Positions 1-43,729 of a stretch of 43,729 nucleotides of DNA are shown one piece after another. The stretch covers positions 1 through 43,729 of the forward strand of contig NZ_JAKOAV010000029.1 of assembly GCF_029478095.1 (NCBI RefSeq). Direction: 5' to 3'. Position 1 is the stretch's first letter. Each line of letters opens with the position of its first letter. Under the pieces are notes generated by a model, which made no database searches, was not told where the DNA came from, and saw nothing but the letters and a program-made list of their open reading frames with translations. Origin of the DNA: Pelotomaculum isophthalicicum JI (GTDB lineage: Bacteria; Bacillota; Desulfotomaculia; Desulfotomaculales; Pelotomaculaceae). Made by a program: the position numbers and the translations under genes.

Positions 1-2
1 AT

Positions 3-127
3 GCATTACTGTAAAATCAAACAACCGACAAGCGGTGTCCGGATGCCTCCGGAATCACTGTCCGGATGTTTCCGGAACGGTGTCCGGATGTTCCCGGATT
101 CGCTGTCCGGATAAACCGGAATACGCA
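3..127. mobile_element. Left copy of a 125-bp inverted end repeat (IS end)
   Basis: This stretch is identical, as reverse complement, to 43605-43729. It holds four copies of TGTCCGGAT(G/A) beginning at 36, 59, 81 and 104, so the period is 22-23 bp, and each is followed by a second CCGGAA or CCGGAT half. The outer limit reads ...TACGCA at 127, i.e. TG...CA polarity with the element running leftwards out of the window. Several short repeats inside a TG/CA end are typical of IS21-family ends; no transposase is visible, so the family is inference. The nuclease reading frame runs into it and stops at 55. Confidence 0.7.
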
Positions 128-1623
128 AAGTAAGGCACAACATCATACAGGCTTCTTTTTTCAACAAAGAAATTATAGATTTCTCTGTAATAAACAATAG
201 TATATTTTTCAACGCACGAAAACTTACTTAGGTCAATGCGATTGTAATTCGGTGAAAAAATAAAGCAGCTCGGAGTTTTCTTACGATATTCATCATCAGA
301 TGTAACAAATTGATAGTATTTTTTTAGCTGTGACTGTACCTGGTCGCTGTAAATATCATGTCGGTCATCAATACCGTTGATGCTTGATTTAATTTTATTT
401 TCTATTACAACGGCATTATTTTTGTCAGAAATAAGTAGGTCAATGTTTCTCTTTTCTCTCTCAATAGTAAAATCTTTTTGTACCTCGATATGCAGAACCT
501 CTCTTGCAAAACGAGAAAAAGCTTCTCTATTTATATCAAAAAAATAAGCAAACATATTTGAAAAAGCGAGTTCATTATCTTCCTGTCTGATTATTTTTAG
601 AAAATTGAAATATGGATCTTTTTGAAGTTCCGGCAATTCAGAAATTGCTTGTGTCGTATTAGCATCTTCCCATAACTCTCTGTTCTCAATTATCTGATTC
701 AAATCAGCGAAAGAATCCGGCTTTTCATTTTCGTTGTAGAATTCCCTTAATGTTTGTTTGCCAAATCCTTTATTAGTTCGGATGAAGAAATTGTTGTCGC
801 CACTTACAGATGCATCGTCTGTAATATATATCTGATTTTTGGGCTTGATAACCTTATCTGCAACAAAGGTAGTATAAGCATTCTTTTCTTCTTGAAGACT
901 CCCGTGATACAAGTTTTCATTAAATAAATCTACAAGACTTATACCGCCATAGGTCAATCCTAATGCAACTTGTCCTTTATATCTCTCTTCTCGTGGGAGT
1001 TTGCTGTCGGCAAAATCGAGAATCGTAACACCCTCTGCCTTGGCTAGTACTTTATATGTTTTCGAGGCAAATTTTCGTACCAACAAAACAGTTATTCTAT
1101 TTTCTCCATGAGATAATTCTATCGTTCCTTGTGAATTGAGATAAATATAGTTTTTTCCATCATCTGCCTTATAGAGATTTATGATTTCATGACCTATATT
1201 ATCGCCCTCTGACAAATATGCTCCAACATACATTTTGTTAATTATTATTTCACGGCTCATAGGTGTTGGGTTTACTTTTACTGTGGTTTTTGGTTTATAT
1301 TCAACCGGAGCTATGGATTCATCCGATAACAGAAACAAGCGAAATCTTCTAAGATGTGATAAGTACCCACTTACAAGTGAATTTACATTACCGGTCGAGT
1401 TTTCAGAAAGAGCTTTTATCAATGCATTCTTTGCCTCAGTCTCAAAATCAGTAGCGTTCACCGCATTCCAGAACAGCTCTTTGCTTCCTTTCCTCCAAAG
1501 GTAGAAGGTGTCCACATAAGCAGTATTGATTGTTGCTGTCGAAATGTTCTGGCTATGTAGGAAGCTCTTATATAAAGCACGCAGCTCATCATACGGTAGA
1601 GCTTTCATTTTGTTAATATCCAA
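55..1623 (-). CDS. PD-(D/E)XK nuclease family protein, C-terminus replaced by the IS end
   Basis: Likely a DNA nuclease of the PDDEXK_4-like group, probably a defence or restriction protein. In the C-terminal half (about residue 395 on) are IDLLISDKN and VVIENKIKS, the Asp and the Glu-x-Lys of the PD-(D/E)XK core, followed by a long charged helix (DQVQSQLKKYYQF). The N-terminal 350 residues are of unknown fold. I chose a TTG start at 1623 because AAAGGAGG lies seven bases before it; the longer frame to 1644 begins upstream of that ribosome site. The last 24 codons (58-127) are encoded by the terminal repeat, so the native C-terminus was lost after about DVVPY. It is the last gene of the 2571-55 operon. 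The nuclease call is fairly firm; a role in defence is inference. Confidence 0.7.
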   Translation of the reverse strand: MDINKMKALPYDELRALYKSFLHSQNISTATINTAYVDTFYLWRKGSKELFWNAVNATDFETEAKNALIKALSENSTGNVNSLVSGYLSHLRRFRLFLLSDESIAPVEYKPKTTVKVNPTPMSREIIINKMYVGAYLSEGDNIGHEIINLYKADDGKNYIYLNSQGTIELSHGENRITVLLVRKFASKTYKVLAKAEGVTILDFADSKLPREERYKGQVALGLTYGGISLVDLFNENLYHGSLQEEKNAYTTFVADKVIKPKNQIYITDDASVSGDNNFFIRTNKGFGKQTLREFYNENEKPDSFADLNQIIENRELWEDANTTQAISELPELQKDPYFNFLKIIRQEDNELAFSNMFAYFFDINREAFSRFAREVLHIEVQKDFTIEREKRNIDLLISDKNNAVVIENKIKSSINGIDDRHDIYSDQVQSQLKKYYQFVTSDDEYRKKTPSCFIFSPNYNRIDLSKFSCVEKYTIVYYREIYNFFVEKRSLYDVVPYFAYSGLSGQRIREHPDTVPETSGQ

Positions 1624-1650
1624 AGTCAAACCTCCTTTGCCCAATCAAAT

Positions 1651-2331
1651 CTACTCATCCTCGTCCTCCTCAGTTATGTTAATGCCAAATAACATCTGGA
1701 ACTTATCGAAGTTATAAGGGTATGAGTTATCACCATCAAACATTACCGGTTTATGTCCATTGTTATATTCAAATTCCAACCCCCACTGCGTACCATCACA
1801 CACTGTGTATCCGAAGCGCTTAGTTGAATATCTTCTGCGCCATTCACCGATGTGAAGCTCCTGAAGTGCGGCTATAAAAGTATCCTTTGTAAATGGCTCC
1901 TTGTTATCATCATCCACCAATGAGAGTGGTTCTTCATCTTCCCATAATTTTGTATAGGCTTTCAATCCATCTGATAGTTCTACAACATAGCTACGGTAGC
2001 CACCAAAGAAACCGCCAATGCTAAAGGTAATCTTGCAGATGGCATCCATATTTGCATCAAAGTCAGCAACCTTTTCTTCTGACTTTGATAAGGTATAAGT
2101 TCCACCAGCTTCAGCATAGGCTTGCTTGGCTCTTTCCAAATATTCACGAGTCCAGTGAAGGCGCGTATCTTCACTCGGATGCATAATAAGTTTTACGCCA
2201 TAGTCGGGGCTTTCCATTGTATTTTTAAGACGACCTATTTCTTGCTTAAGCCCACGTATAACGGTCAGAATCTGCTCTTTATTTTTTCCTTTAAGATACT
2301 CTTCGTAGTATCCTTCCGGGCTAATCATCAT
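1651..2331 (-). CDS. Uncharacterised 226-residue protein
   Basis: I do not recognise a named family. The protein is acidic and apparently soluble, with a predicted helical N-terminus (YEEYLKGKNKEQILTVIRG), a central stretch with many aromatics, and a C-terminal GTQWGLEFEYNNGHKPV... then YPYNFDKFQMLFGI region that I associate with hypothetical proteins of gut Clostridia. It ends in an acidic EEDEDE tail. Start at 2331 is preceded by AAGGAGG at nine bases. It lies 27 bp before the nuclease start and 15 bp after the XRE gene, so all three probably share one transcript and may act together. Confidence 0.6.
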   Translation of the reverse strand: MMISPEGYYEEYLKGKNKEQILTVIRGLKQEIGRLKNTMESPDYGVKLIMHPSEDTRLHWTREYLERAKQAYAEAGGTYTLSKSEEKVADFDANMDAICKITFSIGGFFGGYRSYVVELSDGLKAYTKLWEDEEPLSLVDDDNKEPFTKDTFIAALQELHIGEWRRRYSTKRFGYTVCDGTQWGLEFEYNNGHKPVMFDGDNSYPYNFDKFQMLFGINITEEDEDE

Positions 2332-2346
2332 GTTAGGCCGCCTCCT

Positions 2347-2571
2347 TTACTCATTTCCTGTCTTTATTTCATTGCCATCGGGCAGAATGAAAGTCTGCTC
2401 AAACTTAACATTCATCACATCTGCTATGGCCTTAAGTTCTTCTAATGTAATAGTCTCACGCTTTAGCTTCTTTCCGAAATTCTGTGGGGACTGGCCTAAC
2501 CGCCTAGCCAATTCGGAAACGCTCATGTTCATTTGTTCACAAAGCTGTCGTACCATGTCCGAAGTTTTCAT
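2347..2571 (-). CDS. Small XRE-family HTH regulator
   Basis: A 74-residue helix-turn-helix protein (MKTSDMVRQLC..., then SVSELARRLGQSPQNFGKKL as helices 2 and 3, then LEELKAIADVMNV). The size and layout are those of stand-alone XRE regulators. The start at 2571 is supported by GGAGG seven bases upstream; a longer frame to 2601 has no such site. A promoter with an overlapping dyad lies just upstream (2600-2629), so autorepression of this operon is likely. It heads the operon with the unknown gene and the nuclease. Confidence 0.8.
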   Translation of the reverse strand: MKTSDMVRQLCEQMNMSVSELARRLGQSPQNFGKKLKRETITLEELKAIADVMNVKFEQTFILPDGNEIKTGNE

Positions 2572-2599
2572 TATAATTCCTCCAAACCTCAATAGGAAC

Positions 2600-2629
2600 A
2601 TTGTAAACCATTTGGTTTCAATTTACAAT
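2600..2629 (-). promoter_or_regulatory. Promoter with overlapping operator dyad for the XRE operon
   Basis: On the minus strand TTGTAA (2623-2628), 17 bp, TACAAT (2600-2605), 29 nt before the ATG at 2571. The 8-bp arms ATTGTAAA and TTTACAAT lie exactly at the two ends and cover both boxes. An inner AAACC/GGTTT pair sits between them. This is the expected layout for self-repression by the adjacent XRE protein; binding itself is inference. Confidence 0.6.
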
Positions 2630-2661
2630 ATTTACACATTAATTGTTTTATAAACAACGAA

Positions 2662-2691
2662 ACCCGCAACTCTGACACAAGAGCTGCGGGT
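2662..2691 (-). terminator. Hairpin after the recombinase genes
   Basis: On the minus strand ACCCGCAGCTCT, a six-base loop, then AGAGTTGCGGGT: a 12-bp stem with one G-T pair, followed by TTTCGTTGTTTAT. It lies 17 bp past the recombinase stop at 2709 and separates the recombinase cassette from the XRE operon. Confidence 0.6.
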
Positions 2692-2708
2692 GATTTAGCA
2701 TTGCTTAG

Positions 2709-4283
2709 TTATTCGTCAATTTGAATTTCAATACCGGACTTAAATTCAACTATGATGTGGTCGTCGTAAACCGTTATCTTTTCCAAGAGAGTCCTCACAT
2801 AGTCTTCTTCATATTCAGTTAGCTCACAAGGCAGGTCGTTAAGGAAACGCATCAACTCATCAATTCGCTTTTTCAGATCCTGTCGGGATGCCTGCTCGTT
2901 TTGAAGGGACTGCTTCTCATCGCGCAGCCTCCTAATCTCCAGACCAAGCTCATCACCGGTATTCTTAGAATTAACGGTTGCCATTAGCTCCTGCTGCATT
3001 GACTTCATCTGCTCATCAATCGCTGCAATCTGATTCGTAGTGTCTTCCTCCAGACTGCTCTCGATATTCTCTCGTAAAAGCGGTAGGATTGCTTCCTTTT
3101 CGCGGAACGCTTCGTTTATAGCCTTTATAACTACCTTCTGAAGCAATTCTTCGTGAACAGTTCTTGCCAGGCAATCAGGGCCGTCTTTTTCAACCCTGCT
3201 GACACAGCGCCAAACGGTGGACTTACACCCGCGATTGTTCCATTTAATTCTGCGGAATATGTCACCACAGTATGCGCAGAAAACTATTCCGGATAAAGCG
3301 TAGCGACCACTATAGATTCGTTTGCGCTTTGTGGTGCCTTTGGTAAGATTTGCGCGTCTTGCGATTTCCCCCTGTACCTTTAGAAAAATATCCTTTGGAA
3401 TAATAGCTTCATGGCTGTCCTCTACATAATACTTAGGAACCTGTCCCCTATTAGCTTCACGCTTCTTTTCAAGAATATCCACCGTATAAGTCTTCTGAAG
3501 CAAAGCGTCTCCGATGTACTTCTCGTTTGTAAGTATCTGCTTAATATTGCTTTCATGCCATTTTTCATTACCAGCACCGTTTAAAATCCCGTTGGCTTCA
3601 AGCGATCTTTTTATCTGTAAGAAGCTCTTACCGGAAAGGTACTCTCTATAAATACGCTTCACAACTTCGGCTTGCTCTGGATCAATGATGAGGTGCCCCT
3701 CTTCATCTTTGGTATATCCCAGGAACCAGTTGTGATTGACCTGAACTTTTCCTTGTTGATATCGGAACTGTAAACCCAGACGAACGTTGGCCGACAACGA
3801 CTCACTTTCTTGCTGTGCAAGAGAAGCCATAATGGTCATGAGCACTTCACCCTTAGCATCAAGTGTATTGATATTTTCCTTTTCGAAATAAACACCAATG
3901 TTCTTGTTTTTAAGGGCTCTAGTGTAATTCAGGCAATCCACTGTATTCCTTGCAAATCGGCTGATAGACTTGGTAATCACCATATCAATCTTGCCCTCAT
4001 GGCAGTCGTTAATCATGCGCCGAAACTCATCACGCTTCTTCGCATTCATTCCGGAAATGCCGTCATCCGCATAGATTCCTGCCAGCACCCAGTCTGGATG
4101 GCTTTCAATGTATGAGGTGTAATGCTGAATCTGTGCTTCATAACTGGTTTCCTGTTCATCGCTGTCAGTACTGACTCGGCAATACGCTGCGACTCTGGTT
4201 TTCTGCTTTTTGTCGGTTGCCTTTTGCGTACCGACTGTTTTCTTCGCAGGAATGACCGTAACATTGCTCGCAAGTGAAATCAT
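2709..4283 (-). CDS. Large serine recombinase (second of two complete ones)
   Basis: A 524-residue site-specific recombinase of the large serine (resolvase/invertase) class, which makes staggered cuts through a phosphoserine intermediate to integrate or excise the element. The catalytic Ser is residue 38 in [11 protein letters not shown]; the catalytic domain continues through SISRFARNT and EKENINT. The recombinase domain follows at about 200-300, then a zinc ribbon (CAYCG, later WRC and DCLA) near 340-375, and a coiled coil near 420-490 ([23 protein letters not shown]). The start overlaps the stop of the small recombinase by ATGA and has GAGGTGG before it. It could be the true integrase or a partner of the 4701-6260 protein. 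Confidence 0.9.
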
Positions 4284-4696
4284 TTTTCCACCTCACTTTC
4301 AATCAAACTGTAAACATACTCAGCTTGCTTAAATGGATCGATAAATATCTTTCCTGCTTTCGGCATAATAAATTTCGTAGCTGGTTTACACTCCTCTACC
4401 GGCTTATCTGCAAATATTCTGCCCATTTTTCGCTGCCGTTTGAATCGCTCTGCTTCTGCTCTATCAAAAGTCTCCTGATCGATGATTGCCGGGTAATACT
4501 TATCACCAAGGTATCGTTTATTCTGTAGTATTCTCTTTACACTTGGGTGAGAAAGCTTTAGTCCAACAGCTTCAGCTGCAGCAACGTAGGCGAGTCCGGA
4601 TAGATAACCCTTGAAAATCATTCTGACCCGCTCCGCATGCACTTCATCTATGACCGCTTTGCCTTTCTCAATTTTGTATCCGTATGGAATTGCCAT
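4280..4696 (-). CDS. Recombinase-domain-only protein (no catalytic domain)
   Basis: A 138-residue protein matching only the DNA-binding recombinase domain of large serine recombinases: IPYGYK at the start, then [31 protein letters not shown] and [12 protein letters not shown]. There is no YxRVS catalytic domain and no zinc ribbon, so it cannot cut DNA by itself. The frame is open and tightly packed: four bases after the upstream recombinase stop and an ATGA overlap with the next one. This suggests a real partner, perhaps a DNA-binding subunit or directionality helper, rather than a decayed gene. A weak GTGAGG site precedes the start, so translation is probably coupled to its neighbour. Confidence 0.75.
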
Positions 4697-4700
4697 AGCC

Positions 4701-6260
4701 TCACAACCTTTCTCTTAGCGTTAATCCGCACTTTAGCACAAAGCCTATTTCAAACCTCTTGAACACGATAATGTACTCTACATGCTCCTGAAATGCTGTC
4801 TCATCAAAGTCTTTAAGAGTGCCTACGGTATTGATATATTTGATGAGCTTATTCAAGGCTTCCAGATGCTCGTTCTCATGAGCGAGCGAAGCGTATAGTG
4901 CTTCTTTTTCATCGCCAATTTGTTTTGCCTCAGCAAGCAGACCTGAATTCTGTTCATTGAAAACAGCTGCTTCAAGGTATTCCTTCGCAAATAGCTCTGT
5001 AATCTTCTGTCTTTTGTTCAAATTATCCTCAAGAGCTTCATCCAATTTATTAATTCGAGCCAGTGCCTCGCCCTGATTAAGATCTTTTAGGCTTGCCAGT
5101 AGCGGCTGCAATAACACTTTCTTAGAAAATACCAGTTTGTTGATCATATTCAAGAAAGCCACTTCAATATTTCTTTCGCGGATAAATTGCATGCTGCACT
5201 GGTCTACTCTTTTTATATGTGTTTTGCAGGCGTAAGCGAAATACTTTACTTTCGATTCGCTATGAGTTCTCCTTTTCCATGTAGCACCACATTCGCCGCA
5301 AACAATTTTTCCAGAAAAGGGATAGCGGTTTTGATACTTTGCATCGCCTTGCTTGATTTTCATGTCTTTGGAGCGCTGGTCAATCATGGCCTGCGCCGCT
5401 TCAAAATCCTCAGCACTGATAATTGCTTCATGGTGTTCGGTAACATAGTACTGCGCCTTCTCACCATTATTGATATGCCTAACGAAGGAACTGTCAGTAA
5501 ATGTCTTTTGAAAAAGCACATCACCTTTGTACTTTTCATTCCGAAGGATCGCGTTCACTGTGCCCGTTGACCATTCGGTTTTGCGTCTTGTAGGGATTCC
5601 TCTATCATTAAGATCTCTTGCAATTACATGCCCGCCTTTACCGGCTAAGCATTCTGCAAAAATGTACCTGACTACATCAACCTCATCTTCATTGATCACC
5701 ATCAGGCCATCTTCGTTTTTGTACCCGTAAGGCGGAGAGGCAACAATGTATGTCCCATTTTGAAATCTCTTCTCAATGGACCATTTTTCATTCTCCGAAA
5801 GGGAAATAGACTCACTTTCTGCCAAGCTGCTAAAAATTGTGAGCAGCAGTTCATTCTCCATATCGCCGGTGTTGATATTTTCTTTCTCAAAGTAAATGAA
5901 CACCTTCAGCTTTATAAGCTTTCTAACCGCTTCAAGGCACTCTGTGGTATTTCTTGCAAAGCGGCTGATGGATTTTATAATAATAAAGTCAATCTTCCCA
6001 GCTTCACAATCATCGAGCATTTTTAGAAGTCCATCACGCTTGGCCATGCTTGTACCGGATATGCCTTCATCATAGTAAAGTCCGACATATTCCCAGTTGG
6101 GATTGCTCTTAATGCAAGTCTCATAATGACTTCTTTGAGCATCCAAACTGACGAGTTGTTCGCGACTATCTGTTGAAACACGAGCGTAGGCGGCAACACG
6201 CAGTTTTTTAGGTGCCTTCTGCAGCTTCTCATTTGCTTCAATCTTTGTTATCCGTTTCAT
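4701..6260 (-). CDS. Large serine recombinase (first of two complete ones)
   Basis: A 519-residue large serine recombinase. Catalytic Ser29 lies in VAAYARVSTDS, followed by [21 protein letters not shown] and a SESISLSENEKW helix. The recombinase domain spans about 185-290 (PPYGYKNEDG, LRNEKYKGD). A zinc ribbon follows (CGECG, then CKTH and a later Cys), then a coiled coil near 400-470. The start at 6260 has AAAGGAGG eight bases upstream; the frame extends to 6317 but those codons lie over a conserved promoter-like element (6282-6320). With its two neighbours and the SHOCT-like gene it forms the integration/excision cassette. Confidence 0.9.
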   Translation of the reverse strand: MKRITKIEANEKLQKAPKKLRVAAYARVSTDSREQLVSLDAQRSHYETCIKSNPNWEYVGLYYDEGISGTSMAKRDGLLKMLDDCEAGKIDFIIIKSISRFARNTTECLEAVRKLIKLKVFIYFEKENINTGDMENELLLTIFSSLAESESISLSENEKWSIEKRFQNGTYIVASPPYGYKNEDGLMVINEDEVDVVRYIFAECLAGKGGHVIARDLNDRGIPTRRKTEWSTGTVNAILRNEKYKGDVLFQKTFTDSSFVRHINNGEKAQYYVTEHHEAIISAEDFEAAQAMIDQRSKDMKIKQGDAKYQNRYPFSGKIVCGECGATWKRRTHSESKVKYFAYACKTHIKRVDQCSMQFIRERNIEVAFLNMINKLVFSKKVLLQPLLASLKDLNQGEALARINKLDEALEDNLNKRQKITELFAKEYLEAAVFNEQNSGLLAEAKQIGDEKEALYASLAHENEHLEALNKLIKYINTVGTLKDFDETAFQEHVEYIIVFKRFEIGFVLKCGLTLRERL

Positions 6261-6281
6261 TGTCTCAACCTCCTTTCTCGC

Positions 6282-6320
6282 AGTACTATACATCACTCTA
6301 AAAGCCTTATTTATCAAGTC
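6282..6320 (-). promoter_or_regulatory. Copy 1 of a conserved element of about 36 bp upstream of minus-strand genes
   Basis: Minus strand: ACTTGATAAATAAGG, then CTTTTAGAGTGATGTATAGT, then ACT. It matches the elements at 28345-28380 and 29486-29524 (shared core ACTTG-TA-TA, then AGAGTGATRTAT, then GTA). It ends 22 nt before the recombinase ATG. A TTGATA box and a TATAGT box are visible but 21 bp apart, so it may be an unusual promoter or an RNA signal. Confidence 0.5.
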
Positions 6321-6322
6321 TT

Positions 6323-6538
6323 TTAGGACATAATCTCAGCTAAAAATGGACAGAACGTTTCACGGTTTTTGACCATTATCTTGTCAAATTCACTCTGGCT
6401 AATAAGCCCCTTTTCTAAGAGCTTCTTTGTAAGTTTTTCTGCAACCAAATAATCGTGCTCGTTCTTAAGGGAAGCCTCTGTAGGCTTTTCCGCTACATAC
6501 TTTATGGAATCAACGGCTTCTAATTTTGTTAATTTCAT
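6323..6538 (-). CDS. SHOCT-like small protein of the recombinase cassette
   Basis: A 71-residue protein whose C-terminal half (KLTKKLLEKGLISQSEFDKI) resembles the short SHOCT domain, a two-helix module often met in small phage and mobile-element proteins. The start at 6538 has AAAGAGG upstream; the frame extends to 6574 without a better site. It is the first gene of the recombinase cassette and sits 50 nt after a copy of the 31-bp bipartite element. A role as recombination directionality factor or regulator is possible but not shown by the sequence. Confidence 0.7.
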   Translation of the reverse strand: MKLTKLEAVDSIKYVAEKPTEASLKNEHDYLVAEKLTKKLLEKGLISQSEFDKIMVKNRETFCPFLAEIMS

Positions 6539-6587
6539 TTTCTCGACCTCTTTCCGAGGGAACATATCAATCAATACCCTCTAACAG

Positions 6588-6618
6588 TCCCAGGACAGAA
6601 ATCAGCCGAATGAACGAA
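6588..6618 (-). promoter_or_regulatory. Bipartite 31-bp element, copy A
   Basis: Plus strand TCCCAGGACA (6588-6597), 13 bp, TGAACGAA (6611-6618). Read on the minus strand it is TTCGTTCA-N13-TGTCCTGGGA followed by CTGTTAGAGGG, and it ends 50 nt before the ATG at 6538. The same element, spacing and flank occur before the two replication operons (copies B and C). Probably a shared promoter or operator. Confidence 0.6.
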
Positions 6619-6636
6619 AAAAAGCAAAAAAAATAG

Positions 6637-6668
6637 TGCCTACCGAAAGACGAATCTCTCGATAGGCA
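6637..6668 (-). terminator. Terminator of the late operon after the amidase gene
   Basis: On the minus strand TGCCTATCGA and TCGGTAGGCA form a 10-bp stem with one G-T pair around a 12-base loop, followed by CTATTTTTTTTGCTTTTTTT. It begins 12 bp past the amidase stop. It is the strongest intrinsic terminator in the window. Confidence 0.85.
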
Positions 6669-6680
6669 TTAAATTGATTG

Positions 6681-7385
6681 TTATTCGCTGTATTTAATAA
6701 AGGCATCGGTGAAGCCAGCTGCTTTGACCTTGCTGAGCATGGTCTCTGCGTTTGCCTTAATAGAAAAGGCTCCAATCTGGACGCAGTAGTATTTCTTGGG
6801 TGCAGCCGTCTCGACCGGGTCAGCAGAGGCAAGACCGGATTTTACATCGGAGCGGAAGGTATCCATCGACTTGCCATGTTTAGGAAACCAATGCATTACA
6901 TCACCATGATTGCTGGCGATGCCTTGCTTATATCCTTCGCTATGGCAAATAATATCTTTTTCAGTTAGACCAAACTCCTTACATAGATAGACACAAAGTT
7001 CAACGGCCTCCCGGTACACCTTGTTGAAATAGGTGCTGTCCGAAAGACCATCCTCGCAAATCTCAAAGCCAATATGTGTGTCGTTTGCTTTTCCTCCGGC
7101 GTGCCAGCCTCGGTGGTTCCATGGCAAAGTCTGATATGTGGCGATTGTTCCATCTGCCAGCTTACCGATGAAGGCATGAACGCAAACCTGACTGCCGCCG
7201 GGCTTATCTTGATTCCAATGATTGTTGTATTGGTTCTTTCCGAGCAAACCGTCATCCGGTCCAACATAGCGCTTCAACCATGGGTTATTTGCCCCCGTGG
7301 AGTGTACCATGATGCCTTTGGGAATTATCGTTTTGCCTGCTTTGAAGCAGGCATTATTTATAAGTATTAACTTGCGTAAATTCAT
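6681..7385 (-). CDS. N-acetylmuramoyl-L-alanine amidase endolysin with SPOR-like tail
   Basis: The phage endolysin, cutting the amide bond between muramic acid and the stem peptide of host peptidoglycan at the end of infection. The Amidase_2-type catalytic region covers about residues 20-165: GIMVHSTGANNP carries a zinc-binding His, WNHRGWHAGG another, and ICHSEGYKQGIASNHGDVMHW the third with its surroundings. The C-terminal 40 residues (YYCVQIGAFSIKANAETML, then KVKAAGF) form a SPOR-type peptidoglycan-binding repeat. No signal peptide is seen, as expected for holin-dependent release. The start at 7385 is set by GAGGTGA seven bases upstream. It follows BppU and holin. Confidence 0.93.
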   Translation of the reverse strand: MNLRKLILINNACFKAGKTIIPKGIMVHSTGANNPWLKRYVGPDDGLLGKNQYNNHWNQDKPGGSQVCVHAFIGKLADGTIATYQTLPWNHRGWHAGGKANDTHIGFEICEDGLSDSTYFNKVYREAVELCVYLCKEFGLTEKDIICHSEGYKQGIASNHGDVMHWFPKHGKSMDTFRSDVKSGLASADPVETAAPKKYYCVQIGAFSIKANAETMLSKVKAAGFTDAFIKYSE

Positions 7386-7401
7386 TAAAATCACCTCGAA
7401 A

Positions 7402-8772
7402 TCAAATGTTGGTTGTCGCAAGATTTACAGGATATAGGTGGTAGGTAAACTTCAAATCACAGTAAGCGCTCGCCGATGTGCCATCACTTCCCATTCTGAT
7501 ATACAGCCCATAACCAGAAGGCACTCGACTTTGACGCATTTGAATATGAATATGCAACCCAGCGTTTGAACTGTCAGCACCGATAGGCGTGCTGCGTGAG
7601 ATTCTGGTAAAGTTCACTTCATCGTTTGAGATATATAAATCTAGTTCTTTTTCACTTGTATCCGATTGACGGCAAAGGGTAACCAAATGACAATCATATG
7701 CCGTCGGATAAAGCAATCCGCCCTGTCCGCCTATAACCACGCTACCAATGGGCAATAATGTGTGCAAAGGTCCTCGGACGCTATTAATACCGCCCGTACC
7801 GGTAGCGTTACCGCTCAACACATATCTCAGATAGCTTGCTCTGGTGAATGCGTTGATGGTAGCTGTTGCAGTAGAGGTAAGAGTCAATGCTGTCGTAGCA
7901 TTTTCTGCTCTTTCCAATAAAAATAGGCTCTCACCTGAAGGAATGGTAACATCACCAATAGAGAAAATCTGACTCGTCCAATAGGCTGTGCAAGCCGGGT
8001 TTGATGATATTCCTGACCCATAAGCAATGTTCGCTACATCTTGGATGCCCCTTATAGCTTCGGCAAGTTTCTTGACGGTATTACGGAGGGTGCCCTGGAT
8101 TAACACTTGCACATTGTTTGTGGCAGGGCTGCCCAAAGCCGTAACAAAGGTATATGTTACCGTCCCGATTACTACGTTGTTGCCATTCGTGATGCCATTA
8201 AATGTGATGGACGCTCTTCGGCTTATCATATCCGGTGCTGTGGCAGTTTCTATCGGATGCGAATGGTTCAGGAGGACTCCAGTCCGCATATACAGATTGT
8301 CGCGCGTATCTTCAACCAAGTCGTGTGTAGTGTTTAACAGAGTATAAGTGAGATTTAACAGACTGTTTATCTCATCAATATCCAGTTCAGCTAAGACAGA
8401 AAGCACTTGGTTTAGCCATTCTTGTGCGGGTGGCTCGGGTGGTTCAACTATGCCGTCAACAAGAGCCTCCTCAACGATGGTTAATATCCGAACGCTTTTT
8501 CCGACCACATCGCCATAAGTAACTCTTATTTCTAGCTGCCCCACACCTACGACCAGAGTGTCAGTTGCGCTGGGTGACCATGTAAGAACTCCATCAGCGT
8601 AGGTCGTGATCACTGGATATGCAATACCATCGGGTCTTTTGTATATAGCATTTAGGGCGGCTCCAGGATACGTGTCATCTAATAAACTGGAAACATCAAA
8701 CTCAAGGTGGCGAAAGTAGTGTTCTCCGCGCCTGCCTATGAACACAGTTACAGCTTTTGTTAAATCAATCAT
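7402..8772 (-). CDS. BppU-type baseplate upper protein / receptor-binding protein
   Basis: A 456-residue structural protein. The first 130 residues (VTVFIGRRGEHYFRHLEFDV, AALNAIYKRPDG, then LTIVEEAL) look like the BppU N-terminal domain that attaches arms to the baseplate in Gram-positive siphophages. The rest is Thr/Ala/Asn rich with a C-terminal beta-rich part near LYIRMGSDG, suited to host binding. It starts by overlapping the holin stop by four bases and ends 16 bp before the amidase start. Confidence 0.75.
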   Translation of the reverse strand: MIDLTKAVTVFIGRRGEHYFRHLEFDVSSLLDDTYPGAALNAIYKRPDGIAYPVITTYADGVLTWSPSATDTLVVGVGQLEIRVTYGDVVGKSVRILTIVEEALVDGIVEPPEPPAQEWLNQVLSVLAELDIDEINSLLNLTYTLLNTTHDLVEDTRDNLYMRTGVLLNHSHPIETATAPDMISRRASITFNGITNGNNVVIGTVTYTFVTALGSPATNNVQVLIQGTLRNTVKKLAEAIRGIQDVANIAYGSGISSNPACTAYWTSQIFSIGDVTIPSGESLFLLERAENATTALTLTSTATATINAFTRASYLRYVLSGNATGTGGINSVRGPLHTLLPIGSVVIGGQGGLLYPTAYDCHLVTLCRQSDTSEKELDLYISNDEVNFTRISRSTPIGADSSNAGLHIHIQMRQSRVPSGYGLYIRMGSDGTSASAYCDLKFTYHLYPVNLATTNI

Positions 8773-9209
8773 ATTCCATCACCTGACTTAGGGGGCTCAT
8801 CATCACGCCCATGTAGCTGTTTTAGAACTTCCTTGAGTTTTTCAGGTATAGGCAGTCCAATATGACCGGCATTCTCTAAAATAGATACACCCTCATTGCT
8901 CAAGTAGAAGAAAATTACTGCAGTCCTAAGGACACCACCATTATCCCCAGCACTACCCAGTATCTGCGTATCAAGGATATGGGCTACACCCACCAATGTA
9001 AAAATAAGAACTTTTTTGAAGATACCTTTCGCGCCGATTTCGCTGGACAGCTTTTTATCTACAATGGCACAGAGCACTCCTGTCACATAATCTATGGCGA
9101 CAAATACTAGGAGCGCATAAAGGAAACCGTCCAGTCCACCAAGAAACCAGCCGAGAAAAGCACCAACAGCAGCAAAAACCAGCTGTATCCAATTCCAAAT
9201 CTCTTTCAT
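8769..9209 (-). CDS. Phage holin (holin_4 / toxin-secretion holin family)
   Basis: A 146-residue membrane protein expected to make the inner-membrane pore that lets the amidase out. Hydrophobic segments lie at about residues 8-30 (LVFAAVGAFLGWFLGGL), 33-52 (FLYALLVFVAIDYVTGVLCA) and 70-85 (VLIFTLVGVAHIL), plus one near VLRTAVIFFYLSN. The IDYVTGVL motif is characteristic of this holin family. The C-terminus is charged and soluble. The start at 9209 is chosen for GGAGG eight bases upstream. A terminator precedes it (9247-9273). Confidence 0.9.
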   Translation of the reverse strand: MKEIWNWIQLVFAAVGAFLGWFLGGLDGFLYALLVFVAIDYVTGVLCAIVDKKLSSEIGAKGIFKKVLIFTLVGVAHILDTQILGSAGDNGGVLRTAVIFFYLSNEGVSILENAGHIGLPIPEKLKEVLKQLHGRDDEPPKSGDGI

Positions 9210-9246
9210 TTGAAATACCTCCATTTCATGAATTTGTGTATAGAAA

Positions 9247-9273
9247 AGCGCCCCCGCATATTACGAGAGCGCT
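9247..9273 (-). terminator. Intrinsic terminator between the FN3 gene and the holin
   Basis: On the minus strand AGCGCTCTCG and the GGGGGCGCT side pair with three G-T wobbles, followed by TTTTCTA. It lies 17 bp past the FN3 gene stop at 9290. It may reduce read-through into the lysis genes and so time lysis. Confidence 0.6.
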
Positions 9274-9289
9274 ATTGGTTGTATCGTAT

Positions 9290-11761
9290 TTAAAGCTCCA
9301 AAATCAGGTCTTGAATCTGTTGCATCACACCCGCTTTTGGTCGCCCAGTTCCAATGGGTAGCCATGTTATGGACGGGATATCAAAGGTAGACGAGGAATC
9401 AAAGTTGTTCACTATAGTAATAACCGACTCAATGGCTTTTCTAAGCTCTGTGATGTGGAAAGGCCAGTTTTTGATGGTGCTCTTTCCAGCAACAATCTCC
9501 TCACTCCAAGTCACCTGCGACAGACTGTAATAGCTACGCACTGTGTTTACAGCAGTTCGTAGCATCTGGATATGAATTGCCTTTACATGCGTTTCGTTCG
9601 CGGTGATCGTCTCAAATGGCGGTGGCAATACAGTAAAAGTGCGTACAACCTCCGGACTTGACGACGCTATGTCACTATCAAGGCAGCGGACGGTCACAGT
9701 ATGGTTCCCTGCGGCCAGCGCTGCCGATTGATACACCGTTTTTACTCCATTACCCAGATAGCCGCTTACGGAAAACATCTCAGGGTTGTCTACGCTGTTG
9801 ACCCAAACACCCGTGTCGATTTTCACTTCTACAATCTGCGTTTGACCGTCCGGCTCAATACCCGTTGTAATCATGAAACGCGGTGTAGCCTTGTAACTTG
9901 AACTGCCAGATACCGGGCAGACGATTACTGGTGCAGTCGGCGGACTATTTTTCTTTACTGTACCGCTTACTACATAGGCAGAAACTGCATCCAATGAATC
10001 GGTTACGCTGATACGGTAGCGGGTATACATTCCAGCTATCTGAGAAGCATTCGCTATATATGTCCCCGAGGTGGCACTTGAAACGACGATTGTTAGAGCC
10101 TCGTATGCCGACCAGTTAATCCCGTCCGTTGAAGTTGAACGCTGAATGACATACTGCTTGATAGCGCTGGTTCCGGGTATCGTTCCGCTCCAGGTAAGAG
10201 TTACGGTGCTGGATTCGTAAATGGCAGGAGCAGCGGTAAAGGAAGTCGGTGGTGTAGGCAGTGTATTTCTGCGGACTGTGTTGCTAGAAACAGTCCAGTC
10301 TGAGTAGAAACTCTCCCCAGCTGCACCACGTGTTCTTACCCTAAATCGGCGGTAATTTCCGCGTGTAGTCGGTGGACTGACAATTACGCTGCCGCTTGTC
10401 GCTGAAGTAAACACCGTAGTCAGTGCTGTCCAGTCTCCCCATGTGCTGTTATCTGCCGAATCACTATATTGTATCTCATAGGATGTAATGGCATTTCCCG
10501 CACCACCGGATGCTCCACTCCATGAAAGGGTTACGTTTCCTTCAGCCAACGTTGCGTTTACCGAGCAAGCGGTTGGTGCTACGCAGGCAGTAATATCGCA
10601 GTAGATGCTGTTACTGATCATTTCTGAAGAGTAAACATCCAGAGTATCTATCGTCCAAATGCCAAATTGGGTATAGGTTCCTGGAATTCTCGATACATTT
10701 GGGTTGTAACTGCCGCCACTGGCCGAGAGTGTCAGAGTGGTAAGAACGCTCCATGAACTCCAGGTAATGTTATCCGTGGATGTTCTGCTGGCAATCTGGT
10801 ATCCCTTGATGGCACTTGTTCCACCGGAAGCTCCGCTCCATGTCAGCGTAATCGTTTCGTCGCTATAGTTTGAAGGAGAAGCCACTGCAGTGGTTGGTGC
10901 GCTTGGTACAGTATTTCTGCGGACAGAGTTCGTTGATACCTTCCAACCGGAATAATAGCTTGCTCCAGCAGTACCACGTGTCCGTACCTGAAACCTACGA
11001 TAATTGCCTCGCGTCGAAGGCGGCGCAACAGAAGCGCTGCCGCTAGTGGCAGTTGTGGTTACCGTGGTCAGTGCTGTCCATGCTCCCCATGTGATATTGT
11101 CAGCGGAATCGCTGTATTGTATCTCATAGGAGGATATTGAGTTATTTATACCGCCCGATGCACCACTCCATGACAAAGTAACGTTGCCTTCCGAGAGAGT
11201 TGCATTTAACGAGCAGGAAGTCGGAGCACTGCAAGCGGTTGTACGGCTTGCCCAGTTAATAGTCAGTACAATCTGGCTTAAGTTATCCCTTGCACCAAAG
11301 CCCATGTAGTTTAAGGTGCTGGAGCCTGCATCCATGAATAGGCAGTTGCTGGCACCACTACCGATAGAATCAATTAGCGCGGTGGAAATGGCGATATCTT
11401 TTGCGCCTTGTCCGGCGGAAACGGTGTAGTTATACCCAGAGGTAACCTTTGTGGGCCTGCTCCCAGACACGCTGGTGCTGGAACTGGGTGCTGGCATGCC
11501 AGAAGCATTTCCTGCATACAGCGTCATGGTTCTGGCGGAGCCCCAGTCACCTGCAGCTATTCTGACAAGGTGAATGCTGGCCGATGTGGGATAATAGTTT
11601 GCGTAAGTATTCCGGATGCTGGCAAGGTCAAACAGCATAGCGCCCACGTTCTCATAATTGTTAGCATCAGGATAAACACCTTGCCGAACATAATCCGTTA
11701 CACCTGCGATCCAGCTACCATTACGCCATGTACACGCATTAGTTGCCTGATAAGTTGCCAT
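9290..11761 (-). CDS. Fibronectin type III repeat tail/fibre protein
   Basis: An 823-residue virion protein. Residues 1-175 form a beta-rich N-terminal domain (SARTMTLYAGNAS, LTINWASRTT). There follow about four FN3-like domains near 178-610, with GNVTLSWSGASGG and YEIQYSDSADN signatures appearing twice, then a further Ig/FN3-like domain near 610-710, and a C-terminal helical region (IHIQMLRTAVNTV, ITELRKAIESVI) that recurs at the end of phage structural proteins. FN3 domains in phage structural proteins often bind surface polysaccharide; that role here is inference. The two-domain unit is duplicated in tandem. Confidence 0.8.
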   Translation of the reverse strand: MATYQATNACTWRNGSWIAGVTDYVRQGVYPDANNYENVGAMLFDLASIRNTYANYYPTSASIHLVRIAAGDWGSARTMTLYAGNASGMPAPSSSTSVSGSRPTKVTSGYNYTVSAGQGAKDIAISTALIDSIGSGASNCLFMDAGSSTLNYMGFGARDNLSQIVLTINWASRTTACSAPTSCSLNATLSEGNVTLSWSGASGGINNSISSYEIQYSDSADNITWGAWTALTTVTTTATSGSASVAPPSTRGNYRRFQVRTRGTAGASYYSGWKVSTNSVRRNTVPSAPTTAVASPSNYSDETITLTWSGASGGTSAIKGYQIASRTSTDNITWSSWSVLTTLTLSASGGSYNPNVSRIPGTYTQFGIWTIDTLDVYSSEMISNSIYCDITACVAPTACSVNATLAEGNVTLSWSGASGGAGNAITSYEIQYSDSADNSTWGDWTALTTVFTSATSGSVIVSPPTTRGNYRRFRVRTRGAAGESFYSDWTVSSNTVRRNTLPTPPTSFTAAPAIYESSTVTLTWSGTIPGTSAIKQYVIQRSTSTDGINWSAYEALTIVVSSATSGTYIANASQIAGMYTRYRISVTDSLDAVSAYVVSGTVKKNSPPTAPVIVCPVSGSSSYKATPRFMITTGIEPDGQTQIVEVKIDTGVWVNSVDNPEMFSVSGYLGNGVKTVYQSAALAAGNHTVTVRCLDSDIASSSPEVVRTFTVLPPPFETITANETHVKAIHIQMLRTAVNTVRSYYSLSQVTWSEEIVAGKSTIKNWPFHITELRKAIESVITIVNNFDSSSTFDIPSITWLPIGTGRPKAGVMQQIQDLILEL
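9940..11230 (-). repeat. Tandem duplication of a two-FN3 unit (about 0.65 kb each)
   Basis: Within the FN3 gene the block starting at NATLSEGNVTLSWSGASGG returns about 216 residues later as NATLAEGNVTLSWSGASGG, each followed by a GNYRRF, VRTRG then VRRNT region and a second domain beginning PTPPTSF or PSAPTTA. Limits are approximate, read by eye. Confidence 0.65.
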
Positions 11762-11772
11762 AGAAATTCACC

Positions 11773-12279
11773 TCACTCATATACCGCCGAAACCAGCGAA
11801 TTTACCAACCCACAAAGGCCGGTATTCAGACGGGTGTCAGTAATATTATTTGCGACTATTGATGTAGCGGCTGTAGGTACAAGCACATCTGCAATACCAA
11901 GTTCGTAGACGTCACTAGTTCTTGTCAGCGCAGGTGCCACTGGCGTTGCAGCGGGAGTACCAGCAACAACAGCAAGCTGAATGCTACGGCTGATCTGACT
12001 TAATCGGATCACAATCCGGTCAATACGTGGATTGCTTCCATTTGCAGTTGTCAGTGGCATATTTAAGACATCTGTATTCTCATAACGGTATCCATTAATC
12101 CACGCACTTCCTGCTGCCACATTCACAGCCAAGCCAATTGCTGGCGACACCTGTAGGTTTGTTGTTGCCATATAAAAAACACCGTTGGAGACGAGACTTC
12201 CGAAATATGCCGCAAAATCTGCAGCATCATAGACTCTGTCTCCACCCGATGAGTTGAAGAAGCCATATTTTTCAGCCAT
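11773..12279 (-). CDS. Baseplate/fibre protein (168 residues)
   Basis: A virion protein placed between the baseplate hub gene and the FN3 fibre. It starts MAEKYGFFNSSGGDRVYDAA, a motif common at the N-terminus of clostridial phage tail appendage proteins, and continues AGSAWINGYRYENTD and NPRIDRIVIRL, as in base-plate-associated receptor-binding subunits. A start fragment of a second copy survives at 13723-13779. Ribosome site AAAGGAGG lies before the start. It is 11 bp upstream of the FN3 gene start. Confidence 0.7.
   Translation of the reverse strand: MAEKYGFFNSSGGDRVYDAADFAAYFGSLVSNGVFYMATTNLQVSPAIGLAVNVAAGSAWINGYRYENTDVLNMPLTTANGSNPRIDRIVIRLSQISRSIQLAVVAGTPAATPVAPALTRTSDVYELGIADVLVPTAATSIVANNITDTRLNTGLCGLVNSLVSAVYE
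12235..12258. repeat. 24-bp direct repeat, copy 1 (right-hand partner at 13738-13761)
   Basis: TCTGTCTCCACCCGATGAGT followed by TGAA, identical to 13738-13761 in the same orientation. It encodes FNSSGGDR in the start of the baseplate/fibre gene. The two copies bracket the 1.5-kb XRE/zinc-ribbon cassette. Confidence 0.9.
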
Positions 12280-12330
12280 AAAAATCCTCCTTTATTCATA
12301 ATCTTGTTATCCTCCGTTCGGGCAAGTAAA

Positions 12331-12352
12331 AAAGACCACCGAAGTGGTCTTT
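12331..12352 (-). terminator. Terminator closing the XRE/zinc-ribbon cassette
   Basis: On the minus strand AAAGACCAC-TTCG-GTGGTCTTT, a perfect 9-bp stem with a TTCG loop, followed directly by more T (six T in a row in all). It lies 28 bp past the stop of the last cassette gene and before the ribosome site of the baseplate gene. A strong terminator inside a late operon shows that the cassette is its own transcription unit. Confidence 0.85.
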
Positions 12353-12380
12353 AAGATCTGTGTTAAATGAAATTCTCAGC

Positions 12381-12629
12381 TTATTGCCCGTGGGCTTTAA
12401 CTAGCTCTTCGTGCGTGTAACCAAACATATAGTCCTCATCGCAACCGTTTGAGAAATATATATCCGCCGCATCCCATACGCTGAGTGATTCGCCGCTATC
12501 CTCATCATCTTCATCTGGTTCTCCAAAAGCGACGATTTTGCCGCAGTTAGGACATTTCCAGTCCCCGCCGCCTATGTACTCCATGTCATATGCGCCGCAA
12601 CGACCGCTTCCGCAATTATAGGGTATCAT
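12381..12629 (-). CDS. Small zinc-ribbon protein of the cassette
   Basis: An 82-residue acidic protein. Two Cys pairs are visible: YNCGSGRCG at the start and WKCPNCGKIV near residue 29, suited to binding one zinc. The second half (EDDEDSGESLSVWDAADIYF, then YMFGYTHEELVKAHGQ) is an acidic linker followed by a helical segment that I associate with small hypothetical proteins of Bacillota. The start overlaps the stop of the gene before it by four bases (ATGA) with GAGGAG upstream, so the two are translationally coupled. Function unknown. Confidence 0.75.
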   Translation of the reverse strand: MIPYNCGSGRCGAYDMEYIGGGDWKCPNCGKIVAFGEPDEDDEDSGESLSVWDAADIYFSNGCDEDYMFGYTHEELVKAHGQ

Positions 12630-13156
12630 TTTATCTCCTCCTCATCATTTTGACTTTCTAAATTATTATCCGTCGGCTCGCTTTCGTTTGGATACCGAGC
12701 GAAATTCTTCTCGCCGCACGACTTGCAGATAATATAATCATCATGGCTGCCTTCTTTGCTCTCTGGAACGTATGTTGACTCGACAAGGGGTTCTCCGCAG
12801 TTAACGCAAGTACCGACATTTTGTAACTCAATGGACTGCAGATGGGCTTGTTTTGCCTTTGCTTTTCTTTTTAGCAGTTTATAAGTTATAAATCCACCAA
12901 TAGCGGTAGCGCCTAAGATAATGCCCCCAATAATCAGCGTGTTCTTGTTGGAACTTTTGGTGACGATTGTTTTTGAAATCAGGGTGTCTGCCTTAGGCTT
13001 TATCGCTACAGGGGCGGCACCTTTCCCGGTTTCTCTTATAACAGTTTTTATGGTGTCAATCCCTTTGTCTATAACTTCATAGGTAAAGGAACCTAGTTTA
13101 TAATTTCCATCGGTGTATTGATTTCCGAAAAAAGGATGTCCCGCAGGAGCGCCCAT
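12626..13156 (-). CDS. Membrane-anchored zinc-ribbon protein of the cassette
   Basis: A 176-residue protein with a single membrane segment near residues 73-95 (NTLIIGGIILGATAIGGFIT) followed by a basic stretch (KLLKRKAKAK) and a zinc ribbon (CVNCG about residue 116 and CKSCG about 144). The N-terminus carries GHPFFGNQYTDG, a short motif seen in otherwise unrelated phage-encoded proteins. By the positive-inside rule the zinc ribbon probably faces the cytoplasm. The tail is acidic. Start has GGAGG upstream. It sits between the XRE gene and the small zinc-ribbon gene. Not a recognisable virion protein; function unknown. Confidence 0.75.
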   Translation of the reverse strand: MGAPAGHPFFGNQYTDGNYKLGSFTYEVIDKGIDTIKTVIRETGKGAAPVAIKPKADTLISKTIVTKSSNKNTLIIGGIILGATAIGGFITYKLLKRKAKAKQAHLQSIELQNVGTCVNCGEPLVESTYVPESKEGSHDDYIICKSCGEKNFARYPNESEPTDNNLESQNDEEEIK

Positions 13157-13175
13157 AACGTTGTACCTCCACAGC

Positions 13176-13643
13176 TTATTTCAGTAGTTTCTTTGACCAG
13201 CTGGTCGAACCGCCGATTATAGCCCCAATGACGGGAACCACAAAGGGAATAGACTTAATGAGTATATCGAAAACACTGTCGAGTTTTGCCGTTGGCGTTC
13301 CTCCGGCAGCAGTTGCAGCAACCGTTCCCACAACGTCTTGAACCTTTGAGTAATCGTCCTCATCAAGTTCATCGTCGCTATCCAGCAAAAGTGCCACGAC
13401 TTTCGGAAGAACCTCGTTATCTTTGTTGTTTTCAATTTCAGCATCAATAACAGAGCGGATAGCAATATATTGGGTAAAATTCATCGGTGTCTTTTGGTTT
13501 TCAAGATTGCTGATGGTTTGTTTTGTCACCCCAATTTTGTCACCCAAGACCTCAGCTGTCCAACCTGCAATTTTTCTTATTGAAGACAGGTTTTGTTGTA
13601 ATTTCTTAATTTGTTTCTCTCGTTCCCTTGCTTTGTCAGACAC
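13176..13643 (-). CDS. XRE HTH protein with a hydrophobic C-terminal segment
   Basis: A 155-residue protein. Residues 15-70 form an XRE domain (IRKIAGWTAEVLGDKIGVT, then KQTISNLENQ). A long acidic helical region follows (DSDDELDEDDYSK), then a Gly/Ala stretch, and finally a hydrophobic run FVVPVIGAIIGGSTSW, long enough to reach into or cross the membrane. The start is GTG at 13643, set by AAAGGAGGG nine bases before it. A sigma-A-type promoter with an overlapping 15-bp palindrome precedes it, so it probably represses itself. It leads the three-gene cassette. It could be a prophage repressor, an exclusion factor or a stress sensor. Confidence 0.8.
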   Translation of the reverse strand: MSDKAREREKQIKKLQQNLSSIRKIAGWTAEVLGDKIGVTKQTISNLENQKTPMNFTQYIAIRSVIDAEIENNKDNEVLPKVVALLLDSDDELDEDDYSKVQDVVGTVAATAAGGTPTAKLDSVFDILIKSIPFVVPVIGAIIGGSTSWSKKLLK

Positions 13644-13668
13644 AATATATCGCCCTCCTTTAACAACA

Positions 13669-13707
13669 AGAATATCACATATACTTTACACTGTCAAATA
13701 ATTTGAC
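13669..13707 (-). promoter_or_regulatory. Cassette promoter with operator palindrome
   Basis: Minus strand TTGACA (13692-13697, perfect -35), 17 bp, TATTCT (13669-13674) with an upstream TG (extended -10). The palindrome GTCAAAT-T-ATTTGAC (13693-13707) overlaps the -35 box. It sits 26 bp before the GTG start of the XRE gene. Confidence 0.75.
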
Positions 13708-13722
13708 TAAATAAAACTGAAG

Positions 13723-13779
13723 CTATGCATCAAAAAATCTGTCTCCACCCGATGAGTTGAAAAATCCACTCTTCTCCAT
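13723..13779 (-). pseudogene. Truncated first codons of a second baseplate/fibre gene copy
   Basis: Reads MEKSGFFNSSGGDRFFDA then a stop, with AGGAGG upstream, in the natural position just after the baseplate hub gene. It matches the start of the intact gene at 11773-12279 (MAEKYGFFNSSGGDRVYDAA) and shares 24 identical bases with it. The remainder was displaced by the XRE/zinc-ribbon cassette. Confidence 0.8.
13738..13761. repeat. 24-bp direct repeat, copy 2
   Basis: Identical to 12235-12258, same orientation; it lies in the truncated gene start. Recombination between the two would remove the cassette and restore one in-frame baseplate gene beginning MEKSGFFNSSGGDRVYDA. Confidence 0.9.
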
Positions 13780-13797
13780 ACACTATTTTCCTCCTTC

Positions 13798-15720
13798 TTA
13801 AACAGTTTTCGTATACTCTATAACCACATAACCTGTATATGATGTCCGGTCATTACCAGGTTCGACAACGACATTGGTTGTATCCATATAAAGCCCAATT
13901 TGCGAGGCGAAGTTGTTGTAACGAGCAAGTGGCAGCGGCAAGAAGACGGTCCCGTTTGTCGCAAAGCCTGTTAAACTGACAACAGTGCTGAGGTTTGTTA
14001 TGCCGTGGGCTACGCTTTTCGGTGTCGTATTTGTAAGTGACCCAAGATTCACGTGCTTGCGATAAATCGTCTTACCATCAATCCATAAACGCCCTGTGTT
14101 TTGTTCTGTCGTTGAGTAATCGGTAAACGCAGATGATATTTTAGAAGCGGTAATCGTACGATCTGCGATCTTTACGCCGGTGACTGCGCCGTTTGCAAGC
14201 CTAGTCGTGGTTATTGGTTCATTATTGATATTGAGCCAGTTTGCCTGCCCAGATAGGTTATTGAATACAAAAACAGAAATTACATAAAACGTCATAGTGT
14301 CCCTACTGATAAAGAAACCCATTGCTCGCTGATAGCCATAGCCCGTGTTATCCCCATTATGCTTTGTTAAAAAGACATGTCCGTTTTCACTTGGTTGATC
14401 ACTGAACTTGTTACCACTGTACGAGGTGAAGTATAAAGTATCTCCCGGCACCATGTTGTACAAGGCATACTGACCGACCGATATGGTACCCGGACCTACA
14501 AAAATTTCGAGTGCAGGAAGTTTCCCAAACAGGTTGTTAAAGGTATCTGCGACGTCATCACCCTGAATTTTCGGGTCCACCTGCGCCAAGTCGCCCAGTG
14601 TTCCTTCCACGACGCTCAGGGCTTCGGCAACTTCGGATATGCCGGTAGGTGCCAATAGTGCTGTTTTAACCTCGCTCATGTCGGAGCGGACTTTCTGCGC
14701 TATAGTTAGCTCAGCCTTTCCAAACACTACGCTGATGCTCTGCCCATCCGCGTCATATGTTTCTTCGATCTCGGTGATTCGCGTAGTCATGGATACGCCC
14801 CATGCCTTGGAGATTACTTTGACGGTCTGCCCAAGGTCGAAGTCTATCTTGTAGGTCAAGTTGCCATGCGGATTGACCGATGTGTCAAACGTATATCGTA
14901 TTGCCTGTTCATTCAGCTTACTCTGACCTCGAAAAGTCAGAGTATTGACGTAATCTGTTCCAAAGTCCTCAGCCCGTAAGTCTTTGGCATCCACGAAGAT
15001 CTCGCGGCGAGTCTCCCCAGAACCGCTTGTGATGGCGACAAATGTACGGCCTGCGCCTTCACCCTCGCCACCGATGAGTGCGGTATTGGCGTAATCCGCT
15101 ACACTCTCTGTATATATCTGTTCCGTAAGATTCTCGTACTCCTTTGAGAATACCGCTTGGGAGTTGGCCCCGTTATACAGCATCACTGTAAAAATACCTG
15201 TAGCTGGAGTGAATACAGTCTTAATGCCAATATCCGAAGAGGCGCAAAGTTCCGTCACTGAATCCATCAGATTCCGATATGATATCTGAGTACTAACAGG
15301 AATGCCCAAGTTAGGAGATGAGAAGGATATACCGGTAATCTGCCGTTCCGTGTCGGTAGGGCTGATGATATTATTATTTAAAAGCTGCTCAACACAGACA
15401 GAAAGATCTCCGGAAAGTATCTCTGTTTGCCACAGAATACGCCGGGCGAGTAAGGATGTAGCAAAACGGCCACTCGCAGTGATAGTTTCATGCTCAGATT
15501 GAGACAATTCCAGATGCTCAATGATTCCGGCTTCCTCATCATCGTTCTTCCAAATGATGTTCCCCTCTTTTAAGAGCGCAGTGTTCTCCTGTGTTGCAAT
15601 TGCTTTTAGCTCAAATGAACCACACTGGGAGTAACGCCGTGTCCAGCGCAGGTACTCAAAAGACTCCACAATACCCGTAAGCTCCCGGTTTGGATTGTAG
15701 ATATATAGTTGCATATTCAC
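13798..15720 (-). CDS. Tail/baseplate hub protein with Gp37-like (ReqiPepy6) domain
   Basis: A 640-residue tail-tip protein. Residues 1-350 match the siphovirus ReqiPepy6 Gp37-like domain used as tail-associated hub or lysin carrier in Gram-positive phages (YIYNPNRELTGIVESFEYLR, SGRFATSLLARRI, TEIEETYDADGQ). Residues 370-540 form a linker with an RPSEN... type beta domain, and the C-terminal 100 residues (LWIDGKTIYRKHVNLGSL) look like a receptor-facing domain. It overlaps the distal tail stop by four bases. The second Met (15714) is an alternative start. Confidence 0.8.
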   Translation of the reverse strand: MNMQLYIYNPNRELTGIVESFEYLRWTRRYSQCGSFELKAIATQENTALLKEGNIIWKNDDEEAGIIEHLELSQSEHETITASGRFATSLLARRILWQTEILSGDLSVCVEQLLNNNIISPTDTERQITGISFSSPNLGIPVSTQISYRNLMDSVTELCASSDIGIKTVFTPATGIFTVMLYNGANSQAVFSKEYENLTEQIYTESVADYANTALIGGEGEGAGRTFVAITSGSGETRREIFVDAKDLRAEDFGTDYVNTLTFRGQSKLNEQAIRYTFDTSVNPHGNLTYKIDFDLGQTVKVISKAWGVSMTTRITEIEETYDADGQSISVVFGKAELTIAQKVRSDMSEVKTALLAPTGISEVAEALSVVEGTLGDLAQVDPKIQGDDVADTFNNLFGKLPALEIFVGPGTISVGQYALYNMVPGDTLYFTSYSGNKFSDQPSENGHVFLTKHNGDNTGYGYQRAMGFFISRDTMTFYVISVFVFNNLSGQANWLNINNEPITTTRLANGAVTGVKIADRTITASKISSAFTDYSTTEQNTGRLWIDGKTIYRKHVNLGSLTNTTPKSVAHGITNLSTVVSLTGFATNGTVFLPLPLARYNNFASQIGLYMDTTNVVVEPGNDRTSYTGYVVIEYTKTV

Positions 15721-16568
15721 ACCCCCAGAAACTGCGGACGATAGTAAATGCTGACTTCCAGCAGTTCCATATTGACTGAAGCATCGTAGCGCAAAGTGTT
15801 AATGCCTGCTGCAAGCTGGAAAAATACCGAATTGGTGTCCAGCAAGGAGAAAGCATTCGTTACCACAGAACCGTTGATGCTGACTACGCGCTTACCAGCG
15901 AAATGGGTATATACACGAAGTTCATCACCAGCATTCATTGTAGTAAGAAGGCGGATGTATTCCCCTGTGTCTATATTTAAGAGTTCTGGATTCGTAACAG
16001 TGCCTAGCGCCTGGAACACGATCTCGCACCCGCAGGAAACATCGCCGATGTTGTCCACCGTGATGATCTGGCTAGGCTGGCGCATTCCAAATTCCATACC
16101 ACTTTCAGGTATTTCCAGTTCAAACTCGAATAAAGGTATCCAAGATGCCAGTTCCTCGCGCACTTCATTAAGCGTCTCAAAGAAGGGAGACGGGCAAAGC
16201 AGACTGACAAAAAAGTTGGGTATGCGCTGCCTGGTGGAAACGGTAAAACCCGCTTCTTCTACAACGCAGGCAATTTGCCGTTCACGATAGATGAGTGTTC
16301 CATTCAGCTTAGGGCTAAATATCTGAAGGAAGCGCTGTCGTCGCGAAAAAGCCTCGTCAGGAGTATCTGCTACGACAGTACCCTCCAGTATGATGTTTCG
16401 CATATCCAGTGTAGAGGAAATATAAAAAGCACCGTCCTGATCTGGTGCCTTGAAGGTGTTAACGGTCTGACGTATGTTGCCTGTGCCGTCTATCTTGGTA
16501 AGGAAATACGGGCGGCTTTGTTTAAGCGTAATGCTTCTGCCATCTGCATTAATATAAGTAAGTTCCAT
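15717..16568 (-). CDS. Distal tail protein (Sipho_tail family)
   Basis: A 283-residue Dit-type protein that joins the tail tube to the baseplate. The N-terminal part (ELTYINADGRSITL, then PYFLTKIDG, TLDMRNIILEGTV) forms the ring domain; the C-terminal part (VSINGSVVTNAFSLLDTNS, then LAAGINTLRYDA) is the carbohydrate-like beta domain usual in these proteins. The start at 16568 has AAAGGAGG nine bases upstream; the frame goes to 16592 but those codons cover the ribosome site. Position between tape measure and hub fits. Confidence 0.85.
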   Translation of the reverse strand: MELTYINADGRSITLKQSRPYFLTKIDGTGNIRQTVNTFKAPDQDGAFYISSTLDMRNIILEGTVVADTPDEAFSRRQRFLQIFSPKLNGTLIYRERQIACVVEEAGFTVSTRQRIPNFFVSLLCPSPFFETLNEVREELASWIPLFEFELEIPESGMEFGMRQPSQIITVDNIGDVSCGCEIVFQALGTVTNPELLNIDTGEYIRLLTTMNAGDELRVYTHFAGKRVVSINGSVVTNAFSLLDTNSVFFQLAAGINTLRYDASVNMELLEVSIYYRPQFLGV

Positions 16569-16581
16569 AGTCAGACCTCCT

Positions 16582-19002
16582 TTATAATTCAAGTGCCAGC
16601 TTACGGGAGAGGTTTTTGAACTCCCGTGCCAGTTCTTTTTCAGATAGAGCCCTTGGTGTCACCACCGAGAGATTTTGTGTGATACTTGTGCCGTTGGTGC
16701 TGCCTTGCCCGGATAATCCTCTATAATTCAAATCGAAGTTTGTAGGTACCGCATTTTGCATATCCCTTGAAACTGCTGTCATTGCATCCTCGAAGCCCAC
16801 ACCGATGCCTTCGCCCATATTGCGACCAATTCCAGCAAACAGGGTTGAAGGAGAGTTGATACCGAAGAAGTTCTTAATCTTCGATACCACATTACCGAAA
16901 AATCCTGAGATTTTACTCCACAGCCATGCACCCGCGTCTGAAATACCATTCCACAATCCTTTAATCAGATTGCCACCCACTTGGGCCATTGAGCTTATAT
17001 AACCGGTAAAGGCCCTGACCAGTCCTGAGATGATCTGCGGAACTGCCTTAACAACCTCCACAATTATCCTTGGCAGGTTTGCAATCAATGCCACAAACAG
17101 CTGAACACCCGCTAGAATGATCTTATCGATATTACCTACAATGGCATTTACCAGTGAGGTTATGATCTTTGGAATTGCGGCTACAACAGTAGTAATTATT
17201 TGAGGAAGTGCCTGAATTAGCGATATCAGAAGCCGGATGCCTGCATCAATAATCATAGGAATCGATCCAATGACTGCATTAATAATACTGTCTATGATTT
17301 GTGGAATTGCTTCCACAACTGCCGTAATGATGGTAGGCAATGCTGTAACCAGTGAGGTCAACAATTGAATACCCGCATCGATAATCTCTGGAATGGATTC
17401 TATTAGAAAATCCACCACTGCTTCGATAATTGCAGGCAAGGCAGAAACAAGCTGAGGTATTGCTTCAACTAATCCCTGGGCTAATCCTATTATCAACTGC
17501 AAAGCCGCGTCCAGCAGCATTGGCAGGTTCTCAATCAAACCTTGAACAATCTTCGTGACCGCTGAAACTGCTGCGGGTATGAGCTGAGGTAAAGCTATGC
17601 CAATTCCATCCACAAGTGCAGTTACCAGTTCTATTGCCGCATTTATGAGCAATGGAAGATTATCAATCAACGCCCCAACAATTGTCATTAGAGCACTTAC
17701 CGCCGCCGGGATAAGTTCCGGTAAGAGGTTTAAAATTGTTTCCAGTACCTGCGTGAATATATTTGTGACTAATTCAAGAAGCATTGGAAGCAAGTCTGCC
17801 ACTGCTGCTAAAATTGCGCCCGTTGCTGTCGGTAATGCTGCTACTATATTCTCTAAAACCGGTACGATATTAGTGACAACTGCCTTGAAAGCATCAACAA
17901 GATTCTCAGTCAGATTGGTCATATCCGCATTGGCATTGCCAAGTCCAGCTGTAAAAGAGCCAACCGCAGCTTGTAACAATCCAATCGAACCAGAAATGGT
18001 CTGAGTTGATTCTTTCGCAAAGTTGCCCGCATACTGCTCGGTGTTCTCAAAAAACATCTGCATTGCAACTTCGGCTTTTTCCGCTTGTGTTGCGGTATTC
18101 CAAGTAAAGTCCAGACCCTTTGCAAGAGCGTAGGCTTGGATGTTAGTAGCGTTCATAGCAACACCGAGGTTATCCATCATGGTGAAGTTGCCTTTTGCTG
18201 CACCTGTTACAGCCTCCATCGCCATAGACATGTCAATACCCATGACGGATGCCATGTCCGCAGCACGTTGCATGGCTTTTTCGGTTAGTTCAAGGCTTTT
18301 CTGTTGCTGTATACCAGAACCTTGGAACAACGCACCCATTTTATTGGCAGTAGCAAGATACTCGCTTTGAGAGATACCCAGATTTTTATAGGCTTCTTCA
18401 CCGGTTTTCTGAATAGACGCAGCGTATGCGCCGAAAACCGCCTCTGATCCGCCCAAGTTTTGCTCCAACTCTCCAAATTGCGTGACTACTTCTTTGCCTA
18501 ACTTAATAGCAGCGGCTCCTGCGGCAACGGCAACAGCACCCATTGCTACACCGATTCCCTTGAGTACGCCACCGAGTTTATCAAACCTGCCACCAGCATC
18601 TTCTGCACTTTTACCCGAATCCTCTAATTCTGCACCAAGATTATCAGCTTCGATTGTGGACTGCTCAAGTTCACGTTCCATACCATTGAGTTCCGCTTGT
18701 GCCTTGTTCAGCTGAATCTGCCAATTCTGCGTACGGCGGTCATTTTCGCCAAAAGAGGAGGAGGCGTTATCAAGAGCAGCTTTAAGAGTAGCAATCTTAT
18801 CTTTCTGTGCATCGATCTCTTTATTCAAAACCGCATTACGGGCGGTAACCGACTGTATGGATTTATCATTTTTATCAAACTGGCTGGTTACAAGGGTCAT
18901 TTCACTTCCCAGTACCTTAAAGGACTGATTGATATCGGAGAGAGCTTGCTTAAATTCACGCTCGCCCTCAACGCCAATTTTCAAACCAAAATTGTCCGCC
19001 AT
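16582..19002 (-). CDS. Tail tape measure protein
   Basis: An 806-residue tape measure that sets tail length and is ejected with the DNA. Residues 1-135 are helical with coiled coils (DKIATLKAALDNASSSF, QLNKAQAELNGMERELEQ). A hydrophobic, glycine/alanine-rich segment follows (GVAMGAVAVAAGAAAIKLG). Residues about 375-690 are a run of hydrophobic repeats of roughly 38-40 residues built on LPQII-VV-AIPKII-LV and PMIIDAGIRLL. The C-terminus carries GLWNGISDAGAWLWSKISGF, common at the end of such proteins. Length predicts a tail of roughly 120 nm by the usual 0.15 nm per residue rule. Start has GGAGG. Confidence 0.93.
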   Translation of the reverse strand: MADNFGLKIGVEGEREFKQALSDINQSFKVLGSEMTLVTSQFDKNDKSIQSVTARNAVLNKEIDAQKDKIATLKAALDNASSSFGENDRRTQNWQIQLNKAQAELNGMERELEQSTIEADNLGAELEDSGKSAEDAGGRFDKLGGVLKGIGVAMGAVAVAAGAAAIKLGKEVVTQFGELEQNLGGSEAVFGAYAASIQKTGEEAYKNLGISQSEYLATANKMGALFQGSGIQQQKSLELTEKAMQRAADMASVMGIDMSMAMEAVTGAAKGNFTMMDNLGVAMNATNIQAYALAKGLDFTWNTATQAEKAEVAMQMFFENTEQYAGNFAKESTQTISGSIGLLQAAVGSFTAGLGNANADMTNLTENLVDAFKAVVTNIVPVLENIVAALPTATGAILAAVADLLPMLLELVTNIFTQVLETILNLLPELIPAAVSALMTIVGALIDNLPLLINAAIELVTALVDGIGIALPQLIPAAVSAVTKIVQGLIENLPMLLDAALQLIIGLAQGLVEAIPQLVSALPAIIEAVVDFLIESIPEIIDAGIQLLTSLVTALPTIITAVVEAIPQIIDSIINAVIGSIPMIIDAGIRLLISLIQALPQIITTVVAAIPKIITSLVNAIVGNIDKIILAGVQLFVALIANLPRIIVEVVKAVPQIISGLVRAFTGYISSMAQVGGNLIKGLWNGISDAGAWLWSKISGFFGNVVSKIKNFFGINSPSTLFAGIGRNMGEGIGVGFEDAMTAVSRDMQNAVPTNFDLNYRGLSGQGSTNGTSITQNLSVVTPRALSEKELAREFKNLSRKLALEL

Positions 19003-19016
19003 ATCTTCACCTCCTC

Positions 19017-19222
19017 CTATATACCCGGCGGGATAATATCATCAATTGTCCGGGTTTTCTTCGGCTTTTCAATTCCGTGCCATTGCTTGTGACAGGTCCA
19101 TAAATCAAAGAATAGTCCGATGGGCATGAGCCAGAATTCCTCTGCATCCATACCCATCTGAACTGTTCCATAATAAAGAAGCCGGGTAAAGACTTCAGCG
19201 TCCGTTACCCGACTTCCACGTT
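19017..19222 (-). CDS. -1 frame extension of the tail assembly chaperone (gpT-like part)
   Basis: A 67-residue frame (RGSRVTDAEVFTRLLYYGTV, ... EEFWLMPIGLFFDLW ...) with no start codon of its own near its 5' end; it begins within the last codons of the 19205-19591 gene and is reached by a -1 shift. It ends TAG at 19017, 14 bp before the tape measure start. The EEFW motif and aromatic-rich core fit the T part of G-GT type chaperones, which bind the tape measure while the tail grows. Confidence 0.8.
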
Positions 19223-19591
19223 TTTTGGAGTTTCCTCCTCACTTTCTACATTGCGCTTTGTGCCTTTGAACATCGCCTCGGTAATTGCATTTTTATATGC
19301 GGCCAAATCAAGCGGTGAAGTAAGAAGTTCCACCTCTTCCTCTGTAAGCAATTCTTCTGGTGAGTTCTTATTTTTAAGGTTGTGAATTAAGATTGACTGG
19401 TTTGCTAGCAGTGTGATTAGCCAAACAATCTCGTCCAGCGCCATCTCGAAGTTCTCGGATTTCATAAGTTTTTCTCCAAGATTTTCAAGCCCGCCATAAC
19501 GATTTGCAATCGCTTTTGTCGCACGTGTGGTCAAAACCAATTCGTAATCTTTACTGCCGATGTTGATTGCGGCGCTTCTCTCATTATCCAT
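19205..19591 (-). CDS. Tail assembly chaperone, gpG-like, with frameshift site
   Basis: A 128-residue protein between major tail and tape measure (AAINIGSKDYELVLTTRATK, ALDEIVWLITLLANQS), the place and size of gpG-like tail assembly chaperones. Its last codons hold the slippery heptamer A AAA AAC (19220-19226) in the right phase, letting a fraction of ribosomes continue into the 19017-19222 frame and make a fusion of about 191 residues. The start has AGGAGG. Ordinary termination gives the short form. Confidence 0.85.
   Translation of the reverse strand: MDNERSAAINIGSKDYELVLTTRATKAIANRYGGLENLGEKLMKSENFEMALDEIVWLITLLANQSILIHNLKNKNSPEELLTEEEVELLTSPLDLAAYKNAITEAMFKGTKRNVESEEETPKNVEVG
19220..19226 (-). 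promoter_or_regulatory. Programmed -1 frameshift slippery site A AAA AAC
   Basis: On the minus strand codons CCA AAA AAC: the heptamer A AAA AAC is in the X XXY YYZ phase of the zero frame, 12 bases before the zero-frame stop. It matches the classic efficient bacterial -1 site. A G/C-rich stretch just downstream (GTGGAAGTCGGGTAACGG) could fold weakly; no strong hairpin is obvious. Confidence 0.85.
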
Positions 19592-19603
19592 AGATTAATC
19601 CTC

Positions 19604-20194
19604 CTAAGGTTCCGGCGTGTAGACCGGTTCGTAAACTTGAGTGAACCAACCGGTGATAGTTGCAGAAGATACGCCTGCATCGCCTTCGGTAACCTCTGCT
19701 TTCCATGGGTGCTTACCCATGCCATCCAGCTTGTTACGGCGCATGACCGTCCCTTCGATGGTTGGTGTAGAGAATGTGATGGAATCCGCCTTTGTCTGCA
19801 GATTCGTTGCGGGCAGGCCGAACTTCACGCGATAGAGCCAGAAGTACCGGTATGTGCCGTTGGCCTTTTGCGCTCTAAAGCCCACAGCAACGGGTGTACC
19901 CACATTCTCGCTGGCGGAGATCAGCACACCGTTGTCATCGGTGGATGCTCCGGTTAGATCTGCCGCGACAGTTGGTCCAATGTCATCCACGCCGAGGGTG
20001 AGCGTACCGCTGTTAAAGTCTTTTACAACTTCTGCGGCACCGTCGTCCGCATATAAAATCGCCTCGATCAGTTCCACCGAGAGCTCGGCGGTAATAGCTT
20101 TAGCAAGCACCGAAGGTACCGCATAGGTTTCTACTCCGCTAGAATCTTCGGTTATCTTTGAATAGTACAGTCTGTCAAGACCGATAGTTGCCAT
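19604..20194 (-). CDS. Major tail protein
   Basis: A 196-residue tail tube subunit of the phi13-type major tail family: MATIGLDRLYYSKITEDSSG, then ELSVELIEAILYADDGAAE, GTLTLGVDDI and YRVKFGLPATNLQTKADSI are all typical. Many copies form the tube that DNA passes through. It lies upstream of the chaperone by 12 bp and downstream of the tail terminator-like gene by three. AGGAGG precedes the start. Confidence 0.9.
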   Translation of the reverse strand: MATIGLDRLYYSKITEDSSGVETYAVPSVLAKAITAELSVELIEAILYADDGAAEVVKDFNSGTLTLGVDDIGPTVAADLTGASTDDNGVLISASENVGTPVAVGFRAQKANGTYRYFWLYRVKFGLPATNLQTKADSITFSTPTIEGTVMRRNKLDGMGKHPWKAEVTEGDAGVSSATITGWFTQVYEPVYTPEP

Positions 20195-20197
20195 GTG

Positions 20198-20539
20198 TTA
20201 TTCCTCCAATCCATAGTTTTTTGCCACATCAATGGCGTAATGGTGATATCCAGTATCGTCTTCGTGTCCGATGTACCGTCGTTCAGTCACAGTAAAATCC
20301 GCATTCAACAAAGCCGTAGTAATCTGCCTTTTCCGCACTAAGTAATTGCCTTTTGAGAAAAGTGATATCCTCACTTCCTGCACATCAAAGCCGGGGCGGT
20401 TATCCGCGTGAACTTCAAAAATGTCCGTCAGAGGGATAAAGACCAGATATTCGTCAGGTGGCACACCGCTGAACACACCAGTTTCGATAGGAATATTAAG
20501 TGGTTCCAGGACTTCGTTTAAATCAGAAAGTAGACTCAT
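20198..20539 (-). CDS. Tail completion/terminator protein
   Basis: A 113-residue head-tail joining protein by position (HK97 gp10-like gene before it, major tail after it). Features: GVPPDEYLVFIPLTD, then GFDVQEVRISLFSKGNYL and RRYIGHEDDTGYHHYAIDV, matching the small beta-rich tail terminator or gp10-adjacent proteins in Firmicute phages. It overlaps the preceding gene by four bases. Assignment rests mainly on order and size. Confidence 0.75.
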   Translation of the reverse strand: MSLLSDLNEVLEPLNIPIETGVFSGVPPDEYLVFIPLTDIFEVHADNRPGFDVQEVRISLFSKGNYLVRKRQITTALLNADFTVTERRYIGHEDDTGYHHYAIDVAKNYGLEE

Positions 20540-20967
20540 ATCCTATTTACCTCCTCATCCAGCTTTGCTTTCATCGCCTCGATGCACGGCTTTCTACTGG
20601 TGCTTTTCGCGGGCTTTAAGAATGGTTTTGCCGGTTGACCCGACTTTCCGTATTCGATGATATTGGCTATCTTTGCATTACTGCTTCCATCACGACGTGG
20701 TTCGGAAAAGCCGACTTTAACGTTGTAGTTGCCATCTCTATCCTGTAAAGCGGGTGAAACCCCCAATGCTGCCGAAAGCTCGCCGGTGGAACGCGAAGGA
20801 TACTTTGTGTCACGACCAACCGCTGAATTGAGATTAGACTTTACCTTATCAAGCACAACCTCACCGCCAGCCTCAAGCACACGAGGGATGATTTCATCTG
20901 TTTTATCGTTTAGCCGGGAAACCTTCAGAAGAAAGTCCTCCGGCATTTTCATAGTTACTTTAGCCAC
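20536..20967 (-). CDS. HK97 gp10-like head-tail connector/minor protein
   Basis: A 143-residue protein with the HK97-gp10 putative family pattern: a helical start (EDFLLKVSRLNDKTDEIIP), GGEVVLDKVKSNLNSAVG, then the NVKVGFSEP and NIIEYGKSGQPAKPFLKPA motifs near the end. The start is GTG at 20967 with GGAGG nine bases before it, rather than the inner ATG. It overlaps the adaptor gene by eight bases. It helps join head and tail. Confidence 0.85.
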   Translation of the reverse strand: MAKVTMKMPEDFLLKVSRLNDKTDEIIPRVLEAGGEVVLDKVKSNLNSAVGRDTKYPSRSTGELSAALGVSPALQDRDGNYNVKVGFSEPRRDGSSNAKIANIIEYGKSGQPAKPFLKPAKSTSRKPCIEAMKAKLDEEVNRI

Positions 20968-21292
20968 TGGGCTTCACCTCCTTGGCGAGTACTTCAATGT
21001 ACATTTCACGACCCTTGACATCCTCCACCGAGGTGATTTCAAACCGTCCGTCTTCACAAGCAATAAGCTTTGAGGTCGTAACAGTGACACCGGGAATACA
21101 GCGGAAACGGAAAAGGTCGGTGGCTTCTGAAAATACAGCTCTGTTCGCCCACATTTCGGTGCCGTGCCGACCTTCCCGATATGCTTTGAGGGAAGCAACA
21201 ATATTGTCAATCTCAGTGCTGAAGCCCTCCGAGTCTTTTGTAGTTACTCTCTCAATTATATCTATAAAGGTGTTCATCTTTCCAAAGCTCAT
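20960..21292 (-). CDS. Phage head-tail adaptor (SPP1 gp16-like)
   Basis: A 110-residue head closure protein: MNTFIDIIERVTTKDSEGFS, GTEMWANRAVFSEATDLFRF and FEITSVEDVKGREMYIEV, the ordered motifs of the phage_H_T_join family. It seals the connector after DNA packaging. Position between the connector gene and the gp10-like gene fits. The second Met five codons in (MNTF) is an alternative start. Confidence 0.88.
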   Translation of the reverse strand: MSFGKMNTFIDIIERVTTKDSEGFSTEIDNIVASLKAYREGRHGTEMWANRAVFSEATDLFRFRCIPGVTVTTSKLIACEDGRFEITSVEDVKGREMYIEVLAKEVKPSG

Positions 21293-21295
21293 AAT

Positions 21296-21613
21296 CTACA
21301 CCTTCCAATCCCGGTCGAGCCTAAGCAGTAGGTTCACTGTGTTCCAAACTTGTTGACCTGCCTGCACACTATCTGCAAAGAAACCAGCCGTCGAGCCATC
21401 TCTGCTTTCGTAGAAATGACTCGACAGCATGATTACTGCCTGTTCAGTAGTGGGCGGCATAGTGTTTTCAGTGTAATAACCCTCAGCGACATGTTGGTAG
21501 CTCTCCGCGTAGGAGACGGCGGCTTTGATGTAATGCAGCAGAAGGCCGTCGTCTGCATCATGTGCCAGGATCAGGTTCGCTTTTACTTTAGGGAGAAGAT
21601 TATCTGTTGTCAT
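21296..21613 (-). CDS. Head-tail connector protein (gp6-like)
   Basis: A 105-residue helical protein: LLPKVKANLILAHDADDGLLL, then LLHYIKAAVSYAESYQH, ending WNTVNLLLRLDRDW, the standard layout of the phage gp6-like head-tail connector that forms a ring under the portal. AGGAGG precedes the start. It is followed by the adaptor gene after three bases. Confidence 0.87.
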   Translation of the reverse strand: MTTDNLLPKVKANLILAHDADDGLLLHYIKAAVSYAESYQHVAEGYYTENTMPPTTEQAVIMLSSHFYESRDGSTAGFFADSVQAGQQVWNTVNLLLRLDRDWKV

Positions 21614-21635
21614 CCCATCCGCCTCCTTCTGGTCA

Positions 21636-21851
21636 TTATTCGTCTGCCGCCATCAAACCCGCTGCTTTTAGCTTTGTGAGAAGAGCATTGAAGTCCGTGA
21701 CCAGACCAGCGACATCGGTGGCCGTGCTATCCGCCTGATTCTCTGCAGCAGGAAGCCCCGTTACCGAGGCTCCCGGTAGGACTTCCAGTGTGCCACCGAT
21801 GATCCACTTTTCGCCGCCCTGTTCCATATAGTTCTTTGAGTTATAACTCAT
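21636..21851 (-). CDS. Head fibre-like protein (71 residues)
   Basis: A short protein, SYNSKNYMEQGGEKWIIGG, then TLEVLPGASVTGLP, and an Ala/Thr-rich end, resembling the head fibre protein family often found right after the capsid gene in Firmicute phages. It probably decorates the capsid. It lies 13 bp past the capsid stop. Confidence 0.7.
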   Translation of the reverse strand: MSYNSKNYMEQGGEKWIIGGTLEVLPGASVTGLPAAENQADSTATDVAGLVTDFNALLTKLKAAGLMAADE

Positions 21852-21864
21852 ATGTCAGCCCTCC

Positions 21865-23070
21865 TTATGCGTGCTGCTGGAGAACCTTGATAGCCTCCGG
21901 CAGGATCAGCTTACCGTCTACACGCTGGGTAGCTACGAAACCTACTTGCCCGGTGACTGCATAAAGCTCGTTTAATCTCTTAAACATACGTCCCTGACGG
22001 TCGGCTACCCAGTAATAGCTGAAGTCACCAAACACGATGCTCTTGGCAGTCGCAGCAATAGTTGGCACATATGCCGAGGTGTACAGAGGGCGGTTCATGA
22101 TGGTATCAGGCGTACCTGCCTGAAGTGAAGGCTGCCAAAGGTACTGGCCTTGACCGTCCTTTAGTTTACGTATTGCCTTTACAGTAGCATCGTTCATAAC
22201 GAATACAGCCCTGTTACGGTAAGGAGCCTTAAGTGAGTAGAACAGATCGAGCACCTCATCCATGGTGATTGCTGTAGCACCTGCTGTAGTTACACCGATT
22301 TGGGCACCACCTGTAGCGGCAAGGATGCCAGTCGGTTTACCGGAGCCATCGCCGGTGAAGAAAGCTTCCTCTTCTTTATTGCCGATACGCCTTGCGAACT
22401 CTTTAGAGATGTAGGCTTCGAGGTTGAACACAGAATCGTTCAGCAACTCCTCGGAGACTTTGATCAAGGTTGCAAGTTTGTAGGCACCGATTGACACCTG
22501 ACCGAAGCTGTCGTCGCTCTCTGTAATAGTACCTTCCTCATCGACCCAAGAAGCAGTACCTTTGGTAGCTACGACTGGAATCTTCCTATCACCGGAAGAT
22601 GTGGTGATAACATTGGCCAGTGAACGGAAGATGTTCTCATCCTCGAGGGCCTCCACCAGCGTACGCTCAAACTCGTCAGGTACGAGATAACCACCCTCGG
22701 TGTCTGTACCTATTTGCAGGGCATTTCTTACGTTTACATCAAGTCCTTCACCTGCACGAGTACGCATAGCATTCCAGAACGCTTTCCTGTATTCGGCGGA
22801 TGCTCGACCGGTCTTTTCTTCAGCTCCTTTGGATGGAGCGTTTGTAATGGGATTGCTAGTAGCTTTAGAGAGTTCCAAGTCGATAGAGGCCTGACGCTCG
22901 AGGCGCTCAATTTCTTTACCTAATGCCACGACGTCGTTTTCCATCTTCTCATAAGTAGTGGTATCCTCAGCGGACAAAAGCCCGTCACCACCACGTTTCG
23001 TATCAAGGAATGCCTTTGCCGCATCCCAAGCCTTAGCGCGCTTTTCGCGCAATTCAAGAATCTTACTCAT
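21865..23070 (-). CDS. HK97-fold major capsid protein
   Basis: A 401-residue capsid protein. Residues 1-105 are the helical scaffold (delta) region with coiled coil (MENDVVALGKEIERLERQAS), expected to be removed by the adjacent protease. The mature part begins near GLDVNVRNALQIGTDTEGG and has the classical GGYLVPDEFERTLVEALED, LIKVSEELLNDS, GDGSGKPTGIL and FVMNDATVKAIRKLKDGQG motifs, ending LPEAIKVLQQ. Start at 23070 has AGGAGG; the frame to 23088 extends over it. Follows the protease by 19 bp. Confidence 0.95.
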   Translation of the reverse strand: MSKILELREKRAKAWDAAKAFLDTKRGGDGLLSAEDTTTYEKMENDVVALGKEIERLERQASIDLELSKATSNPITNAPSKGAEEKTGRASAEYRKAFWNAMRTRAGEGLDVNVRNALQIGTDTEGGYLVPDEFERTLVEALEDENIFRSLANVITTSSGDRKIPVVATKGTASWVDEEGTITESDDSFGQVSIGAYKLATLIKVSEELLNDSVFNLEAYISKEFARRIGNKEEEAFFTGDGSGKPTGILAATGGAQIGVTTAGATAITMDEVLDLFYSLKAPYRNRAVFVMNDATVKAIRKLKDGQGQYLWQPSLQAGTPDTIMNRPLYTSAYVPTIAATAKSIVFGDFSYYWVADRQGRMFKRLNELYAVTGQVGFVATQRVDGKLILPEAIKVLQQHA

Positions 23071-23089
23071 TGTAATTTCCTCCTTCAAA

Positions 23090-23791
23090 TTAGTGTGAAA
23101 TTAAAGAAAGCCGCTTTTCCAGCGACTCTATCGGGGTACCTGTTTTCGGTTTTGATTTTTTGGGTATTTTCCCAAGTAGGGAGTTGCACACAGCTGCACG
23201 GGAGAATATAAGTCCTTGCCCTGTATCAAGAGGGATACGATCTTCACCTTCCGTGAACATGATTTTGTCAGCGAAGCCAAGCTCAATGGCTTTGTTCGCA
23301 TTCATCCAAGTCTCCGCATCCATGAGATGCGATAGCTTTGCGCGGGATAGTCCGGATTTCAGTTCATATGCGTTGATGATGCTTTCCTTGACCTCATCCA
23401 ACAAAGCTTTGGCGCGGAGCATCTCCTCGCTGTCGCCGATTGCGATGGTCGAAGGATTATGGATCATCAGCATGGAAACCGGCGACATATATACATCGCC
23501 ACCTGCCATAGCAATAACTGATGCCGCACTTGCTGCCAATCCGTCGATCTTCACGGTGACTTTTCCGGTATACTCCATTAGCATGTTATAGATCTGCGCA
23601 GCAGCGAATACATCACCACCGGGCGAGTTGATCCACACCGTAACATTGCCGGAGCCAGCCATCAATTCATCCTTGAATAGCTTTGGTGTTACTTCATCGC
23701 CCCACCAGGTCTCGTCGGAGATTTCTCCGTTGAGGTAGAGGGTGCGCTCTTCGGTGGCTTCATCTCGCACCCAGTTCCAGAATTTTCTCAT
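23090..23791 (-). CDS. ClpP-type head maturation protease
   Basis: A 233-residue serine protease of the ClpP/crotonase fold that cuts the capsid scaffold region during head maturation. Seen: VTVWINSPGGDVFAAAQIYN, catalytic Ser in DGLAASAASVIAMAGG, catalytic His in MLMIHNPS, and the Asp-containing region near LMDAETWMNANKAIELG. It overlaps the portal stop by four bases (ATGA) and precedes the capsid gene, as usual in HK97-type phages. Confidence 0.93.
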   Translation of the reverse strand: MRKFWNWVRDEATEERTLYLNGEISDETWWGDEVTPKLFKDELMAGSGNVTVWINSPGGDVFAAAQIYNMLMEYTGKVTVKIDGLAASAASVIAMAGGDVYMSPVSMLMIHNPSTIAIGDSEEMLRAKALLDEVKESIINAYELKSGLSRAKLSHLMDAETWMNANKAIELGFADKIMFTEGEDRIPLDTGQGLIFSRAAVCNSLLGKIPKKSKPKTGTPIESLEKRLSLISH

Positions 23792-25035
23792 TGGCCATTA
23801 GCCTCCTTTTCATAAAAATTGCCCGCCTGTGAGAGCGGGAGCATATTGCCGTTCACAAGATACAAATCACCGCCTTCCTCAGCTGGGATGCGGTTCATAT
23901 CCTCCAGTTCACGGATGTCGTTAGCAGACATCCATCCGTTTTGCCTTCCGACTGAATAACCGTTCATGCGACTTTGGTAGTCGCCTCGAAGCAATCCATC
24001 CAGGTTAAACTTGATGAACAGCGACGTTTTCTCTGAAGGCAGAATTAACGATTGCTGAAGGCTCTGCTCCCAGCGAACTACCCACGGATCGAGTGTGTAT
24101 TTTACGAACTCCAGCGATTGTTGCTCGATGTTGGAGAAGCTGGATTTCTCTAGATCACCCACCATGTGTGGCGGCACACGGAAGATACGTGCGATCTCGT
24201 TAATTTGGAATTTACGTGTTTCCAGAAATTGCGCCTGCTCCGGTGGAATGCCAATTGCCTGAAACTTCATGCCTTCTTCCAGTACGGCAACCCTATGAGC
24301 GTTACCGCTTCCTTGATAAGCGCTGTTCCAGCTATCTTTGACTCGCTGAATATCCTTGATTACACCGGGATGCTCCAATACGCCGCCGGGATTTGCACCG
24401 TTAGCGAAGAACGCAGCACCGTATTCCTCAGTGGCAAGTGACATGCCGATGGCGTTCTTGGCCATTGCTATGGGGCTGTAGCCAATAAGTCCATCAAAAC
24501 CAAGACCAGGTATGTGGAGCACCTCATCCTTGCGGAGCGTAACATAGCCGCCTTTAGGCTTTAGTCCGCTTTCGTCAACATCACGGTAATAGGTGTAAAC
24601 CAGCTCGCCGTTTTGAGCACGGCCGACTTCCATCTTGTTTGGTAACAGTGGGTAAAGCGCAACAGCCTGACCGCGACCGTTTCGGACAATCTGCGCGTAA
24701 GCATTGCCCCAAATTAAAAGATGACTCATCAGTGTTTCTCGAAACACGAATGAAGTCATCTCAGGGTTAGGTTCGTTATGAAGAAGATAGTACAGTGGGT
24801 GCTGTGCGATGCGTTCCTTCCCACCATCCAAGCGGTATCTGTATACATGTAAAGGCAGTCCAGCGATTGCTTCGGCCAATATTCTTACGCAGGCATAAAC
24901 CGCAGTGGTCTGCATAGCCGTTCGCTCGTTTACTGTTTTGCCACTGCTGGTGCCGCCAAACAAGAATGAAAACGCGCTACCCACACGGTTTTGGGGTTTG
25001 TCGCGGGAACGAAGCAGCCCTGAAAATATACTCAT
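23788..25035 (-). CDS. HK97-type portal protein
   Basis: A 415-residue portal, the dodecameric ring through which DNA enters and leaves the head. Motifs: NERTAMQTTAVYACVRILAEA, LPLHVYRYRLDGGKERIAQH, LLHNEPNPEMTSF, WGNAYAQIVRN and GDLEKSSFSNIEQQSLEFV, all typical of phage_portal HK97 members. It overlaps the terminase stop and the protease start by four bases each, so the three are translationally coupled. Confidence 0.95.
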   Translation of the reverse strand: MSIFSGLLRSRDKPQNRVGSAFSFLFGGTSSGKTVNERTAMQTTAVYACVRILAEAIAGLPLHVYRYRLDGGKERIAQHPLYYLLHNEPNPEMTSFVFRETLMSHLLIWGNAYAQIVRNGRGQAVALYPLLPNKMEVGRAQNGELVYTYYRDVDESGLKPKGGYVTLRKDEVLHIPGLGFDGLIGYSPIAMAKNAIGMSLATEEYGAAFFANGANPGGVLEHPGVIKDIQRVKDSWNSAYQGSGNAHRVAVLEEGMKFQAIGIPPEQAQFLETRKFQINEIARIFRVPPHMVGDLEKSSFSNIEQQSLEFVKYTLDPWVVRWEQSLQQSLILPSEKTSLFIKFNLDGLLRGDYQSRMNGYSVGRQNGWMSANDIRELEDMNRIPAEEGGDLYLVNGNMLPLSQAGNFYEKEANGQ

Positions 25036-26675
25036 AATATTAATAACCCCCTTTCGTTGTACACCGATTCTCCGCCACTGCCGTTACCACATCGGATGGC
25101 GCGGTCTAGTGCCATGATGGTTGCTACCGCGCCGTCGATTTTCTCAGTCGACTTTTCCTTATCCGCCTTTATATTTCCGGCAGGGTCGGTCCGGACAAAT
25201 ATGTTGTCCATCATCCACCGAAGGACCGGATGACCTCCGTGAGCTATTTTCTGTTCCAAGGTCAGTTTCATCAGTTCTTTGGTCGGTGGAGACATATCTT
25301 TAAAGCCTTGGCCGAATGGAACAACCGTAAAGCCGAGGTTTTCAAGATTCTGCGTCATTTGCACAGCACCCCAACGGTCAAAGGCGATTTCTCGAATGTT
25401 ATATTTTGTACCAAGCTCTTCTATAAAGCTTTCTATAAAGCCATAATGGACCACGTTGCCCTCCGTGGTTTTAAGAAACCCTTGCTTTTTCCATACATCG
25501 TAATTTACATGGTCACGCCGAACACGCAAATCGATATTGTCCTCTGGTATCCAGAAGAACGGCATAACCATAAATTTATCATCCTCATCCAATGGCGGAA
25601 AGACCAGCACGAAAGCCGTAATATCGGTCGATGAGGAGAGGTCAAGCCCACCATAGCAGACGCGCCCTGTTAGAGCTTCTGTGTCAACGGTAAAAGCACA
25701 GGCATCCCATTTGTCCATTGGCATCCAGCGCACAGCCTGCTTTACCCATTGATTGAGACGAAGCTGTCGGAAGCTGTTCTCTTCAGCCGGGTTTTGCCTT
25801 GCTGATTCAAATGCTGCTTTAACCTTATCCATGCTGACGGTGATTCCCAAAGATGGATTTGCTTTCTTCCACACTTTTGGATCTGTCCAGTCATCTTCAG
25901 GATCGGCCCCATATATAACGGGATAAAAGGTGGGATCATTTTTTCTGCCATTTATAATATCAAGGGCCTTCTGGTGTACCTCCCAGCAGATACTGTTGTG
26001 GTTGTCGCCAGCAGTAGTTATAAGGAAATACAGCGGCTGCATTCTTGCATCACCACTGCCCTTGGTCATAACGTCGTACAATTTTCTGTTTGGCTGGGTA
26101 TGAAGCTCGTCAAACACCACACCGTGGGTGTTAAAGCCATGCTTGTTTCCAACATCAGCTGAAAGCACCTGATAAATACTGCCTGTCGGCTGATAGATGA
26201 GTCGCTTCATAGAGTCGAGGATTTTCACTCGTTTGGATAGAGCCGGACACATCCGCACCATATCTGCTGCCACGTTAAAAACAATTGATGCCTGGTTGCG
26301 GTCGGCAGCGCATCCGTAAACCTCAGCGCGTTCCTCATTATCTCCGCAGGTGAGCAACAGGGCAACAGCCGCCGCTAGCTCACTTTTTCCCATCTTCTTC
26401 GGTATTTCTACATAAGCTGTGTTGAACTGCCGGTAGCCGTTCGGCTTCAGAGTTCCAAATACATCACGAATTATCCTCTCCTGCCAATCGATTAGTTCAA
26501 AAGGCTTTCCCGCCCACGTACCTTTGGTATGTGAGAGGGCTTCGATAAAAGCAACAGCATAATCGGCGGAGGATTTATCATAGATAGAATCAGCCGACTT
26601 AAACCGGGTTGGTGTATATTTCTTGAGTTTTCGTATATCCGCCGCCTCCTTCCGAGCATAAAAATAGACCTGCAT
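25032..26675 (-). CDS. Terminase large subunit (Terminase_1)
   Basis: A 547-residue packaging motor. ATPase part: YVEIPKKMGKSELAA (Walker A-like, about residue 90), FNTHGVVFDELH (Walker B with Asp-Glu, about 185). Nuclease part: YGGLDLSSSTDITAF (first catalytic Asp, about 342), REIAFDRWGA (about 415), and DGAVATIMALDRA near the end. The family is that of HK97-like cos phages with a P27 small subunit. Start preceded by AAGG at eight bases. It ends overlapping the portal. Confidence 0.95.
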   Translation of the reverse strand: MQVYFYARKEAADIRKLKKYTPTRFKSADSIYDKSSADYAVAFIEALSHTKGTWAGKPFELIDWQERIIRDVFGTLKPNGYRQFNTAYVEIPKKMGKSELAAAVALLLTCGDNEERAEVYGCAADRNQASIVFNVAADMVRMCPALSKRVKILDSMKRLIYQPTGSIYQVLSADVGNKHGFNTHGVVFDELHTQPNRKLYDVMTKGSGDARMQPLYFLITTAGDNHNSICWEVHQKALDIINGRKNDPTFYPVIYGADPEDDWTDPKVWKKANPSLGITVSMDKVKAAFESARQNPAEENSFRQLRLNQWVKQAVRWMPMDKWDACAFTVDTEALTGRVCYGGLDLSSSTDITAFVLVFPPLDEDDKFMVMPFFWIPEDNIDLRVRRDHVNYDVWKKQGFLKTTEGNVVHYGFIESFIEELGTKYNIREIAFDRWGAVQMTQNLENLGFTVVPFGQGFKDMSPPTKELMKLTLEQKIAHGGHPVLRWMMDNIFVRTDPAGNIKADKEKSTEKIDGAVATIMALDRAIRCGNGSGGESVYNERGLLIL

Positions 26676-26746
26676 TAAGCAAGCCTTCTAAATCTTTCTG
26701 TACGAGAAACAGAGCCGTTTTAGGCACTGTTCTCTGTGTTTAGTAT

Positions 26747-26926
26747 TTATTTCTCTTCGCCCGTCAGAATAAAACGGGCATATGCACCAGTGTTATCCGC
26801 GAGGTAAACAAGCAACTCAGCGTATCCCTCTCTCATAGCGATTTCCTTCACCTTCGGCACATCAAACATGTTCGTTTCACCTGTTGCGCGGATGGCGAGA
26901 ATCTGTTCCTTTATCTTCTTATCCAT
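26747..26926 (-). CDS. DUF5049-like small protein (59 residues)
   Basis: A short protein starting MDKKIKEQILAIRATGETNM, then FDVPKVKEIAMREGY and YLADNTGAYARFILTGEE. The pattern is that of DUF5049 proteins that sit before the terminase in clostridial prophages. The start overlaps the stop of the cyclotransferase gene by eight bases, with AAGGAGG six bases upstream. A transcript or translation role is not known. Confidence 0.8.
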   Translation of the reverse strand: MDKKIKEQILAIRATGETNMFDVPKVKEIAMREGYAELLVYLADNTGAYARFILTGEEK

Positions 26927-27368
26927 TTTCGACCTCCTTAGAATCCTCCACAGCCTGTTTTAGAATACCGATATCGAAGTCTGCAGTCTTGTAGCCATCT
27001 AAGATAACGCTGTAATAATAGCAGCTTGGAGTGCCGAGTGGTCGACCTTCATTCATGATGTACACCATAGTTTCTACGTTCTTTTTGCCAAGTTTGACTT
27101 TGACTGTTTCCTTTCGGTAGAGGAACGGAAAACCCTCGTAGCGATCGAGTGCAGCTTCGTCAGCCGGGGTAATCTCCCACAGCAGGCATGGCACTGTCTT
27201 GCCCTTAAAAGGTTCCACGGTCGCCACAGAGCCGCCATGTGCCCCTCGAAACAATAACTGGTAGTCCTTCAAAACTACCGGCCCGACAGGTTTTGCTGTG
27301 GGGCAACGGTGCGCCATTTGCTCAAGGTTAAGATTTGAGCCATAGGCGAGATAGAATGTTTTATTCAT
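26919..27368 (-). CDS. Gamma-glutamylcyclotransferase family protein
   Basis: A 149-residue protein of the GGCT/AIG2-like fold. FYLAYGSNLNLEQM carries the substrate-binding YGSN loop; YEGFPFLYRKETV carries the catalytic Glu found in the family; MVYIMNEG follows. Known members release 5-oxoproline from gamma-glutamyl amines and peptides. The start at 27368 is set by AAGGAGG nine bases upstream; the frame to 27425 lies over the amidoligase end. It lies 35 bp after the amidoligase gene, which makes isopeptide or gamma-glutamyl-type amide bonds, so the pair may make and remove or trim a glutamyl modification. Confidence 0.88.
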   Translation of the reverse strand: MNKTFYLAYGSNLNLEQMAHRCPTAKPVGPVVLKDYQLLFRGAHGGSVATVEPFKGKTVPCLLWEITPADEAALDRYEGFPFLYRKETVKVKLGKKNVETMVYIMNEGRPLGTPSCYYYSVILDGYKTADFDIGILKQAVEDSKEVENG

Positions 27369-27403
27369 TGTCTTTGTCCTCCTTATTTTTGCGGGGCAAC
27401 CGT

Positions 27404-28303
27404 TCAGGCTGCCCGAAATCGCCAAGCCGCCGAGCCGTCTAAGTGAGCGGTCAAGTGCTCCCGGCAGTTTGCGAATTCCTCGCCGATGAAACCGATGCGG
27501 TTGAGGTAGGTCCGCATTGCGAACTTTTCATTTTCAGCCTGCGGTTTCTTTGCCGAGGCGCATTTCTGTGTGAGTGCCTGGTGGTTGAGAGCAAGGGCGA
27601 GAACAATGTAGCTTCTTACCTTACCTGCGTGTAGCTCGCTGTTGAAGCCTCGAAGCTCGACCGTATGGTTGCCGGTGAAAAAGCTGTGCAGGTTAAGAAA
27701 ATGGTATCGGCTTGAATGGTAGTGACGGCTGGTGCTTTCGCTGTAGCCCTCGTACCAAAGGCTCTCGATGGCTTCCATCGTTTTCGGTTTGCGTCGGTTT
27801 AATTTCTCGACCAAGAGGCTATCCATCTTTTTGCAGTAACTCATTCGTTCAGGTGCTATCTGCAAAGCCTTGTAAAAAAGGTCGTTCTTGCTGGCGATGA
27901 TGTTCACGAAGTTCCTAATGCTCCTCGATGTATGGTCTGAGCCGTCAAGGTGTATGTGAATTCCGCAGGAGTTGTTTGCAAATCCGCCAGCGTGACGTAG
28001 CTGTCTCACTAGTTCCTGCAATGTTTCAATATCCTCGCGGTAGGTTAGGATGGGGCTTACCAGCTCTACGCTATAATCCCGGGTGGCAGCTACCTTCTGG
28101 CGTCCTTGTTTCTTTTGGCAGGAGATGCTGCTGTCGCTCATAAACTTCCAAACCCGTCCATCTGGGGTCGTTATCTTCTTGGTGTCGTAATAATCGCCTG
28201 TGTGTATAACCGTCCCGTTAAGGAAGTCGGCAGCTACTTTAGCCGCTTCGTTTCTTGTGATACCTGTAAACTCAATCTCAATCCCGAATTTGCTTGTAAA
28301 CAT
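27404..28303 (-). CDS. Amidoligase (glutamine synthetase-like COOH-NH2 ligase)
   Basis: A 299-residue amidoligase_2-type enzyme, predicted to use ATP to join a carboxyl to an amine. Metal and ATP residues lie in SKFGIEIEFTGI (residues 4-15), VELVSP (about 78), NSCGIHIHLDGSD (about 112), HFLNLHSF (about 200) and TVELRGFNSELH (about 217). The C-terminal 43 residues hold ENEKFAMRTYLNRIGFIGEE, shared with the 28658-29461 protein. The start at 28303 has AGGAGG eight bases upstream and follows an element of about 36 bp (28345-28380). Substrate unknown. Confidence 0.9.
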   Translation of the reverse strand: MFTSKFGIEIEFTGITRNEAAKVAADFLNGTVIHTGDYYDTKKITTPDGRVWKFMSDSSISCQKKQGRQKVAATRDYSVELVSPILTYREDIETLQELVRQLRHAGGFANNSCGIHIHLDGSDHTSRSIRNFVNIIASKNDLFYKALQIAPERMSYCKKMDSLLVEKLNRRKPKTMEAIESLWYEGYSESTSRHYHSSRYHFLNLHSFFTGNHTVELRGFNSELHAGKVRSYIVLALALNHQALTQKCASAKKPQAENEKFAMRTYLNRIGFIGEEFANCREHLTAHLDGSAAWRFRAA

Positions 28304-28344
28304 GTGGTTTTCCTCCTGAATGTGTATGTTTTGCGCTTTGCGCA

Positions 28345-28380
28345 TGTACATATATCACTCTAAAAGGCTTATATAGCAAG
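28345..28380 (-). promoter_or_regulatory. Copy 2 of the conserved element of about 36 bp
   Basis: Minus strand CTTGCTATATAAGCC, then TTTTAGAGTGATATATGTAC, ending 42 nt before the amidoligase ATG. Shares ACTTG-TA-TA and AGAGTGATATATGTA with the copies at 6282-6320 and 29486-29524. Probable internal promoter or RNA processing signal within the late operon. Confidence 0.55.
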
Positions 28381-28440
28381 CGAAATCCGAGAGATAAAAC
28401 ACATCAATTTATGGGTGTGTTTCTACGAAACCAGATACCG

Positions 28441-28665
28441 TTACAGCTTACGCACTGCATCCTCTCCGTACACAACGCCGAGGGAGGAACCGATATCCCA
28501 TGAGCAGAAAATTGTACCTGTGTCGTCCACGAAGTCCACGGTTCCTTGATCGCCGGGCCTTAGCTTGGAATAAGGATCGTTCATGTGTACCAATTCCACT
28601 CGTGTGCCAGATGGGTATTGCTTACGGAGGCGTTCCACCGTCTCCCTTGAAGGAAAGTTATTCAT
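28441..28665 (-). CDS. DUF4314 protein
   Basis: A 74-residue protein: REKVERLRK-like start (NNFPSRETVERLRKQYPSGT, then RVELVHMNDPYSKLRPGDQG) and a beta-barrel end (FVDDTGTIFCSWDIGSSLGV). This is the small KOW/SH3-like DUF4314 protein that accompanies amidoligase and virulence-type genes in clostridial prophages. It starts by overlapping the stop of the preceding gene by eight bases. Function unknown. Confidence 0.85.
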   Translation of the reverse strand: MNNFPSRETVERLRKQYPSGTRVELVHMNDPYSKLRPGDQGTVDFVDDTGTIFCSWDIGSSLGVVYGEDAVRKL

Positions 28666-29461
28666 CAGCCGTTACCTCCTCAGCTTTAGTCGGAGCGCCA
28701 TTCTTAAAGGCGCTATTGCCTGATAGGTTCTTTAGCAGGATTTTGCGTTCCATTTTGTATTCAGTGCCGACAAAACCAAGCCGGATGAGGAAACATCTAA
28801 AAGCGTACTTCTCATTTTCCACTTGCTTTTCGGTAGCATTGACTCTTTGCTGTGTTTTTGCCATCTCGCAGAGCGCAGTAACAAAATGGGTGTAGGCTTT
28901 GACCTCATATGAAGCAAGCTCTCCTTGAAACCAAGGGAAACTGATAGTTTCTTCGCCTGTAATGATAGTGCTGCAATCAGTACCGAGAGCCTTTTGGATT
29001 AGAGAAGCTTTGCTTTCAACCAATCGCTTAAGGTTTTCAAGAGCCATATCGGTGAAAGTCGACCTTGGCATCTCGATGGTCAAAAGGTTGGTTTCGAGCG
29101 AATCCGCTTGTTCAGGTTCCCCATATGCGGGTGGCTCCTCGTAATCGCAGTAAGGGCTGACCCTGCCACCAAGAGCGGCTTCGTATGGAATTTGAACATC
29201 CTCTGGTACTTGTTCTGCTTCCGGGAGTGGAGTGTCGTATTCTTCTGTAATAGCCTTGAAGTCATGCAATCCCTGTAGGTCAGCAACCAGTCCAGGATTG
29301 TCATCTCCTCTAAGCATTCCGTTCTTGTCAATGTGGTAGCCGCCTACCTCATAAGCGAAGGTAGGTGCACCAAGGTATTTTGTCGGAGCATTTAGTTCCT
29401 GGCTGATTGCACCTACCAATGATTTTCGTTTTGTGCCTGTTACATTATAATTAATCTGCAT
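28658..29461 (-). CDS. Virulence-type prophage protein sharing a C-terminal module with the amidoligase
   Basis: A 267-residue protein of the family often annotated just as virulence protein in clostridial prophages. The N-terminal 40 residues (NYNVTGTKRKSLVGAISQEL, then KYLGAPTFAYEVG) are conserved. Residues 45-125 are acidic and probably a linker. The C-terminal module ENEKYAFRCFLIRLGFVGTE (starts about 215) is clearly like ENEKFAMRTYLNRIGFIGEE in the amidoligase. Start at 29461 lies 25 nt after an element of about 36 bp and has AAAGGCGG upstream. No catalytic motif recognised. Confidence 0.75.
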   Translation of the reverse strand: MQINYNVTGTKRKSLVGAISQELNAPTKYLGAPTFAYEVGGYHIDKNGMLRGDDNPGLVADLQGLHDFKAITEEYDTPLPEAEQVPEDVQIPYEAALGGRVSPYCDYEEPPAYGEPEQADSLETNLLTIEMPRSTFTDMALENLKRLVESKASLIQKALGTDCSTIITGEETISFPWFQGELASYEVKAYTHFVTALCEMAKTQQRVNATEKQVENEKYAFRCFLIRLGFVGTEYKMERKILLKNLSGNSAFKNGAPTKAEEVTADE

Positions 29462-29485
29462 TTTTCATACCGCCTTTCTTTTTCG

Positions 29486-29524
29486 GTACTACATATATCA
29501 CTCTGAATGCTGTAAATAGCAAGT
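29486..29524 (-). promoter_or_regulatory. Copy 3 of the conserved element of about 36 bp
   Basis: Minus strand ACTTGCTATTTACAG, then CATTCAGAGTGATATATGTA, then GTACC, ending 25 nt before the ATG at 29461. Same core and same orientation as the copies at 6282 and 28345. The three target genes are unrelated, so the conservation is in the DNA or RNA signal. Confidence 0.55.
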
Positions 29525-29589
29525 CGTTTCGAGCATATTGCTGTAGGGAAACTGCTCCGATTATTCAGCGGTATTTGTGTAGCTGGAAT

Positions 29590-30831
29590 TTAGTCGTCAG
29601 CATTTACTTCCTGCAGATCATGATACTTATACTCCTCGCCATCTCTCAAAAGAAATACACCATCTGCGTTTCCGGCTTGCTCAATATACCTTTTTACAAT
29701 GACGTCGCAGTACTTTTCATCAAGCTCAACAGTGTAGCAAATGCGCTCAGTCTGATCACAGGCTATGAGCGTACTTCCTGAACCACCGAAAGGATCGAGC
29801 ACGATGCAGTTGGTCAGGCTTGAGTTGAGGATCGGGTATGCTACCAGTGCCACAGGCTTCATCGTGGGATGGTCACCATTCTTCTTCGGCTTTTCAAATT
29901 CCCAGATGGTGGTCTGCTTACGATCAGCATACCAGTTGTGCTTTCCAGACTTCTTCCAGCCGAAAAGAACAGGCTCATGCTGCCATTGATAAGGTGAGCG
30001 GCCAAGAACAAGCGACTGCTTTTTCCAGATGCAAGTACCGGAAAGGTAGAAACCTGATTCAGAGAATGCCTTTCTGAAATTCAGACCTTCAGTATCTGCA
30101 TGGAACACATAAATAGAAGCATCCTTCGCCATTGCCACTTCGGTGTTCTTAAACGCCTCAAGCAGAAAATTGTAGAATGCTTCATTTCCCATATTGTCAT
30201 TCTTAATTTTACCCGCCGAACCTTCATAGTTGACGTTGTACGGAGGGTCAGTTACAACAAGATTTGCGAGTTTCCCGTCCATCAATAGAATGAAAGTGTC
30301 AGCCTTAGTAGAATCACCACAGACTAGCCTGTGCTGCCCAAGCAACCAAACATCGCCTTTCTTGGTGAGTGCGGGCTTTTGCAGTTCAGCATCCACATCG
30401 AAGTCATCATCATGAATACCGTCCTTGAGCGAATCCTTAAAAAGCGCATCAAGTTCGGCAGGCTCAAAGCCGGTGAGGGACACGTCAAAGTCCGCTCCCT
30501 GCAAATCCGCAATGAGGAGAGCCAGCTTATCCTTATCCCAATCACCACTGATTTTATTGAGGGCGATGTTGAGTGCCTTTTCTTTATCCTCATCCATTTC
30601 AATAACCACACACTCGACTTCGGTGATGCCCATATCAAGCAGCACCTTCAAACGCTGGTGGCCACCTACAACATGAGATGTGGTCTTATTCCATATAACA
30701 GGTTCAACATAGCCGAACTGCTCGATGGAGCGTTTCAGCTTTTCGTATTCCGGGTCACCGGGTTTCAAGTCTTTACGAGGATTGTAGTCGGCTGGAATCA
30801 ATAGCTCAGTTTTCAGTTTTTCTATCTGCAT
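29590..30831 (-). CDS. ParB-N/DNA methyltransferase fusion (DPPY)
   Basis: A 413-residue protein. Residues 1-105 are a ParB-type nuclease domain (LLIPADYNPRKDL, then HVVGGHQRLKVLLDMG). Residues 160-400 are an amino methyltransferase of the beta type: NLVVTDPPYNVNYEG (target-amine motif IV), later PTMKPVALVAYPI and LDPFGGSGSTLIACDQT (SAM-binding motif I). It probably methylates adenine or cytosine N4 in a short DNA site and shields phage DNA from restriction. It overlaps the metK stop by 26 bp, so its methyl donor enzyme is made from the same message. Confidence 0.9.
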   Translation of the reverse strand: MQIEKLKTELLIPADYNPRKDLKPGDPEYEKLKRSIEQFGYVEPVIWNKTTSHVVGGHQRLKVLLDMGITEVECVVIEMDEDKEKALNIALNKISGDWDKDKLALLIADLQGADFDVSLTGFEPAELDALFKDSLKDGIHDDDFDVDAELQKPALTKKGDVWLLGQHRLVCGDSTKADTFILLMDGKLANLVVTDPPYNVNYEGSAGKIKNDNMGNEAFYNFLLEAFKNTEVAMAKDASIYVFHADTEGLNFRKAFSESGFYLSGTCIWKKQSLVLGRSPYQWQHEPVLFGWKKSGKHNWYADRKQTTIWEFEKPKKNGDHPTMKPVALVAYPILNSSLTNCIVLDPFGGSGSTLIACDQTERICYTVELDEKYCDVIVKRYIEQAGNADGVFLLRDGEEYKYHDLQEVNADD

Positions 30832-31984
30832 ATTTCTCAGCCGCCTTTCTTAAATTTGTGTACATGTTTACATCCTCCCACGGGAACAGACAGGAATTGA
30901 AATGTCCATAAACCGCCGTATCGGAGTAGATGGAATTTCGCAGCCTTAGTTTTTCGATGATTGCAGCTGGTCGGAGATTAAACACCTCCTGCACAATATT
31001 GGCAAGCAGCTCATCGGTGAGTTTGCTAGTACTAAAGGAAGTCACGTCGACTGCCACAGGGTTTGCCTTACCAATTGCATAAGAAAGAGCGACCTCACAT
31101 TTCTCTGCAAGACCGCTCCATACGATGTTCTTTGCAATGTATCTCGCCATATATGCTCCGCTTCGGTCAACCTTGGTCGGGTCTTTGCCGCAAAGTGCAC
31201 CGCCACCGTGGGATGCAAGGCCGCCATAAGTATCAACCATGATTTTTCTGCCGGTTAAACCTGTATCAGCAGTGGGACCACCTTCAACAAATCTGCCGGA
31301 GGGATTAATAAGGATTTCAGTATCATCATCAAACGGAAAATCCTCAAAACACTGCCAAAGTACATTATTTCTGATATCCGAACGCAGTTCTTCCTGGGTT
31401 TTATCCTTATCATGCTGAACTGAAACTACAATGGCTTTCACACGCTTGGGCATGCCATCCTCATATTCCACAGTAACCTGTGCTTTGCCGTCAGGCAGAA
31501 TACCCTTAATGAGTTTTCCTTTCCGGCAGTTGTCAATGCGCTTTATGATGCGATGAGAAAGCACCAGTGGGAGGGGCAGGTTCTCACGGGTTTCATTGGT
31601 TGCGTAACCGTAAACCGTGCCTTGGTCACCAGCGCCCACAGAACCGTATGGATCATTGATACCATTTCTTGCTTCAAGTGCATTATCTACACCCGCCGCA
31701 ATATCTGAGCTTTGCTGGTGTACAAAAACAAAAACTGTGAACTTCCACGGATTGTATCCCACCTCACGAAGTACATTTTTTACGATGAAGCGTATGTCTA
31801 CTTTACCGCTGCAGGTGATTTCGCCCGCCACGATAATTTTACCTTTGGTCGCCATGACCTCACAGGCCACGCGAGAAGCTTTGTCTTTACGAAGACAAGC
31901 ATCCAAAATATTGTCAGCAATGAGATCACAGAGTTTATCCGGATGTCCCATGCAGACACTTTCCGCTGTTTTATAAGTAATCAT
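30806..31984 (-). CDS. metK: S-adenosylmethionine synthetase
   Basis: A 392-residue methionine adenosyltransferase making SAM from methionine and ATP. Full-length with the usual landmarks: MGHPDKLCDLIAD at the start, VFVHQQSSDIAAGV, SVGAGDQGTVYGYA, and the metal-binding loop SHGGGALCGKDPTKVDRSGA followed by MARYIAKN. Most cellular enzymes read GGGAFSGKD here; the ALC variant is a small deviation. It lies between the small terminase and the methyltransferase and so probably feeds SAM to it during infection. Start has AGGAGG. Confidence 0.95.
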   Translation of the reverse strand: MITYKTAESVCMGHPDKLCDLIADNILDACLRKDKASRVACEVMATKGKIIVAGEITCSGKVDIRFIVKNVLREVGYNPWKFTVFVFVHQQSSDIAAGVDNALEARNGINDPYGSVGAGDQGTVYGYATNETRENLPLPLVLSHRIIKRIDNCRKGKLIKGILPDGKAQVTVEYEDGMPKRVKAIVVSVQHDKDKTQEELRSDIRNNVLWQCFEDFPFDDDTEILINPSGRFVEGGPTADTGLTGRKIMVDTYGGLASHGGGALCGKDPTKVDRSGAYMARYIAKNIVWSGLAEKCEVALSYAIGKANPVAVDVTSFSTSKLTDELLANIVQEVFNLRPAAIIEKLRLRNSIYSDTAVYGHFNSCLFPWEDVNMYTNLRKAAEKYADRKTEN

Positions 31985-32002
31985 ATTTTCCTCCTATCTG
32001 AT

Positions 32003-32554
32003 TTATTTTCCTCGCCTTGCCATGAGCAGACGTTCCATTACATCGTCCTGCGGACTAGCGCCGTTGTATTCACCTGTACAGTTTTCTTTAACAATCTGGA
32101 ATATCTCCATCCACAGCCGATTAGTTTGGTTCATGTAATTCTGGCCCATTGCCACATAGGGGCTTTGAATGGCATTGCCAGTAGTCGGGTGTTTTGCTAA
32201 AAAGCCATATTCTGTGACAGCTTCCTCACATTGAATCCAACGAGCCACGCTCATGGCGTAGCGTTCCAACAACTGCGGCGATACGAGAACAGCACATCCG
32301 CGTTCGTTCAGCCACTGCCATGTATTTCTGTAGATTTCTCCTGCAACCAGTGCTTTGCCGTCTTTTTGTATAGCTTCAAGCATTTTATTTGGCTCAGGCA
32401 TTTCAAGTCCTTTTAGGTCTGCCGTATCCTTAAATTCCATCACGGTCAGTTTTCTGCCTCCTGGATTGCCTTCGGCTATTTTATCAGTCAGGGGCTTCTT
32501 TTTCGCACCTGCACCTACACGAGCGCCGCCTCGATTTGTACCGTCTTTCGCCAT
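32003..32554 (-). CDS. P27-family terminase small subunit
   Basis: A 183-residue protein of the phage terminase small subunit P27 family. The Gly-rich basic N-terminus (GTNRGGARVGAGAKKKPLTD) is standard, as are LKGLEMPEPNK, RNTWQWLNERG and LLERYAMSVARWIQCEEAV. It recognises the packaging start. It follows the HNH gene by about 95 bp, as in cos-type HK97-like phages, and is followed at once by metK. Confidence 0.9.
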   Translation of the reverse strand: MAKDGTNRGGARVGAGAKKKPLTDKIAEGNPGGRKLTVMEFKDTADLKGLEMPEPNKMLEAIQKDGKALVAGEIYRNTWQWLNERGCAVLVSPQLLERYAMSVARWIQCEEAVTEYGFLAKHPTTGNAIQSPYVAMGQNYMNQTNRLWMEIFQIVKENCTGEYNGASPQDDVMERLLMARRGK

Positions 32555-32649
32555 ATTTTCACCTCACTTAGCAGGGTTGGGGCTATTCCCTTGTTTGAAA
32601 CCGCGTTTTTTAACACGAAGCCCCACGCCGCTGTCCGCTTTAAAAAATT
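32555..32649 (-). other. 95-bp gap between HNH and small terminase genes; possible cos region
   Basis: The gap holds a G/C-rich stretch (32580-32640) with a GGGGCT/AGCCCC inverted pair about 45 bp apart and the sequence CCGCGTTTTTTAACACG. In cos phages with HNH-assisted terminases the cos site is often next to these genes. Nothing here proves a cos site; this is the best candidate in the window by position only. Confidence 0.25.
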
Positions 32650-33018
32650 TTAGAGATTTGACCTCCCCCACCGGTCACCGCTCTCGGCAGTGATTCGAGA
32701 GTGACAGGATTTACAAAGAGCCATTAGATTGCTCTTCTCATTGCCGCCGCCTTTGGAAAGCGGAAGGATGTGGTGTACCTCTTCAGCAGGAGTAAGCTTA
32801 CCTTGCTTCTCACATTCCTCACAAAGAGGATGCGACTTGATGTAGCGGTCACGGATACGTTTCCAAGCACGACCATATCGTTTGTTGGAAGCAGGATCTC
32901 TTTCGTACTGGTTGTAGTGTTTATCCATTGCTTTTTGATGCTCGGCACAGTATTGCTCGCGTTCAGCAAGCCGACCGCAGCCGGGGTAAGCACAAGGACG
33001 CTTAGGTTTGTAGGGCAT
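32650..33018 (-). CDS. HNH endonuclease
   Basis: A 122-residue HNH nuclease. N-terminal zinc pair (CAYPGCGRLAEREQYC), then HPLCEECEKQGKLTPAEEVH, HHILPLSKGGGNEKSNLM and ALCKSCHSRITA carry the His-Asn-His catalytic set and a zinc. Such HNH proteins beside P27/Terminase_1 genes act with terminase in cutting cos DNA in related phages. It is the first gene of the late transcript after the DUF1492 regulator. Confidence 0.92.
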   Translation of the reverse strand: MPYKPKRPCAYPGCGRLAEREQYCAEHQKAMDKHYNQYERDPASNKRYGRAWKRIRDRYIKSHPLCEECEKQGKLTPAEEVHHILPLSKGGGNEKSNLMALCKSCHSRITAESGDRWGRSNL

Positions 33019-33095
33019 TGGTTCACCTCGCTTTCAGGGCATAACAAAAGCCACCGCAGATATCTCCACGATGGCCTTTGGAATTCTATTTCTCT

Positions 33096-33144
33096 ATTGT
33101 AATAGTAACACACGAACCACACTGACAAACAGTGACATTCACTG
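33096..33144 (-). promoter_or_regulatory. Probable late promoter with operator dyad
   Basis: Minus strand: CAGTGAATGTCACTG dyad (33130-33144; 6-bp arms, 3-bp gap), a third half-site GTCAGTG (33120-33126), TTGTCA (33123-33128), then TATTAC (33099-33104) 18 bp further on, with TACAAT (33096-33101) as an alternative. It lies in the 120-bp gap after the DUF1492 gene and before HNH, the position of late promoters in such phages. Confidence 0.5.
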
Positions 33145-33555
33145 ACTTGTTTCAGGAAGTTTAATTAGTGAGGTGGCAACATCGTGCAGACGATAAACAT
33201 GGCGTACATTATATCCCAGGTCCACTGCGATTTGCTCCCACGATTTAAAGCATAAGTATCGTAGCTCTAGAAGCGTCTGGCACTCCAAACTGTCAACCGC
33301 TTTTATGACTCCTATTATTTCACCCTTTAAGTCTACAAGGCGATCAATGTCTTTGTTGATCTCGTTCTGAAGATCAATGATTTTACAAATAGCGTCGGCC
33401 ATCATAGATGTTCCATGACTCGGATTACGTGGCATCCCCGTCAATGTTGTAGTACATTTAGTTGCCAATTCATTCAATGAAGCAACCTGCTCCAGCTTGC
33501 TGTTGATCCGCTGGTCCAAACGATAGGCTTGGGACAAATATTCTTTAGCAGTCAT
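33139..33555 (-). CDS. DUF1492 late gene regulator (sigma-like HTH)
   Basis: A 138-residue protein of the DUF1492/ArpU-like type. The N-terminal two thirds are helical (LSQAYRLDQRINSKLEQVAS, MMADAICKIIDLQNEINK). The C-terminal part ALVSLECQTLLELRYL-like (SLECQTLLELRYLCFKSWEQ), then IAVDLGYNVRHVYRLHDVA is a sigma region-4-like helix-turn-helix. Such proteins switch on late genes in Firmicute phages. Its coding end forms part of the dyad at 33130-33144. Start has GGAGG nine bases before it. Confidence 0.85.
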   Translation of the reverse strand: MTAKEYLSQAYRLDQRINSKLEQVASLNELATKCTTTLTGMPRNPSHGTSMMADAICKIIDLQNEINKDIDRLVDLKGEIIGVIKAVDSLECQTLLELRYLCFKSWEQIAVDLGYNVRHVYRLHDVATSLIKLPETSQ

Positions 33556-33778
33556 AGGCGGGCACCTCCAGTTTTTCTCGTATCTTGCGCATTAAGATGG
33601 TACCGTCAAGATCAGTCAACATCTGATACCAGCCAGAACAGAAGAAGCGCTCAAGAGAGTTAACCTCAGCTTTGTAATCATTTTTCTCTGGGTGACGGCC
33701 CAAACGCTGTAAGGCTTCCCGGTAATCCTTGACTGCCTGTACTATAATCGCATTCGCTAAACTTTCATATGGTTCCAT
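33545..33778 (-). CDS. Small uncharacterised protein (77 residues)
   Basis: Starts MEPYESLANAIIVQAVKDYR and ends LMRKIREKLEVPAYDC; helical with an aromatic centre (FFCSGWYQMLTDLDG). I associate it with genes preceding DUF1492 in clostridial prophages but know no function. The start at 33778 is supported by GGAGG seven bases upstream; the longer frame to 33814 has only a GTG without a ribosome site. Overlaps the DUF1492 start by 11 bp. Confidence 0.7.
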   Translation of the reverse strand: MEPYESLANAIIVQAVKDYREALQRLGRHPEKNDYKAEVNSLERFFCSGWYQMLTDLDGTILMRKIREKLEVPAYDC

Positions 33779-33823
33779 ATCGCACCTCCAAGTTTTTGTT
33801 TCTCGGATTGGCACGGATTGTCT

Positions 33824-35197
33824 TTATTTGACTCTCATTTGCAGATCAGCTTTGACTGCTTCGATAAGCGCCGACTGGCTTTTATCCTTTAAGGAAAGAG
33901 CCCTCAAGACACGCTCATCAATAGTACCTTTGGTAACGATGTGCTGCACCACAACCGTTTCAGCTGTTTGGCCCTGACGCCAGAGCCTAGCATTTGTCTG
34001 TTGATATAACTCTAATGACCAGGTAAGACCGAACCACACAATACAAGAGCCACCAGCCTGAAGATTTAAGCCATGTCCTGCAGATGCCGGATGAATTAAA
34101 CCGACAGGTATTTCCTTGTTGTTCCACCTTCGAATACTTTCAGCAGTATCCAGCTTAGAAAATGGAACCTTTATGCAATGAAGTTTTTCTACGATTCTTT
34201 CATAGTCGTGTTTATACCAATAGGCCACAAGTATTGGCTTTCCGGCAGCTGCTTCAATAATGTCCTCCAATGCATCCAATTTCTGATTATGGATGACCTG
34301 AGTTTCACCGCTATCTTTATAAATGGCACCGTTAGCCATCTGGCAGAGCTTGTTGGAAAGTGCTGCAGCATTCCCAGCAGTAACCTCACCATCAGGAAGC
34401 TTAAGTACAAGGTCTTTTGCTAATTCGTCATAGCGTTCTGCCTCTTTTTCAGAAAGCATAACCGTGTATTCACTACTAACCAGTTCAGGCATCTTAAGAT
34501 AATCCGTTGACTTCATTGAAATTGTAATATCGGAAATTTTCTTGTAAATGCATTTCTCCGCTCCCGGAAGAGGCTTGTAACTGTAAATAATCTGGCCATT
34601 TCTTTTATCCGGCATGAAGTAGTTGTTACGAAACGCAGTTATGAACCTTCCAAGTCTTACACCCATGTCAAGCAATTTGAACTCTGCCCATAAATCCATT
34701 AGTCCATTGCTGCTTGGTGTTCCTGTCATTCCAATAATGCGCTTTACTTTAGGACGCACCTTCATAAAAGACTTAAAGCGCTTGGCCTGATGGTTTTTGA
34801 AGGAAGAAAGCTCATCAATAATGACTGTATCGAAATCAAATGAAAGCCCACTCTCATCAATGAGCCAGGAAAGATTCTCACGATTGATTACATAGATATC
34901 GGCTGCGGCTTTTAACGCTTGAACCCGTTCAGCAGTGCTTCCTACTGCAACAGAAATGATCAGGTCAGATAGGTGATCCCATTTAGCAATTTCAGCTGGC
35001 CAGGTATCTCTTGCCACTCGAAGTGGTGCTACCACTAATACCTTATGTGCATCGAAGTAATCAAACAGCAGGTCATTTATAGCAGTAAGAGCGATACTTG
35101 TTTTTCCTAAACCCATATCAAGCAGTACTGCTGACACCGGATGAGATTCGATATAACTGATAGCGTATTTCTGATAATCATGTGGATTGTACTGCAT
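33824..35197 (-). CDS. SNF2-type helicase/ATPase
   Basis: A 457-residue SF2 ATPase of the SNF2 group found in phage replication modules. Motif I LLDMGLGKTSIALTAI (residues 26-41), motif II VIIDELSSFKN (about 128), motif III GMTGTPSSN (about 157), and in the second RecA domain PILVAYWYKHDYERI, HPASAGHGLNLQAG (motif V) and LYQQTNARLWRQGQT (motif VI). It probably works in replication or recombination with the primase-helicase and VRR-NUC nuclease. GGAGG precedes the start; the start overlaps the VRR-NUC stop. Confidence 0.92.
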   Translation of the reverse strand: MQYNPHDYQKYAISYIESHPVSAVLLDMGLGKTSIALTAINDLLFDYFDAHKVLVVAPLRVARDTWPAEIAKWDHLSDLIISVAVGSTAERVQALKAAADIYVINRENLSWLIDESGLSFDFDTVIIDELSSFKNHQAKRFKSFMKVRPKVKRIIGMTGTPSSNGLMDLWAEFKLLDMGVRLGRFITAFRNNYFMPDKRNGQIIYSYKPLPGAEKCIYKKISDITISMKSTDYLKMPELVSSEYTVMLSEKEAERYDELAKDLVLKLPDGEVTAGNAAALSNKLCQMANGAIYKDSGETQVIHNQKLDALEDIIEAAAGKPILVAYWYKHDYERIVEKLHCIKVPFSKLDTAESIRRWNNKEIPVGLIHPASAGHGLNLQAGGSCIVWFGLTWSLELYQQTNARLWRQGQTAETVVVQHIVTKGTIDERVLRALSLKDKSQSALIEAVKADLQMRVK

Positions 35198-35459
35198 CTA
35201 AAATCCCTCCAATCTGACTCTCGTCGTCTAGTACAAAAACTAAAAAGCCTAATGCTCTAAGCAATTTGTGCCTTGCCATCTGTAATGGGCGCGGGCACTT
35301 ACCAGGGGCCTTAACCTCAACAAAGGCCATCTTTCCTTCAGGCATTAGAAGGATTCTATCCGGCATACCATCAAAGCCGGGAGATACAAACTTCACTGCC
35401 AGCCCGCCACGCTTTTTTACTTCTAAAGTTAACTTCTTTTCTATTTCTTTTTCTCTCAT
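35178..35459 (-). CDS. VRR-NUC domain nuclease
   Basis: A 93-residue stand-alone VRR-NUC: LVEVKKRGG-like helix (LTLEVKKRGGLAVKFVSPG), then GMPDRILLMPEGKMAFVEVK with the catalytic Asp and Glu-x-Lys, and QMARHKLLRALGFLVFVLDD. This class cuts branched DNA. I chose the Met at 35459 (MREKEIEKKL), which has GGAG eight bases upstream and is the usual start of the family; an upstream ATG at 35507 has a ribosome site too close to it. Confidence 0.9.
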   Translation of the reverse strand: MREKEIEKKLTLEVKKRGGLAVKFVSPGFDGMPDRILLMPEGKMAFVEVKAPGKCPRPLQMARHKLLRALGFLVFVLDDESQIGGILDAVQST

Positions 35460-35507
35460 CGCTATATCTCCATCAAAATTGGTGACGGTCTGTGAAGGTC
35501 TACCCAT

Positions 35508-35612
35508 AAACCTCTTATATAAAGAATTTTTATAAATTTTTCTCTAATGCGAAGTTCTATATATGACCGTAACTGACCGTCACCATATTAGGTCAGTGCT
35601 ACTCGGTGCAAC
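35508..35612. other. 105-bp gap with GACCGT repeats
   Basis: The only larger gap in the left replication operon. It has TGACCGT twice, ten bases apart (35564-35570 and 35574-35580), an inverted GGTCA at 35591-35595, and an AT-rich half (35521-35545). No terminator hairpin is clear. Possibly an operator or a minor promoter for the VRR-NUC and SNF2 genes. Confidence 0.3.
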
Positions 35613-37865
35613 TCAACTTAGAAACTCTTCCTCTTTTAAGCGCACGCCATAAATGAAGCTACCTGTTTTGGTCTTTTTGCGTTCAAACCCAGCAGTCTCC
35701 AAAGCAGTATAGAAATCTGTTGTGCTTCTTGTATACTCACCGTTGCGCCCGCAATGGGCACGGTATTCCTGATAAAACTCACCAGATTTTTGCTGGTAGG
35801 TCTTATCCACCTCGCAGCAATCCTCCAAAAAGGAAGCAAGCCAGTCATTATTTTCTCTGTACGCTTCAATGGCCTCCTGAACACATGTGGGAACACTGAA
35901 ATGGTAGTTAGCCTCAATAGCTTTCTTTGCACCTTCGATGATCCAGCTCATGATGTACGAGCCTGCATTCTTAACAAGGTAGTCGGCGTAGTTTTTGATG
36001 TCGCTTTTATTTTCAATTCTTGCATTAAACGGAATGACGATAAGACGTCTCCAGGTACCATCATCATTGGCACCGACTCTAGGAAGATGATTCGTGTAAA
36101 GCACCAATGTATGAGAAGGCTCAAATTTGAACGGGTCCTTATACTTTTTCTCAGCTTCGATTTCATCCGTAGAGCTAAGCTGTTTAACAATTGAAGTGTT
36201 GAGGCGCATACCCTCTTCAAGCTCGGAAGCAATGATGAGGCGTTTGCCCTTAAGCTCTGCCATTTCAGGTTTTACGTTTCTGCGGCAACCAACTGTAAGT
36301 GTATCGGCTGAGATAGCACCGCTGTAGGAGCCGAGCACTCTTGAGATGCTGTTCCAGAAGGTTGATTTACCATTACGGCCTCCACCATAGGCAATGATGA
36401 TAGCCTCGAGGTAGACTTTACCGATTGCAGAAAGGCCAACAATCTGTTGAACGTAATTAATCAGCTTTTGGTCATTACAGAAAAAGGTATTCAGAGCATC
36501 TAACCAAATTTGCTCACCCTTATCTCCCGGAGAAGCAGTTGTTTGCTTTGTAATATAATCCGCTGCCTCTGGAACACGACCACCGGCCAGACCCTTGCGA
36601 AGGTCAAACGTAACACCCGGTGTATTAAGTAGGAACTCATCCTTGTCTAAGTCGCTCACCTTGATTTCCAGCATTGGCTTTGCAGCCTGCAATGCTGAGA
36701 TGACATATTTCATATCCCTGCGCTTCATTACAAAAGTTCTGTAAGCTATAGCCGACTGATACTTTTTAAATGCCTTTAATGGATCTCCCGAAAGTGAAGC
36801 TTCATACTTTTTGCCACCAGCAAGAATATCTTCTTCCTTTTCACCCAAAGCAACTAAGGCATTAAGGGCGCTTTCCACCTCACCGAGGGCATCTTGAAGC
36901 TGTAAATCGAGGAACTCTTCCATTGCACCTACTGACTGCTGCCGTGATTCCATCCAATACTCACCGTTAAAACGAAGATAATCTGTGGCATCGGTGTAGC
37001 AGAGCTCATTGCCATATTCACGAGTAAGCACCTTTGCCTGGCCAATATCAGAAAAGTCCGAGGGTCTCAGCGAGTCAAAGTCAGAATTGTAGTCATCTGG
37101 AGGAACATACCCCTCCTGACCTTGCACCTTCCTTGCAAACTTGATAGCACTATTCCAGATAGCTGTAAGTTCTTCGTTATCCATAGGAGGATCACATTTC
37201 TTAGCCTCTTCCAGAAAAATCTCATGGGCCTTATCTGTGCTGCCGTATCTCTTTACAACGCGGCCAGCAAAACGAGACAAAGTATTGTTGCGTTGACCTT
37301 CAGGTATTGAATTGCTGCGACCTGTATTTGTAGGCGAAGGAACATTCTCCAGCAATTCATCAATCGTGAGCCAACCTTCATGCCAGATAACTTCACCGGT
37401 ATCAGCCCCATAGATAAAACGTGCTGCATCCAGAGCGTTATCATCAAAGAAGGGGAACTGAGCATGGATAGCTCTTTTTATAGCCACATATCCTTCCGCA
37501 TCTGTTAGCTCTTCTATAGGAAAGTAAACATGGAACTTGGGCCTTGCAGCTTTTCCATCCTTAGAAAGCATATTGTGACGACTGGGAGCAATCGCATATG
37601 AAATATCCGTTAAAATTTCATCCAATGCCTCTGGCGTTATCCACTCATCCGGATTTTCAGTGTGATCATTATCGCAATCCATGACGATGACATCAGACTT
37701 TAAGAAATTATCTGCACTGCGATAGTTGTTCTTATACTCCGCGCAAACGTGGTCTAGCTTTGCGGCTTCTTTTAATTCTTCGGCCGACGTGACAACGTTC
37801 CTATTTGGATAGAGGCAGTTCTTTTGATTGCCGGTGCAATTTGCAGTACAAATTGTTAGTTGCAT
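35613..37865 (-). CDS. AEP primase / SF3 helicase (D5/VapE-like)
   Basis: A 750-residue replicative primase-helicase. Residues 1-180 are an archaeo-eukaryotic primase domain: VIVMDCDNDHTENPDEW supplies metal-binding acids, ARPKFHVYFPIEE the conserved His. A C-terminal-of-primase helical region follows (FAGRVVKRYGSTDKAHEIFL). The SF3 helicase lies at about 480-650: YGGGRNGKSTFWNSI (Walker A, about residue 493), ELKGKRLIIASELEEGM (Walker B) and LVLYTNHLPRVGANDDGTWR (motif C). Overlaps the DUF4406 stop by ten bases. Primes and unwinds phage DNA for the family A polymerase. Confidence 0.93.
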   Translation of the reverse strand: MQLTICTANCTGNQKNCLYPNRNVVTSAEELKEAAKLDHVCAEYKNNYRSADNFLKSDVIVMDCDNDHTENPDEWITPEALDEILTDISYAIAPSRHNMLSKDGKAARPKFHVYFPIEELTDAEGYVAIKRAIHAQFPFFDDNALDAARFIYGADTGEVIWHEGWLTIDELLENVPSPTNTGRSNSIPEGQRNNTLSRFAGRVVKRYGSTDKAHEIFLEEAKKCDPPMDNEELTAIWNSAIKFARKVQGQEGYVPPDDYNSDFDSLRPSDFSDIGQAKVLTREYGNELCYTDATDYLRFNGEYWMESRQQSVGAMEEFLDLQLQDALGEVESALNALVALGEKEEDILAGGKKYEASLSGDPLKAFKKYQSAIAYRTFVMKRRDMKYVISALQAAKPMLEIKVSDLDKDEFLLNTPGVTFDLRKGLAGGRVPEAADYITKQTTASPGDKGEQIWLDALNTFFCNDQKLINYVQQIVGLSAIGKVYLEAIIIAYGGGRNGKSTFWNSISRVLGSYSGAISADTLTVGCRRNVKPEMAELKGKRLIIASELEEGMRLNTSIVKQLSSTDEIEAEKKYKDPFKFEPSHTLVLYTNHLPRVGANDDGTWRRLIVIPFNARIENKSDIKNYADYLVKNAGSYIMSWIIEGAKKAIEANYHFSVPTCVQEAIEAYRENNDWLASFLEDCCEVDKTYQQKSGEFYQEYRAHCGRNGEYTRSTTDFYTALETAGFERKKTKTGSFIYGVRLKEEEFLS

Positions 37866-38314
37866 GTTTCAACCTCCTCCATGTCCTCGGCAAAATAACG
37901 AATGGTCATGCGGCGCTTCTTTGCCTTATCAATTTCCATCTGCATGCCCTTCGTGATGTTTTCACCAAACACCCACAGCTCATTGCATTTACCTAAGAAG
38001 ACTATATCCATGAAAAGTGCAAGCTCACGTTCCGCAGGATCATCATCCGAAAGATACATAGGAAAAAGTAGGTGTGGTGCAAAAGCGATAGCATTTCTTT
38101 CGATAACAGCGAAGCGGCTATAAATCTTGGCTCTTTCAGTGTTTTTTTCTACATCACCCGCATAAGGTGAGCAGATATACACGAGCGGTTTGAAGACCTT
38201 GTCTTCCTTTTTGATGTTTGTCAGCGCCTCGTATGCGGTAGGGTCGGGATAGCCTTCACTGTTTTTCTTGTCCACTCCGCCGGTACCATATTTACATCTC
38301 ATCTGTTCGTTCAT
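37856..38314 (-). CDS. DUF4406 / nucleoside deoxyribosyltransferase-like protein
   Basis: A 152-residue protein whose middle (FKPLVYICSPYAGDVEKNTE, then FAVIERNAIAFAPHLLFPMY, later CNELWVFGENITKGM) matches the DUF4406/deoxyribosyltransferase-like fold. It is the first gene of the left replication operon, 51 nt from element B. Possible role in nucleotide metabolism. AAGGAGG precedes the start. Confidence 0.85.
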   Translation of the reverse strand: MNEQMRCKYGTGGVDKKNSEGYPDPTAYEALTNIKKEDKVFKPLVYICSPYAGDVEKNTERAKIYSRFAVIERNAIAFAPHLLFPMYLSDDDPAERELALFMDIVFLGKCNELWVFGENITKGMQMEIDKAKKRRMTIRYFAEDMEEVETCN

Positions 38315-38364
38315 AAGCGAACCTCCTTATTAAGATTCGAGCGGCATAAAAGTCCCTCTACCAG

Positions 38365-38395
38365 TCCCAGGACAGAAAGTACCGCTTTGAACGAA
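38365..38395 (-). promoter_or_regulatory. Bipartite 31-bp element, copy B
   Basis: Plus strand TCCCAGGACA (38365-38374), 13 bp, TGAACGAA (38388-38395). On the minus strand it is followed by CTGGTAGAGGG and lies 51 nt before the DUF4406 ATG. The flank CCCTCTAMCAG is shared with copy A. Confidence 0.65.
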
Positions 38396-38430
38396 CTTTT
38401 GAAAATAAATTTTTCCTTCCTTATTTAAGC

Positions 38431-38462
38431 GACAGCAGACCTAAAAATCTGCTGTCTTTTTT
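38431..38462 (+). terminator. Intrinsic terminator with no upstream same-strand gene
   Basis: GACAGCAGA, an 8-base loop, TCTGCTGTC, then six T: a perfect 9-bp stem with a T run, working on the plus strand. The nearest genes to its left are all on the minus strand. It may end a short RNA or stop stray transcription into the right operon. Confidence 0.85.
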
Positions 38463-38491
38463 CGTTCATTTTCGTTTTAAGTGTCCTGGGA
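38461..38491 (+). promoter_or_regulatory. Bipartite 31-bp element, copy D
   Basis: TTCGTTCA (38461-38468), 13 bp, TGTCCTGGGA (38482-38491). It begins inside the T run of the preceding terminator and faces right, 81 bp upstream of copy C. Its downstream flank (TTAGTGAAGG) is less conserved. Confidence 0.6.
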
Positions 38492-38511
38492 TTAGTGAAG
38501 GACATGAAAAA

Positions 38512-38558
38512 TGTGTGGCCTGAAAAAATCACAAAAGATTTTTCGTTCAAACCACACA
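38512..38558 (+). repeat. Imperfect inverted repeat between elements D and C
   Basis: TGTGTGG...TGAA...AAAATC (left arm) and GATTTT...TTCA...CCACACA (right arm) around ACAAAA, with two mismatches and a bulge. The right arm contains the TTCGTTCA half of copy C, so a transcript from D would fold over it. Confidence 0.6.
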
Positions 38559-38572
38559 AAACTGTCCTGGGA
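38542..38572 (+). promoter_or_regulatory. Bipartite 31-bp element, copy C
   Basis: TTCGTTCA (38542-38549), 13 bp, TGTCCTGGGA (38563-38572), followed by CTATTAGAGAGGG. It ends 44 nt before the first codon of the right replication operon (38616). Closest in flank to copies A and B. Confidence 0.65.
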
Positions 38573-38615
38573 CTATTAGAGAGGGAGCACTCCTCTCGGA
38601 AAGGGAGGTAACACA

Positions 38616-38792
38616 ATGCAGACACAGACGAATGTAGAGGCTTCAAAAGATCAGCAGTTTGATGAAGATCTTGCTGACACCCTCACAGCCATAAGCGTTG
38701 TATCCAAGAGACTGGCTCAGAAAATCAAAGCCTTGTCTGCAAAGGAACAAGAAAAGAAGGAAGGAGGTACTCCAAATGAGCAAGATGAGTGA
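38616..38792 (+). CDS. Small helical protein, first gene of the right replication operon
   Basis: 58 residues: MQTQTNVEASKDQQFDEDLA, then DTLTAISVVSKRLAQKIKAL. Acidic N-terminus, one amphipathic helix, KEQEKKEGG near the end. AAGGGAGG precedes the start. It overlaps the next gene by 17 bp. Similar short proteins open this operon in other clostridial prophages; function unknown. Confidence 0.7.
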   Translation: MQTQTNVEASKDQQFDEDLADTLTAISVVSKRLAQKIKALSAKEQEKKEGGTPNEQDE

Positions 38793-39105
38793 ACTTAGTC
38801 AGGTTCTTTCTGAACTTAGGGACTGCGGCAAAACTCTCATTAACATTGCTGACTCGCTTACAGAGATTTTTTCAAGTTCAGGTGACGAGCCCGAAAATGT
38901 TATGGAAGCACCCGCAATACCGACAGAGGAACCGAAACCAGAGTATTCGTTCTTAGATGTTCGCAAGAAGTTTGCAGAAATGTCCAGAGCCGGATACACA
39001 GAAGCGCTTAAGGGACTTCTGAAAAAATACGGTGCAGATAAGCTCTCCAGCGTAGACCCGTCACAGTATGCCGCATTACTTGCGGATGCGGAGGCAATTA
39101 AATGA
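38776..39105 (+). CDS. Uncharacterised phage replication-module protein (often misnamed rrp5)
   Basis: 109 residues. N-terminal helix with heptads (MSELSQVLSELRDCGKTLIN, then IADSLTEIF), an acidic Pro-rich linker (EAPAIPTEEPKPE), and a conserved C-terminal helical domain (VRKKFAEMSRAGYTEALKGL, then LKKYGADKLSSVDPSQYAAL). Family members are often labelled rRNA biogenesis protein rrp5, which the sequence does not support. The start at 38776 is set by AAGGAGG; the frame opens earlier. It overlaps the DUF2800 start by four bases and probably assists recombination or replication. Confidence 0.8.
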   Translation: MSKMSELSQVLSELRDCGKTLINIADSLTEIFSSSGDEPENVMEAPAIPTEEPKPEYSFLDVRKKFAEMSRAGYTEALKGLLKKYGADKLSSVDPSQYAALLADAEAIK

Positions 39106-40226
39106 GCGTAAAACATGCACTGCTTTCAGCCTCATCCGCACACAAGTGGATTGCTTGCCCACCATCGGCTCTACTTAGTAAGAAGTTTGAAGATGCGTCC
39201 AGTAGCTTTGCACAAGAAGGCACTGATGCCCATACACTCGCACAGTACAAGCTTGAAAAACTGCTGGGACTTGACACAAAGGACCCGACTGAATCTTTAA
39301 GCTTCTATGATGAGGAAATGAACAGCCATGCCGAATACTATGCAGCCTTTGTACTTGAACAGCTTGAGAAAGCAAAAGAAACCTGTGCTGATCCTCAGAT
39401 ACTTATTGAGCAGAAGCTCGATTTCTCGAAATATGTCCCGGAAGGTTATGGTCATGTTGACTGTTTGATTATTGCAGACGGCACTCTTACCGTAATTGAC
39501 TACAAATACGGGCTTGGAATCAAGGTTTCAGCGGAAAGAAATCCACAAATGTTCTGCTATGCACTTGGAGGCTTGGCACTTTTCGATGGCATTTACGACA
39601 TTGACAATATCCACCTGATCATCTATCAGCCGCGTAGAGAAAACATTAGCGAATACATCATCTCTAAGAGTGAATTAATCAAGTGGGCTGAGGAAGTATT
39701 GGCTCCTACTGCACAGCTTGCTATCAAAGGTGAGGGCAAATACAAGGCTGGCGAGCACTGCCAGTTCTGTAAGGCCAAAGCAACCTGCAGGAAGCGTGCT
39801 GAATACAATCTGGAGCTCGCAAAATATGACTTTGAGGTGCCTGCCACTCTCGATAACGATGAGATCGCAGCTATCCTGACCAAAGCAGACGAGCTGGTAT
39901 CTTGGGCCAATGATGTCAAGGAATATGCTCTGAAGGAAGCTCTGAACGGTACCAAGTTTGAAGGCTTTAAGTTAGTCACCGGTCGTTCCAACAGAAAATA
40001 CACCGACGAAGCTGCAGTAGCTGATGTCGTTATTGCAGCCGGTAAAGACCCATATGAGAAGAAACTGCTCGGCATTACCGCCATGACAGCACTTCTCGGT
40101 AAGAAGACATTTGAAGATATTCTCGGTGGTCTAACCTTTAAGCCGCCTGGAAAACCGGTCCTTGTTACCGCTGATGACAAGAGACCTGAATTCAACTCAG
40201 CATTTGAAGATTTTGATAAAAATTAA
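39102..40226 (+). CDS. DUF2800 protein, RecB/Cas4-like nuclease
   Basis: A 374-residue protein of the DUF2800 family with a PD-(D/E)XK/Cas4-type nuclease. N-terminal SASSAHKWIACPPSALLSKK (a Cys and Trp cluster), then EGTDAHTLAQ with a His, YGHVDCLIIADGTLTVIDYK (the Asp and D-x-K core, about 118-137), QMFCYALGG, and a C-terminal iron-sulphur-like cluster (HCQFCKAKATCRKRAEY). It works with the DUF2815 SSB-like protein in recombination or end processing. Fourteen bases separate the two genes. AAGGAGG-type coupling via ATGA overlap with the preceding gene. Confidence 0.9.
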   Translation: MSVKHALLSASSAHKWIACPPSALLSKKFEDASSSFAQEGTDAHTLAQYKLEKLLGLDTKDPTESLSFYDEEMNSHAEYYAAFVLEQLEKAKETCADPQILIEQKLDFSKYVPEGYGHVDCLIIADGTLTVIDYKYGLGIKVSAERNPQMFCYALGGLALFDGIYDIDNIHLIIYQPRRENISEYIISKSELIKWAEEVLAPTAQLAIKGEGKYKAGEHCQFCKAKATCRKRAEYNLELAKYDFEVPATLDNDEIAAILTKADELVSWANDVKEYALKEALNGTKFEGFKLVTGRSNRKYTDEAAVADVVIAAGKDPYEKKLLGITAMTALLGKKTFEDILGGLTFKPPGKPVLVTADDKRPEFNSAFEDFDKN

Positions 40227-40240
40227 GGAGGAAATAAATC

Positions 40241-40804
40241 ATGACAAAGACAGTTAATCCGTTGAAAGTAGTTACTGGCCCTGATACCCGTTGGAGCTAT
40301 GTGAATGCATGGGAGCCTAAATCCATAAATGGTGGCACCCCTAAGTACAGTGTATCTCTCATTATCCCTAAGTCCGACACGAAGACCATCGCTAAGATTA
40401 AAGCTGCAATAGAAGCGGCTTACCACGAAGGCGAAGGCAAGCTCAAAGGCAATGGTCGTACAGTACCGCCTCTTGCAACCCTTAAGACTCCTCTTCGCGA
40501 TGGCGATGTAGAACGTCCTGATGATCCCACTTACGCAAACGCCTACTTTATGAATGCCAACAACAGTTCTGCACCTGGCATCGTAGATGCAGACCGTCAG
40601 CCTATCATCGAGCGCTCTGAGATTTATTCCGGTGTTTACGGTCGTGCCAGTGTAAATTTCTACGCATTCAACACCAATGGAAATAAGGGTATCGCTTGTT
40701 CCCTTAATAACCTTCAGAAAATCCGTGATGGTGAACATCTTGGCGGTAAGTCAAACGCTGAGGATGACTTCGCTACTGAGGATGATGAAGACTTCCTTTC
40801 CTAA
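40241..40804 (+). CDS. DUF2815 single-stranded DNA-binding protein
   Basis: A 187-residue protein of the DUF2815 family, related in fold to T7 gp2.5 SSB. VVTGPDTRWSYVNAWEPKSI, then YSVSLIIPKSDTKTIAKIKA, GDVERPDDPTYANAYFMNAN and GRASVNFYAFNTNGNKGIA carry the OB-fold; the acidic C-terminus (AEDDFATEDDEDFL) fits partner binding of SSBs. AAGGAGG precedes the start. Confidence 0.9.
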   Translation: MTKTVNPLKVVTGPDTRWSYVNAWEPKSINGGTPKYSVSLIIPKSDTKTIAKIKAAIEAAYHEGEGKLKGNGRTVPPLATLKTPLRDGDVERPDDPTYANAYFMNANNSSAPGIVDADRQPIIERSEIYSGVYGRASVNFYAFNTNGNKGIACSLNNLQKIRDGEHLGGKSNAEDDFATEDDEDFLS

Positions 40805-40822
40805 ATGGTAACTGACAATCCG

Positions 40823-40844
40823 GGTGGTAGGAAAACCTGCCACC
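40823..40844 (+). other. Intercistronic hairpin 1
   Basis: GGTGGTAGG-AAAA-CCTGCCACC, 9-bp stem with one G-T pair, not followed by a T run. Possibly an mRNA processing or stabilising hairpin after the abundant SSB-like message. Confidence 0.5.
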
Positions 40845-40873
40845 TTAGACAATCAAAGAAATGAGGTAAACAT

Positions 40874-41026
40874 ATGGAAACTATTCTTGTTATTGAACTT
40901 ATTACTTTATACGGCGTGTTTATCATCGGAGCCCTATTCTGGGTCCTAACTGAAATTAATGACGCCATCAAAAAGCACAAGAAAGAAAAAGCAAAGAAAA
41001 ACTTTGATCCACTTGATAAGTTTTAA
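40874..41026 (+). CDS. Small single-pass membrane protein
   Basis: 50 residues: METILVIELITLYGVFIIGA, then LFWVLTEIND and a basic tail (AIKKHKKEKAKKNF) ending DPLDKF. One hydrophobic segment of about 22 residues starts almost at the N-terminus, and the positive tail should stay inside the cell. ATGAGG lies about nine bases before the start. It is bracketed by hairpins 40823-40844 and 41034-41057. A superinfection-exclusion or replication-anchoring role is conceivable but unproven. Confidence 0.65.
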   Translation: METILVIELITLYGVFIIGALFWVLTEINDAIKKHKKEKAKKNFDPLDKF

Positions 41027-41033
41027 TTGCTTG

Positions 41034-41057
41034 GGCGGTGGCACTCCTGCTGCCGCC
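41034..41057 (+). other. Intercistronic hairpin 2
   Basis: GGCGGTGGC-ACTCCT-GCTGCCGCC, a 9-bp stem with two G-T pairs, followed by TTATTCTTTT. It could act as a weak terminator (attenuator) before the polymerase gene. Confidence 0.5.
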
Positions 41058-41081
41058 TTATTCTTTTGAAAGGAGGATGTT

Positions 41082-43073
41082 ATGGAAGATATAAAAACAC
41101 TTTCTCTTGACCTTGAAACTTACTCGGATGTGGACCTTGGCAAGTGTGGCGTCTATCGCTATGCAGAATCTCCAAGCTTTGAAGTCCTCCTGTTTGGTTA
41201 CGCAATTAATGGCGGTGAGGTACACGTTATTGACCTGGCCTTAGGTGAGAAAATTCCAGAAGAGATACTAAATGCATTAACCGATGATAACATAACAAAA
41301 TGGGCCTTTAACGCTTCCTTCGAACGTGTCTGTTTATCCTATTGGCTTCGCAAGCATTACCCGGATAAGTTTAGTAGCTACAGCATACCAGAGGACACTG
41401 CCAACGGTTACCTTAATCCATCTTCTTGGCGTTGCAGTATGATATGGTCTGCTTATATGGGCTTACCACTTTCGCTTGAAGGTGTAGGGACAGTTCTTAA
41501 GCTCGGTGAACAGAAGCTGAAAGAAGGAAAAGATCTCATCAAATATTTCTGCGTTCCATGCAAACCCACCAAAGTAAACGGTGGCCGTACTCGTAACCTA
41601 CCTGCACATGGTATGGAGAAATGGTTCTTATTTAAGAAATACAACGTCCGAGATGTTGAGGTGGAACAGGCAATTAAGAAACGACTAGAAAGCTATCCAG
41701 TACCTGAGTTTGTATGGGATGAATACCATCTGGATCAAGAAATTAACGACAGAGGCATTCTGCTTGATATGGGTGTAGTGAAAAATGCCATCATCTTCGA
41801 TGAGAAATCCAAAGAAGAACTAACCGCTGCCATGAAGGAGCTTACCAACCTTGATAATCCAAATAGCGTTGTGCAGGTAAAACAGTGGCTTTCTGATAAC
41901 GGTGTTGAGACCGAGTCGCTTGGTAAAAAGAATGTGGCTGCTCTTATAAAAACTTCACCGGAGGATCAACGCGACGTACTTCTACTTCGTCAGCAGCTTG
42001 CAAAAAGTAGCGTTAAAAAGTATCAGGCCATGCAGAACACCGTCTGCTTAGATGGCAGGGCTCGCGGCATGTTCCAATATTATGGCGCATCCCGTTCTGG
42101 TCGCTGGGCAGGCAGGCATATACAATTGCAGAACTTACCTCAAAATCATATCCCTGATTTGGAAGATGCAAGGTCCCTTGTAAAACTCGGAGATTATGAT
42201 GCAGTGAAGCTTTTTTATGATGACGTACCGGATACACTCTCTCAGCTTATCCGAACTGCTTTTATTCCAAGGTCAGGATACAAATTTATTGTGTGCGACT
42301 TCAGTGCTATCGAGGCTAGGGTTCTGTCCTTTTTAGCTGGGGAACAATGGAGATTAGATGTATTTGAAAGTAATGGTGATATCTACTGCGCTTCAGCTTC
42401 TGCTATGTTCCATGTACCGGTTGAAAAGCATGGCGTGAATAGCCACCTTCGGCAAAAAGGTAAAATCGCAGAATTGGCACTTGGATATGGCGGCAGTATT
42501 GGAGCACTTAAGGCTATGGGCGCGTTAGAAATGGGCCTTACTGAAGACGAATTGCAGCCGCTGGTTGATTCTTGGAGAGCGTCAAACCCGAAGATTACAA
42601 AGCTGTGGTGGGATATTGACAGAAATGTTAAAGAGGCAGTTCGCTTAAGAACACATACCAAAACACATGGACTTAATTTCTATTACCAGAAGGGGATGCT
42701 TTTTATTGAGCTCCCTTCCGGCAGGAGGCTATCCTATGTAAAGCCTAAGATCGAACAGAACCAGTTCGGTGGTGAGTCTGTCACCTACGAAGGTACCGGC
42801 ATCACTAAGAAGTGGGAACGCATCGAAAGTTACGGGCCGAAGTTTACGGAAAATGTTGTGCAGGCAATCAGCCGGGATATCCTGGCCTATGCCATGAAAA
42901 CACTCAGTCATTGCTTTATCTGTGGTCACGTCCATGACGAGCTAATTATTGAGTGCAGCATGGATGTCTCCCTTAAAGCAGTTTGTGAGCAGATGGGACG
43001 AACGCCACCCTGGATAAAAGGGTTGGCTCTTAGAGCCGATGGCTATGAGACAATGTTTTATAAGAAAGACTAA
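41082..43073 (+). CDS. Family A DNA polymerase with 3'-5' exonuclease domain
   Basis: A 663-residue replicative polymerase. The N-terminal exonuclease domain has SLDLETYSDVDLG (DxE, residues 8-10) and NASFERVCLSY. The polymerase domain shows GRWAGRHIQLQNLPQN, KFIVCDFSAIEARVLSFLAG (motif A with catalytic Asp), GKIAELALGYGGS (motif B) and CGHVHDELIIEC (motif C). Such phage polymerases of DUF2800/DUF2815 operons copy the genome. AAGGAGG lies before the start, which is set by hairpin 2. Confidence 0.95.
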   Translation: MEDIKTLSLDLETYSDVDLGKCGVYRYAESPSFEVLLFGYAINGGEVHVIDLALGEKIPEEILNALTDDNITKWAFNASFERVCLSYWLRKHYPDKFSSYSIPEDTANGYLNPSSWRCSMIWSAYMGLPLSLEGVGTVLKLGEQKLKEGKDLIKYFCVPCKPTKVNGGRTRNLPAHGMEKWFLFKKYNVRDVEVEQAIKKRLESYPVPEFVWDEYHLDQEINDRGILLDMGVVKNAIIFDEKSKEELTAAMKELTNLDNPNSVVQVKQWLSDNGVETESLGKKNVAALIKTSPEDQRDVLLLRQQLAKSSVKKYQAMQNTVCLDGRARGMFQYYGASRSGRWAGRHIQLQNLPQNHIPDLEDARSLVKLGDYDAVKLFYDDVPDTLSQLIRTAFIPRSGYKFIVCDFSAIEARVLSFLAGEQWRLDVFESNGDIYCASASAMFHVPVEKHGVNSHLRQKGKIAELALGYGGSIGALKAMGALEMGLTEDELQPLVDSWRASNPKITKLWWDIDRNVKEAVRLRTHTKTHGLNFYYQKGMLFIELPSGRRLSYVKPKIEQNQFGGESVTYEGTGITKKWERIESYGPKFTENVVQAISRDILAYAMKTLSHCFICGHVHDELIIECSMDVSLKAVCEQMGRTPPWIKGLALRADGYETMFYKKD

Positions 43074-43079
43074 AAAAGA

Positions 43080-43109
43080 CCTCCGAAGGAATTTAAGCAT
43101 CTTCGGAGG
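43080..43109 (-). terminator. Terminator between polymerase and restriction gene remnant
   Basis: CCTCCGAAG and CTTCGGAGG form a perfect 9-bp stem with a 12-base loop. On the minus strand it is followed by TCTTTTTT, so it ends the gene remnant at 43145; on the plus strand, downstream T are few. Confidence 0.75.
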
Positions 43110-43144
43110 CTATCATCTATTCTATGTTTGAATTTCGCCGCTTT

Positions 43145-43666
43145 TTATTCTTCTGTCACCGCATCCTCGTCAAAAATCCTGTCGAGTTCAGCATTTGATG
43201 TTACGCCGCGCACCTTATTTCTAATACTGAGTTTGCCCATATCCAAGCGGTAGAAGTGATCACGTCTGTCCGCACCTTTAGATTTACGGATAAGCTGAAT
43301 ACGCCCGAAATGTTCGCCATGCTTCTCGGCAAACTTAGCCAAGCCGACTGCTTTCGGGTAATTATCCTTACGGCTTGGATCATGCGGCTCAAGCACGTCA
43401 AAGACATACCCTTGTGTGCCTGCGCGAACGACAATCAAGTCTGGGAACATAGGAGTCGTTACACCATCCACTTCATATGGAATTTCTAACGACCACTTCT
43501 TGCGATCTAAATTGCGAAGCCACGCTACAGCACCTTTTTCGTCTTTCATTTCTTCTTTAATGACGCCCAGTTCCCAGTCGTTGAGGTTTACTTTAAAGTC
43601 ACCATGCGTATTCCGGTTTATCCGGACAGCGAATCCGGGAACATCCGGACACCGTTCCGGAAACAT
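43145..43666 (-). pseudogene. C-terminal remnant of a DEAD/type III restriction-like protein
   Basis: Codons up to 43604 belong to the native protein, giving about 153 residues: DFKVNLNDWELGVIKEEMKD, then KKWSLEIPYEVDG, MFPDLIVVRAGTQGYVFDVL, EPHDPSRKDNYPKAVGLAKF. The pattern MFPDLI..YVFDVLEPH is a PD-(D/E)XK-like end domain of large restriction/DEAD helicase proteins. The open frame runs on into the terminal repeat (43605-43666), so its first Met is not the true start and the helicase part is missing. Probably the remains of a host defence gene. Confidence 0.6.
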
Positions 43667-43729
43667 CCGGACAGTGATTCCGGAGGCATCCGGACACCGC
43701 TTGTCGGTTGTTTGATTTTACAGTAATGC
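43605..43729. mobile_element. Right copy of the inverted end repeat (IS end)
   Basis: Starts TGCGTATTCCGG at 43605 and runs to the window end. Reverse complement of 3-127 over 125 bases without mismatch. The four internal TGTCCGGAT-type repeats lie at 43619, 43642, 43664 and 43687 (each read on the minus strand). No transposase in the window. Confidence 0.7.

Follow-up and report, generated by a model that had tools for sequence, protein, structure and literature searches.

With moderate confidence, we interpret a three-gene cassette in the tail module of a temperate siphophage as a mobile, autoregulated moron of the anti-phage type. The cassette lies on the minus strand of the 43.7-kb phage (the window, i.e. 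the whole stretch of DNA that was analysed, 43,729 nucleotides) and consists of a promoter, three genes and a terminator between two tail genes. As read from the DNA, it is an insertion organised as a unit, it carries a conserved operator, and it has counterparts in phages, on plasmids and close to defence genes. By association, it probably enables the dormant phage to shield its host from competing viruses; we infer that it is repressed, is expressed in the lysogen, acts against phages and involves a step at the membrane. The original prediction of a self-contained, non-structural three-gene cassette inside the tail module was borne out, since all elements were found with tail genes on both sides. 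It had also called the module undescribed, which holds for Pfam, PHROGs, NCBIfam, PADLOC and the literature searched, except for the HTH of the regulator and one PHROG membrane match.

The cassette is flanked upstream by the gene of a Sipho_Gp37-like minor tail protein (13798..15720, minus strand; Pfam 1.1e-87, phrog_538 2.9e-152) and downstream by the tail gene of P0004, a protein of 168 aa (11773..12279, minus strand; phrog_9534 6.1e-67). The family of the latter (phrog_9534/1220) is labelled 'head protein' in PHROGs; among its GenBank relatives one is annotated as 'receptor-binding protein' and many as 'tail protein'. L061 and L116, two phages that hardly differ from this one across the two tail genes (95-96% identity to P0004), have these genes 18 bp apart, with an empty site. 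Therefore, on this comparison, the cassette is an insertion relative to both phages. The junctions with the empty-site phages place the inserted DNA at ~12266-13726 (~1.46 kb), so that the cassette proposed at 12259-13737 stands with slightly shifted limits. The former start of the tail gene persists as a remnant of 18 codons plus stop (MEKSGFFNSSGGDRFFDA; 13723..13779, minus strand) left by the insertion, and the inserted DNA supplies the start codon and RBS of P0004. A direct repeat absent from the original prediction (88% over 42 bp) surrounds the cassette, with one copy in the remnant (13727..13768) and one in the intact tail gene (12224..12265); it corresponds to the 5' end of the P0004 gene in duplicate. 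Across 73 fetched loci that carry the neighbouring tail gene (<=10.5 kb each), none of the three cassette proteins was encoded at E 1e-3.

The operon is headed by the gene of a predicted XRE-type repressor (13176..13643, minus strand; 155 aa, GTG start), for which HTH_3, alignment A5, AlphaFold2 and KD values indicate an HTH followed by a hydrophobic C-terminus. Its HTH_3 match (PF01381; 1.6e-6, 28.5 bits versus a cut-off of 23) places it in the XRE family, and PADLOC-DB 2.0.0 returned weak HTH matches only. Residues 125-143 are hydrophobic (mean KD 2.05), and the AlphaFold2 model has a mean pLDDT of 86 that drops to ~55 at the C-terminus. A hydrophobic C-terminus (KD >= 1.6) was also found in 25 of 28 XREs of the family, which was found here mostly in Bacillota. 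P2 (12626..13156, minus strand; 176 aa) is a putative membrane zinc-ribbon-like protein, defined by the invariant columns of alignment A4 (6 sequences). It has an N-terminal motif HPFFGNQY, one TM segment (residues 73-91, mean KD 1.94) and the cysteines C117, C120, C144 and C147. No Pfam family matched P2 at cut-off, and its structure model is poor (pLDDT 49) and unusable. The P1 gene (12381..12629, minus strand) overlaps that of P2 by 4 bp and encodes a small zinc-ribbon-like protein of 82 aa with a conserved C-terminal motif SNGxDxDYxFGY, which has homologues within the corresponding cassettes of L013 (65%) and L019 (42%) and no hydrophobic segment in a KD scan. Two of the three proteins, XRE and P2, thus carry the hydrophobic segments originally predicted. 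The two zinc ribbons proposed for P2 and P1 were recovered as a cysteine pattern, on which the calls rest, with Pfam matches below the cut-offs. In PADLOC-DB 2.0.0, P1 and P2 matched no family at E up to 1, and the cassette gave one weak PHROG match, to a moron 'membrane protein' (1.2e-5).

The promoter, the operator palindrome over the -35 box and the terminator with a 9-bp stem were all located as predicted. The sigma-70-type promoter TTGACA-17-TATTCT with TG (13669..13697, minus strand) is a consensus match. However, 8 consensus promoters were found between 11000 and 15000 versus 6.5 +/- 2.3 in shuffles, which is not above chance, and the consensus was dropped as stand-alone evidence. What lifts the cassette promoter above chance is the operator, because it is conserved in the family and has its sole exact copy in the window and genome at this site. 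The predicted operator is the 15-bp palindrome GTCAAATTATTTGAC (13693..13707), whose right half-site overlaps the -35 box; exact GTMAAAWWAWTTGAC occurs only once across the window and the whole 3.6-Mb genome, and the window holds no second copy even with one mismatch. Upstream of the XRE family members, GTNAAANNNNTTGAC is present exactly in 20/29 (shuffles mean 0.015) and with <=1 mismatch in 24/29 (shuffles mean 0.275), where the operator and operon counts, out of 42 loci, omit the streptococcal XREs (L039-L049) and the weak matches L050-L054, and the operator count also omits L029 and L037 (start not placed), L012, L003 and L006 (upstream short, missing or not placed), L005 (the phage of L016), L135 (the unit of L136) and loci found later in a survey of 398 genomes. 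Among the other TTGAC sites in these loci, 1 of 657 has the operator. The conserved palindrome supports autoregulation of the XRE at this site. A stretched form of the operator was rejected as a stand-alone finder: out of 7 stretches in viral contigs, only that of L010, the Enterococcus phage already identified, precedes a family XRE. The other six, spread over 5 contigs, lie in front of unrelated genes, so a search by operator alone lacks specificity. At four of these six (L157, L158, L160 and L161) a small gene is followed by a putative cytosine methyltransferase, an identity that we assume from its motif. Folding predicts an intrinsic terminator with a 9-bp stem (12352-12331) and a U-rich tail (12321..12352, minus strand); the stem reaches -12.4 kcal/mol (z -2.8) and was equalled by 2/200 shuffles.

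The pair of XRE and P2 also occurs at other positions in phages, as anticipated, and further on plasmids and in chromosomes. In an Enterococcus prophage (L016 and L005, one phage), it sits at a different tail junction, and the empty site is seen in L149; the insertion is clean (~5912-7157 of L016, ~1.25 kb). A 70% repeat around this cassette was rejected as an insertion duplication, since the empty site of L149 shows equal similarity, which points to tail-gene paralogy. The unit was further found on the phage contig L006 beside serine integrases, in L014 and L015 (interrupted in the latter) and on conjugative plasmids of L. lactis. A type IIG restriction enzyme (2.5e-160) is encoded ~3 kb from the L013 unit, and McrBC-type genes lie ~2 kb upstream of the L019 unit. 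These two loci and two L. lactis plasmids are the only places where P2-type units were seen with other defence-type genes, in no case within one operon, and reading of ORFs gave no evident defence gene around L014, L015 and L017. The unit is rare: among 398 genomes of the phylum, the HPFFGNQY DNA pattern was found in one, its own, and the XRE family in four, its own included. The XRE was present in 1/100 relatives and P1 in 1/113, in both cases the own genome, and HPFFGNQYT in one viral contig. The HPFFGNQY motif was consequently rejected as a wider signal, with no broader family among the 398 genomes and viral contigs. Three weak matches of the first P2 search (L007-L009) were dropped; that of L007 lies inside a large unrelated gene.

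Related XREs head operons with very different effectors. Partners with PADLOC defence models, such as BnzB of Bunzi and AbiH, were found at 12/16 loci, where partner genes were picked by size, several matches are candidate models (PDC) only, and scans were run at E 1e-3 or 1e-5 with each counted locus at <=3.4e-10. Upstream control genes, which also lie in defence-rich DNA and are unmatched in size to the partners, gave models in 3/10 (scan at 1e-5).

We propose that the XRE represses its own operon through the palindrome over the -35 box. In the lysogen, the cassette promoter would keep the operon transcribed at a controlled level, whether or not the late genes are active. P2, which is predicted to cross the membrane once and to carry a zinc-ribbon-like domain, would be the likely effector, and P1 may be accessory. 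Both could act at the cell membrane on a superinfecting phage, either by exclusion at DNA entry or by abortive membrane damage. Potentially, the hydrophobic tail of the repressor makes derepression depend on membrane state or on its partner. The terminator sits upstream of tail and lysis genes; therefore, late transcription has to get past this point, failing which the phage could be impaired. The position of the terminator, the rarity of the unit and the lack of a PADLOC model for P1 and P2 were counted against this reading.

A lysogenic conversion unrelated to phages, such as a metal, envelope or stress function at the host membrane, would suit a membrane protein with a zinc-ribbon-like domain, the weak PHROG moron match and the surroundings of L014, L015 and L017. 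We consider it unlikely, if not strongly so, given that restriction genes lie near the L013 and L019 units and that related XREs have defence partners. We also judge it unlikely that the cassette is an addiction module, in which the XRE would be antitoxin and autorepressor, its hydrophobic partner a membrane toxin, and the prophage or plasmid would be stabilised. The partners are indeed small and hydrophobic, the unit occurs on plasmids, and the HTH resembles HipB/Y4mF-type antitoxins (TIGR03070, 2.9e-8; HipB structures at ~2e-8 in a profile search). However, the TIGR03070 match of 33.5 bits is far under the cut-off of 71.65, no HipA-like or known toxin was found in the cassette with Pfam, PHROGs, NCBIfam and PADLOC, and the very different effectors of related XREs are unexpected for a dedicated antitoxin. 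In practice, addiction modules overlap with abortive infection.

An XRE fold with an operator, in a phage that is temperate and encodes two serine integrases, might also suggest a lysogeny or immunity regulator. This is very improbable: the operator stands alone in the window, close relatives keep the tail genes without the cassette, the unit is present on plasmids, and a second HTH regulator (HTH_26, 9.3e-13) adjoins the integrases at 2347-2601. The least probable, to a vanishing degree, is a role as baseplate components or chaperones of the virion. The cassette shares its strand with the surrounding tail genes, and one PHROG tail fiber chaperone matches the XRE non-significantly (0.19), but the cassette is missing from 73/73 fetched phage loci with the neighbouring tail gene, the unit is found on plasmids, and none of the three proteins significantly matches a structural family in PHROGs. 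The original prediction depended on there being no virion homologues, and none emerged in PHROGs or at the 73 sister loci.

If the anti-phage moron reading is true, the antiviral modules carried by phages gain one whose operator can be predicted, and one hydrophobic-tailed regulator family may control many different defence operons. This reading raises the testable question of how potentially toxic defence genes stay quiet and whether the membrane carries the switch-on signal. An XRE profile combined with an upstream operator check provides a simple route to further modules. More speculatively, and only as a tentative possibility, XREs with a membrane-inserting tail may form an unnamed family, used throughout Bacillota as a common switch in front of exchangeable anti-phage effectors, with the tail sensing membrane disturbance by phage DNA entry or insertion of a partner. 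The pair of XRE and HPFFGNQY membrane-zinc-ribbon protein might then be a further, new member, travelling as one piece between plasmids, defence islands and the tail modules of prophages.

Phage morons and superinfection-exclusion or defence cassettes of prophages have their own promoter and terminator, lie between late genes, are missing from sister phages and encode a membrane protein. The cassette in the window resembles them in each of these respects: promoter and terminator are recognised from sequence alone, and insertion between genes that adjoin in relatives was found here and in L016. However, its gene content matches no system described in the libraries searched, and it brings along an XRE repressor of its own, with a hydrophobic tail and a conserved operator. 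As to base composition, in which morons can depart from their phage, its GC content (0.426) is just slightly below that of the phage (0.454), with 61/423 stretches of equal length as low. The HTH part of the XRE model resembles structures of Stl, SinR, HipB and C-protein, and a sequence profile likewise links it to HipB and SinR. However, no counterpart of the C-terminal half was found, and Foldseek gave no match at E 0.001 or better; the best entry (E 0.09, TM 0.29) is presumably the Stl repressor. The cassette differs from HipB/HipA type II toxin-antitoxin systems in its sub-threshold antitoxin match and the absence of a HipA match. The Bunzi (BnzB; L021, L022, L012) and AbiH (L030) operons are headed by homologous XREs, share the exact operator in L021, L022 and L030, and adjoin phage serine recombinases in L022 and L012, whereas the cassette has P2 and P1 instead of BnzB or AbiH and does not show the Bunzi gene set of BnzA and BnzB, as P1 and P2 matched no PADLOC model. 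BrxR/CapW repressors with a WYL domain likewise head diverse defence operons; known systems accompany ~48% of BrxR homologues, and BrxR is reported predominantly from Proteobacteria (PMC9122601). The cassette XRE, in contrast, has no WYL match in Pfam, nor has the rest of the cassette, and combines its HTH with a hydrophobic C-terminal part in a family found here mostly in Bacillota. A regulator gene at the operon head is also shared with the kinase-repressor pair CapK/CapS (PMC13373217) and with RptR, which represses itself via a conserved promoter site in defence operons (PMC12255303). RptR binds at three palindromes of 6 bp (TAGCTA) that overlap the -10 box (PMC12255303), whereas the cassette has one 15-bp palindrome over the -35 box.

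The window, positions 1-43729 of contig C29 in a genome of 3.6 Mb, holds a temperate siphophage with strong PHROGs matches for terminase, portal, major head protein, tape measure, holin and endolysin, and for two serine integrases, DNA polymerase and exonuclease. Given the integrases, the phage is probably a prophage; no chromosomal flank was seen in the window. The original prediction of three non-structural genes with their own promoter and terminator inside the tail module holds: all five elements are present on the minus strand, between two tail genes. The genes encode an XRE regulator (13176-13643), a membrane zinc-ribbon-like protein, P2 (12626-13156), and a small zinc-ribbon-like protein, P1 (12381-12629). 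They are flanked by a Sipho_Gp37-like minor tail gene (13798-15720, minus strand) and a 168-aa tail gene (11773-12279, minus strand; phrog_9534). The two large serine recombinases stand in succession at 2709-6317, separated by a short recombinase fragment (4280-4696, PF07508); two consecutive large recombinases are also present in phage contig L006 and phage NatCom_11578 (L012). Beyond them, at the end of the phage (55-2601, minus strand), an HTH_26 regulator (2347-2601), a 226-aa gene and a PD-(D/E)XK nuclease (PF14281, 1.4e-25; weak PADLOC PDC-S26 match, 1.5e-7) possibly form a second defence-type cassette.

By alignment, the cassette is an insertion. In the homologous loci L061 and L116, the near-identical tail genes (upstream proteins 97% and 96%, downstream proteins 95% and 96%, respectively) are spaced by 18 bp. 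The window tracks L061 across the upstream gene, the ribosome-binding site and roughly 17 codons at the start of the downstream gene, departs at about 13727 and resumes at about 12264. The insert finishes with a new ribosome-binding site and start codon and the opening codons of the gene (MAEKYGFF vs MEKSGFF), so that the original tail-gene start is broken and a new one supplied by the insert; the flanking direct repeat (42 bp, 88%) is the duplicated start of the downstream gene. No transposase or integrase was recognised within the insert, and homologous recombination with a donor phage at the conserved gene start would be the simplest route. Among 73 viral loci with relatives of the downstream tail gene (up to 10.5 kb fetched from each), 68 have an ORF of at least 100 aa ending within 60 bp upstream of it (exceptions: L068, L093, L126, L132 and L133), and at E 1e-3 none of the 73 encodes XRE, P2 or P1.

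The original prediction proposed looking for the three genes as a unit at varying positions in other phages; the XRE/P2 pair recurs in phages, plasmids and chromosomes. The third gene differs by locus. Adjacent XRE and P2 genes occur in an Enterococcus prophage (L016; IMG/VR contig L005 is this phage too), in L006 beside serine integrases, in L013 together with the third gene, in Eubacterium aggregans (L014), in L019 with a related third zinc-ribbon gene and, as one shared unit, in two conjugative plasmids of L. lactis, p275D and pIBB109_AgSa_3. The L016 unit occupies a different tail-gene junction from that in the window, and the two genes adjoin in the empty-site phage L149, as an alignment across it indicates. 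In L015 the XRE lies beside an interrupted P2, with a tRNA-Leu gene about 0.23 kb away, and a Latilactobacillus sakei plasmid has a degraded P2 and no XRE in the stretch seen. The third gene is zinc-ribbon-like in the window and in L013 (Ruminococcaceae), a glycine-rich hydrophobic protein in L136, both in L019 (a Bacillota MAG, whose zinc-ribbon gene is related), and another small ORF in L006, L014 and L016. Sets of XRE, small TM protein and zinc-ribbon-like protein, with TM proteins unlike P2, are found in L018, L029, L035 and L156. The glycine-rich protein (about 111-116 aa; L136 3644-3979, L019 6956-7306, L030 4763-5101, L032 1468-1806) occurs both in XRE/P2 units and between XRE and AbiH; PADLOC matched neither the L136 nor the L030 copy and Pfam did not match the L030 copy. 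The protein is a possible shared membrane effector.

Several units have defence-type neighbours. Near the L013 unit are a specificity subunit, about 2 kb off, and a type IIG restriction-methyltransferase (PADLOC 2.5e-160), about 3 kb off. The L019 unit has AAA_5 and McrBC-component genes about 2 kb upstream and itself lies ahead of the beginning of a phage tape-measure gene that shares 76% identity with the window's over 84 residues. A gene annotated as a ToxN/AbiQ-family toxin lies about 3 kb from the unit of pIBB109_AgSa_3, and a complete type II restriction system is reported for p275D (PMC6458302).

In P2, which has one TM stretch, HPFFGNQY and four cysteines are invariant, and the C-terminal SNGxDxDYxFGY stretch of P1 is conserved in 3/3 sequences. 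Neither protein matched a family at the curated cut-off, nor PADLOC at E up to 1. AlphaFold2 models the XRE of the window with a pLDDT that exceeds 90 in the HTH part and is about 55 in the last ~20 residues; Foldseek gave no match at E 0.001, the neighbours listed being mostly HTH proteins. A hydrophobic C-terminal 19-residue stretch (mean hydropathy at least 1.6) is conserved in 25 of 28 XREs, which suggests that this tail may sense the membrane. The operator GTNAAANNNNTTGAC (13693-13707), a perfect palindrome with its sole exact copy in window and genome here, occurs exactly in 20/29 and with at most one mismatch in 24/29 of the 150-bp regions upstream of family XREs, a count that omits L029, L037, L012, L003, L006, L005, L135, later-found loci, L039-L049 and L050-L054 and whose members (Clostridia, Bacilli, one Bifidobacterium) are in part related and not independent. 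Dinucleotide-transition resamples gave means of 0.015 exact and 0.275 within one mismatch (largest 1 and 2). Since TTGAC doubles as a -35 box, the remaining TTGAC sites of these loci are the fairer control: GTNAAA stands at the operator's spacing in 1/657 of them. The regions upstream of the XREs yielded 25 occurrences, with palindromic sites counted on both strands. The conservation of the operator in the XRE family is real. As a finder in viral contigs, a stretched operator pattern was not specific. It matched in the unrelated phage contigs L157, L158, L160 and L161 ahead of a small gene followed by a methyltransferase-like gene, presumably a cytosine methyltransferase by its motif.

Partner genes were picked by size, which left out loci holding only small downstream genes. 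Of 16 loci where a large enough gene follows the XRE within about 1.5 kb, 12 have a PADLOC model match: BnzB of Bunzi (L021, 1.2e-66; L022; L012), AbiH (L030, Pfam 2.3e-41), TmtA (L018), PDC-M62 (L034), PDC-M40 (L023, L027, L138), PDC-M09 (L031, L153) and a type I methyltransferase (L036, where another small HTH gene intervenes). L020, L028, L037 and L056 had no match. The PDC models are candidates. As a control, 10 genes on the upstream side of the XRE in these loci, which lie in defence-rich DNA and are not size-matched, gave 3 matches (RecD-like, L020; JetC, L023; PDC-M31A, L034). The tree groups the eight P2-type XREs with L017, L018 and L029 in a single supported clade (98/91, 11 rows), L018 and L029 being on long branches; partner type therefore follows descent in part. 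XRE and BnzB lie directly beside phage-type serine recombinase genes in L022 (5980-9710) and L012 (246-3011), and the L022 endolysin shares PHROG 15001 with that of the window. In L018 (5971-12166), XRE, TM, zinc-ribbon-like, 116-aa and TmtA-like (1479 aa) genes directly follow phage tail and holin genes. Streptococcal loci L039-L049 carry an XRE of this family; in those other than L042 no operon partner is evident.

With its own promoter, a regulator that would likely act as autorepressor of it, a membrane protein, a terminator and recurrence in phages, plasmids and defence-rich loci, the cassette fits a moron with an antiviral role, and we lean slightly towards an anti-phage function. A host-related lysogenic-conversion function and an addiction module are less probable alternatives, about equal to each other; a virion role of the cassette proteins is unlikely. 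The terminator lies ahead of tail and lysis genes, which counts against a healthy phage. The L016 cassette likewise has a terminator ahead of such genes, and the two phages seem either to tolerate this position or both to be impaired.

No paper on the XRE family or the XRE/P2 gene pair was found in a literature scope that excluded most subscription papers and all bioRxiv preprints. As to its regulator, the cassette would act like BrxR/CapW (PMC9122601), RptR (PMC12255303) and CapK/CapS (PMC13373217), which head defence operons; by the features tested it belongs to none of them. If it has an antiviral role, the cassette would work in the same way as other prophage defence cassettes.
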